The notes beneath the pieces are model-generated. The model did not search any database. It saw only the letters and a program-made list of their open reading frames with translations, and was not told the DNA's origin. Both the position numbers and the translations under genes were made by a program. This document shows positions 1 through 64,000 of a stretch of 64,000 nt of DNA, in pieces (position 1 is the first letter of the stretch; the number at the start of each line of letters is the position of its first letter). Source of the DNA: Arthrobacter sp. ISL-72 (lineage in GTDB: Bacteria; Actinomycetota; Actinomycetes; Actinomycetales; Micrococcaceae); the NCBI RefSeq assembly GCF_018613755.1, contig NZ_JAGGPP010000004.1, positions 1 to 64,000 of the forward strand, given 5' to 3'.

Positions 1-259
1 GACGATCCGTCCGGATAGGGATCCCTCAACGGACACTTTGGGGGCGGGTCTAGCACGCCAGGGCTGCCATGGTCCGTGGCCCAACAGTGAGAGGGACTTG
101 GCAGTGGCGCGTAGGTGCTGCGCGGGTAGTCGTGTCGAGCGTGCGTCGTGCCGGACGCGGACTAATCGCCGCCACGGAGTTCATAATGCACTTCATGGCG
201 CTGAAAGCTGGGGAGCGAGACCAGGACGATCAACCGTAAGCGGATCGCACGCGACAAGT
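1..259. other. Left-edge region without a recognisable gene
   Basis: I see no open frame with convincing composition, no ribosome binding site followed by a plausible protein, and no RNA gene. The next feature is the minus-strand GyrA-like small gene that ends at 260. Confidence 0.4.
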
Positions 260-532
260 TCAGCGCCCATCGGGCAACTTTGATCTAAGTTCTTCTGCAT
301 AGGAAGCGATGGCCTGACGCTGGCCTCGGGTGAATCTTCTGGCCTGCAGGTCGAGGACTGCCCGGCTGCGCACTTCTCCCACGCCCAACAGTTGACCCAC
401 GCGACGGATTGCTTCGTCCAGGTCCTCTGAATCCTCAATCACCTGGAAGACCTCGTCCCGCCGATCCATCGCCTGCACCAGAGCCTCGTGGATCATCAAT
501 TGTTTCCTCGTCTGCCGCTCATCCTCATCCAT
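260..532 (-). CDS. Small protein resembling the GyrA/ParC helical (tower) segment
   Basis: This encodes about 90 residues starting MDEDERQTRKQL. An in-frame ATG lies 12 codons upstream at 568, but the acidic internal start looks more natural. The protein is nearly all helical and charged. Its central part (EALVQAMDRRDEVFQVIEDS, then SRAVLDLQARRFTRGQRQAI) follows the end of the type II topoisomerase A subunit breakage domain, where GyrA has a helix followed by QAQAILDLRLQKLTGLE. The catalytic tyrosine domain and the beta-pinwheel are absent, so it cannot be a gyrase subunit. It could bind gyrase as a decoy or just keep a dimerisation helix; this is inference. It stands alone, with no co-directional neighbour. 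Confidence 0.6.
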   Translation of the reverse strand: MDEDERQTRKQLMIHEALVQAMDRRDEVFQVIEDSEDLDEAIRRVGQLLGVGEVRSRAVLDLQARRFTRGQRQAIASYAEELRSKLPDGR

Positions 533-805
533 GCCGCGATTCTTGCACGACCGGCAGTCTTGGGGCATTTCCGTCCAGTTTGGGGATCCTCAGGCGGGAC
601 AACACTGAGTACAGCGAATCTGTCCCGCTCAACGCGTTCCACAAAGGGGGACCCCGCTATTGGGACGGTTTCAAGCGTCTATACGGACGCCCCTTACCGG
701 ACGTTGGCAATGAAACCGACCACCACTCTGGGCCGGTTTGCGGGATCTCCTTGTGGTCAATCTGGGAGTACTCTCATCCCGTAAGAGGCCGTGGGAGGAC
801 GCTCG

Positions 806-904
806 ATGAAAAAATGGCAGCCGCCTATCATCACACTCCTTTTCGTCGCGGCAGTTGTCATTCTCTATTTCAACGGGCTTTTAGGAAACACGGCGGTCCC
901 CTAA
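806..904 (+). CDS. 32-residue single-pass membrane peptide
   Basis: An ATG at 806 is preceded by a good ribosome binding site (GGGAGGA at about 793-799). It opens a 32-codon frame ending TAA at 902-904. The peptide starts MKKWQPP, continues with about 17 hydrophobic residues (IITLLFVAAVVILYFNG) and ends LLGNTAVP. This is the layout of a membrane-anchored micropeptide with its positive charges inside. No partner gene is adjacent: the surrounding 570-1010 has no other convincing frame. The function is unknown, and the short length means chance cannot be excluded, although the ribosome binding site and charge pattern favour a gene. Confidence 0.4.
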   Translation: MKKWQPPIITLLFVAAVVILYFNGLLGNTAVP

Positions 905-1012
905 TCCGCACCTACCCGTTCCGTTTGCCCCGATGAGGTCCTTTCCCTATGCGAGCACTGGCGCAGGCTGCGCTATTGACGCCCGATTCAGGCTATCGGC
1001 TAACTGGTCTCG

Positions 1013-1597
1013 TTACTCGGGCGGGGAATCCCGGGTTATCAGTCGTGGTTCGGCGTGGGCGGTGGCAGTGGGCGGTCCCTGCCACATCTTGATGAAACGT
1101 GGCAGGCCTTTGCCTCGCTCTGATTCGGAGGACAGGACAGACACCGGTGATGGCGGTTCCTTCCAGAACTGGACCAGGTGCCGCTCGGCCGGCGATTCCA
1201 CGACCTCGTCAAAGGCTGTGTCCCGGCCGGTGGCATGAAGCCGGGCACGGTAGCTGCCCTTCTCATCGCCCATAACCGTGCCGATATCCTTCGTCTCCCA
1301 GCCTGTGGGCTCATTGAAGTAGGCCCGCCCCTCGGGGAACATCAGGGACACCTCGTGGATGTCTTCCCATCCGGACGCGGGTACCTCCGGTTTCGCACCG
1401 AGGATCTCCACCGTCAAGTCGATCGGCCCTGAATACACGCCGGTGGAAACCAACGGAATCCTCAGCGACAAGTCCTGCCTCTCGCCACGCATCGACGCTT
1501 GCAGGGCAGCTACAGGGTCTGCCGGAGGAAAAGGCTCCACCACGAAATCCACGACATGGTGCCATGCCCTGATCACGAAAGCTGCCGATTCGATCAC
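1013..1597 (-). CDS. Hypothetical protein, paralogue A of a divergent pair
   Basis: This is a 194-residue soluble protein with no signal peptide or membrane segment. Its middle (WEDIHEVSLMFPEG, then GSYRARLHATGRD, then HLVQFWKEPP) matches the same order of motifs in the divergent gene at 1907-2434 (WEDVVEVSFILPEG, GSYRLRVSAKGRD, YLLQMWPAPP). The two are therefore diverged copies of one family. Proteins with this GSYRxRxxAxGRD...LxQxWPAPP ending are often found as orphan hypotheticals in actinobacteria, in my recollection sometimes near toxin/immunity genes, but no toxin is visible here. The C-terminal 30 residues after the shared block are not matched in the paralogue and look like an extension. 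The function is unknown. Confidence 0.6.
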   Translation of the reverse strand: MIESAAFVIRAWHHVVDFVVEPFPPADPVAALQASMRGERQDLSLRIPLVSTGVYSGPIDLTVEILGAKPEVPASGWEDIHEVSLMFPEGRAYFNEPTGWETKDIGTVMGDEKGSYRARLHATGRDTAFDEVVESPAERHLVQFWKEPPSPVSVLSSESERGKGLPRFIKMWQGPPTATAHAEPRLITRDSPPE

Positions 1598-1906
1598 AGG
1601 CCCTGCCTTTCAAGCAGTATGGACACGGAACGTGCCTGCTTCAATTACCCGCATTGGAACATAAAGGACGCTGGCCAGTACAGAGCAAGTTCCGAGCGTC
1701 TCAGGTTCCAAGAAGGTGACAAGACTGGACCTAGCGTTGCATCTGAGGGCCGTGAACGGTCGGATCAGGATGCACCCAGGAGATGGCGGCAGCCAAAACC
1801 GTCCCCTTCAGCGTTCCCCTTTTCGGGACATCTCTTCGTAGGACCTCGGCATGGCGGTTGTCTGCTACTGACCGGCAAGTTCCAGCGCGGCCCGTATCCT
1901 GATGCT

Positions 1907-2434
1907 GTGGAGCGGGTGCTGTTGGACCGAATTGTCGAGACCGACTACGGACAGCTCGATCTCGTGTGGAGTCCAAGCGGTGGTTTCGATGGAAACTTCG
2001 ACCGCTTCTTCGCTGGTCAGGTCAATGGTTTGGTCGGCGCTTCCGACCCCGATGGGGTGTACATCCATCTCGCCCGCCGGTCAGGTGGGTCGCCCCTACG
2101 CATAGTTCTATTGGGCGCGCCACCCACGGGCGACGATGTCTCTTGGGAGGACGTCGTCGAGGTATCGTTCATCCTCCCCGAAGGACCCCAAATGCGGTGG
2201 AATACCTGGGCGGGCGAGAGCTGGGGAATACTGGGCGGCCTCCCACACGGCAGCTACCGATTGCGAGTCAGCGCCAAGGGACGAGATCAGGGGCACGCCG
2301 GTGAGTTTTCCGAACACCCGGTCGATGCCTATCTCCTCCAGATGTGGCCCGCACCTCCACAGTCAGACGCCGTTTTGCGCACTGGGAGCGAGGACGGGCG
2401 ATACTGGCACAGCGAGGTAGGTAATCGTCGATAA
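1907..2434 (+). CDS. Hypothetical protein, paralogue B of a divergent pair
   Basis: The open frame extends far upstream, but only the part from about 1907 has protein-like composition. I chose GTG at 1907 (VERVLLDRIVETDYGQLDLV) because from here the protein aligns end to end with paralogue A at 1013-1597. It has about 175 residues and is soluble and acidic. The conserved core is WEDVVEVSFILPEG, a Trp-rich loop, GSYRLRVSAKGRD and YLLQMWPAPP. No strong ribosome binding site is visible at this GTG, so the start is uncertain. It is divergent from A, with about 309 bp between the two starts. The function is unknown; an immunity-like or ligand-binding role would be a guess. Confidence 0.55.
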   Translation: MERVLLDRIVETDYGQLDLVWSPSGGFDGNFDRFFAGQVNGLVGASDPDGVYIHLARRSGGSPLRIVLLGAPPTGDDVSWEDVVEVSFILPEGPQMRWNTWAGESWGILGGLPHGSYRLRVSAKGRDQGHAGEFSEHPVDAYLLQMWPAPPQSDAVLRTGSEDGRYWHSEVGNRR

Positions 2435-2525
2435 CCAAACGCCCCACCAGAAATTGGAAACGAATGACGGCCCCAAGTGGCCAATTTTTTTGTTCGTCCT
2501 ACTGGCAGTCGCCTTCCTGGTAGTG

Positions 2526-2720
2526 CTAGAACAGCAATTCGACGTCGAACTCGTCGGACGGGTCACCGGTAAGCTCCCACGCCGCGTCCCGGACGACGTC
2601 TTGGATTTCTTCGGCGGTAGTGACTGTGCGCAGGCTGGTCGACCCGCTGGCGACACTGCCCAGTGTGACGGTGGCGACCGTTCGGGGGACGCCGCTGACC
2701 CTAACGGTGTCGGCGGTCAT
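2526..2720 (-). CDS. Small acidic hypothetical protein
   Basis: This is a 64-residue frame with a normal amino-acid mix: VRVSGVPRTVATVTLG, then AEEIQDVVRDAAWELTGDP, ending FDVELLF. It reads like a compact beta-strand plus helix protein. The ribosome binding site before the ATG at 2720 is weak (GGACAGGG). A competing plus-strand frame (2454-2744) begins with a hydrophobic stretch but degenerates into Cys/Gly/Asp-rich sequence, so I prefer the minus strand. It sits head to head with the DUF4235 remnant that starts at about 2723. No family is recognised. Confidence 0.35.
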   Translation of the reverse strand: MTADTVRVSGVPRTVATVTLGSVASGSTSLRTVTTAEEIQDVVRDAAWELTGDPSDEFDVELLF

Positions 2721-2722
2721 CC

Positions 2723-2863
2723 CTGTCCACCGGCTACGCCTTAAAAGAGATCCTGATCGCCGCCGCCATCCAGGGCGCTATCTTCGCCGTGGTTAAGACG
2801 GTCCTGGACCGCGGCGGCGCGCGGCTCTTCGAGCGCTGGACCGGAGAACGGCCCGGCGAGTGA
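2723..2863 (+). pseudogene. DUF4235 protein, C-terminal remnant
   Basis: Reading from 2723, the sequence gives about 46 codons of clear DUF4235 C-terminus: ALKEILIAAAIQGAIFAVVK, then LDRGGARLFERWTGERPGE and TGA at 2861-2863. The family is normally about 80-95 residues with an N-terminal membrane helix. That half is missing here, replaced by the unrelated minus-strand frame at 2526-2720, and no start codon or ribosome binding site precedes the remnant. DUF4235 genes usually sit beside DUF3618 and holin-like genes in actinobacteria. The broken DUF3618 copy follows directly at 2994-3392, and an intact DUF3618/holin set lies at 6944-8807. Confidence 0.6.
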
Positions 2864-2993
2864 ACGCCGGCTTCCGCCAGGACCGAGGCTGCAACAGGGC
2901 GGGTCGACTGACGCCTGCTGACCTCCATGAACCCGGAGGCGACGGTTGAGAACGTGAAGCGCGATATTAATGAAGTCACGACCACAGACACCC

Positions 2994-3392
2994 ATGAGCA
3001 CTCTGATCACCCCCGACCTCGGAACGGCCCAAGGATGCCCGGCCTGAGGAAATTCAGCAGGATATTGAGCGTACCCGTGAGGAGTAGGGAGAAACCGTAG
3101 GGGTCCTGGCCTGGCCTCCAAGCTCGACTTCAAGGCACAGGCCAGGAACAAAGCTGATGCCGTGAAGGCACGCGCCGGGAGCGCCGCTGCCGCTGCCCGA
3201 AAGCGGGTATCGGACACTGCAGCCTTGGCAAGCGGGCGGTTCAGCGAGATATCGCGCAAGGAATCAGAATACGCACCCAAGAACGGCGGGCAACGGGCAC
3301 AGCTGATGATTGCCGCCACCGGTGTTGCCGCAGCGGCGATCGTCGCCTTGATATGGCGCGCCTGCACGCGGTCCTCAAGACCATCCAAGTGA
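2994..3392 (+). pseudogene. DUF3618 protein, broken by frameshifts and a stop
   Basis: The pieces of a DUF3618 protein can be read in successive frames. The conserved start EEIQQDIERTREE runs from 3046 into a TAG at 3085-3087 where the family has Leu. The same frame then gives GETVGVLA. After a shift near 3110 the sequence continues ASKLDFKAQARNKADAVKAR. From 3162 there is an open stretch with Ala-rich helix, then LMIAATGVAAAAIVALIW, the usual C-terminal membrane helix. A further shift separates the likely ATG at 2994 from the first motif. With at least three lesions it is a decayed gene. It once paired with the DUF4235 remnant just upstream and duplicates the intact gene at 6944-7579. Confidence 0.65.
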
Positions 3393-3567
3393 TCGGCGGC
3401 CAATAGGCTCCGCCGGGCACCGGCGGCCGCAAGAACGCCAGCAAGTCCACTGGTGTTCTTGCTGCTCTTCAAGGCCTGGTGTTCGGGTTGCGGCGCGTGG
3501 AGAACCTGTCTGGGACATTTCGTCCATCATCCAGGTCTGTGTCTGCGCGGATAATGATGTGGTTCTC

Positions 3568-4089
3568 TTAGATGGCGGACTGGGTGGCGGCTGGATCGTT
3601 GGGGATCGCCCCGTTTCCAATCGCCCCGTTCTCAGGTGTCTGTTCCATTGGAGGCTCGACTGGGGCTTCCCCGACTGGGCGAAGGGCGCGCCAGAGGCTG
3701 GCGCCACAAAGCGCAGCGGCTGCCGCGATTCCGGTAATCAACCACGGCTTCCGAGACGGCTTTTCAGACCGGGCCAACTCCGCGCCCAGGTCCGGCGCGG
3801 AAGAGTTAGCCTTCGCTGTGATCCGGGTTATCCGCTCATGGACCCGGGGAGTCACGGCCCCCACTCCCCCGGCGAGTTCGTCGGCAATCGTGCGCAGGCT
3901 AGCTTGAATCCGCGGAGAAGCTGCCTCGAGGCCGCTGTCGATCCCGGTCAGTGCCCGGTGTAAGGCGGCTTCGATTCCGGGTGTTGCCCACTCCCTGCCC
4001 TTGGCCAGCTGGGTAAGGAGATTTTCTTGGAGATGGTGGGCGCGAGCGGTGGGGACGGAATTTTGTGATGTATGCACGGTTGCCTCCAT
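3568..4089 (-). CDS. Hypothetical single-pass membrane protein
   Basis: This encodes 173 residues. Residues 1-105 are helical with a regular pattern (HLQENLLTQLAKGREWATPG, later ASLRTIADELAGGVG, then TPRVHERITRITAK), resembling coiled-coil or LEA-type stress proteins. Residues about 110-135 (KPWLITGIAAAAALCGASLW) form one membrane helix preceded by positive charges. The tail is Pro/Glu/Asn-rich. It lies downstream of the PRC-barrel/DUF2382 gene on the same strand, 180 bp away, in the stress island. Similar sized proteins of unknown function occur beside DUF3618 and CsbD genes in Arthrobacter; this is my recollection of gene neighbourhoods, not a search result. Confidence 0.6.
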   Translation of the reverse strand: MEATVHTSQNSVPTARAHHLQENLLTQLAKGREWATPGIEAALHRALTGIDSGLEAASPRIQASLRTIADELAGGVGAVTPRVHERITRITAKANSSAPDLGAELARSEKPSRKPWLITGIAAAAALCGASLWRALRPVGEAPVEPPMEQTPENGAIGNGAIPNDPAATQSAI

Positions 4090-4269
4090 GGGGTGGGTGT
4101 CAACGGAAAAAGCTGATGTTTCCCTACAAACAGTCTTGTTTTGCAGGAATGCGCGAGGCGGATCGCCGAACGTTTGCAGCGCCTAGATGGCCGCTGGGAG
4201 GGGTCTACTGGGGGCACACCGGGGTCATGGGCAGAGGCCCTGGCCCCGGTGCCTGCGCCGTCGGGGGTG

Positions 4270-5082
4270 CTATCTGCGGGTTTCGCCAGTGTCGGTATCG
4301 GTGTCGATGTTTTCCTTGCGGACTTCCTCCTGGACGGTGACGTCATCGGTCACGGTGTCCTTGTCGAGGCGGACCCGTTCGACCGGGACGGTTTCCTTCT
4401 CCACGACGGGGCGTTCCTCGTGCAGGGTGACCTCGTGTTCGTCCTCGGTGAGGTCCGGGCCGGACATCGCGGCGCCGCGGTTTTCCTCGGTGATCGGTTC
4501 GCGTTCGAGCCGGGCTTCCTCACGTTCCACCGGAACGGTCTGGGTGACGTTTTCGGTGGTGACGTACTTGCGCAGCCGCGCCCTGCCCGTGGCCTGCTTC
4601 TCGGTGCCGACCCGGAGGCGTTCCTCCGAGCGGGTCATCGCATCATCGGTCCCGCCGGCAGAGGTGTCCCTCCCCATCGTTCCGGTCGTTTCCCTGGACG
4701 CGTACGTGTCGGTGCCGGTGTCGGTCCTGCCGGTGTCGCGGGTGGTGTCGGTGTAGGTGGTGCCTCCGCCGAGACCGTAGTGCCCGTAAAGGCGGTCTTC
4801 CTCGCCCGGCTCCAGGTGGCCGTCCTCGGCGACCCTGGGTGCGTCTTTGACTTGGTCCTTGGTGTACGGGACGAGGATGTCGTTGCCTTCGATGCGTGCG
4901 CCTTCGAGCGGGACGAACGATTCGGACGTGCCGAACAGCCCGGTCTTGACCGTCACGAAGGTGGGTTCGCCGCTGTTGTCGTCGGCGTAGACCTGGCCGA
5001 TGGAGCCGATCTTGTCCCCGTCGGTGGTCAGGACGTTACCGCCGGCGTTGAGCACACCGTCAATGTTTTCCCTGGTGAACAT
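4270..5082 (-). CDS. PRC-barrel and DUF2382 stress protein
   Basis: I start at ATG 5082 because AAGGGAGA lies just before it; an upstream in-frame ATG at 5214 has no such site. The protein has about 270 residues. Residues 1-75 are a PRC-barrel (NVLTTDGDKIGSIGQVYADD, then FVTVKTGLFG, FVPLEGARI). Residues 110-160 are a Thr/Gly/Asp-rich linker. Residues 165-265 are DUF2382 (LRKYVTTENVTQTVPVEREE, EHEVTLHEERPVVEKE, VPVERVRLDKDTV). This is the standard two-domain arrangement, linked in several bacteria with stress and desiccation response. It faces away from CsbD at 5411. Confidence 0.85.
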   Translation of the reverse strand: MFTRENIDGVLNAGGNVLTTDGDKIGSIGQVYADDNSGEPTFVTVKTGLFGTSESFVPLEGARIEGNDILVPYTKDQVKDAPRVAEDGHLEPGEEDRLYGHYGLGGGTTYTDTTRDTGRTDTGTDTYASRETTGTMGRDTSAGGTDDAMTRSEERLRVGTEKQATGRARLRKYVTTENVTQTVPVEREEARLEREPITEENRGAAMSGPDLTEDEHEVTLHEERPVVEKETVPVERVRLDKDTVTDDVTVQEEVRKENIDTDTDTGETRR

Positions 5083-5289
5083 GATGTCTCCCTTGGATCT
5101 TGTTTCGGTTCGTTGAACTTGGCTACCGGGTTTCTTTGTATAAGGATCCCGTGCGGTGGTGACTGCTCCGTACCGGTGCGGGTTGTCACCACCGGGGGTG
5201 TGATGTGAGGGCATTCTGGACTCGGTGAAAGAGGGGCGGCCGGCAGGACCCGCGGCGGAAGCTCTCTGACCGGCCTTTCCATACTTATC

Positions 5290-5307
5290 CCATAAGCATA
5301 CTTACTA
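5290..5307. promoter_or_regulatory. Operator-like palindrome, site A (upstream of CsbD)
   Basis: The sequence CCATAAGCATACTTACTA fits the 18-bp palindrome TAGTAAGYNNRCTTACTA found at three other promoters in this island. The right arm matches perfectly and the left arm is weaker. It lies about 100 bp upstream of the CsbD gene and about 210 bp upstream of the divergent PRC/DUF2382 gene, so it could act on either. Confidence 0.55.
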
Positions 5308-5410
5308 TTGGGCTGGCGGGCACAGGAGAATTTTCGGTTGTGGTCGCTAGGAAGGAACAGTCAGCCGCCGGCGGCAGGCCGGCGGGGCGCGAACCGTAGG
5401 GAGAAACGCC

Positions 5411-5587
5411 ATGGGTTTGGATGACAAGATTAAGAACGCCGCAGACAAGCTGAGCGGCAAGGGCAAAGAAGCCGCAGGCGAAGCGACCGGCGATGAGAGC
5501 CTCAGGGCCGAGGGTAAGGGCGACCAGGCCAAGTCGGATCTGAAGCAGGCCGGTGAAAAGATCAAGGACGTCTTCAAGAAGGACTGA
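5411..5587 (+). CDS. CsbD-family general stress protein
   Basis: This 58-residue, very hydrophilic, Lys/Ala/Gly/Glu-rich protein starts MGLDDKIKNAADKLSGKGKE and ends KQAGEKIKDVFKKD. It contains the CsbD hallmarks: an N-terminal KIKNAADKLSGKGKEA-type repeat followed by ATGDESLRAEGKGDQAK. CsbD proteins are small, abundant, disordered stress proteins (sigma-B controlled in Bacillus) with no known enzymatic activity. The start has GGGAGAAACGCC upstream, a good ribosome binding site. It is the first plus-strand gene after palindrome site A, which suggests repression or activation through that site. Confidence 0.9.
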   Translation: MGLDDKIKNAADKLSGKGKEAAGEATGDESLRAEGKGDQAKSDLKQAGEKIKDVFKKD

Positions 5588-5776
5588 CTGCGACAGCCGC
5601 TGAGATAAGTGAACGACACTCTGCATAAATGAGTGGGTGTAGCCTCGCCAGGGAGCTGCACCCATTTTCCTCATCCTTCCCGGACGGTTTTCCCGAAGCC
5701 GTGGACCACACTGCCGTCCACGGGATAGGGACGTCCAGCCGGGACGGTCGGGGGGACCCCACGGTGCCGTGCGTGA

Positions 5777-6874
5777 TCACTGTCGCCGGTTCCGGCCGTC
5801 AGGCCTGTCTTTGTCCTGGCTGTGCTGCTCGCGCAGTTCCCGGCCGCGCTGGATGTCTTCCTCTTCCTGCTCGTGAAGTTTGTCGCTCTTCTTCGTGCCG
5901 CGTGGCGGCAGCTGAAGGGTTTCCTCCGCCTCGATGCCCCCCTGCAACTCCCGGCCGCGCTCCATCTCGGCGTCGAGCTCCGCACCGAACAGCAGCGACA
6001 TGTTCAGGATCCAGAGCCACAGAAGCATGACGATCACGCCGCCGATCGCGCCGTAGGTCTTGTTGTAGTTGCCGAAGTTGGCAACGTAGAATCCAAATCC
6101 CAGCGAGGCCAGCACGAAGATCATCAACGCGATGAAGGAGCCGACGCTCATCCAGCGGAACTTGGGCTGTTGGACGTTGGGGGTGGCGTAGTAAAGGATC
6201 GCTATGACCACGATGACCAGCAGGATAATGACCGGCCACTTGGCAATGTTCCAGACCGTCAGGAACACCCCGCCCAGTCCCAGGACGCCTCCGACTGCTT
6301 CGGCAACAGGGCCGCTGATCACCAGCATGGCCGCGAGCAGCGCAACGATGACCACGGACAGCACCGTCACACCGAGCATGGTTCCGCGGAGCTTGACGAA
6401 GCCGCGGCCTTCATCGATTTCATAAACCCGGTTCATGGCACGGCCGAACGCGCCCACGTAGCCCGAAGCGGACCAAAGGGCCGTTGCGAGGCCGATGACC
6501 AGGGTGAAGCCGGCCGCCGGTGACGTGGTGAGTTCTTCGATGGGCTGGCGGATCACATCCACTGTGGAACCAGGTGCAATGCCGCGCACAATATCCAGGA
6601 GTGCTGCCGTCGTTTTGTCCGCCTGGCCAAAGATGCCGAGCAGGGACACCAGGGCGAGCAGCGCCGGGAAAAGGGAGAGGACAGCGTAGTAGGTCAGGGC
6701 CGCGGCGAGGTCGGGGCATTGATCCTGGCTGAACTCCCGAAGGGTTTTCTTGGCGATGTATTTCCAGGACGGCTTGGTGACATCCGTGGGGCTGTCGGGT
6801 TTGCGTTCGTCATCGGGCGCGGGCGCGGTGTCCGCCTTGGCTGTGCTGGATTCCGGGGCTTCATTCGTGGCCAT
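5777..6874 (-). CDS. YihY/BrkB-family membrane protein
   Basis: The start at 6874 (MATNEAPESS) is set by GGAGGGTGG just upstream. The protein has about 365 residues: an acidic cytoplasmic N-terminus, the family entry motif (FSQDQCPDLAAALTYYAVLS), then six hydrophobic segments. Conserved elements include ATALWSASGYVGAFGRAMN and NKTYGAIGGVIVMLLWLW near residues 270-300. The C-terminus is a charged, Lys/Arg/Glu-rich tail. Members were once annotated as ribonuclease BN, which is wrong for this family; the true role is unknown, with links to envelope stress. It lies downstream of the DUF3618/holin-like/LEA-like operon on the same strand, 69 bp away, and may be read with it. Confidence 0.88.
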   Translation of the reverse strand: MATNEAPESSTAKADTAPAPDDERKPDSPTDVTKPSWKYIAKKTLREFSQDQCPDLAAALTYYAVLSLFPALLALVSLLGIFGQADKTTAALLDIVRGIAPGSTVDVIRQPIEELTTSPAAGFTLVIGLATALWSASGYVGAFGRAMNRVYEIDEGRGFVKLRGTMLGVTVLSVVIVALLAAMLVISGPVAEAVGGVLGLGGVFLTVWNIAKWPVIILLVIVVIAILYYATPNVQQPKFRWMSVGSFIALMIFVLASLGFGFYVANFGNYNKTYGAIGGVIVMLLWLWILNMSLLFGAELDAEMERGRELQGGIEAEETLQLPPRGTKKSDKLHEQEEEDIQRGRELREQHSQDKDRPDGRNRRQ

Positions 6875-6943
6875 GGGACCACCCTCCTCACTGGGGCCAT
6901 GATGGGCAGGCCAATCCTCGGCTGGCACGCCCGTGATGCAGCG

Positions 6944-7579
6944 TCAGGTGTTCTGGACGTGGTCCTTCGCCTCCGCCGCACTGTCCTTGACGTCGGAAAC
7001 GGCCACTTGGCCTTCTCCCTTGACGGTTTCGGCGGCTTCGGTGGCAGTTTCCTTGACGTTCTCCATGGCTTCCTGGGCTGGTTCCTTCAGGCCCTGGGCC
7101 ATGTCCTTTGCGGTTTCGGTCAGCTGGGTCGTGACCGGCTCCGCAGCGGACTTCAGGCTCTCCGCGGCTTCGCGTTCCTTCTCGCTCGGCGGGATCAGGG
7201 ACGAGACGAGCAGGCCGGCGCCGAAAGCGATCAGCCCGGCAGCGAGCGGGTTGCCCTGGGTTTTGGCCGCGGCCTTATGCGGGGCTTCGGAGATGGCTTC
7301 GCCGGCGTCGTGCATGGTGGAGCTGACGGCGGAGCCTGCATCGCTGATGGCGGATCCGGCAGTGCCGGTGGTCGAGTGGACCTTGGAGGTGGCGCGGCCC
7401 GCGGTGCCCATGACTTTCTCCTTCACTCCGAAGACGGCGTCCCTGACCTTGTCCTTGACCTTGTCGGTCTGGCGGTGGACGACGTTGGACGGTGTCACTT
7501 TGTCGGCCACGGCGTCCACGTTGGTTCCGAGGCGTGCCCGGGTTTCTTCGATGTCGGCGCGGATGGCGTTTTCACTCAT
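6944..7579 (-). CDS. DUF3618 domain protein
   Basis: This encodes 211 residues. The N-terminal 45 residues carry the DUF3618 signature (AIRADIEETRARLGTNVDAV, ADKVTPSNVVHRQ). A Ser/Thr/Ala-rich helical stretch follows, then one membrane helix with the usual GNPLAAGLIAFGAGLLVSSL. The tail is an LEA-like amphipathic repeat (KDMAQGLKEPAQEAMENVKE and similar 11-residue units), so it combines DUF3618 with a desiccation-protein style tail. Its ATG overlaps the stop of the holin-like gene by 4 bp, showing translational coupling. It is the third gene of a three-gene operon preceded by palindrome site B. A ruined copy lies at 2994-3392. Confidence 0.88.
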   Translation of the reverse strand: MSENAIRADIEETRARLGTNVDAVADKVTPSNVVHRQTDKVKDKVRDAVFGVKEKVMGTAGRATSKVHSTTGTAGSAISDAGSAVSSTMHDAGEAISEAPHKAAAKTQGNPLAAGLIAFGAGLLVSSLIPPSEKEREAAESLKSAAEPVTTQLTETAKDMAQGLKEPAQEAMENVKETATEAAETVKGEGQVAVSDVKDSAAEAKDHVQNT

Positions 7580-8007
7580 CGGTTCTCTCCATTGGGTTTC
7601 AGGGTGGGCGGGATTTCCTGGATTGTCTCGGCGGTCTGGGGCATGCCCTTGATCTTCTTGAGTTCCTTCCGGCCGACCGAGGCGAGGATGGCGGCGATGA
7701 TGCCCCAGATGACGGCAACGACGACGGCGGACCAGCCCAGGCCCATCAGCCCGCCCAGGGCGTACCAGAGGGCGATGGAGAGGAACAGGAGAACGAAGTG
7801 CCCGGCGACGCCGGCGCCGGCGAGCATGCCGCCGCCCTTGCCGGCTCTCGTTGCGGACTGTTTCGCTTCGACCTTGGCGAGCTCCAGTTCCTGACGCATC
7901 AGCGTGGAAAGATCCCGGGTGAGATCACCCAAGAGCTCCCCGAGGGAATTGGTGTCCGCCTTGGCATGCGCGGCTGTCGGAGGTGTCTCCGGTATCTGGC
8001 TGCTCAC
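7576..8007 (-). CDS. Putative holin-like membrane protein (DUF1469 / Actinobacteriophage-holin III superfamily)
   Basis: This encodes 143 residues: a cytoplasmic N-terminus with SLGELLGDLTRDLSTLMRQE and LELAKVEAKQSATRAGKG, then two long hydrophobic hairpin segments (about residues 50-75 and 82-110), and a charged C-terminus. The LxxLxxDlstLxrqElELAkaE motif is diagnostic for the family called phage holin in databases. It is chromosomal, without lysis genes, and its neighbours are stress proteins, so a phage origin is not implied. It overlaps both neighbours by 4 bp (start with the LEA-like gene at 8004-8007, stop with DUF3618 at 7576-7579). Confidence 0.88.
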   Translation of the reverse strand: MSSQIPETPPTAAHAKADTNSLGELLGDLTRDLSTLMRQELELAKVEAKQSATRAGKGGGMLAGAGVAGHFVLLFLSIALWYALGGLMGLGWSAVVVAVIWGIIAAILASVGRKELKKIKGMPQTAETIQEIPPTLKPNGENR

Positions 8008-8807
8008 AGCTGGCGTCCTTCACCTTCAACATACGGGTCATCGGGATCGCGCAGCGGAACGCCCGCTGACCCAGGAGCGGCGAATCCGCGCCGTGCTGGC
8101 TCCCCATAGACGGTCTCGCCGTAAGCGGGAGCGTTGATCGTGGCTTCGTCGTAGAACGGCTCACCGGTTCCCGCTGCAAGGGTGCTTTCCGCCGCCAGCG
8201 GGGACTGGACGGGCTGCGCGGGGACGGTTGTGCCGGTTGCCGAAGTGGCGGCCGGGGCGCCTGCCTGAAGACTGCGGCCCAGCCGGCCGGCCAGTACGCC
8301 GGCGCCGGCTGCGAGGAGCAGGAACGTGCCGGGACGTTGACGCGCGAAGGTCTTGACCTCGTCCAGCAGCGAGCCCGGATCCCTGTTCTCCAGCCAGGAT
8401 GCGACGGACTGGGAGCGGTCCGCTGCCTGGCGGATCAGGTCGGAGGCGACACCTTGCTGGTCGGGTGCTTCCGCCATCGTGCGCAGCTGTGAGGAGATGC
8501 TGCGGATCCCTCCGGCGGCCTTCTGCTGCTGAGCGCCTGCCTGGCTTGTCAGGTCGGATTTTGCCTGATGAAGAAGATCCCGGGCGTTGGTTTTTACCTC
8601 GGAAGCGACGTTGGCAGCCTCGGCCTTGGCCGTCCCGGCCACGTTCTGCGCGGCGCCGGCGGCCTGGCCAGCCACATTCGCCGCTTCTTCCTTGGCGACG
8701 TCCTTTTGGGAACTCTCGGGCTCAACGGAGAGTCCCGGCGTTCCGGCGCTCCGGTACTGGTCACTGGTGGTCGGCGGTGCAGCCTCGGGCCATTGGTTCT
8801 CAGTCAT
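8004..8807 (-). CDS. LEA-like stress protein with a membrane anchor
   Basis: This is the first gene of the operon, 267 residues. Residues 35-90 are an Ala/Glu/Lys repeat (AANVAGQAAGAAQNVAGTAK, then AEAANVASEVKTNARDLLHQ) that reads like a late-embryogenesis-abundant or apolipophorin-type amphipathic helix. Residues 95-165 are helical (GGIRSISSQLRTMAEA, DLIRQAADRSQSVASWLE). A single membrane segment with PGTFLLLAAGAGVLAGRLGR lies near residue 175. The rest is a flexible tail. It lies 59 bp downstream of palindrome site B, which is positioned to overlap its promoter. Confidence 0.8.
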   Translation of the reverse strand: MTENQWPEAAPPTTSDQYRSAGTPGLSVEPESSQKDVAKEEAANVAGQAAGAAQNVAGTAKAEAANVASEVKTNARDLLHQAKSDLTSQAGAQQQKAAGGIRSISSQLRTMAEAPDQQGVASDLIRQAADRSQSVASWLENRDPGSLLDEVKTFARQRPGTFLLLAAGAGVLAGRLGRSLQAGAPAATSATGTTVPAQPVQSPLAAESTLAAGTGEPFYDEATINAPAYGETVYGEPARRGFAAPGSAGVPLRDPDDPYVEGEGRQL

Positions 8808-8866
8808 CGTTGCTCTCTTTCAGGAGGGGGTCAGCTGGCGAAAGAACCAGCACGGCCGGGTTCGAT

Positions 8867-8908
8867 TAGTAAGCAGGGTTACTAACTGAATCGTACGCAC
8901 ACTTGCTA
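8867..8908. promoter_or_regulatory. Operator-like palindromes, site B and partner
   Basis: Site B is TAGTAAGCAGGGTTACTA (8867-8884); seen one base wider it contains the perfect inverted repeat TTAGTAA...TTACTAA. A weaker copy, TCGTACGCACACTTGCTA, follows at 8891-8908 with its centre exactly 24 bp away. The pair lies 59 bp upstream of the LEA-like/holin-like/DUF3618 operon, where a repressor would cover the promoter. The consensus is shared with the MarR gene's own upstream region. Confidence 0.65.
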
Positions 8909-9082
8909 TCTGGTGCGCAAGGGCAAATTGGGGGAATTGCTGCCGCGGTTCTCGCCAGGAGTTTCGGGAGGTGTCCTCGGGGCAGTTTCCGAGTCACCGG
9001 GCTAGCGTTCATTCCCTCGACGCTTCGAGTTCAGGAGGCGAGCCGGCAATGTCCCCCCGCGGGGCTGCGGCCGGGCTCGGAT

Positions 9083-9124
9083 TAGTAAGCGTGCTTGCTA
9101 GCGCGATGCTAAGCAGGTTTATCG
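9083..9124. promoter_or_regulatory. Operator-like palindromes, site C and partner (upstream of MarR gene)
   Basis: Site C is TAGTAAGCGTGCTTGCTA (9083-9100), with seven of eight base pairs matched between the arms. A weak copy, TGCTAAGCAGGTTTATCG, sits at 9107-9124, again with a 24-bp centre-to-centre distance. The pair precedes the MarR-family gene, as expected for an autoregulated repressor. Confidence 0.6.
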
Positions 9125-9278
9125 TAGTGGGAAGCAATGTCCGTCAGGGAGGCATTGTCCCGCGAGAGCGAACCGATCGCGGATGCCAACCGCGGAGCGG
9201 GATGACCGACGAAGTGACGTTGATGAAGAAGTCGAAAAGGAACCCATCGAGACCGGTTGGGTCGAGGACAGGCTGCCG

Positions 9279-9767
9279 ATGACCACCGAGCCTCAGCCGG
9301 ACCTCCGGGCCAGCTACCGGCTGCTGTCTCTGGCAGCCCGTCTGGTCCAGCGCCGCCAGGACGACGCCTTGGCACCGCTTGGCCTGACGCGGGCCGCCGT
9401 CATAGCTCTCGATGGAATCGCTACCGGCCCGCGGAACCAGGAACAGCTTGCCGCCATAGTGGACGTGAAAAGCCAGACGCTCGGGAAGGTCCTGACCCGG
9501 CTCCAGGACCGAGGACTCCTCACAAGGACACGGCACCCTTCGGACCGGCGCCAACTCATTGTCGAGTTAACCGGTGCAGGGGAGGCGGCCTTGGCTGCTG
9601 CCCGCAAGGCAGAGATCGACGCCTTTCCGGCTGACATGGACCCTGAAGACTGGAGAATACTTCAGGAAGAACTCGCCAAGTTCGTCGCCTCACTTCACGC
9701 TCCGCAACGGGGCTCCGAAACATCCCCGGAGCCAACCCGCCTAGTGCCGGGAACTGGGACACCGTGA
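9279..9767 (+). CDS. MarR-family transcriptional regulator
   Basis: From ATG 9279 the protein has 162 residues; an in-frame ATG at 9183 would add 32 acidic residues. GAGGA at 9264-9268 supports 9279, but the upstream start lies 58 bp after the operators, the same spacing as at site B, so either may be used. It contains a MarR winged helix: SYRLLSLAARLVQRRQDDAL, the recognition region NQEQLAAIVDVKSQTLGKVL, and the wing with HPSDRRQLIVELTGAGEAAL (the family DxRxxxVxLT). No ligand-sensing cysteines are seen. Dimeric MarR proteins bind 16-20 bp palindromes, which fits the repeated 18-bp palindrome in the island. I infer that it autoregulates and controls the neighbouring stress operons. Confidence 0.88.
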   Translation: MTTEPQPDLRASYRLLSLAARLVQRRQDDALAPLGLTRAAVIALDGIATGPRNQEQLAAIVDVKSQTLGKVLTRLQDRGLLTRTRHPSDRRQLIVELTGAGEAALAAARKAEIDAFPADMDPEDWRILQEELAKFVASLHAPQRGSETSPEPTRLVPGTGTP

Positions 9768-9902
9768 AAGCGCGCCGCGTCGTAGTCTTACAGGGAAAGA
9801 GCGTGTGACAACACACGACATCAGACTCATTAGCCGCCTGCGCCGGTGACCCGAGGTCAATCGGTGAGGCGGGCCGTGGTGAAACGTAAGTAGGCTGGTC
9901 AC

Positions 9903-10505
9903 GTGGCGGGAACCCTCCAGGAAGCCGGGAAAACTGTTGGGCCGCTGGACAGGGCCCTGGTCGACCGTGTCAGTCGTCTCCCCGCCGGCGCCGCCGACGA
10001 TGCGTTTCAGAGGTTGTCTTGGGCCGCAAATTACAGAAAGCTCTGGTTTGCGGCAGCAGGGGCGATGGCCCTGCGAAACGGCCGGCCACGGCGGGCTGCT
10101 GCCCATGGCCTGATCGCGCTTGCTCTGGCTTCGGGCACGAACGCGGTATTCAAGGCGCTGCCGCCTTCGCGGCCGCGACCCGAGCAGCTGTCTTTCCTGC
10201 GATTCGGGCCTCCGGAATCCGGCAGTTCTTCCCTGCCGTCGGGGCATTCGGCGTCCGCGGCGGCTTTTGCCACCGGTGTCGCCCTGGTGAGTCCAGGACT
10301 GGGCGCCGCCGTCATTCCCGTCGCCGCGGCCGTCGGATATTCCCGCGTGCACACCGGCGCGCACTGGCCCTCCGATGTCGTCCTTGGGTCTGCACTGGGA
10401 ATCGGCGCAGCGCTGCTGACCAAAAATTGTGGCCAGGCCTCCCAGGCCTTGCCCGCGTGCCGCCGATTGATGCTTTTTGGCGGCAGCGGCTCCTGGACCT
10501 TTTAG
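9903..10505 (+). CDS. PAP2-family phosphatase
   Basis: This 200-residue protein starts at GTG 9903, shortly after a T-poor intergenic region. It contains the three acid-phosphatase signatures: KALPPSRPRP (residues about 82-91, the KxxxxxxRP motif), SSSLPSGHSASAAAF (the PSGH motif, with the catalytic His) and YSRVHTGAHWPSDVVLG (the SRxxxxxHxxxD motif). These enzymes remove phosphate from lipid phosphates such as undecaprenyl or phosphatidic acid phosphates at the membrane. Only about three hydrophobic stretches are present, fewer than the six of full-size members, and the C-terminus is Ser/Gly-rich. Standing after the MarR gene in the same direction, it may belong to the same envelope-stress regulon, but no palindrome precedes it. 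Confidence 0.85.
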   Translation: MAGTLQEAGKTVGPLDRALVDRVSRLPAGAADDAFQRLSWAANYRKLWFAAAGAMALRNGRPRRAAAHGLIALALASGTNAVFKALPPSRPRPEQLSFLRFGPPESGSSSLPSGHSASAAAFATGVALVSPGLGAAVIPVAAAVGYSRVHTGAHWPSDVVLGSALGIGAALLTKNCGQASQALPACRRLMLFGGSGSWTF

Positions 10506-10877
10506 AGGTTGACCGGCCAGAACTCCTGCTGCAGCCTCACCGTCGGAAGCGTGCGGTGGGACGTCCCTAATGGCCCGAATGTCGGACCCGGAACTGCTGG
10601 TCGGGGCCGGGCAACGCTCGGGCACCAGGCCGGGTGCGGTGTTATCTGCCACGCCCCTTGCCCAGGCCGGCCGCCTGCCCGGGCGGGGGCGTGTTCCGGA
10701 GCCGGTAAGATTCCCTGCATCACATACGTTTCCAGGGCGGCCCCCTTGGCCCGGGCACGGGCGGAGTGTTCGCCTTGGGTGGGGGTGCTGCCACCGCAGG
10801 GAAAGGTGGGCAGCATCAGCGGGGTGGTCAGTGCGTCTGGTGGTCTCGGCGGCATGACACCTCCACTACTGGTCCGG
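10506..10877. other. Intergenic region with no recognisable gene
   Basis: The sequence is GC-rich and open in several frames, but every frame is Arg/Pro/Gly-rich without family features. I found no ribosome binding site leading to a plausible protein, no palindrome of the island consensus and no RNA gene. Confidence 0.4.
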
Positions 10878-11084
10878 CTAGAGCCCGAGTCCCCCGAGCT
10901 TGTCGCCGAATCCGCCGGGAAGCTTGCCCAGGAGGCCTGTGGGGTCGATGCCGAGCTTGGACAGCAGTCCCGCGTGCTGGTCGGTATCGACTTGGTCCGG
11001 CAGTTCCGTTTCGGCTTGTGCGGCCTTGTCATTGTCGCCCTTGGACCTAAGGAACTCGAGGATCTGGGACTTATCGATCTGCAT
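10878..11084 (-). CDS. Small conserved hypothetical protein
   Basis: This 68-residue protein begins MQIDKSQILEFLRSKGDNDK, a charged helix that is widely repeated in small actinobacterial stress-island proteins, and ends in a Gly/Leu-rich tail (GLLGKLPGGFGDKLGGLGL). AAAGGAGA precedes the ATG at 11084, a strong ribosome binding site. Palindrome site D lies only 28 bp upstream, so expression is probably controlled by the same regulator as the LEA-like operon and CsbD. Its function is unknown; size and composition suggest a soluble, partly disordered protein. Confidence 0.8.
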   Translation of the reverse strand: MQIDKSQILEFLRSKGDNDKAAQAETELPDQVDTDQHAGLLSKLGIDPTGLLGKLPGGFGDKLGGLGL

Positions 11085-11112
11085 GGTGTTCTCCTTTGCC
11101 GGTTTCCAGAGC

Positions 11113-11130
11113 TACTAAGTGCACTTACTA
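11113..11130. promoter_or_regulatory. Operator-like palindrome, site D
   Basis: TACTAAGTGCACTTACTA has arms matching at seven of eight positions and the shared RCTTACTA half-site. It lies 28 bp upstream of the 68-aa protein gene, inside the probable promoter or leader. It is the easternmost member of the palindrome set. Confidence 0.6.
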
Positions 11131-11351
11131 CCTTTCCGGAAAAAGGCCTCCTGAACAAGTACATGCGAGGCCTGAACAAGTACGCGCTGGGCCCAGTTCC
11201 TGTCTAGCGCTCTTTGGCTTGGCGGGCATTGTGTCACCGCCCGATGAAGGAGCACTTTCAGTGCTTCGAAGTGTCCCGCTCAGGGTTCCTTTGCCGGACG
11301 GTCTCTCGACCCTGGGCCTAACAATGCGGGCCGATTGGGCCGATTCGGGCG

Positions 11352-11789
11352 TCAGTCTTTCTTCAGTTCCTCGGCGAGCATCACGAGGATCCCGCTGGGA
11401 CCGCGGAGGTACGTGAGTTTGTAGAGATCGGCGTACGTCGCCACGCCGCGTAGCGGATAGCATCCGTGCTTTGCAGCTACCTCAAGGGCCTTATCGATGT
11501 CGTCTACCGAGAAGGCCACGCGGTGCATGCCAATGTCGTTGGGACGCGTCGGGTTCGACTCGATCGCCTCGGGATGGATGTATTCGAAGAGCTCAAGTCG
11601 ACCATGACCGTCCGGGGTCTGGAGCATCGCGATGTTGGCGTGGTTTCCATCAAGTCCAACGGCAATATCGGTCCACTCGCCTCTGACCGTGTCACGGCCG
11701 ATGACCGTAAGACCGAGATCGGTGAAAAAGGCGATTGCTGCTTCGATGTCGCGAACAGCGATACCCACATTCTCAAATTTGATGGCCAT
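11352..11789 (-). CDS. VOC-superfamily (glyoxalase/dioxygenase fold) protein
   Basis: This encodes 145 residues with two beta-alpha-beta-beta-beta modules. The first starts KFENVGIAVRDIEAAIAFF, with TDLGLTVIGRD and LELFEYIHPE; the second has MHRVAFSVDDIDKALEVAAK and LYKLTYLRGPSGILVMLAEE. Candidate metal ligands are His in MHRVAFSV and Glu residues in LELFEY and VMLAEE, so metal binding is likely kept. The family includes glyoxalase I, methylmalonyl-CoA epimerase and fosfomycin-resistance enzymes; the substrate cannot be told from sequence. It is an isolated gene with 260 bp of non-coding sequence upstream of site D and no operon partner. Confidence 0.85.
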   Translation of the reverse strand: MAIKFENVGIAVRDIEAAIAFFTDLGLTVIGRDTVRGEWTDIAVGLDGNHANIAMLQTPDGHGRLELFEYIHPEAIESNPTRPNDIGMHRVAFSVDDIDKALEVAAKHGCYPLRGVATYADLYKLTYLRGPSGILVMLAEELKKD

Positions 11790-11897
11790 GCGTTGAAAGC
11801 TACCAAGGCGGAGCGATTAGCTCCAGTGGCGAGGCGCCACTGTCTGTTCGTTGGCCGGGTTCCGAGACCGCGTCGCTGCTCTTGGCCTTTGTCTGCG

Positions 11898-12211
11898 TCA
11901 GTATCCACCGTGTGCGCAGCGCACGCCAGCGGTGGTGCGCCAACCCCACACCATCGCCGCGATGAATGCGGGGAGGACCCGGCCCACGTTCAGCTCTGCT
12001 GAGACCGCATCGAGGGTTGACTGCGACTCACCCGCTCGGGAAGACGGTCGAGGAGCGACAGAACGTCCGGACGGTCGTGCATTTGGTCGAGCCAGGGCTG
12101 CTTCGTCCAAGGGAATGGGCTCTGCGGCCGGGCTTCGCCATCGAGGGCTTCCGCCAGTACGGCGGGGATGCGCGTTGTCACGGGCCAATCCTCACCCAAT
12201 ACAGGGACAAT
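11898..12211 (-). pseudogene. Frameshifted fragment, possibly an OGG-fold DNA glycosylase-like protein
   Basis: Two minus-strand frames join into one protein-like stretch. The first, from about 12211, reads IVPVLGEDWPVTTRIPAVLA and WLDQMHDRPDVLSLLDRLPE. After a shift near 12020 it continues LDAVSAELNVGRVLPAFIAA and MVWGWRTTAGV. The pattern of a helix followed by AxMxWGxGTTG resembles actinobacterial proteins named 8-oxoguanine DNA glycosylase OGG fold. No start codon with a ribosome binding site is seen, and downstream sequence does not continue the family. I treat it as a decayed gene with low confidence in its name. Confidence 0.3.
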
Positions 12212-12398
12212 TTCCCTGTGCACTGGGCATGTCGTTGGCAAAGAACTTAGCGCACCGATCATTCTTGGCCCAAAGGGGCCGTAACTGTCCCAGTGAGGGT
12301 TCGCCAATGGACCGGCTTGCGGACACTTTCTCAGTCTCCTCATTTGCCGGGGGCACCCCACGTGAGGCGGCCCCCGACCGGTGTCAGGTCGACGTGGG

Positions 12399-12782
12399 TC
12401 AGAGGTGGCCGGTGGCCTTCCGTACCAGCGCTGCGATCACCTTCTCGTCGGAGGGTGAAATTTCCGTGATCGCGAATCCGGTGGGCCACATGGTGCCATC
12501 GTCCAGTTGTGCGGGCCCGAAGAAGGCGAGATTGCCATACCGCGCCTTGAACTTCGCTCGCTCCTGATAAAAGAGGATGATATTGCCCTGCGCATCCGCG
12601 TAACCGGGGCTGCCGTAGAAAAGCTTGGGGCTCAGCGACGGTGCGGCCTCCGTGACGATCGCATGGATGCGCTCCGCGTTCGTCTTGTCCGGCTCGTCAA
12701 GCGCGGCGATCTTGTCGAGAACCGACTGTAGGGCCTCGGCTGCGCCCTGCTGCTGCTTTAGCTCCTTGGCGCGCTGCTTCAT
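12399..12782 (-). CDS. DUF1801-family protein
   Basis: This encodes about 127 residues from ATG 12782 (MKQRAKELKQQQGAAEAL). The core ERIHAIVTEAAPSLSPKLFY, then NIILFYQERAKFKARYGNLA, DDGTMWPTGFAITE and KVIAALVRKA follows DUF1801 (YdhG-like, iron-chaperone-like fold). The family N-terminus normally begins a little earlier. That part is present (SSGSKFTAEERAA) but out of frame with the nearest ATG (about 12833), which reads MAESKVLG and then meets a stop. One base change near the start would restore it, so the gene may be expressed from the internal ATG, may be damaged, or the sequence has an error. The function of the family is unclear. Confidence 0.7.
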   Translation of the reverse strand: MKQRAKELKQQQGAAEALQSVLDKIAALDEPDKTNAERIHAIVTEAAPSLSPKLFYGSPGYADAQGNIILFYQERAKFKARYGNLAFFGPAQLDDGTMWPTGFAITEISPSDEKVIAALVRKATGHL

Positions 12783-13013
12783 CGCGGCCCGCTCCTCAGC
12801 GGTGAACTTGGACCCAGAACTTTCGACTCTGCCATGCGCCCATTCTTGCAAACGTGGTGAGCCGCAGCGCTCCGTAGCGACGTTCCCCAAGGCTGCGTGC
12901 CACGCTGGGCGTGCCGTGAGGGGTTCCTTCACCCGTGCGGCAAACTCAGACGCTCGGTGTGGTCAGCGCATGCAAACTCGATTGATAGACCCGCGAGAGA
13001 TCAGACCACACAA

Positions 13014-13160
13014 GTGGATGACCCGACATACCGCGTCTGCTTCTGGGCCGACAGCGGCGGCGCAAGGGAAGAATGGGAACTCGCTGGCGCTGATCTCGAT
13101 GAGGTACTGCACTGGATTCCACTGCAATCTCGGGGACGATCCCACAGCTCTGGGCAGTGA
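13014..13160 (+). CDS. Short conserved-type protein, probably truncated
   Basis: From GTG 13014, a 48-residue frame reads DDPTYRVCFWADSGGAREEW then ELAGADLDEVLHWI before turning into unrelated sequence. The YRVCFWxDxGGxxEEWELxGADxDEVLxW pattern resembles a small actinobacterial family of about 65-80 residues; the usual C-terminal beta-strand part is missing. It is likely a frame-damaged copy. No neighbours point to a role. Confidence 0.4.
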   Translation: MDDPTYRVCFWADSGGAREEWELAGADLDEVLHWIPLQSRGRSHSSGQ

Positions 13161-13561
13161 TCCGTTCGCCGGGAGACGCCTGCCAGATACGGCTGCGTGG
13201 AAATGACCTTGACATCGATCTTAAAACATTGCCGAACTGGGCGAAGCAGGTGCGCCGGCTCGCGCGTCTTCCCGGGTGAGCAATCCCATCGCGACGTGTC
13301 GCCTGAGCCGGTCGGCAAGGATATTTGAAGCGATCGCCTCCTCTGAGCCGGACCGCAGCTCTCGGAACTAGCGACGGTCCCCGAAAAAAGACGATGTCGC
13401 GGAGGACGAACACGCTCCAGGCGATCACCGAACATCTCGATGCCGGCGCCGATCGGCCCCCCGACCGCGGCTCCCACTCTTCGCCCATACTGCTAGCGAT
13501 GCACCCCCGCCAGGTACTACAGTCTCGACAAGCGGTTGCAAACCACAACGGAGGGAGCCCC
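13161..13561. other. Degenerate intergenic region
   Basis: No intact gene is visible. Short coding-like scraps occur, for example a plus-strand stretch DIDLKTLPNWAKQVRRLARL ending at a TGA near 13278, and a minus-strand stretch GAAVGGPIGAGIEMFGDRLE near 13400-13477. Neither has a start or a family I recognise. The region looks like remains of older genes between the truncated small gene and the metallo-beta-lactamase-fold gene. Confidence 0.4.
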
Positions 13562-14377
13562 GTGCTGAGGCAGGTCGCGGAGGGTGTGCTGATCCACGAG
13601 AGCGAGTTCTGCCAGAGTAACGCCGTTGTCGTGCAAGGCCGGGCTGGCGTGTTGCTCATCGACCCGGGAGTGCACGGCGACGAAATGGCCTGCCTCGCGA
13701 ACGACCTGTCCGATTCGGGCCAGACCGTTGTGGCAGGTTTCTCGACGCATCCTCATTGGGATCACTTGCTCTGGCACGCCGGGCTCGGCGCGGCGCCCCG
13801 TTACGGCACTGCGCGCTGCGCGGCCACCGCCCGAGATCGACTGTCCGGCGGGCTCGATTCACGTCGGCTCGGCATCCCCGAGCAGGTACCGCTGGACCTG
13901 CTCGGCCTCATTTCCGGCTTGCCCGCCGAGACGGCGCAGATTCCGTGGGACGGCCCTCTTGTCCGGATTGTCGAGCATCAAGCGCATGCCCCGGGTCATG
14001 CGGCGCTGTTGATTGAGGAACGCGGGGTTCTCGTCGCCGGCGACATGCTTTCTGATGTCTTGATTCCGATGCTCGACTTGAACGACACCGCTGACCCGAT
14101 CGAGGACTACCTCGCCGCGCTGCGGCTGCTCGAGGGCGTGGCGGGCGACGTCGACGTCCTCGTCCCCGGCCACGGGTCCATCGGCGGATCTAATCAGGTA
14201 CGCGCACGGATCAACCAGGATCGGGCGTACATGCACGCCTTGCGTGACGCCCATGTTCCCAGCGACCCGCGGGTCGGCCCGTCGGACATGCCCGGCTGGG
14301 ACTGGGTGGCCGGCGTGCACGCACGGCAACTCCAACTCCTCGGCCTAAGAAGCGAGCGCGACGGAACGCCCGGCTAG
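13562..14377 (+). CDS. Metallo-beta-lactamase-fold hydrolase
   Basis: GTG at 13562 preceded by GGAGGGAG gives 271 residues; the open frame extends 79 codons further up but without family sequence. Metal-binding motifs are present in order: STHPHWDHLLWH (the HxHxDH motif, residues about 60-70), EHQAHAPGHAALLIEE (third His), AGDMLSD (bridging Asp) and LVPGHGS (final His). The fold covers glyoxalase II, lactonases and other hydrolases, so the substrate is open. There is no signal peptide, so it is cytoplasmic. It is a single gene without operon partners. Confidence 0.85.
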   Translation: MLRQVAEGVLIHESEFCQSNAVVVQGRAGVLLIDPGVHGDEMACLANDLSDSGQTVVAGFSTHPHWDHLLWHAGLGAAPRYGTARCAATARDRLSGGLDSRRLGIPEQVPLDLLGLISGLPAETAQIPWDGPLVRIVEHQAHAPGHAALLIEERGVLVAGDMLSDVLIPMLDLNDTADPIEDYLAALRLLEGVAGDVDVLVPGHGSIGGSNQVRARINQDRAYMHALRDAHVPSDPRVGPSDMPGWDWVAGVHARQLQLLGLRSERDGTPG

Positions 14378-14461
14378 CGATCACATACCGGCCACTGGCG
14401 GCTGTCCCGTACAAGGTTCCCCCTTTCGTATCTCTCTTTGAGCGGTGGGCTTTCCGCCTGA

Positions 14462-14644
14462 AGTAGGCGTGCAGGGTCCTGGCCGGTGAACGGTACGCGT
14501 CAGGTCACGCACACGGCGTGGGGCCGTGCGAATGGAAACAACGCGACAGCGGTCAACAATCTCTACTATGGGTTCTCCAACCAGATCGGCAACGCGTGCA
14601 ACAGTCGCATGCGTTTAACCAATAGTGAAAATAGTTGCAATTTC
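14462..14644 (+). other. Coding-like orphan stretch, no start found
   Basis: Between the stop at 14459 and TGA at 14642 the frame reads, from 14486, VNGTRQVTHTAWGRANGNNA then VNNLYYGFSNQIGNACN. The Asn/Gly/Tyr-rich, low-Arg composition differs from random GC-rich frames and looks like part of an extracellular protein. There is a GTG at 14486 but no ribosome binding site and no recognisable family. It may be a remnant. Confidence 0.3.
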
Positions 14645-14646
14645 TG

Positions 14647-14820
14647 ATGGGAAAAATGACCTCGATAGTTTCTCCAAAACGCAAGCGCATTCTTCTCCAG
14701 GTCATCTTGATCGTGGTTGGCTTGGTTCTTCTAGTCGCGTCGACGGTTGCCCTGTACATGGCCGGCCTCGTCATTGATGAGCAAAGAATTGAACCCGGGG
14801 ACTCGCTCGTACGGTTGTGA
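14647..14820 (+). CDS. Small single-pass membrane protein
   Basis: A 57-residue frame starts at ATG 14647 (MGKMTSIVSPKRKR). A TTG start 12 bp earlier is possible. After the basic N-terminus comes one long hydrophobic helix (ILLQVILIVVGLVLLVASTV, ALYMAGLVI), then an acidic tail (DEQRIEPGDSLVRL). The positive-inside pattern is right for a real membrane protein. The local base composition is lower in GC than the surroundings, which may mean recent acquisition. The function is unknown. Confidence 0.45.
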   Translation: MGKMTSIVSPKRKRILLQVILIVVGLVLLVASTVALYMAGLVIDEQRIEPGDSLVRL

Positions 14821-15161
14821 CTCGGTTTGGCTGGTGGCCTCGTTGTCTCGATCTTCGGAGCCGGTTGGCTGCCGGACGGTAGTTACCCACCGGCCCGACG
14901 GGCATAGAACTGGCCGCTCACGGGTTGGCGGATTTCCTCGGCCTGCCAGAGCGGCTCCGGCTCCATCATTTCGGTAGGGCTGCCATTGGCTTCGTTCAGA
15001 TTTTCGACAAACCGCCGCACGTGTGCGGCTATGCTGGGGCAAACGCTGCGGCGGGGCGATGTACGACGTCGGCACCGGGCTAGCCACCGGCGCACAGGAC
15101 ATCTACGAGCTTTTATCCGCCAAGCGATTCCTCCGCGCTGGTAAGGAAGGCAGCGACGCCG
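14821..15161. other. Intergenic region, at most one weak small frame
   Basis: A minus-strand frame (14883-15095) ends with HVRRFVENLNEANGSPTEMM and EEIRQPVSGQFYARRAGG, which looks somewhat coding, but its N-terminus is only Arg/Ser-rich sequence and no ribosome binding site is clear. On the plus strand MYDVGTGLATGAQDIYELL (from 15059) runs into the antisense of the polymerase gene. I do not call either as a gene. Confidence 0.35.
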
Positions 15162-16235
15162 TCACCAACCGCCGCGCGTCGGGGTATGTCCCTTTCTGGC
15201 ATCGTCGGGCATTGCCATTTCGGCCCGCAGGCCCAGGAGTCGGATCGGACGGTCCGCTTCGATTCCGGCTGCGAGGTCCAAGGCCCGCGCCAGGATTTCG
15301 TTCCTGTCGAATGTCTCGGGAATCTTCCTCGCGTGCGTTTTGGTGAAAAACGGCGCGTACCGAACCTTGAGGGTCAGCCCAACCACGGGCCGTCCTTCGG
15401 CCACAACATCCTCAAGCACACGCGCTGCCAGCTCCCTCACGGCGCCGTCCACCTGGGCAGGCTCGGTCAGGTCGCGCTGGAAGGTGGTCTCCCGGCTATG
15501 CCCGCGGGCAACCCACGGGGTGTCGTCCACAACGCCGGCGCCGTCGCCGCGTCCGAGCTCCGCGTACCAAGGACCCATCCTGGGGCCGAACTCCGGGACC
15601 AGGTCTTGTGGGTTGGACGCGGCGAGCTCGGCGACTGTATTGATGCCGAGTTTGGCCAGCCGGCCCGACACTTTGGTTCCGACGCCCCACAGGTCCTTGG
15701 TTGGCCGACTGCCCATGACATCGAGCCAGTTCCCGGCAGTGAGACGGAAGACGCCCGCCGGCTTGCCGAAACCGGTGGCGACCTTGGCTCGGACCAGGGT
15801 GTCGCCGATGCCCACGCTGCAATGCAGCTGCGTTCGCTCCAGGACCGCAGCCTGCATCTGCCGGGCGTAGGCTTCCGGATCCTCTGTCTCAGTGCCTACA
15901 AAGGCTTCATCCCAACCAAGCACCTGCACGGTGGCGCCGGGCTGTGCGCGCAAGGTAGCCATCACAGTTTCAGAAGCTGCGAGGTATGCCTCCTGATCGA
16001 CGGGCAGGATCACAGCGTCTGGGACTTTCCGGGCCGCAATGCGTAAGGGCATTCCGGAACCCACGCCGAACGCCCTGGCTTCGTAGGATGCGGTCGACAC
16101 CACAGCTCGTTCCGTGGGGTCGCCCCGACCGCCGACGATGATCGGCTTGCCCGCGAGCTCCGGCCGCCGGAGCACTTCGACCGCCGCGATGAACTGGTCG
16201 AGATCGACGTGCAGCACCCACCGGATTCCGCTCAC
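15162..16235 (-). CDS. Y-family DNA polymerase (DinB/Pol IV type)
   Basis: GTG at 16235 gives 357 residues; upstream frame sequence belongs to other genes. Visible family motifs are VLHVDLDQFIAAVEVLRRPE (first catalytic Asp), VVSTASYEARAFGVGSGMPL, QVLGWDEAFVGTE (catalytic Asp-Glu pair; usual form SIDEAYLD), HCSVGIGDTLVRAKVATGFG, then the helix-hairpin-helix thumb (LWGVGTKVSGRLAKLGINTV) and the little-finger domain. The usual SxGIAxNKxLAK motif is altered to SVGIGDTLVRAKVA. No C-terminal clamp-binding QLxLF-like motif is apparent; the protein ends in a basic stretch. It performs lesion bypass if active. This divergent group is common in actinobacteria beside a canonical DinB. Confidence 0.85.
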   Translation of the reverse strand: MSGIRWVLHVDLDQFIAAVEVLRRPELAGKPIIVGGRGDPTERAVVSTASYEARAFGVGSGMPLRIAARKVPDAVILPVDQEAYLAASETVMATLRAQPGATVQVLGWDEAFVGTETEDPEAYARQMQAAVLERTQLHCSVGIGDTLVRAKVATGFGKPAGVFRLTAGNWLDVMGSRPTKDLWGVGTKVSGRLAKLGINTVAELAASNPQDLVPEFGPRMGPWYAELGRGDGAGVVDDTPWVARGHSRETTFQRDLTEPAQVDGAVRELAARVLEDVVAEGRPVVGLTLKVRYAPFFTKTHARKIPETFDRNEILARALDLAAGIEADRPIRLLGLRAEMAMPDDARKGHTPTRGGW

Positions 16236-16249
16236 GCCACCAGTCTGCC

Positions 16250-17266
16250 CTAAACATGGCTGACAAGCATCGCTCTCCACCGAGCTTGACCGCTGAGCCT
16301 GCGGCCTCCTCGAACCGTGTAGCTTGCTGCTGACGGCTCTTCCCGGCGGTGCAAACTGGTCTTCAGGCTCGACCTCGTGCTCACACGAGCCACCGCGCGG
16401 CGCCGCGCATGGAGGATCGACAGTCCGTAGGCCGTGGCTCCCGGCGTCGCGAGCGCGGCAAGGAGTGCGACAGCGGGCTGGATCTGCGCCCCTTCCGCGA
16501 GGAGCAGGTGAGCCGGCCCCTGCAGGGCCGCGCACGCGCATCCCGTCCAGAGCACGGCCCACAACGCATGCGCGGCCCCGATGGCCGGCGCCCTCACGTA
16601 CGGCGCCGCGAAGACCGCAAGGGCGAGCAGGCCCGTGACGAGAAGACTCACTCGTTGGTCGAGTGATGCGAGGCCCCGCGGCCCGAGCTCCCCCGGACCA
16701 GCCGCGCCCCACATCGTCATGGCCGCGCCGAAGGGCAGCAGTCCGAGCGCGCCGACCACCGCAGCCCAGCCAGACGGTCGCCACGGAGGCTCGTCGAGGA
16801 GAACGCGCCAGCGTTGCAGCGCGTAGAGGGCCAGAAGGGTCGTCAGCGCGACGGCGAGGACGGAAAACCCAGAGTACACAAGGGCGAACGCCCATGCCGC
16901 GAGGCCGCCGTCGTCGGCTGCGGTCGGCGGCGCGCCCGAGACGAGCTGCAGCATTAGGCCCAGGGGCAGTCCGATCAGGATCGGGACGAGCAGCCCGGTC
17001 GCGCAGCCGCCGATGGTCACGACGAGCCAGGCGGGGATGCGATGGCCCCATGGTCGCGTGAGGACGAAGGCGAGGGCGATGGCGATGAGCTCCATGGCCG
17101 CCGTGACGGCGTTGCCGACCACGAATCGCGGAGTGCCCATCGTCGCGACCGCCGCTTCATCCTCCATCCCGATAGTGGCGCCAGCGAGCCACGACAACTT
17201 GAGGACTAGGTACGGCAGGGTGGCAAGCCCCGCCGCCAGGAAGTCGATCCGGCGCAAGGCGGTCAT
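16250..17266 (-). CDS. Multi-pass membrane protein of unknown function
   Basis: Start ATG 17266 (MTALRRIDFLAAGLATLPYL) overlaps the stop of the DUF2867 gene by 4 bp, which decides the start and shows coupling. The protein has 338 residues with about eight to nine hydrophobic segments, rich in Ala/Leu/Val, and a basic, Ser/Arg-rich cytoplasmic tail of about 50 residues. There are no conserved charged residues inside membrane helices that would suggest a transporter. It forms an operon with the DUF2867 protein, opposite a TetR regulator, so it is probably induced together with it when the TetR ligand is present. The role is unknown. Confidence 0.75.
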   Translation of the reverse strand: MTALRRIDFLAAGLATLPYLVLKLSWLAGATIGMEDEAAVATMGTPRFVVGNAVTAAMELIAIALAFVLTRPWGHRIPAWLVVTIGGCATGLLVPILIGLPLGLMLQLVSGAPPTAADDGGLAAWAFALVYSGFSVLAVALTTLLALYALQRWRVLLDEPPWRPSGWAAVVGALGLLPFGAAMTMWGAAGPGELGPRGLASLDQRVSLLVTGLLALAVFAAPYVRAPAIGAAHALWAVLWTGCACAALQGPAHLLLAEGAQIQPAVALLAALATPGATAYGLSILHARRRAVARVSTRSSLKTSLHRREEPSAASYTVRGGRRLSGQARWRAMLVSHV

Positions 17267-17856
17267 TCGGTGACCACCGTGCTCCGCGATCGCCAGGCCC
17301 CTTCCCACTGACGGGTCATCGCGGGGTAAACAATGAGCAGACGGAACGGCAGTATGGCCGCGAGGTAGAGGCGCCCGAACAATCCGTTGGGGCGGACGAG
17401 AACAGCCATCCGCAGCTCCCACCCGTCGTTGCCCTCAACCCATCCGAGGTGCATGACGGCGTGCACTGTGCCATTTGCGATCTCCCTCGCGGCCTCCCGC
17501 GGCAGTCTATAGAGCGACCTGAAGGGACTCCCCGACGGGTCGGCCTCGGCGGTGCCGCGCAGATCCTCAGGCAATCGGTCGCGGAGTGATCCGACGCGAG
17601 CGCCGAGGCCTTCCCGCTCCCTGTCCCACCCGAACAGCCTGCCGAGCCTCCAGCGCAGGGCGAAGAGCGCGCGGCTGATTCGCGAGGAGGATCCGGGGCC
17701 TCCTGCGGCGCGGATCGCCGCGAGCATCTTACCGGAGTCATCCGGCCCGGCACCCGGCGCCCGGTAGGACCAGACGTCCTCAATCTCGAAGTCGGGCGCG
17801 ATCTCATGGATACGCCACGGGACGTCACGGTGGGCGGACTTAGGCAGTCGAGACAT
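17263..17856 (-). CDS. DUF2867-family protein
   Basis: This encodes 197 residues starting MSRLPKSAHRDVPWRIHEIA. The DUF2867 features are visible: WSYRAPGAGPDD at the start of the domain, LGARVGSLRDRLPEDLRGT, FRSLYRLPREAAREIANGTV, HAVMHLGWVEG and LAAILPFRLLIVYPAMTRQW near the end. The family is found fused to or near NAD(P)-binding epimerase-like proteins; its activity is unknown. GGAGGCGAC precedes the start. It is the first gene of a two-gene operon, and two palindromes (17873-17923) lie between it and the divergent TetR gene. Confidence 0.82.
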   Translation of the reverse strand: MSRLPKSAHRDVPWRIHEIAPDFEIEDVWSYRAPGAGPDDSGKMLAAIRAAGGPGSSSRISRALFALRWRLGRLFGWDREREGLGARVGSLRDRLPEDLRGTAEADPSGSPFRSLYRLPREAAREIANGTVHAVMHLGWVEGNDGWELRMAVLVRPNGLFGRLYLAAILPFRLLIVYPAMTRQWEGAWRSRSTVVTE

Positions 17857-17872
17857 GGTCGCCTCCTGTACT

Positions 17873-17923
17873 TATACGGAACCGTATAGATGGCATAATA
17901 GCAACACTGTACGCTGGCGTATA
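17873..17923. promoter_or_regulatory. Two TetR-type operator palindromes
   Basis: TATACGGAACCGTATA (17873-17888) is a palindrome with 7-bp arms and 2-bp centre. A second copy, TGTACGCTGGCGTATA (17908-17923), has one mismatch between arms. Both lie in the 84-bp gap between the divergent DUF2867 and TetR starts, 35 bp apart centre to centre, as expected for a TetR protein repressing both directions. Confidence 0.72.
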
Positions 17924-17940
17924 GACCGGGAGGCGAACGG

Positions 17941-18507
17941 ATGGCTCATAAGCGCACGCCACGGGAGGCATGGGTCCGCGCGGCCCTTGAGGCCCTCACG
18001 GAAGGCGGCCCTGAGGCGGTGCGCATTGAAGTGCTGGCGAAGCGCCTTGGCGTAACCAAGGGCGGCTTCTACGGGTACTTCGAGGGGCGCGACCAGCTTC
18101 TCGCCGAGGCACTCGATGTCTGGGAGCGCGAGGCCGCGCAGGCCGTCATCGACGAGGTCGAGCAGTCGCAGGGCAACGCCCAGGAGCGGCTCCGCTCCCT
18201 CCTGGCGAGCGTGAAGGCGCGCGAGGACACCGTACGAACCGAGTTCGCCATCCGCGAGTGGGCGCGACGCGACCCGGCGGTCGCGGCTCGCCTGCGTCGA
18301 GTCGACTACGCGCGCCTCGGCTACGTCCGCGAGTTGCACGACGAGCTTACCGGCGACGCCGCAGAGGCTGCCGCCCGCGCAGCAGTGACGATCGGCCTAT
18401 GGCTCGCGGGCCACTACATGCGCTTCGACACCGAGGGCTTCGACCACGACGCCGTCCTGAAGCTCGTGTTCGATCGGATGACGGGCAAGGCGCAGGAGCT
18501 TCGCTGA
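17941..18507 (+). CDS. TetR-family transcriptional regulator
   Basis: This is a 188-residue protein with GGGAGG upstream of its ATG. The N-terminal helix-turn-helix reads AWVRAALEALTEGGPEAVRI, then EVLAKRLGVTKGGFYGYFEG, the TetR recognition segment. The remaining helices form the ligand-binding and dimer domain (AAARAAVTIGLWLAGHYMRF). It is divergent from the DUF2867/membrane-protein operon with two operator palindromes in the shared promoter, so it almost certainly represses that operon and itself. The inducer is unknown. Confidence 0.9.
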   Translation: MAHKRTPREAWVRAALEALTEGGPEAVRIEVLAKRLGVTKGGFYGYFEGRDQLLAEALDVWEREAAQAVIDEVEQSQGNAQERLRSLLASVKAREDTVRTEFAIREWARRDPAVAARLRRVDYARLGYVRELHDELTGDAAEAAARAAVTIGLWLAGHYMRFDTEGFDHDAVLKLVFDRMTGKAQELR

Positions 18508-18644
18508 GGGGGCCGATTCGCTGTGTCGCGCCAGAACGAGGTCCTCAGGATCCGGGCGAACCCGTCGACGTCGGCGAACTCCACGAGCGAGAAGCATTCG
18601 CGACGGACTTGGCCGGCGCATGGCAGGAACGGGGTGCGGGCTGC

Positions 18645-19264
18645 GGACTAGCTGATCCATGTCCCGCAATCCGGCCCGCTCCAGAAGCCGCTTCTCATTC
18701 GTAACCCACTCGGCGCGGGCAGTCAGGACCGCATGGGCCGTCATCATGGCGGACGTGGCCAGAGCGCCGGCCAGTTCGGTCAGCTTGCCGCTTCCGACGT
18801 AGGCGGCGCGTGCATAGTGCAGCGTCATCGCCGCCCGATCACGCCAAACGGGCGGAGCCGTTTCTTGCAGGCGCGGTGGGTATTCGGGACGAGGCAGGTC
18901 GCCGCGGAGGACGCGGTTCGTGGCCGTTTCGGCGACGACCGGGTAGCTGGGTATCCCTGCCAGATGGAACATGAGGGGCTCGATACGAAGCCGGCCTTGC
19001 CGGGCCTCCCGGCTCGATCTCCAGCCACGCGCCGCCATTGAAGACGCCGCCGCCCCAGCCGCCGATCTCAGAGACAGTTCCTTCCCAGCCCAGCGCTCTG
19101 AGGCTGCCGGGGTCGAAGCGATCCCGGTAGTACAGGGCAAAGTCCCAGTCGCTGGTCGGCTCGTGGGAGCCAGATACCCTGGATCCCCCGAGTGAGACCG
19201 ACAGTACGCCGGGAAGAGCGGCGAGCTCATCGGCGACGTAATCAACAAGCGCAGAATCATCCAC
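18645..19264 (-). pseudogene. Nucleotidyltransferase-domain protein, frameshifted
   Basis: From GTG 19264 the frame reads VDYVADELAALPGVLSVSLG then GSRVSGSHEPTSDWDFALYY. This is a clear nucleotidyltransferase motif (GSxxxGxxxxxSDxD). It continues to GGVFNGGAWLEI near 19020. There it leaves the family, and the rest appears in another frame: QGRLRIEPLMFHLAGIPSYP, RVLRGDLPRPEYPPRLQETA, ARAEWVTNEKRLLERAGL. Several residues normally linking the halves (the DVHYRDLD-like strand) are missing, so a small deletion with a frameshift explains it. The family resembles aminoglycoside and small-molecule nucleotidyltransferases. It is disrupted unless the sequence is in error. Confidence 0.7.
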
Positions 19265-19462
19265 CTGGCACTCCTGTCGTCGGGGAAACACAGCTCTCTC
19301 ACCGTGCCAAACCTGACCTGAGCTCCATCCACGAAGCCGCAAACCAAATCTCGGGTACAGCAGTGCGTAAAGCTACGGAATTCCTTGTCCTGAAGGCAAC
19401 CATTCGCTCCATCTTCAGTCCCGGCGAGCCAGGAGTCAGAAGTTACTTTCTGCGGTTGACGA

Positions 19463-19741
19463 TCAGTTCCTGGGCTGCATCAGTCGGTGCAGGCAGGTTG
19501 TGTAGGCGGTCATAGTTTGTTCGAAGGTGAGCAGTTGGAGACCGCCGTAGACGGCGGCGGCTGCTCCGCCGCCGTCGTCCTCCGGGGCATCGCAGAGGAG
19601 TAGCTCGCAGGTGCCTCCTTTCGCTGTCAGAGTTGCGATTCCCCATGGGTGTTCCGGCGCCGTCACGGCGCTACCCGTCGCTAAGCGTCCCCTCAGCAGA
19701 TGGGGATCCACTCGCGCGATAGCCCCTCTCCACACCTGCAT
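19463..19741 (-). CDS. Hypothetical protein
   Basis: A 92-residue frame reads MQVWRGAIARVDPHLLRG, then APEHPWGIATLTAKGGTCEL and TFEQTMTAYTTCLHRLMQ. The composition is balanced, with Cys, Met and aromatic residues that random GC-rich frames rarely have. There is no membrane segment and no family I recognise. Its start lies 47 bp from the divergent monooxygenase start, so the two could share a control region. No clear ribosome binding site is seen before 19741. Confidence 0.4.
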   Translation of the reverse strand: MQVWRGAIARVDPHLLRGRLATGSAVTAPEHPWGIATLTAKGGTCELLLCDAPEDDGGGAAAAVYGGLQLLTFEQTMTAYTTCLHRLMQPRN

Positions 19742-19788
19742 ACTGCCGCTGCTACGCTCGACTTGTCACCTCTTCATCGGAGCTGAGC

Positions 19789-21021
19789 ATGCAGGAGCAG
19801 CACGACGTCGTTGTTATCGGGGGCGGCCAGGCCGGGCTCGCGATGAGCAACGTGTTGCAGCAGCGCGGGCGGGAGCACGTCGTTTTGGAGCGTCGGCGAA
19901 TCGGTGAACGGTGGCGCACCGAAAGATGGGATTCCTTGCGGTTTCAGTTCCCGAACTGGTCACTCCAACTGCCGGGCTACACATACCGGGGAAACGATCC
20001 CGACGGGTTCGCACACTACAGCGAGATCCTTCGTCTGCTGGAAGACTATGCCGCGAGCCCAGGGGCCCCTGTGAGTGAGCACACCGAAGTCCTCGCCCTT
20101 GCTGAACACCCCACGGGCGAGGGCTTTCAGGTGTCCCTGGCTTAGGGTTCCCTCCACGCGCAACGCATCGTGATCGCAACTGGACCTTTCCAGCTTCCAC
20201 GTATCCCCCGGCTCGCTCATGACATCCCACCATCGGTGCTGCAGATCGACCCTACGGCCTACCGCTGCCCTGAGGCGCTGCCGGCAGGAGGCGTGCTGGT
20301 CGTAGGCAGCGGTGCCTCGGGTTGTCAGATCGCCGAAGAACTGCTGCATGCCGGGCGCAGCGTCTACCTGTCGGTGAGCCGGCACCGGCGCGCGCCGAGG
20401 CGCTTCAGAGGCAAGGATGTTTACTGGTGGCTGGAGGCACTGGGCCGTTTTGCGCAGACAATAGAGAGCTTCCCAGCTCGTCAATACCCACCTTCTACCG
20501 TTGTAACCGGCGTTAACGGCGGACACGACGTCAATGCTCGGCAACTCGCCCTTGACGGCGTCAAGGTGATTGGCAGAATCATCGGCGCGGATGGCCGGAA
20601 CCTCGCTGTCCAAGACAACGCTAATCAGGTCCTTGACGAGGCCGACAGGGCCTACGTCGACTTCTTGTCGGCCGCGCGTCAATTCGTTAGCAAGGGGATC
20701 AAGGAGGATCTCGCGCAGGACGAGCCGCAGGAGCCGCTCCCTCTCATCACCGTGGAAGAGGTCCATTCGCTGGGTCTCACCAAGGGAGGCATCAACACGA
20801 TCATCTGGGCGACCGGCTACGCCCACGACTTTGACTGGGTCAGAATTCCGGTGTTCGACGATCGAGGCCGGCCCCTCCAGCAGCATGGTGTCACTCCAAT
20901 CCCGGGCCTGTACTTCCTCGGGCTGCACTGGATGCACACCTTCAAGTCAGGTCTGCTCTCAGGCGTTGGCGCGGACGCCGAATTTCTCGCCGATCACATG
21001 CATAGAACCACGGAGCGATGA
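19789..21021 (+). pseudogene. Flavin-dependent monooxygenase interrupted by one amber stop
   Basis: The frame is continuous from 19789 to 21021 except for a single TAG at 20143-20145. The N-terminal part has the FAD dinucleotide motif (VVVIGGGQAGLAMSNVLQQR) and typical RWDSLRFQFPNWSLQLPGY. After the stop, in the same frame, come IVIATGPFQLPRIP, the NADPH motif (GGVLVVGSGASGCQIAEELL) and IIWATGYAHDFDWVRIPVFD near the C-terminus. Read through, the protein would be about 410 residues, the usual size for FAD/NADPH monooxygenases of the YhhL/CzcO-like group. One base change (TAG to CAG or GAG) restores it, so it is a very recent mutation, an error or rare readthrough. Confidence 0.8.
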
Positions 21022-21148
21022 CTAGCTGGCTGGCAGGCGCTTGGGCCGGACCTTGACGTTGGCCGGTAGATAATCTGCGCAGTCGAGTGCAATAGTGGCG
21101 GGATGATCAACCAGCAACAGCTCTGGGACGACGCCGCCGCGAAACAGT

Positions 21149-21862
21149 ATGACAAAGGGAGAAGGCATGTTCTCCCCGGAGGTACTGGCCCCCACGGTTG
21201 AGGTCTTATCAAAGCTCGCGGGCGACGGGCCGGCCGTTGAGTTTGCCATCGGCACGGGCCGTGTCGCCATCCCCCTTTCAGAGGCAGGGGTCCAGGTCAG
21301 CGGTATCGAACTGTCTCACGCGATGATCTCCCGTCTCCGTGAGAAGGTCGGAGAAGACTGCATTCCTGTCATTCAGGGCAACATGACCGAGGCAGCGGCG
21401 GGTGATAACTTCTCGCTTGCATTCCTGGTGTTCAACACCATCGCCAACCTCCTGACACAGGACGAACAGGTCCGGTGTTTCCAGAACGCTGCCCGCCATC
21501 TTGCACCTGGAGGGCGCTTCGTCATTGAACTCTGGGTGCCACAACTGCGTTCGCTGCCACCCGGGCACCGCGGGACAGTCGAGGTGAGTGACCCCGGGTA
21601 TCTCCTGATCGATACCTACGACCTGCTGCACCAGCACGTCGTCTCGCACCACGTGCGCTTCGGCCAGGAACTATCGGACGGCCAAGACGCCAAGATCGGA
21701 CGGACACCACAGCGATACATCTGGCCCAGCGAGCTGGACCTCATGGCGCGGCTTGCCGGGTTTGAGCTGGAATCCAGGTGGGCGGACTGGGACCGCAGTG
21801 AATTCTCCGGGGAATCCCGCAGTCATGTGTCGGTGTACCGGCTCACGCGGAGGAATACCTAA
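21149..21862 (+). CDS. SAM-dependent methyltransferase, N-terminus frameshifted
   Basis: From ATG 21149 the protein has 237 residues with the class I fold: PAVEFAIGTGRVAIPL (motif I, ExGxGxGR), VQVSGIELSHAMISRLREK (motif II, acidic Glu), then AFLVFNTIANLLTQ, and HLAPGGRFVIELW. The natural N-terminus seems to start at ATG 21103 (MINQQQLWDDAAAKQYDKG), but that frame shifts away at about 21150, just before GEGMFSPEVLAPTV. Translation from 21149 would lose about 15 residues that normally cap the SAM site. It follows the broken monooxygenase in the same direction, 127 bp away. Substrate unknown. Confidence 0.72.
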   Translation: MTKGEGMFSPEVLAPTVEVLSKLAGDGPAVEFAIGTGRVAIPLSEAGVQVSGIELSHAMISRLREKVGEDCIPVIQGNMTEAAAGDNFSLAFLVFNTIANLLTQDEQVRCFQNAARHLAPGGRFVIELWVPQLRSLPPGHRGTVEVSDPGYLLIDTYDLLHQHVVSHHVRFGQELSDGQDAKIGRTPQRYIWPSELDLMARLAGFELESRWADWDRSEFSGESRSHVSVYRLTRRNT

Positions 21863-21899
21863 AGAACGCCCCAAGGAGAACGTTCCGCAAGCCGGTCGA

Positions 21900-22826
21900 T
21901 CACGTGCTTTGGAGGCGTTGACGGTATTGCCGCGGGGTTTCCCCTGTGTCGTTGAGGAAGTGCCGGTTGAAATTGGACAGGTTGGAGAACCCGGTTTCGT
22001 AGCAAATCTCGGAGATGGGTTTGTCGCCGCGCTCGAGGAGGCGTCGCGCGTGGGCCAAGCGGAGTTTCCGTACTAGATCGCTGAAGTTCTGGCCGGTGGC
22101 CCGCTTGAAGTATTTCGAGAATGTCGGTTCGGTCATTCCGACCATGCCTGCAGCCTCGGACATCTTGACGTTGCCGGCGTGATTGCTGAATACATATTCG
22201 AGGACGATGTCGACCACGGCCGCTGCTTGGCCGTCGAGTTGCGGTCTGAACCATTCCTCGGCAAGGTAGCGCCGTTCCTGCTGTGGTGCCCGTGCCAGAA
22301 TCACAAATAGCTCCAAGAGGTGGTGGAGTCGCTCCAATCCAGTTGAGGCGCCCATCGCCTCGATGGAGGCGGCCGCTTTTTTGGCTGAGCTCCCAAGAAA
22401 CTCGATGCCGCGTGCGGACTGCTCCAGCACGGGCTTTAGCTCGGCCAGTTCAGGGACAAGGGAAGCCGTCTGCTGGACCCACTTTCCGTCGAACTGGATG
22501 ACGGCGTCCCGGTTCTCCAGTACCTCGCCGGGTTCCAGGTCACTGACCCAGTCGTGCGGCAGCCCCGACCCCACGAGGGATACATGACCGGCCTCGAAGG
22601 TGCCGATGTGGTCTCCTACGATGAATTTTCCGGTGCCTTTCCGGATGAGGTGAATCTCATACTCAGGATGGTAGTTCCAGCGCGCCAGGGGGCTGGGGTA
22701 GTCGTGCTCGTGCCATCGGACGGAATGGTTTGGATCCGGCGGAATGACCTCCCTGTTGGCGCGCATTCCCAACAGCCTTTCAGCCAGCCGCGCCGTTGCG
22801 CCGTCGCTCGGGACAGCAGCACTCAT
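21900..22826 (-). CDS. AraC-family regulator of the polyol operon
   Basis: This encodes 308 residues. The N-terminal half is a cupin-type sensing domain (WHEHDYPSPLARWNYHPEYE, IHLIRKGTGKFIVGDHIGTF, GSGLPHDW). The C-terminal 100 residues contain two helix-turn-helix units: NVKMSEAAGMVGMTEPTFSK, YFKRATGQNF, and RGDKPISEICYETGFSNLSN followed by NRHFLNDTGETPRQYR, the classical AraC signature. It is divergent from the polyol importer, with a 274-bp shared promoter region. I infer that it activates the operon when a sugar alcohol or its product binds. Confidence 0.9.
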   Translation of the reverse strand: MSAAVPSDGATARLAERLLGMRANREVIPPDPNHSVRWHEHDYPSPLARWNYHPEYEIHLIRKGTGKFIVGDHIGTFEAGHVSLVGSGLPHDWVSDLEPGEVLENRDAVIQFDGKWVQQTASLVPELAELKPVLEQSARGIEFLGSSAKKAAASIEAMGASTGLERLHHLLELFVILARAPQQERRYLAEEWFRPQLDGQAAAVVDIVLEYVFSNHAGNVKMSEAAGMVGMTEPTFSKYFKRATGQNFSDLVRKLRLAHARRLLERGDKPISEICYETGFSNLSNFNRHFLNDTGETPRQYRQRLQST

Positions 22827-23100
22827 TAGTTCTCCGGGTATGAGTATTTATGAAATATGGACAGCACCTTTAGCGCCTGTCCCCAGCCTAGCGGGTCCCG
22901 CCGGAGAAGGCGCCGGAAAATTAGTATCAGAAAAAGGCAACCACGGCGCTAGTTGCGCAGTATCCCCCACACCTAAAGTTGAGGAACATCAGCGCGGCAC
23001 ATCGGATCCCAGATCGTACGCCCCGCTCCAGTCCGGTATCTCGACGCAGCAGTCGAGGTGCGGCGGCTGTGCATCCCCATGAAGAACAAAGGAGTCCTCA
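22827..23100. promoter_or_regulatory. Shared promoter region of AraC regulator and polyol operon
   Basis: This 274-bp gap between divergent starts has an AT-rich stretch at about 22838-22860 (GAGTATTTATGAAATATGG) and another near 22915-22940. These suit a promoter and AraC half-sites. I could not define exact -35/-10 boxes. GAACAAAGGAGTCCTCA before 23101 supplies the ribosome binding site for the binding protein. Confidence 0.5.
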
Positions 23101-24450
23101 ATGCGCCCAAAAACTCGCGCTGCCGCACTGGCTGCCGGCGCCCTCTGCATCGCACTTTCCGCCTCTGCCTGCTCCGGTGCCGGCGGAGGCACAGCAGCAG
23201 GAGATCAGAACAGCATCAACGTCCTGATGGTGAACAACCCGCAAATGGAAGACCTGCAGAGGCTCACGGCGGATAACTTCACCAAGGACACCGGGATCAA
23301 GGTCAACTACACCGTTCTGCCGGAGAATGATGTCCGCGCCAAGATCAGCCAGGAGTTCTCCAGCCAGGCCGGCCAGTACGACGTGGCCTCGCTGTCGAAC
23401 TACGAGATTCCGTTCTATTCGGAGAACAAGTGGCTGGCGCCGTTGGACAATGTGGCCAAGGACGCGGAGTTCAACCAGGCTGACATCCTCCCGGCCTACA
23501 CAGCTTCCCTGACCGGCAAGGACGGCAAGCTCTACGGCGAACCGTTCTACGGAGAGTCCTCCTTCCTGATGTACCGCAAGGACATCTTCGATGCCAAGGG
23601 CCTGACGATGCCGGAGAAACCGACCTGGGACGAGGTCGCCGACCTGGCTGCCAAGGCCGACGGCGCGGCGCAGGGCATGAAGGGCATCTGCCTGCGCGGC
23701 CAGCCGGGCTGGGGCCAGGTCTTCGCGCCGCTGACCACCGTGGTGAACACCTTCGGCGGCACCTGGTTCGACAAGGACTGGAACGCGAAGATCAACGCCC
23801 CTGAATTCACCGAGGCCACCGAGTTCTACACCAAGCTGGTGCGTGAGCATGGCGAGGCAGGCGCAGCCCAGGCAGGGTTCACCGAATGCCTGAACAACAT
23901 GAGCCAGAGCAAGGTTGCCATGTGGTACGACGCCACGTCCGCCGCCGGCGCCCTGGAAGCGGACGCCTCCCCGGTGAAGGGCAAGATCGGTTACGCCCAG
24001 GCACCGGTAAAGAAGACGAAGTCTTCCGGTTGGCTGTGGACCTGGTCCTGGGGTGTCCAGACCGCGTCCAAGAAGCAGGATGCAGCAGGGAAGTTCATCG
24101 CCTGGGCCAGCTCGAAAAAGTATGAGGAACTGGTGGCATCGAAGCTGGGCTGGGCCAAGGTCCCGTCCGGCAAGCGCATCTCCACCTATGAGAACGCCGA
24201 GTTCCAAAAGGCCGCGCCGTTCTTCGAAGCGGAGCGCTCCGCCATCGAAAACGCCGATCCGAAGAACCCCGGCGTGCAGGAACGCCCCGTCGTCGGCATC
24301 CAGTTCGTCGGCATCCCCGAATTCGCCGACCTCGGCACCACGGTCTCCCAGGGTGTCAGCTCCGCCATCGCCGGCCAGGGCACCGTGGCCGACGCGCTGG
24401 CCAAGGGCCAGGACGCCGCACAAAAAATCGGCGACAAGTACAAGAAGTAA
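23101..24450 (+). CDS. Polyol/sugar ABC transporter substrate-binding lipoprotein
   Basis: This is a 449-residue exported lipoprotein. The signal peptide ends with the lipobox LSASAC (Cys at about residue 24), so it is tethered outside the membrane. The rest is a family 1 extracellular solute-binding protein: LTADNFTKDTGIKVNYTVLP, SQAGQYDVASLSNYEIPFYS, LYGEPFYGESSFLMYRKDIF, WSWGVQTASKKQDAAGKFI. The best match from memory is the sorbitol/mannitol binding protein SmoE. This agrees with the operon: two permeases, a polyol dehydrogenase and a fructokinase. No ATPase gene is present; such importers often share one encoded elsewhere. Confidence 0.88.
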   Translation: MRPKTRAAALAAGALCIALSASACSGAGGGTAAGDQNSINVLMVNNPQMEDLQRLTADNFTKDTGIKVNYTVLPENDVRAKISQEFSSQAGQYDVASLSNYEIPFYSENKWLAPLDNVAKDAEFNQADILPAYTASLTGKDGKLYGEPFYGESSFLMYRKDIFDAKGLTMPEKPTWDEVADLAAKADGAAQGMKGICLRGQPGWGQVFAPLTTVVNTFGGTWFDKDWNAKINAPEFTEATEFYTKLVREHGEAGAAQAGFTECLNNMSQSKVAMWYDATSAAGALEADASPVKGKIGYAQAPVKKTKSSGWLWTWSWGVQTASKKQDAAGKFIAWASSKKYEELVASKLGWAKVPSGKRISTYENAEFQKAAPFFEAERSAIENADPKNPGVQERPVVGIQFVGIPEFADLGTTVSQGVSSAIAGQGTVADALAKGQDAAQKIGDKYKK

Positions 24451-24463
24451 CCACCCACCAAAC

Positions 24464-24499
24464 GGTTCCGTGGCCCGCCTGCGGGCGGGCCACGGAACC
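24464..24499 (+). terminator. Perfect 16-bp hairpin between binding protein and permease genes
   Basis: GGTTCCGTGGCCCGCC (24464-24479) pairs exactly with GGCGGGCCACGGAACC (24484-24499) around a 4-base loop. There is no T-run after it; the ribosome binding site of the next gene follows at once. This suits mRNA 3'-end protection or partial attenuation, giving more binding protein than permease. Confidence 0.8.
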
Positions 24500-24512
24500 G
24501 CAGGAGATCATC

Positions 24513-25481
24513 ATGACTACAGCAACAGCGCGCGTCGCCGGCACCGGGCACAGCGCAACCAAACCTTCCAAGAACGCCAGGTCCCGTGAACGCGCCCTGG
24601 CCTGGGCACGGCGTGCGCCGCTGCTGCCGGCCCTGATCTTCCTCATCATTGTCACCCAGCTGCCCTTCGTGGTGACCCTGATCATCTCGTTCCTGAACTG
24701 GAACAGCCTCCGCCCCGACCAGACCGGCTTCGCCGGCTTCGAGAACTACATCGAAGTCCTCACCAACGCGGACCTGCGCCAGGCGATCTTCACCACCATC
24801 ATCCTCACCGTCTCCGTGGTCCTGGCCAGCCTGGTCATCGGCCTCGGACTGGCCCTGCTGCTGGACAAGAAGTTCATCGGCCGCGGTCTGGCCCGAACCC
24901 TGCTGATCGCCCCATTCCTCGTCGTGCCGGTGGCCGCTGCCCTGATCTGGAAGCATGCCCTGCTCAACCCGACCTACGGGCTGATCAACGGCATCCTGAC
25001 CTGGATCTGGTGGCTGTTCGGCAGTAACACCCCGCCGCAGCCGGACCTGCTCTCCCAAGCGCCGCTCATGGCCGTCATCGTCTCGCTGGTCTGGCAGTGG
25101 ACGCCGTTCATGATGCTCATCCTGCTCGCTGGGCTCCAGTCCCGGCCCATGGACACCGTCGAAGCCGCCCAGATGGACGGCGCCACCCCGTGGGCCATCT
25201 TCCGGCACCTGACCCTGCCGCACCTGCGCCAGTACCTGGAACTGGGCGGACTGCTCGGCGCGATCTACATCGTGCAGAACTTTGACGCCGTCTTCACCCT
25301 CACCTCAGGCGGCCTGGGCACCGCCAACCTGCCCTACGCGATCTACCAGACGTTCTACTTCGCCAACGAATACGGTCTGGCCTCCGCGGCCGGTGTTGTG
25401 GTGGTCATCGGCACCCTCATCGTGGCGACCTTCGCCCTCCGCACCGTTTTCTCGCTCTTCAAGAAGGAGGCAGCACGATGA
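24513..25481 (+). CDS. Polyol ABC transporter permease 1
   Basis: This encodes 322 residues with six membrane helices after a 40-residue cytoplasmic N-terminus. The inner-membrane component signature that contacts the ATPase is EAAQMDGATPWAIFRHLTLP near residues 210-230. Other recognisable parts are LPFVVTLIISFLNWNSLRP near the first helix and ILTVSVVLASLVIGLGLALL. It matches the SmoF/MalF-type permease of CUT1 importers. CAGGAG just before the ATG at 24513 is the ribosome binding site. Its stop overlaps the start of the second permease by 4 bp. Confidence 0.88.
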   Translation: MTTATARVAGTGHSATKPSKNARSRERALAWARRAPLLPALIFLIIVTQLPFVVTLIISFLNWNSLRPDQTGFAGFENYIEVLTNADLRQAIFTTIILTVSVVLASLVIGLGLALLLDKKFIGRGLARTLLIAPFLVVPVAAALIWKHALLNPTYGLINGILTWIWWLFGSNTPPQPDLLSQAPLMAVIVSLVWQWTPFMMLILLAGLQSRPMDTVEAAQMDGATPWAIFRHLTLPHLRQYLELGGLLGAIYIVQNFDAVFTLTSGGLGTANLPYAIYQTFYFANEYGLASAAGVVVVIGTLIVATFALRTVFSLFKKEAAR

Positions 25482-26395
25482 GCACCCTCACCCCTGCCGC
25501 ACCCCACAGCACACCCCCCGGCCCCACCGCCCTGAACACCGGCACCCGCCGCCGCGGCAAGTCCCGGATGGACCCCACCCGGAATAACACCGCCGCCGGC
25601 ATCGCCGCCTGGCTGCTGGCCCTGCTCTTCGCAACGCCGGTCCTGTGGATGATCCTGACCTCGTTCCACTCCGAAACGGACGCCGCGACGAACCCGCCAT
25701 CCGTTGCCGCGAACCTGACCCTGGACGCGTACAAGGAGTTCTTCGGCGCCAGCTCCGGAGTCAGCCCCTGGCCGCCGCTGATCAACTCCGCCACCGCCTC
25801 GATCCTCTCCACCGTCCTGGTCCTCGTCCTGGCCATCCCGGCGGCGTACGCGCTGTCCATCCGGCCGGTGAAGAAGTGGACCGACGTCATGTTCTTCTTC
25901 CTCTCCACCAAGATGATGCCGGTCGTCGCCGCGATCCTTCCCCTCTACCTGTTCGCCAAGACCACCGGCGCGCTGGACAACATCTGGTTCCTGGTCCTGA
26001 TGTATACCTCGATGAACCTGCCCATCGCGGTCTGGATGATGCGCTCCTTCCTCGCCGAAGTCCCCGAAGAAATGCTCGAAGCAGCCCAGATCGACGGCGC
26101 AGGACTGCTGCTGACCCTCCGGAAAATCGTCGCTCCCGTGGCCATGCCCGGCATCGCCGCCACCGCCCTGATCTGCTTCATCTTCAGCTGGAACGAGCTC
26201 CTCCTTGCCCGGGTCCTCACCGGCGTCATGGCTGGAACCGCGCCCGTCTTCCTGACCGGCTTCGTCTCCAGCCAGGGACTGTTCCTGGCCAAAGTCTGCG
26301 CCGCCGCCGTGGTGATCTCCCTGCCCGTGCTGTTCGCCGGCTTCGCCGCCCAGGACAAACTCGTCCAGGGCCTCTCCCTCGGCGCCGTCAAGTAG
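25478..26395 (+). CDS. Polyol ABC transporter permease 2
   Basis: This 305-residue membrane protein has six predicted helices. The EAA-type loop is EAAQIDGAGLLLTLRKIVAP (near residues 205-225). SFHSETDAATNPPS after the first helix and MNLPIAVWMMRSFLAEVPEE are typical of the MalG/SmoG branch. It starts with ATG overlapping the end of the first permease, so the two are made in equal amounts as a heterodimer. The N-terminal 40 residues are Thr/Pro-rich and cytoplasmic. The imported substrate is inferred from the following dehydrogenase and kinase to be a sugar alcohol such as sorbitol or mannitol. Confidence 0.88.
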   Translation: MSTLTPAAPHSTPPGPTALNTGTRRRGKSRMDPTRNNTAAGIAAWLLALLFATPVLWMILTSFHSETDAATNPPSVAANLTLDAYKEFFGASSGVSPWPPLINSATASILSTVLVLVLAIPAAYALSIRPVKKWTDVMFFFLSTKMMPVVAAILPLYLFAKTTGALDNIWFLVLMYTSMNLPIAVWMMRSFLAEVPEEMLEAAQIDGAGLLLTLRKIVAPVAMPGIAATALICFIFSWNELLLARVLTGVMAGTAPVFLTGFVSSQGLFLAKVCAAAVVISLPVLFAGFAAQDKLVQGLSLGAVK

Positions 26396-26434
26396 CCGGC
26401 CCCTTCCACTTCGATTCTCAGAGGATCTACTTCA

Positions 26435-27496
26435 ATGACAACACCAACCGCCCAGTCTTCGTCGCTTCAACAGCCTGAGCTGCCGGCCACCATGCGCGCC
26501 GCCATCCTGAAACGACAGGGCGACATGGTCCTGGAAACACTTTCCGTCCCGCAGCTCGAGCCCGATCAGGTCCTGGTCCAGGTCGCCGCCGTGGGCGTCT
26601 GCGGCAGCGACGTCCACTACTACGAACACGGCCGGATCGGCGACTACGTCGTGGACCACCCGCTGATCCTCGGCCACGAACTCTCCGGCCGGATCGCCGC
26701 CGTCGGAAGCGCCGTTGACTCCTCCCGCATCGGCAAGCGCGTCGCCGTCGAACCCCAGCGGCCCTGCCGAACCTGCAAGCAATGCAAGGCCGGACGCTAC
26801 AACCTCTGCCCAGACATCGAGTTCTACGCCACCCCGCCGATCGACGGCGCCTTCGCCGAATACGTAACCATCCAGGCCGACTTCGCCTACGACATCCCCG
26901 ACAGCGTCAGCGACGAGGCAGCCGCCCTCATCGAACCGCTCTCCGTGGGCCTCTGGGCCTGTGAACGCGCAGAAATCAAGCCCGGCAGCCGCGTCCTGAT
27001 CGCCGGTGCCGGACCGATCGGCATCATCGCCGCCCAGGCCGCCCGCGCTTACGGCGCCACGGAAATCTACATCACAGACATCGCCGATGACCGGCTCGCC
27101 TTCGCCCTGGAACACGGCGCGACCCACGCCCTGAACGCCAGGACCGACACAGTGGAAGGGCTCGACGTCGACGCCTTCATTGACGCTTCCGGCGCCCCGC
27201 AGGCCGTCCGGTCCGGCATCAAAGCCGTAGGCCCCGCCGGGAAAGTCATCCTGGTCGGACTCGGAGCCGACGACGTCGAACTCCCCGTCTCGTACATCCA
27301 GAACCGGGAGATCTGGCTCTCCGGCGTCTTCCGCTACACCAACACCTGGCCCCTGGCGATCCAGCTCATCGCCGACGGCAAGGTAGACCTGGACATCCTC
27401 GTAACCGGCAAATTCACCCTCGCCGAATCCGAGGACGCGCTTAAAGCGGGCAAACAGCCCGGCCAGCTCAAGGCGGTCGTCTACCCCGGCCGCTGA
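26435..27496 (+). CDS. Zinc-dependent polyol (sorbitol/xylitol-type) dehydrogenase
   Basis: This 353-residue medium-chain dehydrogenase shows GVCGSDVHYYEHGRIGDYVV (catalytic zinc Cys and the SDVHYY motif of sorbitol dehydrogenases), LILGHELSGR (zinc His/Glu), a structural zinc site CRTCKQCKAGRYNLC, and the nucleotide site VLIAGAGPIGIIAAQAARAY followed by an acidic residue (ITDIADDRL) favouring NAD. It oxidises a polyol to a ketose; from sorbitol this gives fructose, which the next gene's kinase would phosphorylate. It starts at ATG 26435, 39 bp after the permease, with GAGGATC as ribosome binding site. Confidence 0.88.
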   Translation: MTTPTAQSSSLQQPELPATMRAAILKRQGDMVLETLSVPQLEPDQVLVQVAAVGVCGSDVHYYEHGRIGDYVVDHPLILGHELSGRIAAVGSAVDSSRIGKRVAVEPQRPCRTCKQCKAGRYNLCPDIEFYATPPIDGAFAEYVTIQADFAYDIPDSVSDEAAALIEPLSVGLWACERAEIKPGSRVLIAGAGPIGIIAAQAARAYGATEIYITDIADDRLAFALEHGATHALNARTDTVEGLDVDAFIDASGAPQAVRSGIKAVGPAGKVILVGLGADDVELPVSYIQNREIWLSGVFRYTNTWPLAIQLIADGKVDLDILVTGKFTLAESEDALKAGKQPGQLKAVVYPGR

Positions 27497-27562
27497 GCCG
27501 CGCGGCCCAGGGACTTCAGCACTCAGCACCCACGTTCAGCCCCGACCTGCAAGGAAGCAGCC

Positions 27563-28571
27563 ATGCCATCACACGAGACCGGTCCCCAAGCAGAGCTCGC
27601 CGACGACGCACCCCTGGTCACCGTCATCGGCGAGTCACTCGTTGACATCATCGATGACCCCCGCCAGGGAAACACCGCGCCGGAGACGCATGCGGGCGGC
27701 AGCCCACTGAACGTGGCCGTCGGCTGCGCCCGCCTGGAGCTGCGGACCAAACTCGTCACGCATTTTGCCGAGGACCCGCAGGGGCAGATGATCATTGACC
27801 ATCTGCAGAGTAACGGCGTCGATACGATCGTCGGCGGCTCCCCTGCCAACCTCAACCGCACTGGCATCACTGGACGCCACCGGAGCCGCGCAATACACCT
27901 TCTCCATCAGCTGGGACATCAACGGAGCTTCCATCCCGGCTCTGGCAGCGGCGGAGAGCTCCCGCCATGTCCACACCGGATCCATAGCGACGGTGCTGCC
28001 CCCGGGCAACAAGTCCGTCCGCGGCCTGCTCGAGGCGGCCCGGCCCCATGCCACCATCAGCTTTGACCCCAACTGCCGGACCGCGATCAGCCCGGATACG
28101 GCGGCCGCTGCCCGGGAACAGGCCGAAGACTTTGTTGCCGCCAGCGACATCGTCAAAGCCAGCGACGAGGACCTCCGCTGGCTCTACCCCGACAGGACCC
28201 TGGAGGAATCGATAGAGGCCTGGCTGGCCCTAGGGCCGGCCATGGTTGCACTGACCCGCGGCGCCCAGGGGCCAGTCCTCCTCAGCAGGTCTGGCCGGGT
28301 CGAAATGATCGGTGAAACGGTCACGGTAGCAGACACTGTCGGGGCAGGAGACTCCTTCATGGCCGCGCTGATTTCCGGCCTCGCACAACTGAATGCGCTC
28401 GGCGCCCCCGCCCGGGAGCGCCTCCACGGGATCACACAGGACCAGCTTCATGCTTTGGCCCGCTACGCGAACAAAGCAGCCGGCATCACGTGCTCCCGGC
28501 CGGGCGCGAACCCGCCAGTGCTGGCCGATCTCGGCCCGCTGACGATCCCGTCCTCGGTCCTCGAAAGTTAG
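27563..28571 (+). pseudogene. PfkB-family fructokinase, frameshifted
   Basis: The N-terminal frame (27563 on) reads LVTVIGESLVDIIDD, HAGGSPLNVAVGCARLEL and DHLQSNGVDTIVGGSP. The C-terminal frame, ending at 28571, reads PTSTALASLDATGAAQYTFS, TISFDPNCRTAI and TVADTVGAGDSFMAALISGL, the PfkB catalytic motif with the Asp base (GAGDSF). The switch lies in the run CCCC at 27840-27843; removing one C would join the halves in frame without losing a residue. The gene completes a sorbitol-to-fructose-6-phosphate pathway. As given it is broken; a homopolymer error, a recent mutation or slippage could explain it. Confidence 0.82.
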
Positions 28572-28789
28572 CCAGTCCATGCCAATCCGACGTGTGACCG
28601 CAACGATTGCCACTGCTCGGACACGTCTAATACTTTAAGTATGCCCGCGACAACTGCTCCTAGAAGGAAGAACCAGAGTAAGCCCCAAACCAGGAGCCTC
28701 CGACGCTTTGGCCGCATTCCATCAAGCGATTCCGGCGGCCAGGACTGCCACGCGTATTTCTTGCTGCCCTCGCCAGCGTCACCCGTCAT
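28568..28789 (-). CDS. Small single-pass membrane protein
   Basis: ATG at 28789 gives 73 residues; the frame continues upstream without protein-like composition. The N-terminal 30 residues are hydrophilic (GDAGEGSKKYAWQSWPPESL), then KRRRLLVWGLLWFFLLGAVV begins one membrane helix preceded by a basic cluster, and the tail is short. Its stop overlaps the end of the convergent fructokinase gene by a few bases. No family is recognised. Confidence 0.5.
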   Translation of the reverse strand: MTGDAGEGSKKYAWQSWPPESLDGMRPKRRRLLVWGLLWFFLLGAVVAGILKVLDVSEQWQSLRSHVGLAWTG

Positions 28790-28932
28790 ACCCAAACCCC
28801 ACTTGTATGAATCTTGGACAGCCCTACAGGCGGCGAAACGGAGAAACTCGGACCAAGTGACTCCGACACTGCAGCAACATATCCTGATTTCGCCAATTCC
28901 GACATCCCTGTGACGAGTACAAGGAGCAGCTG

Positions 28933-29340
28933 ATGACTGTGCCACCACCGCCGAGCGATGACCCGCCCGTAGGTTCTGATGTGCCCACCCTCGGCGGCCG
29001 GCCTGCCGCCGGAATCTTTTATACCTCCGGCCGCTGGTCAGTGAAGCCGGGCCATGAGGAGGCATTCGCGCGGGCGTTTGCGGAGTCGGGCGTAAAGGAT
29101 GTGGACCCTCCAATTCGGGGGCTTCTTCAGCGTCCACGGCTACTTCGCGATCTCAGTCAGTCCCGGAGTTATCTCAGCTACGCCGTGTGGGAGAGCCGGG
29201 AAGCGATCGATGAGTTCAGATCACGGCCGGATTTCCCGGCAATGATCGCGCGAATGAAAGAACATCTGGAGGACATGCAAATCTCCACTCTGGAACTGGT
29301 CCTGGGCAAGGGGCTGACGGACACGGAGCTGGATTCCTAA
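28933..29340 (+). CDS. Antibiotic biosynthesis monooxygenase (ABM)-like protein
   Basis: AAGGAGCAGCTG precedes ATG 28933; the product has 135 residues. After a Pro-rich 30-residue leader, the ABM-type ferredoxin fold is recognisable: GIFYTSGRWSVKPGHEEAFA (strand then helix), LLRDLSQSRSYLSYAVWESR (strands two and three), EAIDEFRSRPDFPAMIARMK. Such small dimeric proteins act as quinol monooxygenases or heme-degrading enzymes, but many are uncharacterised. It stands alone between degenerate genes. I am fairly sure of the fold, not of the substrate. Confidence 0.7.
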   Translation: MTVPPPPSDDPPVGSDVPTLGGRPAAGIFYTSGRWSVKPGHEEAFARAFAESGVKDVDPPIRGLLQRPRLLRDLSQSRSYLSYAVWESREAIDEFRSRPDFPAMIARMKEHLEDMQISTLELVLGKGLTDTELDS

Positions 29341-29384
29341 GTCGTGTTGGGCCGTTGATGCCCGGTCGGCTGGCAGGCGCTTCT

Positions 29385-29744
29385 CATAGACGAGGTCATC
29401 GGCGAGCAGGTCGCTCAGGGATGGCGGGGATGGACGCGCTACTGCTTGGGCGCCGAATCTGCGACACTCTGCACGAACTGCGCAACCGGCACGCGAACAT
29501 CCACGTCATCGCCAGTCTCAACTTCGTGCAGACCCTGTCCGCCGAGCGGCTCTTCGATCGGCTCACGCTCTGGGTGTATCCGATCCTGCTCGGCGGTGGA
29601 AAGAAGGTCTTCGCCGACGGCCTGGTTCCGACGAATCTCAGACTCATCGAGCCGGTGGTCGCCTCACCGAAGGGTGCAGTACTGCAGCGCTACGCCCTCG
29701 CCGCTGGCACGCCTGGCGTCGGCGAACTGTCGGCCGGCGACTAG
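29385..29744 (+). pseudogene. RibD C-terminal/dihydrofolate-reductase-like fragment
   Basis: The readable part from 29421 gives MDALLLGRR followed almost directly by HANIHVIASLNFVQTLSAER, then TLWVYPILLGGGKKVFADGL, the family C-terminal beta region. About 60 residues between LLLGRR and the later block are missing. The upstream part (DEVIGEQVAQ) is in another frame. So there is both an internal deletion and a frameshift. The intact family are NADPH-dependent reductase-like proteins often found in Arthrobacter in several copies. Confidence 0.6.
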
Positions 29745-29766
29745 GAACGCTAGGGCGCACTGGCCG

Positions 29767-30267
29767 CTAACGGATGATGCTAAGAATCTCTATTCGTGCA
29801 GCACATGACGCCCGTTCCAGAGCTACCACTGCCCCTCGGACACGGTTGTTCCTGCCAGTGTCATCACACCAATCGACGCCGTACGGCGTTGCTTCCACTG
29901 CCGCCTTGCCGACAGCCGTTTGCGACGGGACGTCAAAGGTGTAGATGAAGCCGCCGGCATCATTCATCGGCGCAGTTGTGTCGATGACCTTCGTGCCAGT
30001 TCCGTCCGTAACCGTCACATGGATACGGGCGTTCTCGCCGTAGCGGGGATTACAGTTCGCGTTTTGTGCCTGGACTGTCACGGTCTGCCCGGCTTTTGCA
30101 CTCTTCGGGCTCACTGAAAAGGCGGGCGGTAAGCAGGGCGGTTCTCCGTCGCCGGAGGAAACAACACAGCCAGGCGAAAACGCAACTGCCAGGATCACAA
30201 TGATCGGAGCGCACAACGAGAACAGCCTGCTGCGATTTCGAGCAACATCTCTAGAGGGGAGTGCCAC
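29767..30267 (-). CDS. Putative secreted lipoprotein with an Ig-like domain
   Basis: GTG at 30267 gives 166 residues. The N-terminus is basic (RDVARNRSRLF) followed by a hydrophobic stretch and SPGC (SLCAPIIVILAVAFSPGC), a probable lipobox, so the protein is likely exported and lipidated. The mature part has FSVSPKSAKAGQTVTVQAQN, then IHVTVTDGTGTKVIDTTAPM and GGFIYTFDVPSQTAVGKAAV, a bacterial Ig-like beta-sandwich pattern. Cysteines (NCNP, DWCDD, ASCAA) may form disulfides. The upstream frame is continuous with the ruined gene at 30275-30760, so the boundary rests on the signal peptide. Confidence 0.6.
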   Translation of the reverse strand: MALPSRDVARNRSRLFSLCAPIIVILAVAFSPGCVVSSGDGEPPCLPPAFSVSPKSAKAGQTVTVQAQNANCNPRYGENARIHVTVTDGTGTKVIDTTAPMNDAGGFIYTFDVPSQTAVGKAAVEATPYGVDWCDDTGRNNRVRGAVVALERASCAARIEILSIIR

Positions 30268-30274
30268 TTTCTCA

Positions 30275-30760
30275 GTATCGTGGCCCCGGACACGTATGGC
30301 TCCGGAGGCGAGAAAGTTGTCCCCAGATCGTTGCCCGAGCGACTGCGGAACCGGCCCTGCGAGCATCTGCCCGAGCTGGGCGGTCATGCCGGGGTCGCGG
30401 TGGTCGAAGAACAGGGACGCGCCGGTGTCCAGGCCTGCGACGTGGTCCATCTCGTCCTCGGTTTAGGGAGAAGCCGAACACGTCGATGTTCTGCGCGATC
30501 CGTTCGGGGTTGACGGGCCCATTCCTCCTGCGCCCGGAGGCGGGGTCGGTAACGTCCCGGGCGTCCCGGCTGGTGGGGCGGGACAGCAACCAGTGCCACA
30601 GGGGAACGAGGCTCTCAGGGGTGCCGGCGAGTGCGGCCGTGTCCTGGCCGTCGGCCACCAGGCGCTCCCGGAGCCGCGTCAGCGCCGGGCCGCGTTCGTC
30701 GAGAAACTCTACGAGGGCGGCGCCGGCCTCGGCTTTGGTCAGGTGGAGATAGTCAGTCAT
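30275..30760 (-). pseudogene. Frameshifted hypothetical gene
   Basis: From ATG 30760 (MTDYLHLTKAEAGAALVEFL) the frame gives a helical, acidic protein with GTPESLVPLWHWLLSRPTSR and NPERIAQNIDVFGFSLN. Near 30455-30465 it shifts. The other frame continues DEMDHVAGLDTGASLFFDHR and DPGMTAQLGQMLAGPVPQSL, and then runs without a stop into the lipoprotein gene. The middle (ASGRRRNGPVNP) also looks like a deletion joint. The intact family is unknown to me. The gene lies 17 bp after the hypothetical gene at 30778-31269. Confidence 0.55.
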
Positions 30761-30777
30761 GGCAGATGAAGCAGTTC

Positions 30778-31269
30778 TCAGTCCTCTACGACGGACATCG
30801 GCAATCCGCCGCCGTGCACGGAAGGGACGATGCTGTCCAACTGCCAGCCCTCCGCGCATGCCAGGAACGTCGCCGTCTGCGGCAACGAGTAGCCCGTCGG
30901 GACACTGCTCACCCCATTCGCTGTCGAGCTGAGGTATTCCTCAGTCGCTTCCTCGAAGTCCACGCTGGCCTTCACACCGGTCACGTCGACCGACACCACA
31001 GTCACCGTCGTCGAAAAGGACACGTACCAGAAGCCTGCTGACTTGAATCCGGCCTTCGCCCGGGCCACCCCGGAGAGGTCCCGTTCGCGCTTGGCCCGGT
31101 ACGCCGCCGTCGTCTGCGCTTCGGCCAGGTGAGGGGCGCGGGGAGCGTCGAGGACTGTGCCATTGCGATCCTCGACGGCAGCCAGGACGATGGCCGCGAG
31201 CTCGGACTGCGATGGCCCCCTTGCCACGGATTTACCCACAGCCTGCCTTGCCGGCCCACACCTGGTCAA
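30778..31269 (-). CDS. Hypothetical protein, upstream gene of a broken operon
   Basis: This encodes 163 residues with no membrane segment. SELAAIVLAAVEDRNGTVLD and AYRAKRERDLSGVARAKAGF are helical; WYVSFSTTVTVVSVDVTGVK and VDFEEATEEYLSSTANGVSS form a beta-rich part, ending with CAEGWQLDSIVPSVHGG. The beta part resembles domains beside secreted amidase-like proteins (a strand pattern ending in GWxLxS), but this is weak. The N-terminal 15 residues are not convincing and the true start may be further in. The next gene on the strand (30275-30760) is broken. Confidence 0.45.
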   Translation of the reverse strand: MTRCGPARQAVGKSVARGPSQSELAAIVLAAVEDRNGTVLDAPRAPHLAEAQTTAAYRAKRERDLSGVARAKAGFKSAGFWYVSFSTTVTVVSVDVTGVKASVDFEEATEEYLSSTANGVSSVPTGYSLPQTATFLACAEGWQLDSIVPSVHGGGLPMSVVED

Positions 31270-31513
31270 CGGGTGGTGGCTCAGACCGTGCAGGCGACGT
31301 CGACAATGACAACCGATAGGACGGCCAAAGGCCCGCTCTCCCCGCGCACCTAACAGCGTCGGTCAGCGCCCTGCGTTTTCCTTCTGAGGGTCACATCGCC
31401 CAACCGGGAGCGGCCCTTCTGTGACTCGGGCCAAAACAGGCGATGGATTTGTTGACAGAGCGGCAAAACAGAGCACAGGTGCCGAACTGCACGGTGGTCC
31501 AGGTGCAGCGAGT

Positions 31514-31744
31514 TCATGGCCTGTCCACTGGTGAGCTTGCGTCGCTGCGTTCCACAGCGCCGCCCTGGCCTTCTTTGGGCCGCTGCTCCGCAGGATGAAC
31601 GACGGCCAGCCGCGGGCGGCCCTCAGCGACTTCGACGTGCCACACCGCCAACATCGCGGGCCAGCCGGAGTCGCCGACGACGTTGAGAAATCGTTTGGCG
31701 GAAAGCAGGCGTCCCGCCAAAGGTTCCTCATCTAGGAAGTGCAC
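31514..31744 (-). CDS. Possible small protein or fragment
   Basis: A frame starting GTG/ATG-like at 31744 reads HFLDEEPLAGRLLSAKRFLN, VVGDSGWPAMLAVWHVEVAE, then Glu/Gln/Arg-rich sequence. The first 45 residues look coding, with Trp/Met/His and good strand pattern; the last 30 do not. It could be the start of a truncated gene. No family is recognised and no other feature overlaps. Confidence 0.3.
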   Translation of the reverse strand: MHFLDEEPLAGRLLSAKRFLNVVGDSGWPAMLAVWHVEVAEGRPRLAVVHPAEQRPKEGQGGAVERSDASSPVDRP

Positions 31745-31767
31745 CCCTTTAGTCGTATCGTGGCCAC

Positions 31768-31884
31768 ATGTCGTTCCTTTTGGAGGCGATCGGAGCTGTA
31801 ATCCAGGCCGCCATAGAGATCGTGGTTGAGGTGCTCTTCAAGAGCGCGGAAGACAAACAGCAGGACGACGTCTCTGACGAATAG
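31768..31884 (+). CDS. 38-residue amphipathic peptide
   Basis: An ATG at 31768 opens a 38-codon frame to TAG at 31882-31884. The peptide MSFLLEAIGAVIQAAIEIVV then EVLFKSAEDKQQDDVSDE has an amphipathic hydrophobic helix and an acidic tail, like small membrane-associated toxins or phenol-soluble-modulin-like peptides. No clear ribosome binding site is seen (TGGCCAC only). It lies in a quiet 55-bp gap before moeB, on the opposite strand. Confidence 0.35.
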   Translation: MSFLLEAIGAVIQAAIEIVVEVLFKSAEDKQQDDVSDE

Positions 31885-31939
31885 GCGCCAACGACACAGG
31901 TCTGGGATCTACGACGCCCCGTCAGCATCCACCCGGGCC

Positions 31940-33139
31940 TCAGTACACCGGCTTTCCCGGCTCCACTTCCCGCACCCAGGCGAGGATGCCGCCGTCAAGA
32001 TGGCTGACCCGCTGGTAGCCTGCCTTGCGCGCCGCGGCCAGGACCGCCGCCGAGCGGGTGCCGGCCTTGCAGTGAAAGACGATGTCCTTGTCCTGGGGCA
32101 GCTCGGCCCAGGCCTCCCCCGCCAGGATCCGGCCCTGCGGGATAAGGACCGACCCGTCAATGCTGACGATCTCGTGCTCCCCCGGCTCCCGGACGTCCAC
32201 AAGGTCGAAGTCCTTCAGGCCGGCTTTCCGCGAAGCCAGCATGGTGGCCAGCTCCGTGGCCGTGATGGTGTTCTCCTTGGCGGCGGCGGCCTCGGGAACT
32301 ATGCCGCAGAACGCCTCATAGTCGGTGAGCTCTGTGATCCGCTCAGCGTCCGGATCCCGCGCCACCTTGATCTCGCGCCAGCTGCCGCCGAGGGCATCGA
32401 ACAACGCCACGCGCCCCAGCATTGAACGCCCGACGCCGGTAATGAGCTTAACTGCTTCGGTCACCATCAGCGAACCCACTGCAGCGCACAGCATGCCGAA
32501 CACTCCGCCTTCACCGCAGGACGGCACGGAGCCTGCCGGCGGCGCCTCCGGGTAAAGGTCGCGGTACGTGGGGCCGTGCTTCTCCCAGAACACGCTGACC
32601 TGGCCGTCGAACCGGAAGATGGAGCCCCATACGTAGGGCTTGCCGAGGATGGCGGCGGCATCGTTGACCAGGTAGCGCGTGGCGAAGTTGTCGGCACCGT
32701 CGAGAATCAGGTCGTAGTCCGCGAACAGCTCCAGCGCGTTCGAAGCGTCCAGCCTGACGTTGTGGAGCCGGACATCCACCAAAGGGTTCAGGGCCGCAAT
32801 GGAGTCGCGGGCCGATTCGATCTTGGACCGGCCCACGTCCGCCACTCCGTGGATGACCTGGCGCTGCAGGTTGCTGAGGTCAACGGCGTCGTCGTCGATG
32901 ATTCCCAACGTCCCCACGCCCGCGGCGGCGAGGTACAGGAGGGCAGGCGAGCCGAGTCCTCCGGCCCCGATCACCAGGACTTTGGCGTTCTTCAGCCGGC
33001 GTTGGCCCAGCGTCCCGATTTCGGGAATGATGAGGTGGCGGGAGTAGCGCTCCACCTCCTCGGAGGTCAGCGCGTCCGCCGGCTCCACAAGCGGATCCAG
33101 GGTTGCGGGGACAGCAGTTGCGGTGAACGTGGAAGCCAT
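31940..33139 (-). CDS. moeB: MoeB/ThiF-type adenylyltransferase with rhodanese domain (MoeZ-like)
   Basis: This encodes 399 residues. The N-terminal ThiF domain has the ATP motif VLVIGAGGLGSPALLYLAAA, ISDE-like IIDDDAVDLSNLQRQVIHG, the SxRxx and KxxGA equivalents, and PSCGEGGVFGMLCAAVG. The C-terminal 100 residues are a rhodanese: DLVDVREPGEHEIVSIDGSV and the active-site loop FHCKAGTRSAAV with a catalytic Cys. It activates the C-terminus of ubiquitin-like sulfur carriers (ThiS, MoaD, CysO) as adenylate and delivers sulfur. Because thiS, thiG and thiO lie 2-4 kb away, it probably serves thiazole formation, perhaps several carriers. It is divergent from the TetR gene. Confidence 0.92.
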   Translation of the reverse strand: MASTFTATAVPATLDPLVEPADALTSEEVERYSRHLIIPEIGTLGQRRLKNAKVLVIGAGGLGSPALLYLAAAGVGTLGIIDDDAVDLSNLQRQVIHGVADVGRSKIESARDSIAALNPLVDVRLHNVRLDASNALELFADYDLILDGADNFATRYLVNDAAAILGKPYVWGSIFRFDGQVSVFWEKHGPTYRDLYPEAPPAGSVPSCGEGGVFGMLCAAVGSLMVTEAVKLITGVGRSMLGRVALFDALGGSWREIKVARDPDAERITELTDYEAFCGIVPEAAAAKENTITATELATMLASRKAGLKDFDLVDVREPGEHEIVSIDGSVLIPQGRILAGEAWAELPQDKDIVFHCKAGTRSAAVLAAARKAGYQRVSHLDGGILAWVREVEPGKPVY

Positions 33140-33175
33140 ACCTCAATGTATGCCCGAAGATGCCGCCAGGTCATA

Positions 33176-33189
33176 TTACCCGCGCGTAA
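33176..33189. promoter_or_regulatory. Possible TetR operator between moeB and the TetR gene
   Basis: TTACCCGCGCGTAA is a near-perfect palindrome (TTAC...GTAA around CGCG) in the 84-bp gap between the divergent moeB-like and TetR starts. Whether it is the site of the adjacent TetR protein is inference. Confidence 0.45.
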
Positions 33190-33223
33190 AGTGTAGGTAA
33201 CTGCAATTGAAAGTAGGCCAACA

Positions 33224-33892
33224 GTGGCTCATCAAGCACCCGTTGATCGGACACAGGCCGGGAAGGCAACTGCGGGACAAACGCGTTCCGGCGGTGCGCG
33301 TTCGGCGCGGCTTCCCCGTGATGAACGCCGTGCCCAGCTTCTGGCGGCTGCCCAGGAAGTCTTCGTCGCCAACGGATACCACGGCGCCGCCATGGACGAG
33401 ATCGCGGAAACCGCCCACGTCAGCAAACCGGTGCTCTACCAGCACTTCCCGTCCAAACGCGAGCTCTACCTGGCCCTCCTGGACAGCCATCTGACCGCAC
33501 TGACCGACCTGATGCTCGGTGCCTTGAACTCCACCACGGACAACAAAGAGCGCGTCCAGGCCGTTATGCGCGCCTATTACCGCTTCATTGCAAGCGACGA
33601 CCAGGCCCACCGGCTGGTGTTCGAATCGGACCTTATCAACGATCCCGACGTCAGCTCGCGCCTGGAAACGTTCAACAAAACCTTCGCCAACGCGGTGGCC
33701 CGCGTCATCGCCGAGGACACCAAACTTCCCCCTCTGGAGGCCCAGCTGCTGGGCCGCGGACTCGCCGGGATGGCGCAGGTCAGCGCCCGCTACTGGCTCG
33801 AAACCCACGGGAACCTGGACCTCGATGTGGCCAGCGACCTGATCTATCGTTTAGCTTGGCGCGGAATCTCCCGCTTTCCGAAGGAAACCTAG
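33224..33892 (+). CDS. TetR-family regulator
   Basis: This is a 222-residue protein starting at GTG 33224. After a 30-residue Arg/Ala/Gly-rich leader, the DNA-binding domain reads RRAQLLAAAQEVFVANGYHG then AAMDEIAETAHVSKPVLYQH, with FPSKRELYLALLDSHL. The C-terminal helices (AYYRFIASDDQAHRLVFESD) are characteristic of a conserved actinobacterial TetR group that precedes a DUF3107 gene, which follows here at 33944. It may repress itself and moeB through the palindrome at 33176. The inducer is unknown. Confidence 0.9.
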   Translation: MAHQAPVDRTQAGKATAGQTRSGGARSARLPRDERRAQLLAAAQEVFVANGYHGAAMDEIAETAHVSKPVLYQHFPSKRELYLALLDSHLTALTDLMLGALNSTTDNKERVQAVMRAYYRFIASDDQAHRLVFESDLINDPDVSSRLETFNKTFANAVARVIAEDTKLPPLEAQLLGRGLAGMAQVSARYWLETHGNLDLDVASDLIYRLAWRGISRFPKET

Positions 33893-33943
33893 ACTACAAA
33901 TAGAGAACACCTTTTTAACTTTGATTGGCTGGGAGGCCTCGCT

Positions 33944-34168
33944 GTGGAAGTAAAGATCGGCATTCAGAACATAGGCCGCGAAATTGTGCTGGAATCGGCT
34001 CAGGATGCTGACGCTATCGCCAAGGTGGTGGCGGACGCCATCGCCAAGGGCACCGAACTGCGTCTCTCCGACGACAAGGGCCGCCAGGTCATCGTTCCGG
34101 GCAACGTCCTGGGCTACGTGGAGATCGGCGCCGAGGAAGCCCGCCGGGTCGGTTTCGGCCAGCTCTAG
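33944..34168 (+). CDS. DUF3107 protein
   Basis: This 74-residue protein starts at GTG 33944 after GGGAGGCC. It begins VEVKIGIQNIGREIVLESAQ, continues DADAIAKVVADAIAKGTELR, and ends VIVPGNVLGYVEIGAEEARR VGFGQL (written here in two pieces). This matches DUF3107, a tiny actinobacterial protein of ATP-binding-like annotation with no firm function, almost always next to this TetR gene. It has no cysteines and no membrane segment. It is likely co-transcribed with the TetR gene (51 bp gap). Confidence 0.9.
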   Translation: MEVKIGIQNIGREIVLESAQDADAIAKVVADAIAKGTELRLSDDKGRQVIVPGNVLGYVEIGAEEARRVGFGQL

Positions 34169-34215
34169 GCAACAGCTCACCCCGTCCCTACCGCTCTGCG
34201 CAAGGAGTTCACCGA

Positions 34216-34518
34216 ATGCTTTCCCTGGTAATCGTGGCCCTGGTCACCGTGGCTGCGGGTCTTATTGTCTGGGCCAACGACAAGCGGCACGCAAAGTACG
34301 GCATCGCCGTGCCGGCGGGCGTGGCCACGGCCGTGGGAATGCTGAGCTGGATCATCTTCATCGCGGCCGGGCTGGGATACCAGCCCGGCCTGACATGGAT
34401 TCCCTGGGTGCTGCCCATGGTCCTGGGCACCGGGGCGGCCTTGGCCGCCGCCGTCTACCTGGGCCGCAAGCGGGCGTTGCACGACACGAAACGGCTGACG
34501 GCCGCGCTGAGGCTCTAA
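34216..34518 (+). CDS. Hypothetical three-helix membrane protein
   Basis: This is a 100-residue protein after AAGGAGTTCACCG, a good ribosome binding site. Three hydrophobic segments (LSLVIVALVTVAAGLIVW, YGIAVPAGVATAVGMLSWII, WIPWVLPMVLGTGAALAAAV) are joined by short loops and end in a basic tail (GRKRALHDTKRLTAALRL). It follows DUF3107 by 47 bp in the same direction and probably shares its transcript. No family name is known to me. Confidence 0.75.
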   Translation: MLSLVIVALVTVAAGLIVWANDKRHAKYGIAVPAGVATAVGMLSWIIFIAAGLGYQPGLTWIPWVLPMVLGTGAALAAAVYLGRKRALHDTKRLTAALRL

Positions 34519-34584
34519 CCCGCACCGCGTTGAGGCTCTACCCGCGCCGCCCCTGGCAGGAGGCGTGCCACGGCAACGGACAGG

Positions 34585-35250
34585 CTACAGCCCCGGTTGG
34601 TTGCCCTCTTCGGTGCAGAGGCACAGCCTGTTCCCCTGCGCATCCGTGACCACCACCCAGTCGGGTGCGTGGTCATGGTTCATTACCGCCCCGGTCGCAG
34701 CGGTTTTCTCGAGCACCGGGCCGGATTCCGCCTTGCTCCGGTGGATGTCGAGGTGGAAGCGGTTCTGGTTCGGCGTGGCTGTTTCCTGGAACCACAGGTT
34801 GGGCCCCCGGCCATAGGGGTCGATCAGGTCGCCGTTCTTGTTCTTCCGGTAGCCCAGGGCGGTCCGCCACACCTCGGAAATCTCGTCCGGGCTGGCAGTG
34901 TCCAGCGCAAGCTCCACTGTCCGGTACAGGCCCGGTTCCGCGGTCGCAGCAGCCGCGGCAGCTGCCTGGCTGACGGCAGCCGCGGCGGCGACGTCGCGTT
35001 CCGTAACCTCAGTGCCCGCGTCGTGCGACGTGTAGCGGATGAACACCCTGTTGTAGCGCCAGTCCAGGTCCGGGTGGTGGTTTTGTTCCTCGGCCTGACG
35101 CCCGACGGCGGCAATCAGCTCAAGTGCTGCGGCCGCCGTCGGCGTCTTATACGCAGTGACCAGGCCGCCCAGCCGGTACCTCCAGTCCGGCAGGTCCGCC
35201 AGGGCGGCATCGATCTGGGGTCGGGTAAGAATGTCTTCCTTGCCGGTCAC
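34585..35250 (-). CDS. Pterin-4a-carbinolamine dehydratase fused to a VOC domain
   Basis: GTG at 35250 with AAGGAG upstream gives 221 residues. Residues 1-95 are pterin carbinolamine dehydratase-like: ILTRPQIDAALADLPDWRYR, then QAEEQNHHPDLDWRYNRVFI, where HHPDL is the conserved family motif, and RYTSHDAGTEVTERDV. Residues 105-221 form a glyoxalase-like VOC module: LYRTVELALDTASPDEISEV, GPNLWFQETATPNQNRFHLD, APDWVVVTDAQGNRLCL. The dehydratase recycles 4a-hydroxytetrahydrobiopterin elsewhere; no pterin-dependent hydroxylase is nearby, so the physiological role is open. The order is dehydratase then VOC with an Ala-rich linker. It lies downstream of thiG, separated by 91 bp. Confidence 0.85.
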   Translation of the reverse strand: MTGKEDILTRPQIDAALADLPDWRYRLGGLVTAYKTPTAAAALELIAAVGRQAEEQNHHPDLDWRYNRVFIRYTSHDAGTEVTERDVAAAAAVSQAAAAAAATAEPGLYRTVELALDTASPDEISEVWRTALGYRKNKNGDLIDPYGRGPNLWFQETATPNQNRFHLDIHRSKAESGPVLEKTAATGAVMNHDHAPDWVVVTDAQGNRLCLCTEEGNQPGL

Positions 35251-35341
35251 CGGTGGCTCCTTGGATGGTACGGACAGGATGCTTCGGACAGAGCCTGCCC
35301 TCACCTGCCGTGCGACGGGAACCTGGAGCTCCGGGAACTCC

Positions 35342-37769
<2,428 letters not shown>

Positions 37770-37778
37770 CCTTCCCTA

Positions 37779-37877
37779 CGCCGGTACTAACCGGATCAGG
37801 TCAAGCGGTCGGCTCTGACGCCCTCTCAGCCCTGCAGCTTTATGACAGCTGCAGCAGGCTCCCGCGGTACCACCCCA
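37779..37877 (-). promoter_or_regulatory. TPP riboswitch (THI element)
   Basis: On the minus strand the leader of thiO contains the THI-box core: GGGCTGAGAGGG (the CUGAGA motif, plus positions 37824-37829) and GACCTGATCC (the ACCUGAUC motif, 37794-37801), with closing-stem sequence GGTACCGCGGGAGCC near 37860. A GC-rich extra hairpin with the CTGCAGCTGTCATAAAGCTG loop lies in between. Thiamine pyrophosphate binding should lower thiOSG expression, here probably by blocking translation, since no terminator T-run precedes the ATG at 37769. Confidence 0.92.
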
Positions 37878-37901
37878 GTTTAGAGGAACTAGGCTGGTGC
37901 C

Positions 37902-38582
37902 ATGACCCAGCAAGCCCTCCTCAGCAACGCCCGCCTGTACCTTTGCACCGACTCCCGCGCGGACAAAGGTGATTTCGAAGACTTCGTTGATGCCGCCTAC
38001 GCGGGTGGCGTGGACATCATCCAGCTCCGGGACAAGAACCTGGAAGCCGCCGAAGAGCTCGAACGCCTCGAAGTGCTCCAGGCTGTTGCCCGCCGCCACG
38101 GCCGGCTCTGGTCCGTCAACGACCGCGCGGACATCGCCTCGCTTTCCGGCGCGCCGGTGCTTCATATCGGGCAGAAGGACCTTCCCCTGCCGTCGGCCCG
38201 GAAATTCCTCGGCAACGACGCCGTGATCGGCCTGTCAACACACAGCACCGCCCAGATCGATGCCGCCGTCTCCGCTGCAGCGGGCCCCGGCGGACTGGAC
38301 TACTTCTGCGTGGGGCCGGTCTGGGCCACTCCCACCAAGCCGGGCCGAGCCGCCGTCGGCCTTGACCTGGTCCGTTATGCCGCCGCGGCCAGCGCTGCCG
38401 GGGAAACCGACGGATCCACGCTCCCGTGGTTCGCCATCGGTGGCATCGACCTGGGCAACGTTGAGCAGGTGGTGGCTGCCGGAGCGCAGCGGATCGTGGT
38501 GGTGCGTGCCATCACCGAGGCCGCCGACCCGGCCGGCGCAGCCAAATCCCTGCTTGAGGCGCTCGACGCCGGCCCGTCCTGA
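37902..38582 (+). CDS. thiE: Thiamine-phosphate synthase
   Basis: This 226-residue protein has a TIM-barrel. Recognisable parts are [40 protein letters not shown] (the QLRDK phosphate/substrate motif), [20 protein letters not shown] (ND-RxD motif), [16 protein letters not shown] and [20 protein letters not shown] (the IGGI motif). It joins hydroxymethylpyrimidine pyrophosphate and thiazole phosphate to form thiamine phosphate. It is divergent from thiO with the riboswitch leader between them, so the riboswitch acts only on the thiO side. No riboswitch precedes thiE itself. Confidence 0.94.
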
Positions 38583-38647
38583 CGATACGGCCCTGATCGC
38601 CGCCGACGGTCAAGACTAATGGCGCAAATCGAGCTAACCTGACTTTC

Positions 38648-40135
38648 GTGTCACATCATCGCCTGACTCCGAGTGTCCACGAACAGACCAACCGTCTGGC
38701 CGAGGCGCTGAACGCGCTGCGCACGGAGCTTGAGCTGCCCGGGCCTTTCCCGGAAGACGCACTCCGGGATGCGTTGGCCGCCGTCGATGAGCACAGGATG
38801 CCGGACCTGGACTTCACGCACGTGGAGTTCGTGACCATAGACCCGGCGTCCTCCACGGACCTGGACCAGGCGCTTTTCATCGAACGCACGGGCGAGGGCT
38901 ACAAGGTGTTCTACGCCATCGCCGACGTCCCGTCCTTCGTGGCACCGGGCGGACCGCTCGACGCCGAAACGCGCCGCCGGGGGCAGACCTTCTACGCCCC
39001 CGACGGCCGGATTCCGCTCCACCCGGAAATCATCAGCGAAGAGGCCGGCAGCCTGCTCGCCGGCCAGCTATGCTCCGCGTTCGTCTGGGAGTTCGAACTC
39101 GATGCGGCAGCCCGCGTTCAGTCCGCGGTGCTGCGCCGGGGCAGGATGCGGAGCCGGGCCAAGCTCAGCTACAAGGAAGTCCAGGCCGATCTTGACTCCG
39201 GCCGTGCCGCTCCGGTCCTTCAGCTCCTGAAGGAGGTGGGACTGAAACGCGTCGAGCTGGAACGGCTGCGCGGCGGCGCCAGCCTGAACATGCCGGAGCA
39301 GGAAATCCAGCAACTGCCCGACGGCGGCTACCGCATTGTCGCCGCACCCTCCCTTCCGGTGGAGGACTGGAATGCCCAGATTTCGCTCATGACCGGCATG
39401 GCGGCTGCGGAACTCATGCTGGAGGGCAAGGTCGGGATCCTGCGCACCATGCCGTCCCCGGATGAACGGTCGCTGCTGCACTTCAAGCGGCAGACCAACG
39501 CGCTGGGCAGGCCCTGGGACGGTGAGGTGAGCTACGGGGATTACCTCCGCACCCTCGATCCCACCGAGCCCCGGCAGCTGGCCATCATGCACTCCGCCGG
39601 CATGTTGTTCCGCGGCGCCGGCTACACGCCCTTTGACGGCACGGTGCCGGAGGACGCCATCCAGTCCGCCATCGGGGCGGCCTACGCGCACACCACGGCC
39701 CCGCTGCGGCGGCTCATCGACCGCTTCGTCCTGGTGATCTGCGAGGCACTGAGCAACGGCGGCGCCGTTCCCGGCTGGGCCCGTGAAGCGCTCCCGTCCC
39801 TGCCGGAGATCATGGCGGCTTCGGACCAGCTGGCGTCAAGAATGGAACGCCTGGCCCTGGATACCGTGGAAGCCGCGCTCCTGGTCAACCACATCGGGCA
39901 GGAGTTCGACGCAGTGGTCATCAGCGGTTCGAAGCCGGGCAAAGCGAACGGAAACGGCGGCAACGGGAACGGCAACGGACGGAACGGAAACGGACCGTCC
40001 GGCACCATCCAGATCGCAGACCCGGCCGTGACCGCCCGCTGCCCGGGTGAACTCGAATCCGGCACTACGGTGCGGGTCAGGCTGATCTCGTCCGACATCG
40101 CGACCCGCGAGATCCGTTTGGAGCTCGTGGACTGA
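38648..40135 (+). CDS. RNB-domain ribonuclease (RNase II/R family)
   Basis: This is a 495-residue exonuclease starting at GTG 38648. The RNB catalytic centre is VEFVTIDPASSTDLDQALFI, with the Asp cluster for magnesium, followed by YAIADVPSFVAPGGPLDAET RRRGQTFYAP (two pieces) and GYTPFDGTVPEDAIQSAIGA, AYAHTTAPLRRLIDRFVLVI. It lacks the N-terminal cold-shock domains and has a short S1-like end, so it is a compact actinobacterial form. The tail has a low-complexity Gly/Asn run (about residues 430-455, NGNGGNGNGNGRNGNG), probably flexible. It degrades RNA from the 3' end. A DEAD-box helicase gene follows in the same direction after 321 bp. Confidence 0.88.
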   Translation: MSHHRLTPSVHEQTNRLAEALNALRTELELPGPFPEDALRDALAAVDEHRMPDLDFTHVEFVTIDPASSTDLDQALFIERTGEGYKVFYAIADVPSFVAPGGPLDAETRRRGQTFYAPDGRIPLHPEIISEEAGSLLAGQLCSAFVWEFELDAAARVQSAVLRRGRMRSRAKLSYKEVQADLDSGRAAPVLQLLKEVGLKRVELERLRGGASLNMPEQEIQQLPDGGYRIVAAPSLPVEDWNAQISLMTGMAAAELMLEGKVGILRTMPSPDERSLLHFKRQTNALGRPWDGEVSYGDYLRTLDPTEPRQLAIMHSAGMLFRGAGYTPFDGTVPEDAIQSAIGAAYAHTTAPLRRLIDRFVLVICEALSNGGAVPGWAREALPSLPEIMAASDQLASRMERLALDTVEAALLVNHIGQEFDAVVISGSKPGKANGNGGNGNGNGRNGNGPSGTIQIADPAVTARCPGELESGTTVRVRLISSDIATREIRLELVD

Positions 40136-40456
40136 TTCCTGGCCTGTTGCGGGCTGCCTGCGGGCAGATTGTGCGCCGTGGCCCGGGCGTCAGTCAGTGG
40201 TGACTGCGGTCAACGGCTAGACTAAAGGGGTAGTAATGGATGCCCGGTCGTTGATTTCCATGATTTTCGAATTCAACAAGCCCGCCCCTACGCGATCTTG
40301 AGATACACCCGTTGGTCCCCAGTGCCAGCAATTAGATAGCCCGCGATCGGCTTCCACTGGATTTGCTTGCGCGCCCGAGCGTGCTCCGGAACGGCCTTGC
40401 GGCCGGCCCCGTTGAGCAGGCAGCGCCAATGCCCAAATGAATAAGGAAACTCCACT
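40136..40456 (+). promoter_or_regulatory. Long leader region of the DEAD-box helicase gene
   Basis: This 321-bp gap has no convincing gene on either strand. A likely promoter lies near 40196-40230, where GGCTAGACTAAAGG contains a TAGACT -10-like box. If so, the mRNA leader is over 220 nt, unusual in this gene-dense region. A hairpin-prone GC block (40145-40200) may be the terminator of the ribonuclease gene. AAGGAAACTCCACT precedes the helicase GTG. Confidence 0.45.
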
Positions 40457-42235
40457 GTGAGTGAATTGCACACGCACCAACTGCTGACTGACGACACCGG
40501 CACGGAAACGATCGAGCCGGAAGAGACCATCATCTCGGACGAAAAACCGCACGAGATCGCGGAGAAGTCCTTCGCCGACTACAACGTCCGCGCGGACATC
40601 GTGGAATCGCTGGCCGATGCCGGGATCACCCACCCCTTCCCCATCCAGGCGATGACACTGCCCGTGGCCCTCAGCGGCCACGACATCATCGGCCAGGCCA
40701 AGACCGGTACCGGCAAGACCCTCGGCTTCGGCATTCCCGCCCTGCAGCGCGTGGTGGGCCGGGGCGATGCGGGCTTCGAGAAGCTGGCAGTCCCCGGCGC
40801 CCCGCAGGCGCTGGTCATTGTGCCGACCCGCGAACTCGCAGTCCAGGTGGCCAAGGACCTGGAAAACGCCTCCCGGAAGCGCAACGCCCGCATTGCCACC
40901 ATCTACGGCGGCCGCGCCTACGAGCCGCAGGTGGAAGCCCTGCAGAAGGGCGTCGAAGTGGTGGTTGGCACGCCCGGCCGCCTGATCGACCTCTACAAGC
41001 AGCGGCACCTGAGCCTGAAGAACGTCAAGATCGTGGTCCTCGACGAGGCCGACGAAATGCTGGACCTCGGCTTCCTGCCCGACGTTGAGACGCTCATTGC
41101 CGGCACGCCCCCGGTCCGCCAGACGCTCCTGTTCTCGGCCACCATGCCTGGTCCGGTCATCGCGATGGCCCGCCGCTACATGACCCAGCCCACGCACATC
41201 CGTGCTGCCGATCCGGACGACGAGGGCCTCACCAAGCGGGACATCCGCCAGCTGATCTACCGAGCCCACAGCATGGACAAGATTGAAGTGGTGGCCCGCA
41301 TCCTGCAGTCCCGCGGCCGCGGCCGCACCATCATCTTCACCAAGACCAAGCGCACCGCCGCGAAGGTTGCCGAGGAACTCGTGGACCGCGGGTTCGCCGC
41401 GGCCGCCATCCACGGAGACCTCGGCCAGGGCGCCCGCGAGCAGGCCCTGCGTGCCTTCCGCAACAACAAGGTCGACGTCCTGGTGGCCACCGACGTCGCG
41501 GCACGCGGCATCGACGTCGACGACGTCACGCACGTCATCAACTACCAGTGCGTGGAAGACGAAAAGATCTACCTGCACCGCGTGGGCCGCACCGGCCGCG
41601 CCGGCAACAAGGGCACCGCCGTGACCTTCGTCGACTGGGACGACATGCCCCGCTGGGGCCTGATTAACAAGGCACTGGGGCTCAGCGTTCCCGAGCCGGT
41701 GGAGACGTACTCGTCCTCGCCGCACCTCTTCGAGGAACTGGACATCCCCGAAGGCACCAAGGGCCGCCTGCCCCGCGACAAGCGCGTTCTGGCCGGCGTG
41801 GACGCCGAGGTGCTTGAGGACCTCGGCGAGACCGGCAAGAAGACTGGGCGTGGCAGCGCAAGGGACGACGGGCGTGACAGCGGGCGTGACAGCGCCCGCG
41901 GCGCAGGCACCGGCGGCGGGCGTTCCGGCGGCCGTACTTCCCGCCGCAGCGACTCCGCTGGCAGCCGCGAGGGCGGCAATCGCGAGGGCGCACGCTCCAG
42001 CGAGGGTGCCCGCTCCGGTGAGCGCCGCCGTCGTACTTCCGACAGCAGCGCAGCAGCCGCTCCGTCCGCCGAGGCAGCCCCCGCGGCCGCAGCATTTTCC
42101 GCACCGGCCGAGGCCGCGGTTGACCGGGCCACCCGTGCCCGCCGCCGTACCCGCACGCGCCGGCGCAACGGCGAGGTAGTGGGCGGCGGCAGCGCGGCGC
42201 AGGACGGCTCGCAGCCGGGCAACGCCGAGGCCTAA
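40457..42235 (+). CDS. DEAD-box RNA helicase
   Basis: This encodes 592 residues with a complete helicase core: Q motif region (HPFPIQAMTLPVALSGHDII), motif I AKTGTGKTLGF, GG and PTRELAVQVA, VVLDEADEMLDLGFLP (DEAD), LLFSATMPG (SAT), ATDVAARGIDVDDVTHVINY, and HRVGRTGRAGNKG. Residues after about 430 form a disordered Arg/Gly/Ser/Ala-rich tail ending in RARRRTRTRRRNGEVVGGGS, typical RNA-binding extensions of actinobacterial RhlE/CsdA-like helicases. Roles are ribosome assembly and cold-stress RNA remodelling. The long leader suggests post-transcriptional control. The methyltransferase gene begins 8 bp later. Confidence 0.92.
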   Translation: MSELHTHQLLTDDTGTETIEPEETIISDEKPHEIAEKSFADYNVRADIVESLADAGITHPFPIQAMTLPVALSGHDIIGQAKTGTGKTLGFGIPALQRVVGRGDAGFEKLAVPGAPQALVIVPTRELAVQVAKDLENASRKRNARIATIYGGRAYEPQVEALQKGVEVVVGTPGRLIDLYKQRHLSLKNVKIVVLDEADEMLDLGFLPDVETLIAGTPPVRQTLLFSATMPGPVIAMARRYMTQPTHIRAADPDDEGLTKRDIRQLIYRAHSMDKIEVVARILQSRGRGRTIIFTKTKRTAAKVAEELVDRGFAAAAIHGDLGQGAREQALRAFRNNKVDVLVATDVAARGIDVDDVTHVINYQCVEDEKIYLHRVGRTGRAGNKGTAVTFVDWDDMPRWGLINKALGLSVPEPVETYSSSPHLFEELDIPEGTKGRLPRDKRVLAGVDAEVLEDLGETGKKTGRGSARDDGRDSGRDSARGAGTGGGRSGGRTSRRSDSAGSREGGNREGARSSEGARSGERRRRTSDSSAAAAPSAEAAPAAAAFSAPAEAAVDRATRARRRTRTRRRNGEVVGGGSAAQDGSQPGNAEA

Positions 42236-42243
42236 ACCCCTCA

Positions 42244-43116
42244 ATGACTGACACCGTCTGGGCGCCGGACGGCAGCAACCTGGTGGTACACGCGGACAAC
42301 GCCGAGTACCTCCCCACGCTGCCGGACGGCGCCTTCACACTCATCTACGTCGACCCGCCCTTCAACACGGGCCGCGCCCAAAGCCGCCAGCAAACCACCA
42401 TGGTGCGCAACGCGGAGGGCGGCGGGGACCGGGTCGGTTTCAAGGGGCGCTCCTACGACACGATCAAGGGCGCCCTGCACAGCTATGACGACGCGTTCAG
42501 CGATTACTGGTCCTTCCTGGAACCCAGGCTCGTGGAGGCATGGCGGCTGCTGGCTGAAGACGGCACGCTGTACCTGCACCTGGACTACAGGGAAGTGCAC
42601 TACGCCAAGGTGATGCTGGACGCCATCTTCGGCCGCGAATGCTTCCTGAACGAAATCATCTGGGCCTACGACTACGGCGCCCGCGCCAAGTTCCGCTGGC
42701 CCACCAAGCACGACAACATCCTGGTGTACGTCAAGAATCCGGCCAGGTACCACTTCGACAACGCCGAGGTGGACCGGGAACCGTACATGGCGCCCGGCCT
42801 GGTCACCCCGGAAAAGAGGGAACTCGGCAAACTGCCCACGGACGTCTGGTGGCACACCATCGTCTCCCCCACCGGCAAGGAGAAGACCGGCTATCCGACG
42901 CAGAAGCCGGAGGGCCTGATCCGCCGCGTGGTGGCCGCCTCAAGCCGGCCGGGCGACTGGTGCCTGGACTTCTTCGCCGGCTCGGGCACCCTCGGGGCCG
43001 TGGCCGCCAAGCTGGGCCGCAAATTCGTCTGCGTGGACCAGAACCAGCCCGCCATCGACGTCATGACGAAGCGGCTCGGCACGAAGGCGTCCTTCATCGC
43101 CCATCCGCCCAACTAG
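42244..43116 (+). CDS. Solitary DNA methyltransferase (beta class)
   Basis: This encodes 290 residues. The motif order is catalytic DPPF first (LIYVDPPFNTGRAQSRQQTT, residues about 35-55), target recognition in the middle (KFRWPTKHDNILVYVKNPAR), SAM-binding FxGxG last (WCLDFFAGSGTLGAVAAKLG), which defines a beta-class N6-adenine or N4-cytosine enzyme. GYPTQKPEGLIRRVVAASS (motif X) is also present. No restriction endonuclease or specificity gene is nearby, so it is an orphan enzyme like CcrM. It lies 8 bp after the helicase and is probably co-transcribed, a linkage I believe is conserved in the family. The recognition sequence is unknown. Confidence 0.85.
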   Translation: MTDTVWAPDGSNLVVHADNAEYLPTLPDGAFTLIYVDPPFNTGRAQSRQQTTMVRNAEGGGDRVGFKGRSYDTIKGALHSYDDAFSDYWSFLEPRLVEAWRLLAEDGTLYLHLDYREVHYAKVMLDAIFGRECFLNEIIWAYDYGARAKFRWPTKHDNILVYVKNPARYHFDNAEVDREPYMAPGLVTPEKRELGKLPTDVWWHTIVSPTGKEKTGYPTQKPEGLIRRVVAASSRPGDWCLDFFAGSGTLGAVAAKLGRKFVCVDQNQPAIDVMTKRLGTKASFIAHPPN

Positions 43117-43129
43117 GTAGCAGCAGGTG

Positions 43130-43978
43130 TCAGGGGCGGACGACGGCGGTGCCCGTGCCCAGTTCCTCGATCCGTGCCAGGACTTCGGGCGAGGTGAGGT
43201 TCTCGCCCAGCAGGTTCGGCTTGCCGGTGCCGTGGTAGTCGGAGGAGCCCGTCACCAGCAGGCCATGCTCTTCGGCGAGCGCACGGAGGTAGTCCCGGCC
43301 GTCCTCCGGATTGTCGCGGTGCTCGATCTCCAGGCCAACCAGTCCGGCGTCGATCATTTCCAGATAGGTCCGCCTGCCCACTATCCGGCCGCGGGCGGAT
43401 GCCACGGGATGGGCGAACACGGGTACGCCTCCCGCCGCCCGGACCAAGGCCACTGCGACGGCGGGATCGGGGGCGTAGTGCTGGATGTAGTAGCGGGACT
43501 GTGAGGTCAGGATCGAGCTGAAGGCCTCGGTCCGGTCCGCCACCACCCCGGCGGCCACCAGGGCATCGGCGATGTGCGGGCGGCCCAGGGTTGCGCCCGG
43601 TGCCACGTGGTGGATGACGTCGTCCCAAGTCAGCGGGTAGTCCTCGGCCAGGAGGGTGACCATGCGTTCCGCCCGGGTCAGGCGGGCGTCCTTGGCCTTC
43701 GTGATCTCCTCCAGCAGGCCCGCATGCGCCGGGTCGTGCAGGTAACTGAGCAGGTGCACGCTGATGCCCTCCGCCGTCCGGCAGGAAATCTCCATGCCCG
43801 GCACCAGGGCAACCCCCTTCGCGCGGGCAGCGTCAGAGGCTTCCGCCCAGCCGTCGGTGGAATCGTGGTCGGTCAGGGCCACCACGTCCAGGCCTGCCGC
43901 CGCCGCGGCCGCCATCACCTCCGCCGGCGTCTCCGTTCCGTCGGAAACATTCGAGTGCGCATGCAGATCAATCCTCAC
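43130..43978 (-). CDS. PHP-domain phosphoesterase (RNase AM/YciV-like)
   Basis: This 282-residue protein has the polymerase-and-histidinol-phosphatase fold: MRIDLHAHSNVSDGTETPAE (metal-binding HxH), GLDVVALTDHDSTDGWAEAS (TDHD), GVALVPGMEISC (Glu), ADALVAAGVVADRTEAFSSI, GGVPVFAHPVASARGR (His), and GSSDYHGTGKPNLLGEN (SDxH). The family includes Rnm, a 5'-3' exonuclease that matures 5S and 23S rRNA and removes 3'-phosphate from pAp. It is convergent with the methyltransferase gene (13 bp apart) and divergent from aminopeptidase P. Confidence 0.88.
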   Translation of the reverse strand: MRIDLHAHSNVSDGTETPAEVMAAAAAAGLDVVALTDHDSTDGWAEASDAARAKGVALVPGMEISCRTAEGISVHLLSYLHDPAHAGLLEEITKAKDARLTRAERMVTLLAEDYPLTWDDVIHHVAPGATLGRPHIADALVAAGVVADRTEAFSSILTSQSRYYIQHYAPDPAVAVALVRAAGGVPVFAHPVASARGRIVGRRTYLEMIDAGLVGLEIEHRDNPEDGRDYLRALAEEHGLLVTGSSDYHGTGKPNLLGENLTSPEVLARIEELGTGTAVVRP

Positions 43979-44074
43979 ATGCCCAGCCTAGTAGATCGCC
44001 GGTGCGGGGGCCGGTGCAGGGGCCGGTGCAGTGTTCGGTGGCCCCTGCCACGCCGCTGGTGAGACGATGGGACG

Positions 44075-45664
44075 GTGAACGATGCAGAAAACACCTACAG
44101 CGGTGAACCGACAGCTAACCAGCCCCTCGAAGAGCGCGTCAACAACCGCTCGCAGCGGCCCAGTTCCGACGCCTTCAAGGCCTTCATGGCCAGCAACTGG
44201 GCGCCGTCGACACAAGAGCTCCCGGACCGGGACGCAGTGGCCGACCATGCCGCCACACGGCGCCGCGCCATTTCGGACCTGTTCAAGGGCGAGCGCCTGG
44301 TGGTCCCCGCCGGGCCGCTGAAGGTCCGTTCCAATGACTGCGACTACCGATTCCGCCCCCACTCCGGGTTCGCGCACCTGACCGGCCTGGGGCTGGACCA
44401 TGAGCCCGACGCGGTGCTCATTTTCGAACCGGCGGAAGAAGGAAAGGGCGACGACGGCGGGAACCACCGCGCCACGCTCTACTTCCGGCCCCTCGCCGGG
44501 AGGGATACGGAGCAGTTCTACGCGGACTCCCGCTCCGGCGAATTCTGGATCGGCCCCCGTCCCACCCTCGCCGAGTTCGAGCGGAGGCTGGGCCTCGCCA
44601 CGGCCCACATCGACGAGCTCGAACTCGCCATCACCAAGAACGTCGGTGCTCCCGAAATCGGCGGCATCTCCATCCGGCTGGTGCGCAAGGTGGACGAAAA
44701 CATCGACGCCCTGGTGGACACCGCCCGCTACAACACCGCCAAGGACCCGGAGAACCTGGACCTGGGTGTGCTGGATGCCCTCGATGAGAAGCTCTCGGAA
44801 GCCCTCTCCGAACTCCGCCTGCTCAAGGACGACTGGGAGGTCGAGCAGATGAAAACCGCCGTGGCCGCCACGGTGGAAGGGTTCACGGAGGTGGTCAAGG
44901 CCCTCCCCCGCGCCCTGACCCACGTGCGCGGTGAACGCGTGGTCGAAGGCGCATTCTTCGCCCATGCCCGGGAAGAGGGCAACGAGCTGGGATATGACAC
45001 CATCGCAGCCTCGGGCAACAACGCGACAGTCCTGCACTGGACGCGGAACACCGGCAAACTGAACGCCGGCGAACTGCTGCTGCTGGACGCCGGTGTTGAA
45101 GCCGATTCCCTCTACACCGCCGACATCACCCGCACGCTGCCTGCCAACGGCACGTTCACCGCGGTTCAGCGGAAGGTCTACGAGGCCGTCCTGGACGCAG
45201 CGGACGCCGGCTTCGCCGCTGCGCAGCCAGGCACGCGGTTCCGTGACATCCACACTGCCGCCACCACCGTCCTGGCTGAGCGCCTGGCTGAGTGGGGCCT
45301 GCTTCCCGTGTCGGTGGAGGAAGCCATCAGCCCCGAAGGCCAGCAGCACCGCCGCTGGATGCCGCACGGCACCAGCCACCACCTCGGCCTCGACGTGCAT
45401 GACTGCGCCCAGGCGAAACGCGAGCTCTACCTGGACGGCGTCCTCACGCCGGGCATGGTGTTCACGATCGAACCCGGGCTGTACTTCAAGAACGAAGACC
45501 TCGCGATTCCCGCCGAATACCGCGGCATCGGCGTCCGCATCGAGGACGACATCCTGATGACAGCCGACGGTCCGGTGAACCTCAGTGCCGCCCTCCCCCG
45601 GAAGGCCGACGATGTCGAGTCCTGGATGGCGGGCATCTACCAGGAGATCGACCACCGCCCCTAG
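44075..45664 (+). CDS. pepP: Xaa-Pro aminopeptidase (aminopeptidase P)
   Basis: This encodes 529 residues from GTG 44075. The N-terminal domain starts with a charged leader, then FMASNWAPSTQELPDRDAVA and RPHSGFAHLTGLGLDHE-like sequence. The catalytic pita-bread domain shows LLLLDAGVEADSLYTADITR (metal Asp), MPHGTSHHLGLDVHDCAQ (metal His), GMVFTIEPGLYFKNEDLAIP (metal Glu) and GIGVRIEDDILMTADGPVNL (second Glu). It removes the first residue from peptides with proline second. Length and order agree with the family. A bidirectional terminator follows at 45703-45750. Confidence 0.92.
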   Translation: MNDAENTYSGEPTANQPLEERVNNRSQRPSSDAFKAFMASNWAPSTQELPDRDAVADHAATRRRAISDLFKGERLVVPAGPLKVRSNDCDYRFRPHSGFAHLTGLGLDHEPDAVLIFEPAEEGKGDDGGNHRATLYFRPLAGRDTEQFYADSRSGEFWIGPRPTLAEFERRLGLATAHIDELELAITKNVGAPEIGGISIRLVRKVDENIDALVDTARYNTAKDPENLDLGVLDALDEKLSEALSELRLLKDDWEVEQMKTAVAATVEGFTEVVKALPRALTHVRGERVVEGAFFAHAREEGNELGYDTIAASGNNATVLHWTRNTGKLNAGELLLLDAGVEADSLYTADITRTLPANGTFTAVQRKVYEAVLDAADAGFAAAQPGTRFRDIHTAATTVLAERLAEWGLLPVSVEEAISPEGQQHRRWMPHGTSHHLGLDVHDCAQAKRELYLDGVLTPGMVFTIEPGLYFKNEDLAIPAEYRGIGVRIEDDILMTADGPVNLSAALPRKADDVESWMAGIYQEIDHRP

Positions 45665-45702
45665 CACGTCCGTGCCAGTCGCAGGTCCTTGCAGTGGCAG
45701 GA

Positions 45703-45750
45703 CACGCAAAAGGCTTCCGCCGGGATCGTCCGGACGGAGGCCTTTTGTGT
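45703..45750. terminator. Bidirectional intrinsic terminator
   Basis: AAAAGGCTTCCGCCGG (45708-45723) pairs with CCGGACGGAGGCCTTTT (45730-45746), with one G-T wobble and a two-base bulge. The T-run on one strand and the A-run on the other give a terminator in both directions between the convergent aminopeptidase P and general-stress genes. Confidence 0.78.
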
Positions 45751-45757
45751 TGCCGCG

Positions 45758-46654
45758 CTACTGCTGAGGGCCTCCTTCGGCAGGCTCCTGCCTGGGGCCG
45801 TCCTCCTGTTTCGGGGCGTCAGCCACGCGGATGCCGTACTGCGGCCGGCCGTCGGGGAGGTCCGGGTAACGAACCGCGGATGCCGGCGCCGCGGGGTGCT
45901 GGGCGTGGTCCTCCGACGGTGCCTGCGGTCCGTGGCCGGGCGCCGGGGCAGCCTGCGCGCCGGCGGACGGCTGGTTTCCGCCCTCAGGAGTCCTTTGGCC
46001 GTAGGGATCGTTCCAACCGGCGGGGCGCTGGGGGCCTGTTCCCTGCTGCGGACCGTACTGGTGTCCGGGCTGCTGGTACGGCTGGTTCTGGGACTCATGC
46101 TGGCCGTACGACTGGCCGTAGGATCCGGCACCAGCGGAGGCGTCCGACGTCGTCATGGGCAGTTGCTGCAGCAAGCGCCGCGCCTCGTGGGACGCTTCGA
46201 AGGCCACCACGACGTCATAGTTGGTTGCCACTACCTGGCTGGTCGAGGTGAAGTCGCGCTTCCCGCGCTGCATGGCGTAGGTGACGATGCCGAAGAGCAT
46301 AAAGAACGCCGCGCCCATGAGCACCGACGTCACAATGGAGAAGTAGCCGCCGGTGGGCGAGAAGAAGGACAGCATTACGCCGACAAACAGGCCAAACCAC
46401 ATGCCGCTCAGTGCGCCCGACAGCGCGACCCGGGGGTAGCTGAGCCGGCCGGTGACCCGCTCCACCATTTTCAAGTCGTTGCCCACGATGGACACGAGCT
46501 GGACGGGGAACTGCTGGTCCGCGAGGTAGTCCACCGCCTTTTGGGCGTCCAGGTAGGAGGTGTAGGAACCAACAGTGTCACCCGTCGGAACCGTACGGAA
46601 TTCATCCGGCCCGGTCGGGGCACCAGCCTTGGGAGCACCAAAAATGTTTGACAT
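45758..46654 (-). CDS. General stress-like membrane protein with Gln/Pro/Gly-rich tail
   Basis: ATG 46654 with GGAGGT just upstream gives 298 residues; the open frame runs further up but covers the divergent MgtE-N gene. Residues 20-70 carry the YflT-like general-stress domain (GSYTSYLDAQKAVDYLADQQ, FPVQLVSIVGNDLKMVERVT). Residues 75-140 hold a two-helix membrane hairpin (LSGALSGMWFGLFVGVMLSF, GAAFFMLFGIVTYAMQRG), then SQVVATNYDVVVAFEASHEA. The last 135 residues are a low-complexity Gln/Gly/Pro/Tyr-rich tail. This domain order is common in Micrococcaceae. It is divergent from the MgtE-N gene. Confidence 0.85.
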   Translation of the reverse strand: MSNIFGAPKAGAPTGPDEFRTVPTGDTVGSYTSYLDAQKAVDYLADQQFPVQLVSIVGNDLKMVERVTGRLSYPRVALSGALSGMWFGLFVGVMLSFFSPTGGYFSIVTSVLMGAAFFMLFGIVTYAMQRGKRDFTSTSQVVATNYDVVVAFEASHEARRLLQQLPMTTSDASAGAGSYGQSYGQHESQNQPYQQPGHQYGPQQGTGPQRPAGWNDPYGQRTPEGGNQPSAGAQAAPAPGHGPQAPSEDHAQHPAAPASAVRYPDLPDGRPQYGIRVADAPKQEDGPRQEPAEGGPQQ

Positions 46655-46730
46655 ACCTCCATTCTTGCCCATCCGGCTGTGCGCGGGCTGAAATTCAGCT
46701 AAAAGAGAGCAGACTCGGTAGCCTGTACAA

Positions 46731-48014
46731 GTGAGCACAAATCTTTCGCGGGTATTTGTTGCGCGCCTTCTCGGACTGGATGTATTCGACCCCCTGGGCG
46801 ACCGGCTCGGCAGGCTGCGCGATGTTGTGGTGCTCTCCCGCGGAACCCGCGGTGCGCCCCACGTGGTGGGCATCGTGGTCGAAGTGCCCGGGAAAAAGCG
46901 GGTGTTTGTGCCGATGACCCGGATCACCTCCATCGACCAGACGCAGATCATCTGCACCGGCCTGGTCAACCTCCGCCGCTTCGAACAGCGTGGCGCCGAA
47001 ACACTGGTGGTGGCCGAAATGTTCGACCGCCGGGTCACCCTGGCCGACGGCAGCGGCGACGCCACCATCGAAGACATCGCGATGGACCGGCACCGTTCGG
47101 GCGACTGGTTCGTCAGCAAGCTGTTCGTCCGCCGCGGCCACTCCCTCTCACCGCTGAGCCGGCTCCGCCGCAACGAGACCATGATCATCGACTGGGCTGA
47201 CGCGCAGCAGGGCGCCAGGACGGAACCGCAGGCCGCCACCCAGTTCGTGGCGACGCACGAGGACCTGAAGCCGGCCGACTTCGCCGAGGCGCTCCAGGAG
47301 ATGAGTGACAAGCGCCGCTTCGAGGTGGCCAGCGAACTGCAGGACGAACGGCTCGCCGACGTCCTGCAGGAGATGCCGGAGGGCGACCAGGTGGAAATCC
47401 TCTCCGCCCTCGACGTCAACCGCGCAGCCGACGTCCTTGAGGAGATGGATCCGGACGACGCCGCCGACCTGCTCGCCGAACTCCCGTCGGCACAGGCCGA
47501 GGAACTGCTCCAGCTCATGGAACCTGAAGGGGCAGAGGACGTCCGGCGCCTCCTGGAGTACGACGAAGACACCGCCGGCGGCCTGATGACGCCCGTTCCG
47601 GTCATCCTCCCGCCCGAGGCCACCGTGGCCGAAGCCCTGGCCCACGTCCGCCGGGAGGAACTCTCGCCAGCCCTTGCATCCTCGATCTTCATTGCCCGTC
47701 CCCCGCTGGAGACGCCCACCGGGCGCTTCCTGGGTGTGGTCCACATCCAGCAACTCCTGCGCTTTCCACCGCCCGAGCCGCTGGGCAACCTGGTGGACAA
47801 GAACCTGGAACCCGTGTCTGACCAGGCCCACATCAGCGAAGTGGCCCGCACCCTGGCCACGTACAACCTGAACTCGCTCCCCGTCGTCAACGAGGACGGA
47901 CGCCTTGTGGGGGCGGTGACTGTTGACGACGTGCTTGATCACCTGCTGCCGGATGATTGGCGCGCCCACGATGATGATGCACCGATAAGGAGACTTGGAG
48001 GCCGCATTGGCTGA
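46731..48014 (+). CDS. PRC-barrel, MgtE-N and CBS domain protein without channel domain
   Basis: GTG at 46731 gives 427 residues. Residues 1-150 form a PRC-barrel-like beta region (LLGLDVFDPLGDRLGRLRDV, KKRVFVPMTRITSID). Residues 165-285 contain MgtE-N helical repeats (FAEALQEMSDKRRFEVASEL, LADVLQEMPEGDQVEILSAL, VLEEMDPDDAADLLAELPSA). Residues 290-415 have two CBS units (GGLMTPVPVILPPEATVAEA, LNSLPVVNEDGRLVGAVTVD). The transmembrane Mg channel of MgtE is absent, so it would act as a soluble sensor or partner. It overlaps DUF1003 by 8 bp. Confidence 0.9.
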   Translation: MSTNLSRVFVARLLGLDVFDPLGDRLGRLRDVVVLSRGTRGAPHVVGIVVEVPGKKRVFVPMTRITSIDQTQIICTGLVNLRRFEQRGAETLVVAEMFDRRVTLADGSGDATIEDIAMDRHRSGDWFVSKLFVRRGHSLSPLSRLRRNETMIIDWADAQQGARTEPQAATQFVATHEDLKPADFAEALQEMSDKRRFEVASELQDERLADVLQEMPEGDQVEILSALDVNRAADVLEEMDPDDAADLLAELPSAQAEELLQLMEPEGAEDVRRLLEYDEDTAGGLMTPVPVILPPEATVAEALAHVRREELSPALASSIFIARPPLETPTGRFLGVVHIQQLLRFPPPEPLGNLVDKNLEPVSDQAHISEVARTLATYNLNSLPVVNEDGRLVGAVTVDDVLDHLLPDDWRAHDDDAPIRRLGGRIG

Positions 48015-48711
48015 TCTCAGCGCACCCCGGAACTCCACCAACCGGCCGGGCAACAGGACCGGCGGCGCGCTGGACACGCCCCTGAGCGGACGCCAGCGGA
48101 TCCTGCCGAAGCTCTCACCCAACCCTGACGCCTTCGGCCACGCCACGGAAGGCTTTGCCCGGTTCATGGGCACCCCGCAGTTCCTCGTGTACATGACCGT
48201 GTTCTGCCTGTTCTGGCTGGCCTGGAACACGTGGGCCCCGCTGGAGTGGCAGTTCGATTCCCGCGAGCTCGGCTTCACCCTGCTGACCCTGATGCTGTCC
48301 CTCCAGGCCTCCTACGCTGCCCCGCTGCTGCTGCTGGCCCAGAACCGCCAGGACGACCGCGACCGCGTGTCGCTGCAGCAGGACCGCCAGCGCGCCGAAC
48401 GCAACCTTTCGGACACTGAATACCTCACCCGGGAGCTGGCTTCGCTGCGCATTGCGCTGCGTGAAGTGGCCACCCGTGACTACGTCCGGGCCGAACTTCG
48501 GAGCCTCCTCGAGGACATGCTGGAGGCGCAGGAGGAACTCCGCACGCATGATCCGTCCGGCGCAGGCAGCCACGAAACCCCCAAGGATAAGGTCAAGGAG
48601 CGGCTGAAGGAGCGGCGCGAGAAGCAACGCAACCCGCGGACCCAGCAGATTCCCAAGGTGAAGCCGGACGGTCCCGGTTACCCCGCGCACCTCAACTCCC
48701 CCGAAAGCTGA
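48007..48711 (+). CDS. DUF1003 membrane protein
   Basis: TTG at 48007 is chosen because GGAGG sits five bases upstream; a TTG at 47995 in the same frame is spaced too closely to its AAGGAG. The protein has about 234 residues. Two hydrophobic segments carry the DUF1003 pattern: GTPQFLVYMTVFCLFWLAWN and WQFDSRELGFTLLTLMLSLQ, ASYAAPLLLLAQNRQDDRDR. A long charged, coiled-coil C-terminus follows (AERNLSDTEYLTRELASLRI). Its start overlaps the MgtE-N gene's stop, so the two are translated together, suggesting a membrane complex linked to magnesium or stress sensing (inference). Confidence 0.88.
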   Translation: MADLSAPRNSTNRPGNRTGGALDTPLSGRQRILPKLSPNPDAFGHATEGFARFMGTPQFLVYMTVFCLFWLAWNTWAPLEWQFDSRELGFTLLTLMLSLQASYAAPLLLLAQNRQDDRDRVSLQQDRQRAERNLSDTEYLTRELASLRIALREVATRDYVRAELRSLLEDMLEAQEELRTHDPSGAGSHETPKDKVKERLKERREKQRNPRTQQIPKVKPDGPGYPAHLNSPES

Positions 48712-48722
48712 GCACTGACTGC

Positions 48723-49850
48723 ATGAGCACCCCCCTGGCCCAGGCAGTGGACGCTGCACTGGCCACTGTCATCGATCCCGAACTGCGCCGCCCCATCACC
48801 GAACTTGGCATGGTGGAGTCCGTTGATATCGCTGCGGACGGCCGTGTCAGGCTTGTCGTGCTGCTCACTATCGCGGGCTGTCCGCTGCGCGGCACCATCA
48901 CCGCGGACTCCGAGGCCGCGCTGTCCTCGGTCCCCGGCGTCACGGGCGTCGACGTCGAGCTTAGGGTCATGACGCAGGAGCAGCGCGACGCGTTGAAGGA
49001 GCAGCTCCGGGGCCCCGGCGGCCAGCGCGGTATCCCGTTCAACCAGGCCGATTCGCTCACCAAGGTCTTCGCGGTGGCCAGCGGCAAGGGCGGCGTGGGC
49101 AAGTCCTCCGTCACCGTCAACCTCGCCTGCGCCATGGCTGCCCAGGGCCTTCGGGTGGGCATCATCGACGCCGATGTGTACGGGTTCTCCGTGCCGGCTT
49201 TGATGGGGATCGAGCAGGCGCCCACCCGGGTGGATGACATGATCCTGCCGCCGGTGGCCTACGGGGTGAAGGTGATTTCCATCGGCATGTTCGTCAAGGG
49301 GAACCAGCCGGTGGCGTGGCGCGGCCCGATGCTGCACCGGGCCCTCGAGCAGTTCCTCACCGACGTCTACTTCGGCGACCTGGATGCCCTGTTCCTCGAC
49401 CTGCCTCCGGGCACCGGGGACATTGCCATCTCCGTGGCGCAGCTGCTTCCGAAGGCCGAGATACTGGTGGTGACCACCCCGCAGACAGCAGCCGCCGACG
49501 TCGCCGAGCGCGCCGGCGCCATCGCCACGCAGACGGGTCAGTCTGTGGCCGGGATCGTGGAGAACATGTCCTACCTGGAAATGCCCGACGGCGGCAGGAT
49601 GGAACTGTTCGGCAGCGGCGGCGGGACTGTGCTCGCCGAACGGCTCACAGCCACCGTCGGTGCGGAGGTGCCGCTGCTAGGCCAGATCCCGCTGGACATC
49701 CTGCTGCGCGAGGGCGGCGACGCCGGTCAGCCGATCGTGCTTGGCCGGCCCGAGACGCCGGCGGCGAAGGCGCTGACCGGAATTGCGGGGAAGCTCGCGA
49801 CAAAGCCGCGGGGGCTGGCGGGGATGAAACTGGGCCTCCAGCCGCGTTGA
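48723..49850 (+). CDS. Mrp/NBP35-family iron-sulfur carrier ATPase
   Basis: This encodes 375 residues. Residues 5-100 are a DUF59 (MIP18-like) domain (VDAALATVIDPELRRPITEL, GMVESVDIAADGRVRLVVLL, TIAGCPLR with its Cys). The P-loop ATPase starts KVFAVASGKGGVGKSSVTVN (deviant Walker A GKGGVGKS), with GLRVGIIDADVYGFSVPALM, DALFLDLPPGTGDIAISVAQ and VAGIVENMSYLEMPDG. The usual C-terminal CxxC cluster motif is not seen; residues there are NMSYLEM rather than CxxC, so cluster binding is less certain. The role is iron-sulfur cluster delivery. It starts 11 bp after DUF1003. Confidence 0.9.
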   Translation: MSTPLAQAVDAALATVIDPELRRPITELGMVESVDIAADGRVRLVVLLTIAGCPLRGTITADSEAALSSVPGVTGVDVELRVMTQEQRDALKEQLRGPGGQRGIPFNQADSLTKVFAVASGKGGVGKSSVTVNLACAMAAQGLRVGIIDADVYGFSVPALMGIEQAPTRVDDMILPPVAYGVKVISIGMFVKGNQPVAWRGPMLHRALEQFLTDVYFGDLDALFLDLPPGTGDIAISVAQLLPKAEILVVTTPQTAAADVAERAGAIATQTGQSVAGIVENMSYLEMPDGGRMELFGSGGGTVLAERLTATVGAEVPLLGQIPLDILLREGGDAGQPIVLGRPETPAAKALTGIAGKLATKPRGLAGMKLGLQPR

Positions 49851-49919
49851 TATTCCCTTCGCGGGGATTGGGCCTCCGCGAGGGTGGAACCCGGCCAGTG
49901 GCCGTGCCGGAATACCGGC

Positions 49920-50321
49920 CTAGGTGGCCTCGGAGTCGAAAGGTGCCCGGTCGCCTGCGGCCAGCCGTTCAACGAGGCGCGCCGGACGCTCGTCAGCGTA
50001 GGACGCAGCGGAAGCAGAGGCGACTGCCGCGACAGCTGCCGGTGCACCGGCGCTCACGGGTTTGGTGTCGTCGTCGAGCAGTGCTTCCTTGATGATCCGG
50101 CGGGGATCGTACTGGCGGGGGTCGTACTTCTTCCAGTCAACCTCGTCGATGTCGATGCCGACTTCGTCCTTGATCTGTTCCCGTGCGCCGGATGCCATCC
50201 GGCGGACTTCCTTGACCAGGTTCGCCAGTTTCTGGGTGTATTCGGGCAGCCGGCTGGGACCGATCACCAGGACGCCGATGATCAGCAGAAGAATAAACTC
50301 CGGGCCGTTGATTCCAAACAC
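49920..50321 (-). CDS. tatB: Twin-arginine translocase subunit TatB
   Basis: GTG at 50321 gives 133 residues. The N-terminal membrane helix (FGINGPEFILLLIIGVLVIG) is followed by PSRLPEYTQKLANLVKEVRR, the amphipathic helix with Gly-Pro hinge typical of TatB, then an acidic region (EQIKDEVGIDIDEVDWKKYD, RQYDPRRIIKEALLDDD) and an Ala/Val-rich tail. It forms the TatABC receptor for folded proteins with RR signals. It is placed after sigE and its anti-sigma factor, as in mycobacteria, but without the htrA gene in between. Confidence 0.9.
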   Translation of the reverse strand: MFGINGPEFILLLIIGVLVIGPSRLPEYTQKLANLVKEVRRMASGAREQIKDEVGIDIDEVDWKKYDPRQYDPRRIIKEALLDDDTKPVSAGAPAAVAAVASASAASYADERPARLVERLAAGDRAPFDSEAT

Positions 50322-50402
50322 TTTAGGAAGATTACCCTCTCCGGCACACTGGTGACGATTCGGACCCGGGCCGCGCAGCACGAGCCGCATCTGGCGGACG
50401 GG

Positions 50403-51515
50403 TCATGGCGTCAAAAGCTCCATGATGCGCCCCAGTCCCCGCTGCAGCCGCGCCGGCAGGCCTTCCGCGGCGGGTGCGGCATTGCCGGCCGCACCCGGGT
50501 CAGCGGCTCCCTCGACGCTGCCCGCCGGGGTGGTGGATCCCGCGCGAACCAGCTCGGAGATGCCGTCGTCGGCCGCGGCCGACGGCAGGTCCGAAATGTA
50601 AGTGAACGTGACGCCGGGGGCCTGGTAGATGGCCCGCCACGGGGCGGAAGCGTTGATCCACAGGGACCCCGGCGCTGCTGCACCGCCGTCGGACGGCGCA
50701 GGTACAAACCCGTCATCCGAGGCCGGATGGCCGGTCAGGATATTGGTGGGCGAAGACACCGGCACCGAGGCTGATGACCCGCCCGCAGGGCTTGCCGCAG
50801 CGTGCTGTTCCAGGACAGTGGCGAAATGCGTTCCGTCCGTCAGCCTCAGTTCGAGGACGCCCTGCCCCGCGACCGCCTCCCGTCGGGCCCAAAGCACGTG
50901 GAATCCCATCCCGTGCAGTTCCGGGCAGGACCATCCCTGCGTGCGGAGCTCCTCGAGATCCGCTGAGGTCAGCATTCCGGCCGCGCCCAGGGACCCCGCA
51001 CTCTGGGACCCTGCATCCAGGGATACGGTCCCGGGCAAGGGCTGCAGTCCGAAGGCGGCCTCCTGCTGGAACGCCGGCGCCGAAGCACCTGCCGCCACAG
51101 GCCGGGGATCGCCGGCGAGGAAGTAGGCTGCAGCGGTCGCCACACCGGCGGCGGCCACAGCACCGCCTGCCGCCAGGCCCAGCGCTTTCAGGGCCGACGA
51201 TGCAGTGCCGTAGTTCCCCGTGCCGTGGTTCCCTGTGCCGTTGCTCGCTGCCGCGGTGTTCGACGCCTGAGGTGCAGCGTGCGCCGCGGCGAGCTCCTGG
51301 GTCCTCGCCAGCAGCCTGGCCGTGAAGTCATCGCTGGCGGCCGGGATGGCCGCGTTGCGCATGCGCTCAAGATACTGCCGCTGACGCCATTGAAGGGACC
51401 TGCATTCGGGGCAGGATTCCACATGCGCAGTGCTGCGCCCGCGCCTGCCCCGCGGCAGGAATCCACGAGTGCAGTTGCCGCCAAGGCCACTCAGCAGCTT
51501 TCTCAGCCGACCCAT
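50403..51515 (-). CDS. Anti-sigma factor-like zinc-finger protein with large outer domain
   Basis: This encodes 370 residues, starting 8 bp after sigE. The N-terminal 40 residues carry a zinc-finger motif HVESCPECRSL (HxxxCxxC) as in anti-sigma factors that trap SigE. Residues 100-130 include one membrane helix (LKALGLAAGGAVAAAGVATA, AAYFLAG). The remaining 230 residues are outside the cell, Ser/Gly/Ala-rich, with ELRTQGWSCPELHGMGFHVL, GVLELRLTDGTHFATVLEQH and PWRAIYQAPGVTFTYISDLP resembling a MucB/RseB-like lipoprotein-sensing domain. The large outer domain is more than the mycobacterial RseA has. It should repress SigE until envelope stress. Confidence 0.85.
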   Translation of the reverse strand: MGRLRKLLSGLGGNCTRGFLPRGRRGRSTAHVESCPECRSLQWRQRQYLERMRNAAIPAASDDFTARLLARTQELAAAHAAPQASNTAAASNGTGNHGTGNYGTASSALKALGLAAGGAVAAAGVATAAAYFLAGDPRPVAAGASAPAFQQEAAFGLQPLPGTVSLDAGSQSAGSLGAAGMLTSADLEELRTQGWSCPELHGMGFHVLWARREAVAGQGVLELRLTDGTHFATVLEQHAAASPAGGSSASVPVSSPTNILTGHPASDDGFVPAPSDGGAAAPGSLWINASAPWRAIYQAPGVTFTYISDLPSAAADDGISELVRAGSTTPAGSVEGAADPGAAGNAAPAAEGLPARLQRGLGRIMELLTP

Positions 51516-51523
51516 GGAGCCGA

Positions 51524-52153
51524 TCAGAGGATGCCGGCGATGCGGGGCATCTTAAGGCGCGGCTTGAGGGACTGCCTGGCGCGCGGATCGCGGTGCGCCA
51601 GCTTCTCGCGGAGCATTGTGCGGCCGCGGTGGATGCGGGACCGCACGGTGCCGAGTTTGACGCCGAGCGCTTCGGCCACCTCGTCGTAGGACAGGCCTTC
51701 GAGGTCACAGAGGACGACGGCGGCCCGGAAGTCCGGGGGCAGTTCCTCGAGGGCGGCCTGCACATCGAGGTCCAGGTTGTTGAATTCAAAGCTCTGTTCC
51801 GGGCCCGGCTCCCGTCCGGGCAACCGTGATTCGGCGTCCTCGGCAAGGGCGTCGAAGCGGATGCGGCTCTTGCGCCGTGCCTGGTCCAGGAAGAGGTTGG
51901 TGGTGATGCGGTGGAGCCAGCCATCGAGCGTTCCGGGCTTGAAGTTCTCCAGCGACCGGAAGACGCGGACGAACACCTCCTGGGTGAGGTCCTCGGCGTC
52001 GTACTTGTTGCCCGTCAACCGGTAGGCAAGGCGGTAAACCTTGGCGGAGTGGTTCGTGACCACTTCCTCCCACGTCGGCCTGACCCACTCGGCTTCCGAC
52101 TGGGCCACCGGACCTTCACTTGCCGGGACAGGTGCCACAACTGATGCTGACAT
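51524..52153 (-). CDS. sigE: ECF sigma factor (SigE/RpoE-type)
   Basis: This encodes 209 residues. Region 2 reads [20 protein letters not shown] then [40 protein letters not shown]. Region 4 reads [56 protein letters not shown], the DNA-binding helix-turn-helix. The N-terminal 25 residues are a variable leader and the C-terminal 20 are basic. Members in actinobacteria respond to surface stress and are held by a zinc-finger anti-sigma factor; the paired gene follows 8 bp later. Autoregulation through its own promoter is likely but not seen directly. Confidence 0.92.
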
Positions 52154-52454
52154 CGTCCACTCCCCTCGTGGATGGTACTAACGCCTGGACTGGTGCTGAC
52201 ACCAGTGCTTCGACGCCGATCACCGTCTTGGATGAGCGGATAACCATCATTTCAAATTTGGCTGGGAATTTCCTGACTATCCGTGGCCTTCAGCCTTGGG
52301 CGGAAACCCCGCTGGCGACCCATTCCCGGACGGGTGGTCCACGTCACATCGGCGGACAGCCACAGCTTGCCGCGCCGTCACCTCCGGGCCGGGCACCCCC
52401 GGACACAGTACGCTGTTAGAAACAATCCCCCTGCCGCCCAGAAAGCGAATCCTC

Positions 52455-53087
52455 ATGAGCGCCGATAAGTCCACGAGCTGGTCCTATGCAGAAGATCTGC
52501 CTGCCGAGGATGAAGTCCTGCTGCACGCTCGCGAGCGCTCCTTTGAGCTGGGCGTGACTCCGGTCGGGCCGGGCGTGGGAGCAGTCCTGACCGTCCTGGC
52601 GGCAGCTTCGAAGGCCCAGACCGCTGTGGAAATCGGCACCGGGGCGGGAGTGTCCGGCGTCTGCCTGCTGCGCGGGCTCGGCCCGCAGGCGGTCCTCACC
52701 ACCATCGACGTCGACGTGGAACACCTCAGGGCTGCGCGGGAGGCCTTCCAGGAGGCGGGAAGCCCCGCCAACCGCACGCGCACCATCTCCGGCCGCGCCG
52801 GAGACGTCCTCCCCCGGCTGACCGACAGCGCGTACGACCTCGTGTTCATCGACGCCGACAAGTCGGGCATCCCGGGATACGTCGAGCAGGCCATCCGGCT
52901 TCTGAAGCGCGGCGGCCTCCTGATCGTCAACGACGCCCTGGACAAGGACCGGGTGTCAAACCCGGCGGCCCGGGATTCCACCACAGTGGTGCTTCGCCAG
53001 GTAGGCAAGGCAATCCGCGACGACGACCGCTTGGCCTCCGCGATGCTGCCCACCGGGGATGGGCTGCTGGTCGCGGTCAAAAAGTAA
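52455..53087 (+). CDS. O-methyltransferase (class I, catechol/CoA-type)
   Basis: ATG at 52455 gives 210 residues; the frame upstream lacks family sequence. Motifs are WSYAEDLPAEDEVLLHARER near the N-terminus, GPGVGAVLTVLAAASKAQTA VEIGTGAGVSGVCLLRG (in two pieces; SAM motif I is EIGTGAGVSG), AVLTTIDVDVEHLRAAREAF (acidic ribose binder), SAYDLVFIDADKSGIPGYVE (metal-binding Asp) and GGLLIVNDALDKDRVSNPAA. It matches the widespread actinobacterial O-methyltransferase family-3 protein (Rv1220c-like), which sits beside sigE in mycobacteria as well. Its substrate is unknown. It is divergent from sigE. Confidence 0.9.
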   Translation: MSADKSTSWSYAEDLPAEDEVLLHARERSFELGVTPVGPGVGAVLTVLAAASKAQTAVEIGTGAGVSGVCLLRGLGPQAVLTTIDVDVEHLRAAREAFQEAGSPANRTRTISGRAGDVLPRLTDSAYDLVFIDADKSGIPGYVEQAIRLLKRGGLLIVNDALDKDRVSNPAARDSTTVVLRQVGKAIRDDDRLASAMLPTGDGLLVAVKK

Positions 53088-53133
53088 GGCCGGGTCCGCA
53101 GCCTGACGGCCGCGGGCCCAGCCCCAGCAAGAT

Positions 53134-53301
53134 CTATTCAGTAACGCCGACGAGGCATTCCCTGAGGTTTGCCGCCTCTGCTGCGTTCAGTTCGACCACA
53201 AGCCGCCCCCCGCCTTCGAGCGGCACACGCATGATCAGGCTGCGGCCCTCTTTGGTTACTTCCATAGGGCCGTCGCCGGTGCGTGGTTTCATAGCCGCCA
53301 T
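53134..53301 (-). CDS. DUF3117 protein
   Basis: ATG at 53301 gives 55 residues: MAAMKPRTGDGPMEVTKEGR, then SLIMRVPLEGGGRLVVELNA and AEAANLRECLVGVTE. This is the very strongly conserved actinobacterial DUF3117, also known from mycobacteria. It has strands around IMRVPLEGGGRLVVEL and a C-terminal helix. GGGGAT near the start serves as ribosome binding site. Its function is unknown. It usually lies near sigE, as here. Confidence 0.93.
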   Translation of the reverse strand: MAAMKPRTGDGPMEVTKEGRSLIMRVPLEGGGRLVVELNAAEAANLRECLVGVTE

Positions 53302-53564
53302 GAGGAAAATCCCCTCCAATAGTCCCAGGACCTACCAGCCCGGGCGGGCTGTGGCCGCGTCGTCAATCAAGCCGCTATGGCGGCCCAGCAGCTGCCGCCA
53401 TGACTGAACAGTGTTGAATGCAAAGCTCGATGGTTAATGCAAAGCTCGATGCAATTTGTTCATGCTTAATCCCTATTATCCTGTAATTACCCGCGTGTAG
53501 CTAATTGATGGATTTTCTTCATCGCTTGGAAAATTGCGCCCGCCGTCATAGCGCCCCCGCCCGC
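53302..53564. other. Intergenic region
   Basis: This 263-bp stretch is AT-richer than its surroundings. An imperfect direct repeat occurs near 53418-53450 (GCAAAGCTCGATGG and GCAAAGCTCGATGC). The promoter of DUF3117 should lie here. No gene is seen. Confidence 0.5.
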
Positions 53565-54851
53565 TCAGGGCGGATAGTCTCCCCCGCCGGGCAGCGGAGC
53601 CCACGCCCATAGCCACACAATCCAGACAATCTGCAACAGCAGGAACATGGTGACCACGGCACCGCGGTATGCCCGTGAACGCGAGATCAGGGCCGCGCTC
53701 AGCGCCAGCGGAAAGAGCGGCAGCAGCATCCGGAAGGTGCTGGTCTGCGGGTGCAGGAAAACCAGCAGGTAACCCATGTAGCAAACGCACCAGAGCCGCA
53801 GTTCGGTCCCGAGCGCCACCACCGGCGCCGACGTCAGGAAAAGACCGAACAGGGCCACAAACACAAAGGGAGCCAGCACGCCCAGCACGGGGCCAAAAAG
53901 CTGGATCCCGGTGTCGAACCACGGTTTAAAGGGCACCAGATCATGGCCGCGCCAGACGGTCTCCGTCTTCGTATACGCCGCGGGATCTCCGGTCACTGCC
54001 CATGCTATGGCGGGCCATAGCAGTGCGCTGAGTCCGCTCACGACGGTCAGGGCCGCCAGGGTTACAAGCTCGCGTCCGCTGTGCGGCAGCCTCGGCTTTC
54101 TGCCCTGAGCGGCTGGACGGCTTCGCTGCCACAGCCGGTAGACCAAGAGCATTCCCACCATGGCGGCGAAGGGCACGCCAGTTGGCCGGGAGAGGCACAT
54201 CAGGACGACCACCGGCATCGCCCACAGATAGCGCCGCTGAACCACCAGGAGCAGTGCCGACGCCAGCAGCAGGAGGTTCAGGGATTCGGCATAGGGCACC
54301 TGCAGGATGGCGGCAACGGGGAACGTGGAAAAGAAGACCGCCGCCCACATTGCCGTGCAGTGGCCGGCCTGATGGCGGAAGAGGCAATACGCCACAAGGG
54401 CGGCACCGAGCCCGGCAGCCATCGCGATGAAGGTCAGGGCCACCGCCGGGGGCAGGCCAGTCACCGCCGCGACTGCCCGCCCCAGCATCGGGAACAGCGC
54501 GTAGAAGGCCCACGCGTTCTCCTGAACGTTCCCGCTTTCGTCCACGGGAAGCTGGCTCGGGTAGCCGTTCTGGGCCACCTCGCCGTACCAGCGGGCGTCC
54601 CAGATGTTGATGAAGTGCCAGTAATCAGGCTTGGGCGGGAACCAAGGGTTGACGCCCTGGTGCACGGCCGCCGCCATGAAAATGCAGGCGCTGACTATGC
54701 GGGCGGCCGTATATGCGCACGCAACCTGCGCCCACCACGGCCACCTCGCGGCCCGCGCGGCCGCCGTTCCCAGGCTTCTCCGCACCAAACCGGTCAGCCC
54801 GCGGCGGCTTTCCGGGAGCGCCCGGCCGGCGGACGTGTCCGGTCGGCTCAA
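53565..54851 (-). CDS. Integral membrane mannosyltransferase (PIG-V-like)
   Basis: This 428-residue protein has a basic N-terminal 40 residues and about ten hydrophobic segments. The PIG-V-like features are DARWYGEVAQNGYPSQLPVD (the acidic WDxxWY-type motif near residue 90 facing outside), NAWAFYALFPMLGRAVAAVT, PYAESLNLLLLASALLLVVQ (Ser/Asn-rich loop), LSRPTGVPFAAMVGMLLVYR (RPTG). Such enzymes transfer mannose from polyprenyl-phosphate-mannose outside the membrane, for lipoglycan or protein glycosylation. It overlaps the DivIVA-like gene upstream by 4 bp. Confidence 0.85.
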   Translation of the reverse strand: MSRPDTSAGRALPESRRGLTGLVRRSLGTAAARAARWPWWAQVACAYTAARIVSACIFMAAAVHQGVNPWFPPKPDYWHFINIWDARWYGEVAQNGYPSQLPVDESGNVQENAWAFYALFPMLGRAVAAVTGLPPAVALTFIAMAAGLGAALVAYCLFRHQAGHCTAMWAAVFFSTFPVAAILQVPYAESLNLLLLASALLLVVQRRYLWAMPVVVLMCLSRPTGVPFAAMVGMLLVYRLWQRSRPAAQGRKPRLPHSGRELVTLAALTVVSGLSALLWPAIAWAVTGDPAAYTKTETVWRGHDLVPFKPWFDTGIQLFGPVLGVLAPFVFVALFGLFLTSAPVVALGTELRLWCVCYMGYLLVFLHPQTSTFRMLLPLFPLALSAALISRSRAYRGAVVTMFLLLQIVWIVWLWAWAPLPGGGDYPP

Positions 54852-55207
54852 GACACGCTCTCCCCCGGCTGCGCGTGGGCACGGAGTTCCGCCCTCAGCC
54901 GCTCAATTTCGCGGTCCTTGGCGGCAAGCTGATCACGGAGGTCGTCCAGCACCTGATCAACCTGGTCCATACGGTAACCGCGCAGCCCGAGGGAAAATCG
55001 GACGCGGTCGACGTCGGCAGGTGTGGCCTCGGCAGGAAGCAGCACGGGCGGCAGCGAGGCCACCGGTTCATCAAAGCCGTCCAAAAGCGCCGCGTCCCCG
55101 GACCGCCGGCGCCGGAAAATGCCCGACGCGGAATCAGCTCCGAAGAACAATGCGGCGCCGATCAGCGCGATGGCGAGGAAGATCAGGAAGAAACTCACAG
55201 GACCCAT
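54848..55207 (-). CDS. DivIVA-domain membrane protein
   Basis: This 119-residue protein has an N-terminal anchor (GPVSFFLIFLAIALIGAALF), a linker with ADSASGIFRRRRSGDAALLD, then the DivIVA-like part VDRVRFSLGLRGYRMDQVDQ, VLDDLRDQLAAKDREIERLR, a FSxxxRGYxxxQVDxxL motif followed by a coiled coil. DivIVA (Wag31) proteins mark cell poles and septa in actinobacteria. Members of this short anchored type are of unknown role. Its stop overlaps the glycosyltransferase start, which suggests the enzyme may be localised by it (inference). Confidence 0.88.
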   Translation of the reverse strand: MGPVSFFLIFLAIALIGAALFFGADSASGIFRRRRSGDAALLDGFDEPVASLPPVLLPAEATPADVDRVRFSLGLRGYRMDQVDQVLDDLRDQLAAKDREIERLRAELRAHAQPGESVS

Positions 55208-55230
55208 CGTGCCAGACGCCGCCGCACCCG

Positions 55231-56061
55231 CTATTCCGGACGCTGGTTCCCGTTCGGTGCGCCCCCCGCACCGTTGCTGGTGCCATCCACCGGCGACGGG
55301 CGGATGGCACCGTGGATGACGAGGTCCACAGCGTGTGCCGGCTCGTCGACCACCTGGATGAGGTCAAGGTCCTTCTCGGAAATCATGCCCTCCTCCACCA
55401 GCGTGCCCCGGATCCACTCGAGCATCGGCCCCCAGAAGGCGGCGCCGAGCAGCACGATGGGGAACGACGTGACTTTCCGGGTCTGGACCAGGACCATGGC
55501 CTCAAAGAGCTCGTCCAGGGTGCCCAGCCCGCCCGGCAGCACGATGAAGCCCTGGGCATATTTCACGAACATGGTCTTCCGCGCAAAGAAGTAACGGAAG
55601 TTGATGCCCAGGTCCACCCACTGGTTCAGCCCCTGCTCAAAGGGAAGCTCGATGCCGAGGCCCACGGAGACCCCGTTGCCTTGAACGGCGCCCTTGTTCG
55701 CGGCTTCCATCGAGCCAGGCCCGCCGCCGGTAATGACGGCCACACCGGCTTCGGCCAGTTTGCGGCCCACTTCAACACCGAGCTCGTAGTAGACGGAACC
55801 GGGCTTGGTACGGGCGGAACCGAACACGCTGACAGCCGGCCCCAGGTCCGCGAGCGCTCCGAAGCCCTCCACGAACTCGCTTTGGATCCGCAGCACGCGC
55901 CACGGATCCGTATGGACGAACTGCCCGGGGCCTTTGGTGTCCAGCAGATGCTGGTCAGACATCTCCACAGCCGCCTGTTTGCGGCGAAGCTCCAGCGGAC
56001 CCTTGTGACGGGTGGCAATGGGAGGTGCTGTAGTTGCTGAAGGCTGCGGATCGGTACTCAT
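55231..56061 (-). CDS. LOG-family (TIGR00730) Rossmann-fold protein
   Basis: This encodes 276 residues. After a variable 60-residue N-terminus the core reads [40 protein letters not shown] and [20 protein letters not shown], with the two family motifs GGGxGxMxA and PGGxGTxxE. These belong to LOG enzymes (5'-monophosphate phosphoribohydrolase, releasing nitrogen bases or cytokinin-like adenines). The last 70 residues are extra and end in a Gly/Asn-rich region. It lies upstream of the DivIVA-like and mannosyltransferase genes, 23 bp apart, and is probably in the same operon. Confidence 0.9.
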
Positions 56062-56225
56062 CCACCAAGGCTAGCGCGGTTCCACCGGCACGCCACCACC
56101 GCGTGGCCGATCCTATGGACTGCGGCTCGCAGCCCGCTGACCTGCAGGTATCTCTTGAATCACGATCTGTAGGAACTTGGAGTGATTGGCGTCATAAGTG
56201 GCTAATGTTCGCTAGATTCTCTCTT

Positions 56226-56981
56226 ATGACTACTCAAGTGCCCGGCGATTCGCTCGTCTCCCTGAAAGCCGTGAATAAGCACTACGGCCAGTTGCACGTA
56301 CTCAAGGACATCAACCTTAACGTCCGCAAGGGCGAAGTTGTCGTGGTCATCGGGCCGTCAGGTTCCGGTAAGTCCACGCTCTGCCGGGCCATCAACCGCC
56401 TGGAGACTATCGATGACGGCAAAATCGCCATCGACGGTAAGGAACTGCCGGAGGAAGGCAAGGAACTCGCCAAGCTGCGTGCCGACGTCGGAATGGTCTT
56501 CCAGTCCTTCAATCTCTTCGCGCACAAGACGATCCTGGAAAACGTCACCCTTGGCCCCATCAAGGTAAAGGGCATGTCCAAGGGGCAGGCGGACAAGGAC
56601 GCCATGGCGCTCCTGGAACGCGTGGGCGTGGGACACCAGGCGCCGAAGCTTCCGGCCCAGCTCTCCGGCGGCCAGCAGCAGCGTGTGGCGATTGCCCGCG
56701 CCTTGGCCATGAAGCCGAAGGTGATGCTGTTCGACGAGCCCACCTCGGCACTTGACCCGGAAATGATCAACGAAGTCCTTGACGTCATGATCCAGCTGGC
56801 CAAGGAAGGCATGACCATGGTCGTCGTGACCCACGAGATGGGCTTCGCCCGCAAGGCCGCCGACCGCGTCGTGTTCATGGCCGACGGCCAGATCGTCGAG
56901 GACTCCACGCCTGAAGAGTTCTTCACGAACCCGCAGAGCAACCGCGCCAAGGACTTCCTGTCCAAGCTCCTCACTCACTGA
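56226..56981 (+). CDS. gluA: Glutamate-type amino acid ABC transporter ATP-binding protein
   Basis: This encodes 251 residues from ATG 56226. The ATPase has Walker [21 protein letters not shown], signature [20 protein letters not shown], Walker [21 protein letters not shown] and the switch His in [20 protein letters not shown]. Homology class is polar amino acid (glutamate/glutamine, GluA/GlnQ) uptake. A long open frame reaching further up is non-coding. It is the first gene of a gluABCD operon that continues with the binding protein and two permeases. The substrate is inferred as glutamate from this gene order as in Corynebacterium. Confidence 0.93.
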
Positions 56982-57050
56982 TCACCCGAGACCGCACCTA
57001 CTCATTTCGCACCCAGGCCACTACCGTGGCCGCCAATGAAAGGAAATGTC

Positions 57051-57938
57051 ATGAAGGCATTTTTGACCCGACGGAAGTCCTTTGTGGTTGCAGCATCGGC
57101 AGCTCTCGCGCTGACCTTGAGCGCCTGCGGCGGGGGCGGCGGCGGCACCACCAGTAACCCCAGCGTCGCCGAAAAGCCGAGCTTCGCGGCCGGCAGCACC
57201 ATGGAGAAGCTCGCCTCTGCCGGAACGATCAAGATCGGCACCAAGTACGACCAGCCGCTGTTCGGCCAGGTGGGCCTGGACGGCAAGCCGGTCGGCTTCG
57301 ACGTCGAGATCGGCAAGCTGGTTGCCGCGAAGCTGGGCATTCCGGCGGACAAGATCGAGTGGTCCGAGACCGTGTCGGCCAACCGCGAACCCTTCATCGA
57401 ACAGGGCAAGGTGGACTTGGTAATCGCCACTTACACCATCAACGACAAGCGCAAGCAGGTTGTCAGCTTCGCCGGACCGTACTACGAAGCCGGACAGGCA
57501 CTTATGGTCAACAAGGACAATGACACCATCAAGAAGCCGGAGGACGTCGCCGGCAAGAAGGTCTGCTCCGTGACGGGCTCCACCCCTGCCGCCACCATCG
57601 TGGACAAGTACAAGGCCGTGCTGGTGCCGGCCGCGACGTACTCCGCATGCCTGGAGCCGCTGCGGAACAAGCAGGTTGAAGCAATCACCACGGACAACGT
57701 CATCCTCGCCGGTTTTGTGGACAAGGAGCCGGATGCCTTCAAGCTGGCTTCGGATGAAACCTTCACCAAGGAGCCCTACGGCATCGGCCTGAAGAAGGAC
57801 GACACCGTTTTCCGCAACTGGATCAACGACCAGCTGGAAGAGTTCGGCAAGGACGGATCGTACAAGAAGGCCTGGGAAGCAACCGCCGGCTCCGTCATCA
57901 AGACTGCCCCGGAACTCCCGACCATCAACCGTTACTAA
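57051..57938 (+). CDS. gluB: Glutamate-binding lipoprotein
   Basis: ATG 57051 (AAAGGAAATGTC before it) is preferred over ATG 57036. The product has 295 residues. The signal peptide (AASAALALTLSAC) ends in a lipobox with the lipidated Cys about residue 25, followed by a Gly-rich linker. The binding-protein fold shows AGTIKIGTKYDQPLFGQVGL, GKPVGFDVEIGKLVAAKLG, VDLVIATYTINDKRKQVVSF, AGPYYEAGQALMVNKDN, PYGIGLKKDDTVFRNWIND, the pattern of polar amino acid binding proteins. It binds substrate outside the membrane. A terminator-like hairpin follows the gene. Confidence 0.92.
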   Translation: MKAFLTRRKSFVVAASAALALTLSACGGGGGGTTSNPSVAEKPSFAAGSTMEKLASAGTIKIGTKYDQPLFGQVGLDGKPVGFDVEIGKLVAAKLGIPADKIEWSETVSANREPFIEQGKVDLVIATYTINDKRKQVVSFAGPYYEAGQALMVNKDNDTIKKPEDVAGKKVCSVTGSTPAATIVDKYKAVLVPAATYSACLEPLRNKQVEAITTDNVILAGFVDKEPDAFKLASDETFTKEPYGIGLKKDDTVFRNWINDQLEEFGKDGSYKKAWEATAGSVIKTAPELPTINRY

Positions 57939-57946
57939 TTACCGAC

Positions 57947-58000
57947 GGCGGTTGCCGGGTCAGCTGCTCCGTGCAGCCCCGGCAACCGCCACTCCTTTTT
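57947..58000 (+). terminator. Terminator-like hairpin between gluB and gluC
   Basis: GGCGGTTGCCGGG (57947-57959) pairs perfectly with CCCGGCAACCGCC (57978-57990). An inner GCTGC/GCAGC stem extends it, and a T-run (CTTTTT) follows at 57995-58000. It should stop part of transcription, leaving gluA and gluB in excess over the permeases. The gluC gene starts 32 bp later. Confidence 0.85.
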
Positions 58001-58031
58001 CGCCCGCCTACGCCCAGAGCCGAAGGATCCT

Positions 58032-58682
58032 ATGGACGTCATCATCGAAAACCTCCCGTTATATTGGGAAGGCCTTCTCCGCACCCTTTTCCTGTCTGTC
58101 GTCTCCGGGATCATCGCGCTGGTACTCGGGACCTTCCTGGCCGCAGCCCGTGTCTCCCCCGTGGCCGCCCTCCGCGGCTTCAGCACGGTCTATGTGGAAG
58201 TTCTCCGGAACACTCCCTTGACCATTGCGTTCTTTTTCGCGGCGATCGTCCTGCCCCGCCTCGGCGTGACTTTCGAGCAGTTCGAAGTGGCCGCCATCAT
58301 CGCCCTTAGCGCCTACACGTCGGCCTTCATTGCCGAAGCTGTCCGTTCCGGCGTCAACAGCGTGCCGGTCGGCCAGGCTGAAGCAGCGCGCAGCATTGGC
58401 ATGAAGTTCGGCCAGGTGCTGTCACTCATCATCCTGCCGCAGGCCCTCAGGACGGTCATCCCGCCGATGATCAACATCCTGATTGCCCTCGTGAAGAACT
58501 CCTCGGTTGCGGGCGCATTCTTCGTCCTGGAACTGTTCGGCTATGGCCGCCAAATGGCCAACGCCAACGGAGACCAGGTCATGGCCGTGCTGCTGGGCGT
58601 GGCGTTCTTCTATCTGCTCCTCACCGTTCCGCTGGGCATCCTCGCCAGCACGGTGGAGCGAAAGGTGGCGATTGCCCGATGA
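58032..58682 (+). CDS. gluC: Glutamate-type ABC transporter permease
   Basis: This 216-residue membrane protein has about five membrane segments. Near residue 110 the ATPase-contact loop reads SVPVGQAEAARSIGMKFGQV with the EAA-G pattern; nearby are VYVEVLRNTPLTIAFFFAAI and AYTSAFIAEAVRSGVNSVPV, both typical of HisMQ-type amino acid permeases. The stop overlaps gluD by 4 bp, so the two permeases are translationally coupled. It forms a heterodimer with gluD. Confidence 0.92.
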   Translation: MDVIIENLPLYWEGLLRTLFLSVVSGIIALVLGTFLAAARVSPVAALRGFSTVYVEVLRNTPLTIAFFFAAIVLPRLGVTFEQFEVAAIIALSAYTSAFIAEAVRSGVNSVPVGQAEAARSIGMKFGQVLSLIILPQALRTVIPPMINILIALVKNSSVAGAFFVLELFGYGRQMANANGDQVMAVLLGVAFFYLLLTVPLGILASTVERKVAIAR

Positions 58683-59518
58683 GTTCAGTCCTTTACGATG
58701 TTCCCGGCCCCAAGGCGCGCCGGGTATCCCTGATCGGTTCGGTGATCGGGTCAGTCCTGATCATTGGACTGCTCGCCTGGATCATTATGACCCTCGCCCA
58801 GCAGGGCATCTTCGAAGGACGCCGCTGGGCGATCTTCACCCGCGGGGATGTCTGGATGCTGCTCGGCAACGGCATCGGGGCCACGCTCAGCGCGGCCGCC
58901 ATTGCTGCGGTCATCGCCTTCCCGCTGGGCCTGATGCTCTGCCTGCTGCGGATCTCCCTGGTTCCCTGGATCCGGATCCCCACCCGGGTGGTCCTCGAGT
59001 TCCTGCGCGGCATGCCGGTTGTCCTGATGATGCTGTTCGTCCTGCTGGTGTTCGGCACCAGTTCCTTCATCGCCGTGGTGGCCGGCCTCGTGCTGTACAA
59101 CGCGGCCATCTTCGCGGAGATCCTCCGAGCCGGCATCCAGTCACTGCCCAAGGGACAGCGGGAGGCCGGCCTGACAATCGGTTTGACCAGCTTCCAGTCC
59201 CGGATGCTCATCGAGCTGCCCCAGGCCGTCCGCCGCATGATGCCCTCACTGGTGGCCCAGCTGGTGGTGCTGCTGAAGGACACCTCTCTCGGATACATCG
59301 TGGCGTACGGCGAACTGCTCCGTGCCGTGCAGGTCATGGCGGACTTCCTGGGCAACGCCTACCTGTTCCCCATCTTCTTTGTGGCCGCCGCCATCTACAT
59401 TGCGATCAACATCTGCGTTTCCCGCTTGGCAGTGTGGATCGAGCGCCGCGGCTCCAAGAAGGCCGCCGGCGGCGTGGCCAAGGCTGAAGCCGCCGCTGTT
59501 GAGACTGCCGCCAAGTAA
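58679..59518 (+). CDS. gluD: Glutamate-type ABC transporter permease
   Basis: This 279-residue partner of gluC has an extra 60-residue N-terminal region with one helix (LIGSVIGSVLIIGLLAWIIM). The transporter core includes VLEFLRGMPVVLMMLFVLLV, FAEILRAGIQSLPKGQREAG and LTIGLTSFQSRMLIELPQAV (the EAA loop). The C-terminus is Ala/Lys-rich and cytoplasmic (KKAAGGVAKAEAAAVETAAK). The longer form is typical of GluD in corynebacteria and Arthrobacter. The strong terminator at 59535-59566 ends the operon. Confidence 0.92.
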   Translation: MSSVLYDVPGPKARRVSLIGSVIGSVLIIGLLAWIIMTLAQQGIFEGRRWAIFTRGDVWMLLGNGIGATLSAAAIAAVIAFPLGLMLCLLRISLVPWIRIPTRVVLEFLRGMPVVLMMLFVLLVFGTSSFIAVVAGLVLYNAAIFAEILRAGIQSLPKGQREAGLTIGLTSFQSRMLIELPQAVRRMMPSLVAQLVVLLKDTSLGYIVAYGELLRAVQVMADFLGNAYLFPIFFVAAAIYIAINICVSRLAVWIERRGSKKAAGGVAKAEAAAVETAAK

Positions 59519-59534
59519 ATCCCGGCAAGCAAAA

Positions 59535-59566
59535 GGAGGGCCGGATCCGCCAGGATCCGGCCCTCC
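59535..59566. terminator. Strong bidirectional hairpin terminator
   Basis: A perfect 14-bp stem, GGAGGGCCGGATCC with GGATCCGGCCCTCC, closes a GCCA loop. AAAA precedes it, giving a T-run for the minus strand; the plus strand has no long T-run. It separates the convergent gluD and dapE genes. Confidence 0.9.
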
Positions 59567-59588
59567 TGCGTCCCCCGGGTGCCGCTGG

Positions 59589-60710
59589 TTAGCCCAGCCA
59601 TGTCCGCAGCGCCCGCAGGCACTCACGGATGGCGTCGGCGTCGACGTGTTCGTTGTCCTTGTGCGCCAGGAGCGGGTCGCCGGGTCCGAAGTTCACGGCC
59701 GGGATGCCCAGCTCGCTGAAACGCGCGACGTCGGTCCAGCCGTACTTGGGCTTGGGCTCCGCGCCGACGGCGGCCACGAAGGACGCGGCGGCCGGGTGGT
59801 TCAGCCCGGGCCGGGCGCCGGCGGCGGCGTCCGTACGGACGACGTCGAACCCGTCGAGGAGTTCGCGGACGTGGGCTTCGGCGTGGTCGGTGGACTTGTC
59901 GGGAGCGAAGCGGTAGTTGATTTCGACGACGCAGCGGTCCGGGATGACGTTACCGGCGGTGCCGCCATGGATTTTTACGGCGTTGAGGCTTTCCCGGTAG
60001 TCCAGGCCGTCCACATTGACGGTGGCCGGCTTGTAGGCCGCCAGCCTGGCCAGGATGGGTGCGGCGGCATGTATGGCGTTGCTCCCCATCCAGGCGCGGG
60101 CGGAATGCGCGGCTTCGCCAATGGTGGTCGCTTCGAAGCGCATGGTGCCGTTGCACCCGCCTTCCACTGTTCCGTGCGTCGGCTCCAGCAGGATGGCAAA
60201 GTCGCCGTCAAGCAGCTCTCCGTGGTTGCGCACCAGCCGGCCGAGTCCGCTCTTGACCGCTTCCACTTCCTCATGGTCGTAGAACACGAAGGTGACGTCC
60301 TTGCTCGGTTCCGCCCCGCCGTCGAACATTGTTGCGGCCAATGCCAACTGGACCGCGACTCCGCCTTTCATGTCCGTGGTGCCGCGGCCGTACAGAAGCC
60401 CCTCCCCCGGTGCCCCGGAGGGCCAGAACGAGGGCACGGTGCCGAGGGCTCCTTCGGTGGTGGGCAGCGGCACCGTGTCCAGGTGCCCCGCCAGGATGAC
60501 CCGCTCCGGGCGGCCAAGGGAGGTGCGGGCAATGATGGAGTCGCCGTCCCGGACAACGGCAAGCTGCGGAATCTGCAGCAGCGCATGTTCGACGGCGTCG
60601 GCCAGCTCCTTCTCGTTGGCCGAGACACTGTTGATGTCGATGAGCGCAGCAGTGAGGAGGGCGACGTCCTGGCGGAGATCCAGGCGGACAGAGGCGGTTT
60701 GAGCAGTCAC
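59589..60710 (-). CDS. dapE: Succinyl-diaminopimelate desuccinylase
   Basis: This 373-residue M20 zinc peptidase-fold enzyme shows RVILAGHLDTVPLPTTEGAL (metal His-x-Asp), GRGTTDMKGGVAVQLALAAT (bridging Asp), FVFYDHEEVEAVKSGLGRLV (catalytic and metal Glu pair, here HEEVEA) and LLEPTHGTVEGGCNGTMRFE (second Glu). It removes succinate from N-succinyl-LL-diaminopimelate, giving the precursor of lysine and peptidoglycan cross-links. It is divergent from dapD (51 bp gap), which makes the succinylated precursor. Actinobacteria use this branch, consistent with the pair. Confidence 0.93.
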   Translation of the reverse strand: MTAQTASVRLDLRQDVALLTAALIDINSVSANEKELADAVEHALLQIPQLAVVRDGDSIIARTSLGRPERVILAGHLDTVPLPTTEGALGTVPSFWPSGAPGEGLLYGRGTTDMKGGVAVQLALAATMFDGGAEPSKDVTFVFYDHEEVEAVKSGLGRLVRNHGELLDGDFAILLEPTHGTVEGGCNGTMRFEATTIGEAAHSARAWMGSNAIHAAAPILARLAAYKPATVNVDGLDYRESLNAVKIHGGTAGNVIPDRCVVEINYRFAPDKSTDHAEAHVRELLDGFDVVRTDAAAGARPGLNHPAAASFVAAVGAEPKPKYGWTDVARFSELGIPAVNFGPGDPLLAHKDNEHVDADAIRECLRALRTWLG

Positions 60711-60760
60711 GATGACAGTCTAGTTCGAGACCTGCTCCCGCCTCTCGATAGACTGGGGCC

Positions 60761-61792
60761 ATGACTGAAACCGCTGCTGCTTCCGCCGTGCCCGCTGACA
60801 ACTCCGCGTCCACCGACGCCCGCTCCGCCTATGGCTATGGTGTGGCCACCATCTCCACCCGCAATGGCGAGTCCACGGTGCTGGATGTCTGGTTCCCGGC
60901 CCCGTCCCTCGGAACCGCAGCGGACAGCCTCCAGGACGTTGAGAACGCTGATCCGGTGCTGGCCGAGATCGCAGCGGGCGGCGCCGATGCTGACCGCGGC
61001 ACTGAGCAGCAGGTGGTGTTCGCCCAGGTGAACCTCGACGAAGCCCCTGCGGACACGGTGGATGCCTACCTCCGCCTGCACCTGCTCTCGCACCGCCTGG
61101 TCCAGCCCAACACCATCAACCTGGACGGCATCTTCGGCAAGCTCCCCAACGTCGTCTGGACCAACTTCGGGCCCGCGGCCGTTGAGGGCTTCGAACTGAC
61201 CCGCGCGAAGCTGCGCAAGCGCGGTGCCGTCACCGTCTACGGCGTGGACAAGTTCCCGCGCATGGTGGACTACGTGGTTCCCGCCGGGGTCCGCATCGCC
61301 GACGCCGACCGCGTCCGGCTTGGCGCCCACCTTGCCGAAGGAACCACGGTGATGCACGAAGGTTTCGTGAACTTCAACGCCGGCACCCTGGGCACCTCCA
61401 TGGTGGAAGGCCGCATCTCGGCCGGAGTCGTGGCGGGGGACGGCACCGACGTCGGCGGCGGCGCATCGATCATGGGCACCCTGTCCGGCGGTGGCAAAGA
61501 GAAGATCTCCCTTGGCGAGCGCGTACTGCTGGGCGCCAACTCCGGAGTCGGAATCAGCATCGGTGACGACTCGGTGGTGGAGGCCGGCCTGTACGTCACG
61601 GCCGGGACCCGTGTCAGCGTCGTGGGGCCGAAGGACGCCGACGGCGAAGACACCACCAAGGTGGTCAAGGCCGTGGAACTCTCCGGTGTGCCCAACCTGC
61701 TGTTCCGCCGCAATTCCACCAGCGGCGGCGTGGAAGTGCTTCCCCGCAAGGGCCAGACCGTGGAACTCAATGAGGCACTCCACGCCAACTGA
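60761..61792 (+). CDS. dapD: Tetrahydrodipicolinate N-succinyltransferase, actinobacterial type
   Basis: This encodes 343 residues. The N-terminal domain has YGYGVATISTRNGESTVLDV and HLLSHRLVQPNTINLDGIFG. The left-handed beta-helix of hexapeptide repeats covers residues about 180-300: GVRIADADRVRLGAHLAEGT, MVEGRISAGVVAGDGTDVGG, GASIMGTLSGGGKEKISLGE, LLGANSGVGISIGDDSVVEA. The Glu and Gly residues that bind succinyl-CoA are kept. It is longer than the proteobacterial DapD and matches the mycobacterial form. It acts in the lysine/diaminopimelate pathway with dapE. Confidence 0.94.
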   Translation: MTETAAASAVPADNSASTDARSAYGYGVATISTRNGESTVLDVWFPAPSLGTAADSLQDVENADPVLAEIAAGGADADRGTEQQVVFAQVNLDEAPADTVDAYLRLHLLSHRLVQPNTINLDGIFGKLPNVVWTNFGPAAVEGFELTRAKLRKRGAVTVYGVDKFPRMVDYVVPAGVRIADADRVRLGAHLAEGTTVMHEGFVNFNAGTLGTSMVEGRISAGVVAGDGTDVGGGASIMGTLSGGGKEKISLGERVLLGANSGVGISIGDDSVVEAGLYVTAGTRVSVVGPKDADGEDTTKVVKAVELSGVPNLLFRRNSTSGGVEVLPRKGQTVELNEALHAN

Positions 61793-61847
61793 TCCATCCG
61801 CCCGCCGAAGTTCAACCGGCCCGTCCAGGGCCTGAGGGAGTAGCCTC

Positions 61848-62696
61848 GTGTCACGGAAACGTGGCCTGCGCCGCCTGGCAGTGCTGGGGCTGGCCCTGGC
61901 CCTGGTTGCCGGAGCGCTCTATACGGCCTTGGCCATCATCCAGCGTTCGGAGACGCTCGTCGCCGAAAAGTGCACCGTCACCGTGGGATCGCGCACTGCT
62001 GAACTGGCTACCGACCAGGCGGCCAACGCCGCCCTGATCACCGCCGTCGCCGTACGGCGTGGCCTGCCTCCGCGCGCGGCGAGCATCGCCCTGGCCACTG
62101 CCATGCAGGAATCAAAGCTGCGCAACATCGAGCACGGTGACCACGCCGGCCCCGATTCCCGCGGCCTCTTCCAGCAACGGCCCTCGCAGGGCTGGGGAAC
62201 CGCGGAACAGGTGATGGACCCCTATTACTCCACCGGGGTGTTCTACGATGCGCTGGTGAAGATCCCGGGGTACGACTCCCTGGAAATCACGGCTGCCGCC
62301 CAGCAGGTCCAGCGGTCCGCCTACCCGCAGGCCTATGCCCAGCATGAGGACATGGGCCGGGCCTACGCCTCGGCCCTGACTGGGGAGTCGAGCGAAGCAC
62401 TGGACTGCACCCTCAAGTCACCCGAAGGCCCCGGTGATGCCCAGGCTGTGCTTGACGAGCTGAATACGGCTTTCGGGAACGTCCCGGCGACGGCGGATGG
62501 CAGCACCATCGTGCTGGAGGCGAGCGGCCGCCAGGCCTGGGCGGTTGCTCAGTGGGCCGTGGCGAACGCGAAATCCCTGGCCGTAACGGAAGTCCGCGTG
62601 GAGGGACGAAGCTGGGACCGGTCGTCCCGGGACGGCTGGCAGGTTGCGGACGCGCCGTCCGGCCAGGTCACGGTCACGGTCGCAGCCGCTCCCTGA
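61848..62696 (+). CDS. Membrane-anchored lysozyme-like/transglycosylase-type protein
   Basis: GTG at 61848 gives 282 residues. The N-terminus is a signal anchor (GLRRLAVLGLALALVAGALY, TALAI). Outside, a lysozyme-like stretch reads GLPPRAASIALATAMQESKL, RNIEHGDHAGPDSRGLFQQR, PSQGWGTAEQVMDPYYSTGV. The Glu of AMQES matches the catalytic Glu position of lytic transglycosylase-like proteins, and SRGLFQQRPSQGWG is typical of the actinobacterial group. The C-terminal 90 residues form a second domain (GRQAWAVAQWAVANAKSLAV). It probably cuts or binds peptidoglycan, which fits its place beside dap genes. Confidence 0.82.
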   Translation: MSRKRGLRRLAVLGLALALVAGALYTALAIIQRSETLVAEKCTVTVGSRTAELATDQAANAALITAVAVRRGLPPRAASIALATAMQESKLRNIEHGDHAGPDSRGLFQQRPSQGWGTAEQVMDPYYSTGVFYDALVKIPGYDSLEITAAAQQVQRSAYPQAYAQHEDMGRAYASALTGESSEALDCTLKSPEGPGDAQAVLDELNTAFGNVPATADGSTIVLEASGRQAWAVAQWAVANAKSLAVTEVRVEGRSWDRSSRDGWQVADAPSGQVTVTVAAAP

Positions 62697-62746
62697 AATC
62701 GGAATGCGGCCCGCTGGATCGGGGCCAATGGATCGGCCCGCGGATC

Positions 62747-63358
62747 TTAGACCAGCAGCTCCACGACGGGCTGGACGTAGCTTCGGAACACCTCCGGCTG
62801 GGACAGCAGTTCCTTGCTCATGATGATCTTGTCCGGCTCCAGGTACCAGGCCCGCGGTTCCGTGAGCGGCAGTTCGATGATGGTCAACGTGAAGTCGCGC
62901 GAACTGCGGCCCACCTCCAGCAGCCGGTCCTCCACCATGTCGCCAAGCAGCTGCGGGGCGCCGCTGGCCTCCCGTTCGGCTTCCAGCTCGGTGTATTCGG
63001 AGCGGCGTTCCCGCGCCCAGGTCAAGGCCGAACCGAAATGGGCCTGCAGCACACGCTGCAGGGCCGGGGAGTTCCCAAAGGCATCAAAGTGGGGCGGCGT
63101 GACATCCGGGGTCATCTTGGGGTGCGCCTTCAGCAACTGCTCCCACCAGGCCTCCCATTCAGTCTTCAGCGCGCTGAACCCGCCTACTTCGGACGTGAGG
63201 TTGCTGTGGTCCACCGGCCGGATCTTCGGTGCCAGGTGGCAAAGTGCAGGGTGCCCGGCGCTGTCGAGTCCGGCGGCGTCGCGAACATACAATGCGATGA
63301 GCATGGGACCCGAGGTGTCCATGGTGATACGCCAGCCAGGACCGCCTGTGTCGTGCAT
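62747..63358 (-). CDS. Conserved hypothetical protein
   Basis: This encodes 203 residues with no signal or membrane segment. Features include GPMLIALYVRDAAGLDSAGH, PRVDHSNLTSEV-like loop (IRPVDHSNLTSEVGGFSALK), EWEAWWEQLLKAHPKM and TLTIIELPLTEPRAWYLEPD, KIIMSKELLSQPEVFRSYVQ. It looks like a mixed alpha/beta protein and is widespread in Micrococcaceae as a hypothetical, in my recollection; I know no activity. The ATG at 63358 has GGGAGG upstream. It is in the same direction as the TetR gene at the window edge, 53 bp downstream of it, so they probably form a unit. Confidence 0.75.
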   Translation of the reverse strand: MHDTGGPGWRITMDTSGPMLIALYVRDAAGLDSAGHPALCHLAPKIRPVDHSNLTSEVGGFSALKTEWEAWWEQLLKAHPKMTPDVTPPHFDAFGNSPALQRVLQAHFGSALTWARERRSEYTELEAEREASGAPQLLGDMVEDRLLEVGRSSRDFTLTIIELPLTEPRAWYLEPDKIIMSKELLSQPEVFRSYVQPVVELLV

Positions 63359-63411
63359 CCGAATGGCCTCCCTTGTTTACTGTCCCAGTGTATTCCTCAT
63401 GACTACTGACG

Positions 63412-64000
63412 TTAATGGCTGGCCGCAGACTCACCCAGGCTCTGCAGGTGGGAGGACAGAACGTCCCGGCACATGTCCTCATTCATCCATTCCGGCTGGA
63501 GCAGGGCGTGCATGGTGAGCCCGTCCAGCGTGGCCAGCAGCCGCTCCGCCTCGATGACCAGCGACTGTTGGCCCTGGCCGTCGCTTTCGGATTCCCCCGG
63601 TGGCCGGAGCTCCATGATGAGCCACCCGATGACGGCGGCCACAGCCCGGTGGCTACGGTCGGCTTCTCCCGCGAGGAAAGCCCTGATCCGGGCAGCATTC
63701 TTGAACGCCATCCACACGCAAGCGTCAACGGCCCGCTCCTCATCAAGCGGGAGGAACTGGCCCAGCAGGGTTAACACGCCATCCCGGTGCTCCGCGGTCC
63801 CGGGGACCAGCTGCGTCAGCTGATCGCGGGCCTGTTCCAGCCGGCCGGTGATGCGGTCCACCACCACGCCGAAGGAGTGGGCCAGCAGCTCGTCACTGCT
63901 GGAGAAGTAGTGGCGGACCGAACCCACCGCCAGTCCGGCCTCATCAGCCACTTCGCGCAGCGAGGCCCGTTCCAGCCCGTCCGCGGCGATGATCCTGAAA
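63412..64000 (-). CDS. TetR-family regulator, cut by the window edge
   Basis: The frame enters from the right edge (ILRIIAADGLERASLREVAD) and continues EAGLAVGSVRHYFSSSDELL, a TetR helix-turn-helix, then AHSFGVVVDRITGRLEQAR. The ligand-binding part has ACVWMAFKNAARIRAFLAGE and VAAVIGWLIMELRPPGESES, with an acidic disordered insert, and ends ESAASH at 63412. Only the first 5-25 residues should be missing. It is likely the repressor of itself and the following hypothetical gene. The true start lies beyond 64000. Confidence 0.9.
   Translation of the reverse strand, partial: FRIIAADGLERASLREVADEAGLAVGSVRHYFSSSDELLAHSFGVVVDRITGRLEQARDQLTQLVPGTAEHRDGVLTLLGQFLPLDEERAVDACVWMAFKNAARIRAFLAGEADRSHRAVAAVIGWLIMELRPPGESESDGQGQQSLVIEAERLLATLDGLTMHALLQPEWMNEDMCRDVLSSHLQSLGESAASH

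Follow-up and report, generated by a model that had tools for sequence, protein, structure and literature searches.

An orphan beta-class DNA methyltransferase of Arthrobacter with predicted TTAA specificity and a probable role at the replication origin

What does a solitary DNA methyltransferase do in Arthrobacter sp. ISL-72, where its gene lies directly behind that of an RNA helicase? For the window, that is, the whole stretch of 64,000 nucleotides that was analysed, the sequence-only reading had favoured an epigenetic or cell-cycle role over defence. The occurrence of the gene throughout its own genus (25/25 genomes) and in most of its family (273/295), together with an enrichment of TTAA at the origin which is tied to the gene, supports that view. 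We think that the enzyme probably writes N6-methyladenine at TTAA and that its principal conserved function lies at oriC, in methylation-gated initiation of replication. The finding bears on the question of replication timing in the Gram-positive bacteria of this group, for which no SeqA is known. The features concerned are the following.

42244–43116, + strand: orphan beta-class DNA methyltransferase, predicted TTA(m6A)A specificity (profile matches, TTAA association, PMC4752239)
42352–42363, + strand: catalytic motif IV, DPPF, residues 37–40 (read from the translation)
42973–42987, + strand: SAM-binding motif I, FAGSG, residues 244–248 (read from the translation)
40457–42235, + strand: DEAD-box RNA helicase (PF00270, PF00271) adjoining the methylase upstream, a conserved neighbour in Micrococcaceae
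42236–42243, + strand: intergenic gap of 8 bp from helicase stop to methylase ATG (from the coordinates; the median over 130 helicase-linked loci is also 8 bp)
43130–43978, − strand: PHP-domain protein, convergent downstream neighbour (nucleoside bisphosphate phosphatase-like, below cut-off)

The methyltransferase ORF begins with ATG, is intact and specifies 290 aa. In it motif IV (DPPF) comes before motif I (FxGxG), the order which defines the beta class of amino-methyltransferases, and the earlier assignment to that class is confirmed by the position of both motifs and by a near full-length match to Pfam N6_N4_Mtase [PF01555, 4.9e-44]. The PADLOC MTase_II model [PDLC03300, 8.5e-175] covers residues 1–284. 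The fold family is clear from the sequence; among natural proteins with solved structures the top-scoring in a sequence search were M.RsrI and CcrM, with M.RsrI in first place [3.1e-24]. M.RsrI is the methylase of a GAATTC restriction-modification system, and differs in having a cognate nuclease and a site other than TTAA. CcrM of the alphaproteobacteria, matched by HMMER, is an orphan enzyme of the beta class which methylates adenine at N6 and acts in the cell cycle. It differs in its target, GANTC rather than TTAA, and with 83.5 bits against a cut-off of 830 our protein scores far too low for the NCBIfam CcrM equivalog model. By Pfam the five neighbouring genes specify the helicase, an RNB nuclease, the PHP-domain protein, an aminopeptidase P and an MgtE_N/CBS/PRC protein. 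A restriction enzyme, that is, the linked endonuclease of a type II restriction-modification system, is absent from these five, in agreement with the original description of the gene as solitary.

The target site had been called unknown, which is out of date. In the study of Blow et al. (2016, PMC4752239), TTA-m6A-A was mapped in two Arthrobacter species and assigned to an orphan enzyme present in 39/42 genomes of the genus; in plots of 500-bp windows, TTAA clustered between dnaA and dnaN in correlation with the presence of the enzyme. TTAA m6A in Arthrobacter sp. U41 has been assigned to M.AspU41I (PMC5356067). TTAA is also listed as a methylated motif for Microbacteriaceae in a marine study (PMC9516812), and TTAA m6A for Chloroflexi genomes in another report (PMC6329791). 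The methylase at 42244–43116 can almost certainly be equated with the conserved orphan TTA-m6A-A enzyme described in Arthrobacter by Blow et al.; this identity rests on conservation and on the origin TTAA test. Both share conservation at the genus level (39/42 there, 25/25 here) and a clustering of TTAA between dnaA and dnaN which correlates with the gene; as regards orphan status, no restriction gene was found here among the five neighbours scanned. TTAA m6A activity being published for the Arthrobacter orphan family, the present protein would be expected to have the same specificity. As far as can be tested, it adds one more member to a published family for which the target and the link with the origin have already been sketched. 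Beyond Blow et al., the present analysis contributes the spread over two families, the helicase linkage, the base-level architecture of the origin with the placement of TTAA in a predicted unwinding module, the gene-loss contrasts and the counterexamples.

The gene was found in all the genomes of its own genus, that of the window included, so that the absence from close relatives which would have told against an epigenetic or cell-cycle role was not encountered, and the 273 positive Micrococcaceae genomes (threshold E 1e-30) represent 31/32 genera. A class-wide draw (E 1e-15) gave a match in 27/296 genomes and 11/114 genera. A second family, f17, possesses it in 177/199 genomes and 81/85 genera (E 1e-60). 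From the naming of contigs which match the methylase at 67–74% identity, 19 of the 26 named ones being Microbacteriaceae, we take f17 to be that family. Streamlined f17 genomes of 0.9–1.4 Mb retain the gene. Of the named relatives, the nearest carry the labels Arthrobacter, Pseudarthrobacter and Paenarthrobacter. In 50,697 phage and 72,556 plasmid records every match was below 60% identity, and a mobile or defence origin was rejected on this ground. The methylase is dispensable in genus g28, since all 11 sampled members are without it. No remnants were seen in 21 gene-lacking genomes tested at E 0.001; seven of these hold only remoter methylases (25–47% identity), all but one piece of which lie in frames of more than 500 aa.

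The helicase (best NCBIfam match CshA, 404.8 bits, under the model cut-off of 646) ends at 42235 and the methylase ATG stands at 42244, the 8-bp spacing being as first read. The conservation of the pair in Micrococcaceae, which had been proposed as a check, was found in 130 of 140 loci, some genomes being counted twice; over these 130 the gap has a median of 8 bp and quartiles of 8–11, and lies within −30 to 60 bp in 127. Among the ten loci without an upstream helicase, L171 and L209 are cut by contig ends. Five others (L220, L224, L255, L259 and L261, of which L224 and L261 are identical) carry a copy that has diverged to about 70% identity, with no adjoining helicase, and form in the tree one clade separate from the main Arthrobacter clade; here the native methylase was perhaps swapped for an outside gene. 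Two of these five loci are from named Arthrobacter, and the L220 copy is close to a MutT-like ORF and a large helicase-like ORF, as read from the translations. No helicase lies within 1.5 kb at L268, L269 and L271. Beyond the family none was found beside the methylase in 55 loci with flanks of 1.5–6 kb, and the helicase is retained in 12/12 tested genomes which lack the methylase. In nine of these 12 the PHP gene comes 0.30–0.63 kb past the aligned helicase core, which leaves no space for a methylase. The tie between the two genes is therefore real in Micrococcaceae and local to them. Because it is seen only in this family and the helicase persists without the methylase, the helicase would seem to be no more than a co-transcription partner, and a partnership with it as a general function is rejected.

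The dnaA–dnaN gap of the same genome (contig C20, outside the window) contains eight TTAA in 537 bp, or 14.9 per kb versus 0.40 per kb in its flanks; a Markov-1 model predicts a mean of 1.80, and eight or more were reached in 9/20,000 simulations. The cluster described for the published family is thus present. The gap was also taken from 80 family genomes, being all 22 without the methylase and 58 of the 273 with it, the latter chosen so that the mixed genera were represented and most other genera had at least one genome in the set; 20 additional own-genus origins were kept out of these counts. With the methylase the mean was 2.76 TTAA and at least two were present in 44/58 gaps, versus 0.77 and 2/22 without it. 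Both exceptions are assemblies 82 and 71% complete (G104 and G204), and when they are dropped the values for the gene-lacking group become 0.30 and 0/20. Four methylase-lacking genomes have TTAA counts like those of their relatives, and every one of them is only 71–87% complete.

When all strand-collapsed 4-mers were ranked by their ability to separate the two Micrococcaceae groups, TTAA came first (AUC 0.959, or 0.882 with G104 and G204 included), followed by GTTA (0.914) and CTTA (0.909), both of which overlap it. Among 6-mers pieces of the DnaA box also separate the groups (for example TATCCA, AUC 0.869); since words other than TTAA do so, the gene-lacking origins differ more widely. In f17, TTAA again ranked first (AUC 0.800) with genomes less than 95% complete excluded, and second after ACAC (AUC 0.760) with these included. 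From this family 17 of the 22 gene-lacking genomes were used (G713 and G768 gave no dnaN, G725 lies at a contig end and two unlisted genomes were omitted) and 36 of the 177 gene-bearing ones, these being siblings of the gene-lacking, small genomes and others (37 were taken and G520, with dnaA cut, was dropped); G709, G420 and G663, also gene-bearing, were searched for dnaN and left out of the gap set.

Corrected for dinucleotide composition, the observed to expected ratio of TTAA was 160/62.0 = 2.58 in the 58 Micrococcaceae with the methylase and 6/6.5 = 0.92 in 20 without, and 108/53.5 = 2.02 in the 36 f17 genomes with it and 22/24.6 = 0.89 in 15 without. For these ratios and for the DnaA-box counts below, G104, G204, G726 and G758 (the last two 77 and 87% complete) were omitted from the gene-lacking group. 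The control word AATT gave 0.90–0.96 in all four groups. Since kinship inflates such counts, the fairest contrast, a small one, is that within the eight genera which include both states: TTAA was higher with the methylase in seven, tied in one and lower in none (one-sided sign test, p 0.008); ATTG separates these genera as well as TTAA does, and AATT splits 4:3:1. Genus g20, Kocuria-like to judge by the tree, has two or three TTAA in 17/17 genomes with the methylase and one in 6/6 without. The latter six have lost different single sites, the proximal in G157 and G286 and the distal in G073, G171, G251 and G279. The 300 bp upstream of dnaA show no enrichment with the methylase (observed/expected 15/21.1 and 24/23.5), and an enrichment in the dnaA promoter is rejected; in E. 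coli GATC is enriched in that promoter. From dnaN onward the ratios were 0.42 and 0.56 with the methylase versus 0.71 and 0.96 without, which may reflect composition.

The architecture of the origin is conserved at the level of single bases. In 21 own-genus origins eight TTAA sites are in register, each kept in 20 or 21. Invariant columns make up 28/32 of those in TTAA, 37/45 in DnaA boxes and 81/173 of the others, and random sets of eight windows were equally conserved in 13/20,000 draws; row conservation of 4-mers is 98.2% for TTAA, 82.9% for other AT-only words and 70.3% for all windows. The eight sites of our genome are interleaved with DnaA boxes, and three of them are arranged in tandem as 9-bp units. 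With one genome per genus, 9 bp is the commonest distance between TTAA sites within 45 bp (13/54 genera); between successive sites in all genomes, 16 bp (18 cases) is narrowly ahead of 9 bp (16 cases). The last site reads TTATCCACA-G-TTTCCACA-GCAG-TTA[TTAA]CACTACTAA, that is, tandem DnaA boxes, a short spacer and trio-like trinucleotides, a reading which is imperfect in that the third unit (ACA) departs from the pattern. DnaA-trios belong to the basal unwinding system described in PMC8287927.

Double DnaA boxes were found in 57/58 Micrococcaceae origins with and 18/20 without the methylase, and in 28/36 and 10/15 of those of f17; the site picked out in G048, G051, G215, G634 and the two g224 genomes is unlikely to be the real module. 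A TTAA no more than 40 nt behind the tandem boxes is present in 53/57 gene-bearing versus 6/18 gene-lacking Micrococcaceae (Fisher p 9e-7, ignoring kinship) and in 26/28 versus 2/10 in f17 (p 4e-5, likewise), or 79/85 versus 8/28 of the origins with boxes when both families are pooled. By genus the values are 24/25 versus 1/4 and 23/24 versus 2/7. In some gene-bearing origins (g45, g35 and part of g26) the junction itself lacks TTAA, and one follows some 10–20 nt beyond it. Junctions in methylase-lacking genomes are often trio-like without TTAA (TTACTAACA, CTACCACCA, TTATGAACA), and owners of the methylase mostly have TTATTAACA. One might tentatively propose that in the two actinobacterial families TTAA sits at or just past the junction of DnaA box and DnaA-trio so that the methylation state of the strand captured by DnaA directly gates unwinding; we regard this as possible and somewhat doubtful. 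If true it would provide a reader-free, DnaA-intrinsic alternative to sequestration by SeqA. Among the literature matches listed, from a search outside which most subscription papers lie, none reports TTAA methylation in a DnaA-trio region.

Since TTAA sites are packed at the origin and tend to dwindle where the enzyme has been lost, the methylase probably helps to control replication rather than having an antiviral function. The gene, its distribution, the architecture of its sites and their co-variation with it are observations made here, and the likeliest role would be a Dam-like gating of initiation without SeqA. Replication would leave the TTAA sites of the origin hemimethylated, which would delay re-initiation: DnaA might load and open the strands differently at the trio region, or a putative protein preferring hemimethylated TTAA might be recruited. 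The delay would end once the methylase had restored full methylation. The timing of hemimethylation, the effect on DnaA and the reader protein are presumed in this scheme. Dam belongs to a methylase class different from that of the beta-class enzyme. The Dam/SeqA/GATC system of gammaproteobacteria resembles ours in that its m6A site, a short palindrome, is over-represented in oriC, where it is interleaved with DnaA sites, according to a review (PMC4285127) which confines seqA homologues to some Gram-negative bacteria. It differs in its site, GATC rather than TTAA, and in that TTAA lies here in a DnaA-trio-like stretch. As expected of a Dam/SeqA-type system, oriC is enriched in the methylation sites in step with the presence of the methylase, families f28 and f45 excepted. 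The loss of the methylase within several genera, together with defined sites in the unwinding module, makes the replication suggestion of 2016 directly testable.

Could the methylase act mainly on gene expression instead, methylation and regulators opposing each other at promoter TTAA to give heritable on/off states, with the origin cluster secondary? In favour of this, Blow et al. (PMC4752239) describe for Arthrobacter conserved TTAA that are unmethylated upstream of PadR and ArsR regulators, and TTAA clusters in front of the genes for urease and peptidase M60. We consider this reading rather unlikely, and a point against it, a weak one, is that enrichment and co-loss occur in the dnaA–dnaN gap and not in the 300 bp upstream of dnaA. 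More improbable still would be that the clusters simply reflect AT-rich origin DNA and lineage, and are methylated without consequence. Some AT-rich genomes without the methylase are indeed TTAA-rich (genus g159, with 2–9 in the gap and AATT equally common), the genomes are related and their counts thus not independent, and origins without the methylase differ in other words too. Against this, the composition-corrected excess of TTAA is found only with the methylase while AATT remains flat, 7/8 mixed genera go in the expected direction and none in the other, and the enzyme is broken in two of the three genomes, out of 58 gene-bearing ones, that have no TTAA in the gap.

MseI, which cuts TTAA, is known from a Micrococcus species, and PADLOC places the protein among type II methyltransferases; we might then be dealing with the relic or active half of an MseI-like restriction-modification system kept for protection. 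This appears very improbable, as no such nuclease is found among the five neighbours, the phage and plasmid matches are all below 60% identity, and Blow et al. (PMC4752239) regard the TTAA enzyme of Arthrobacter as an orphan and hold near-universal presence to be typical of orphan, not restriction-linked, methylases. An RNA methyltransferase acting with the helicase on ribosomes would account for the close spacing (8 bp here, −30 to 60 bp in 127/130 linked loci) and is scarcely credible, because the best matches are DNA methylases, the published activity of the family is on TTAA in DNA, and the examined flanks of 55 loci from other families contain no helicase; an RNA methylase identity thus finds no support.

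Methylation-gated initiation has its own exceptions. Families f28 and f45 have a methylase 66–73% identical to ours and no TTAA in the gap in 6/6 genomes (L335–L340). In four of these gaps a DnaA box of the TTNTCCACA kind is absent by pattern, and two have a near-tandem pair. Lacking TTAA there, the role of the methylase in these families must differ or lie elsewhere. Three of the 58 gene-bearing Micrococcaceae genomes lack TTAA in the gap. In G049 a stop precedes motif I, and in G052 there is a frameshift near residue 171 (a 130-contig draft, possibly a sequencing error), while G106, with an intact methylase, is a true exception; intactness was read for 30 genomes and for the listed rows of the family survey. 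The streamlined G631, which has the methylase, shows no clear TTAA excess, its gap being 29% GC with 4 TTAA and 6 AATT.

In the 64-kb window itself TTAA occurs 20 times versus 54 for AATT. The gap of our own genome (L083) contains twice, at positions 27 and 245, the TTAA-containing 9-mer TTATTAACA, two mismatches from a DnaA box, and these copies flank the TTAA cluster, one at either end.
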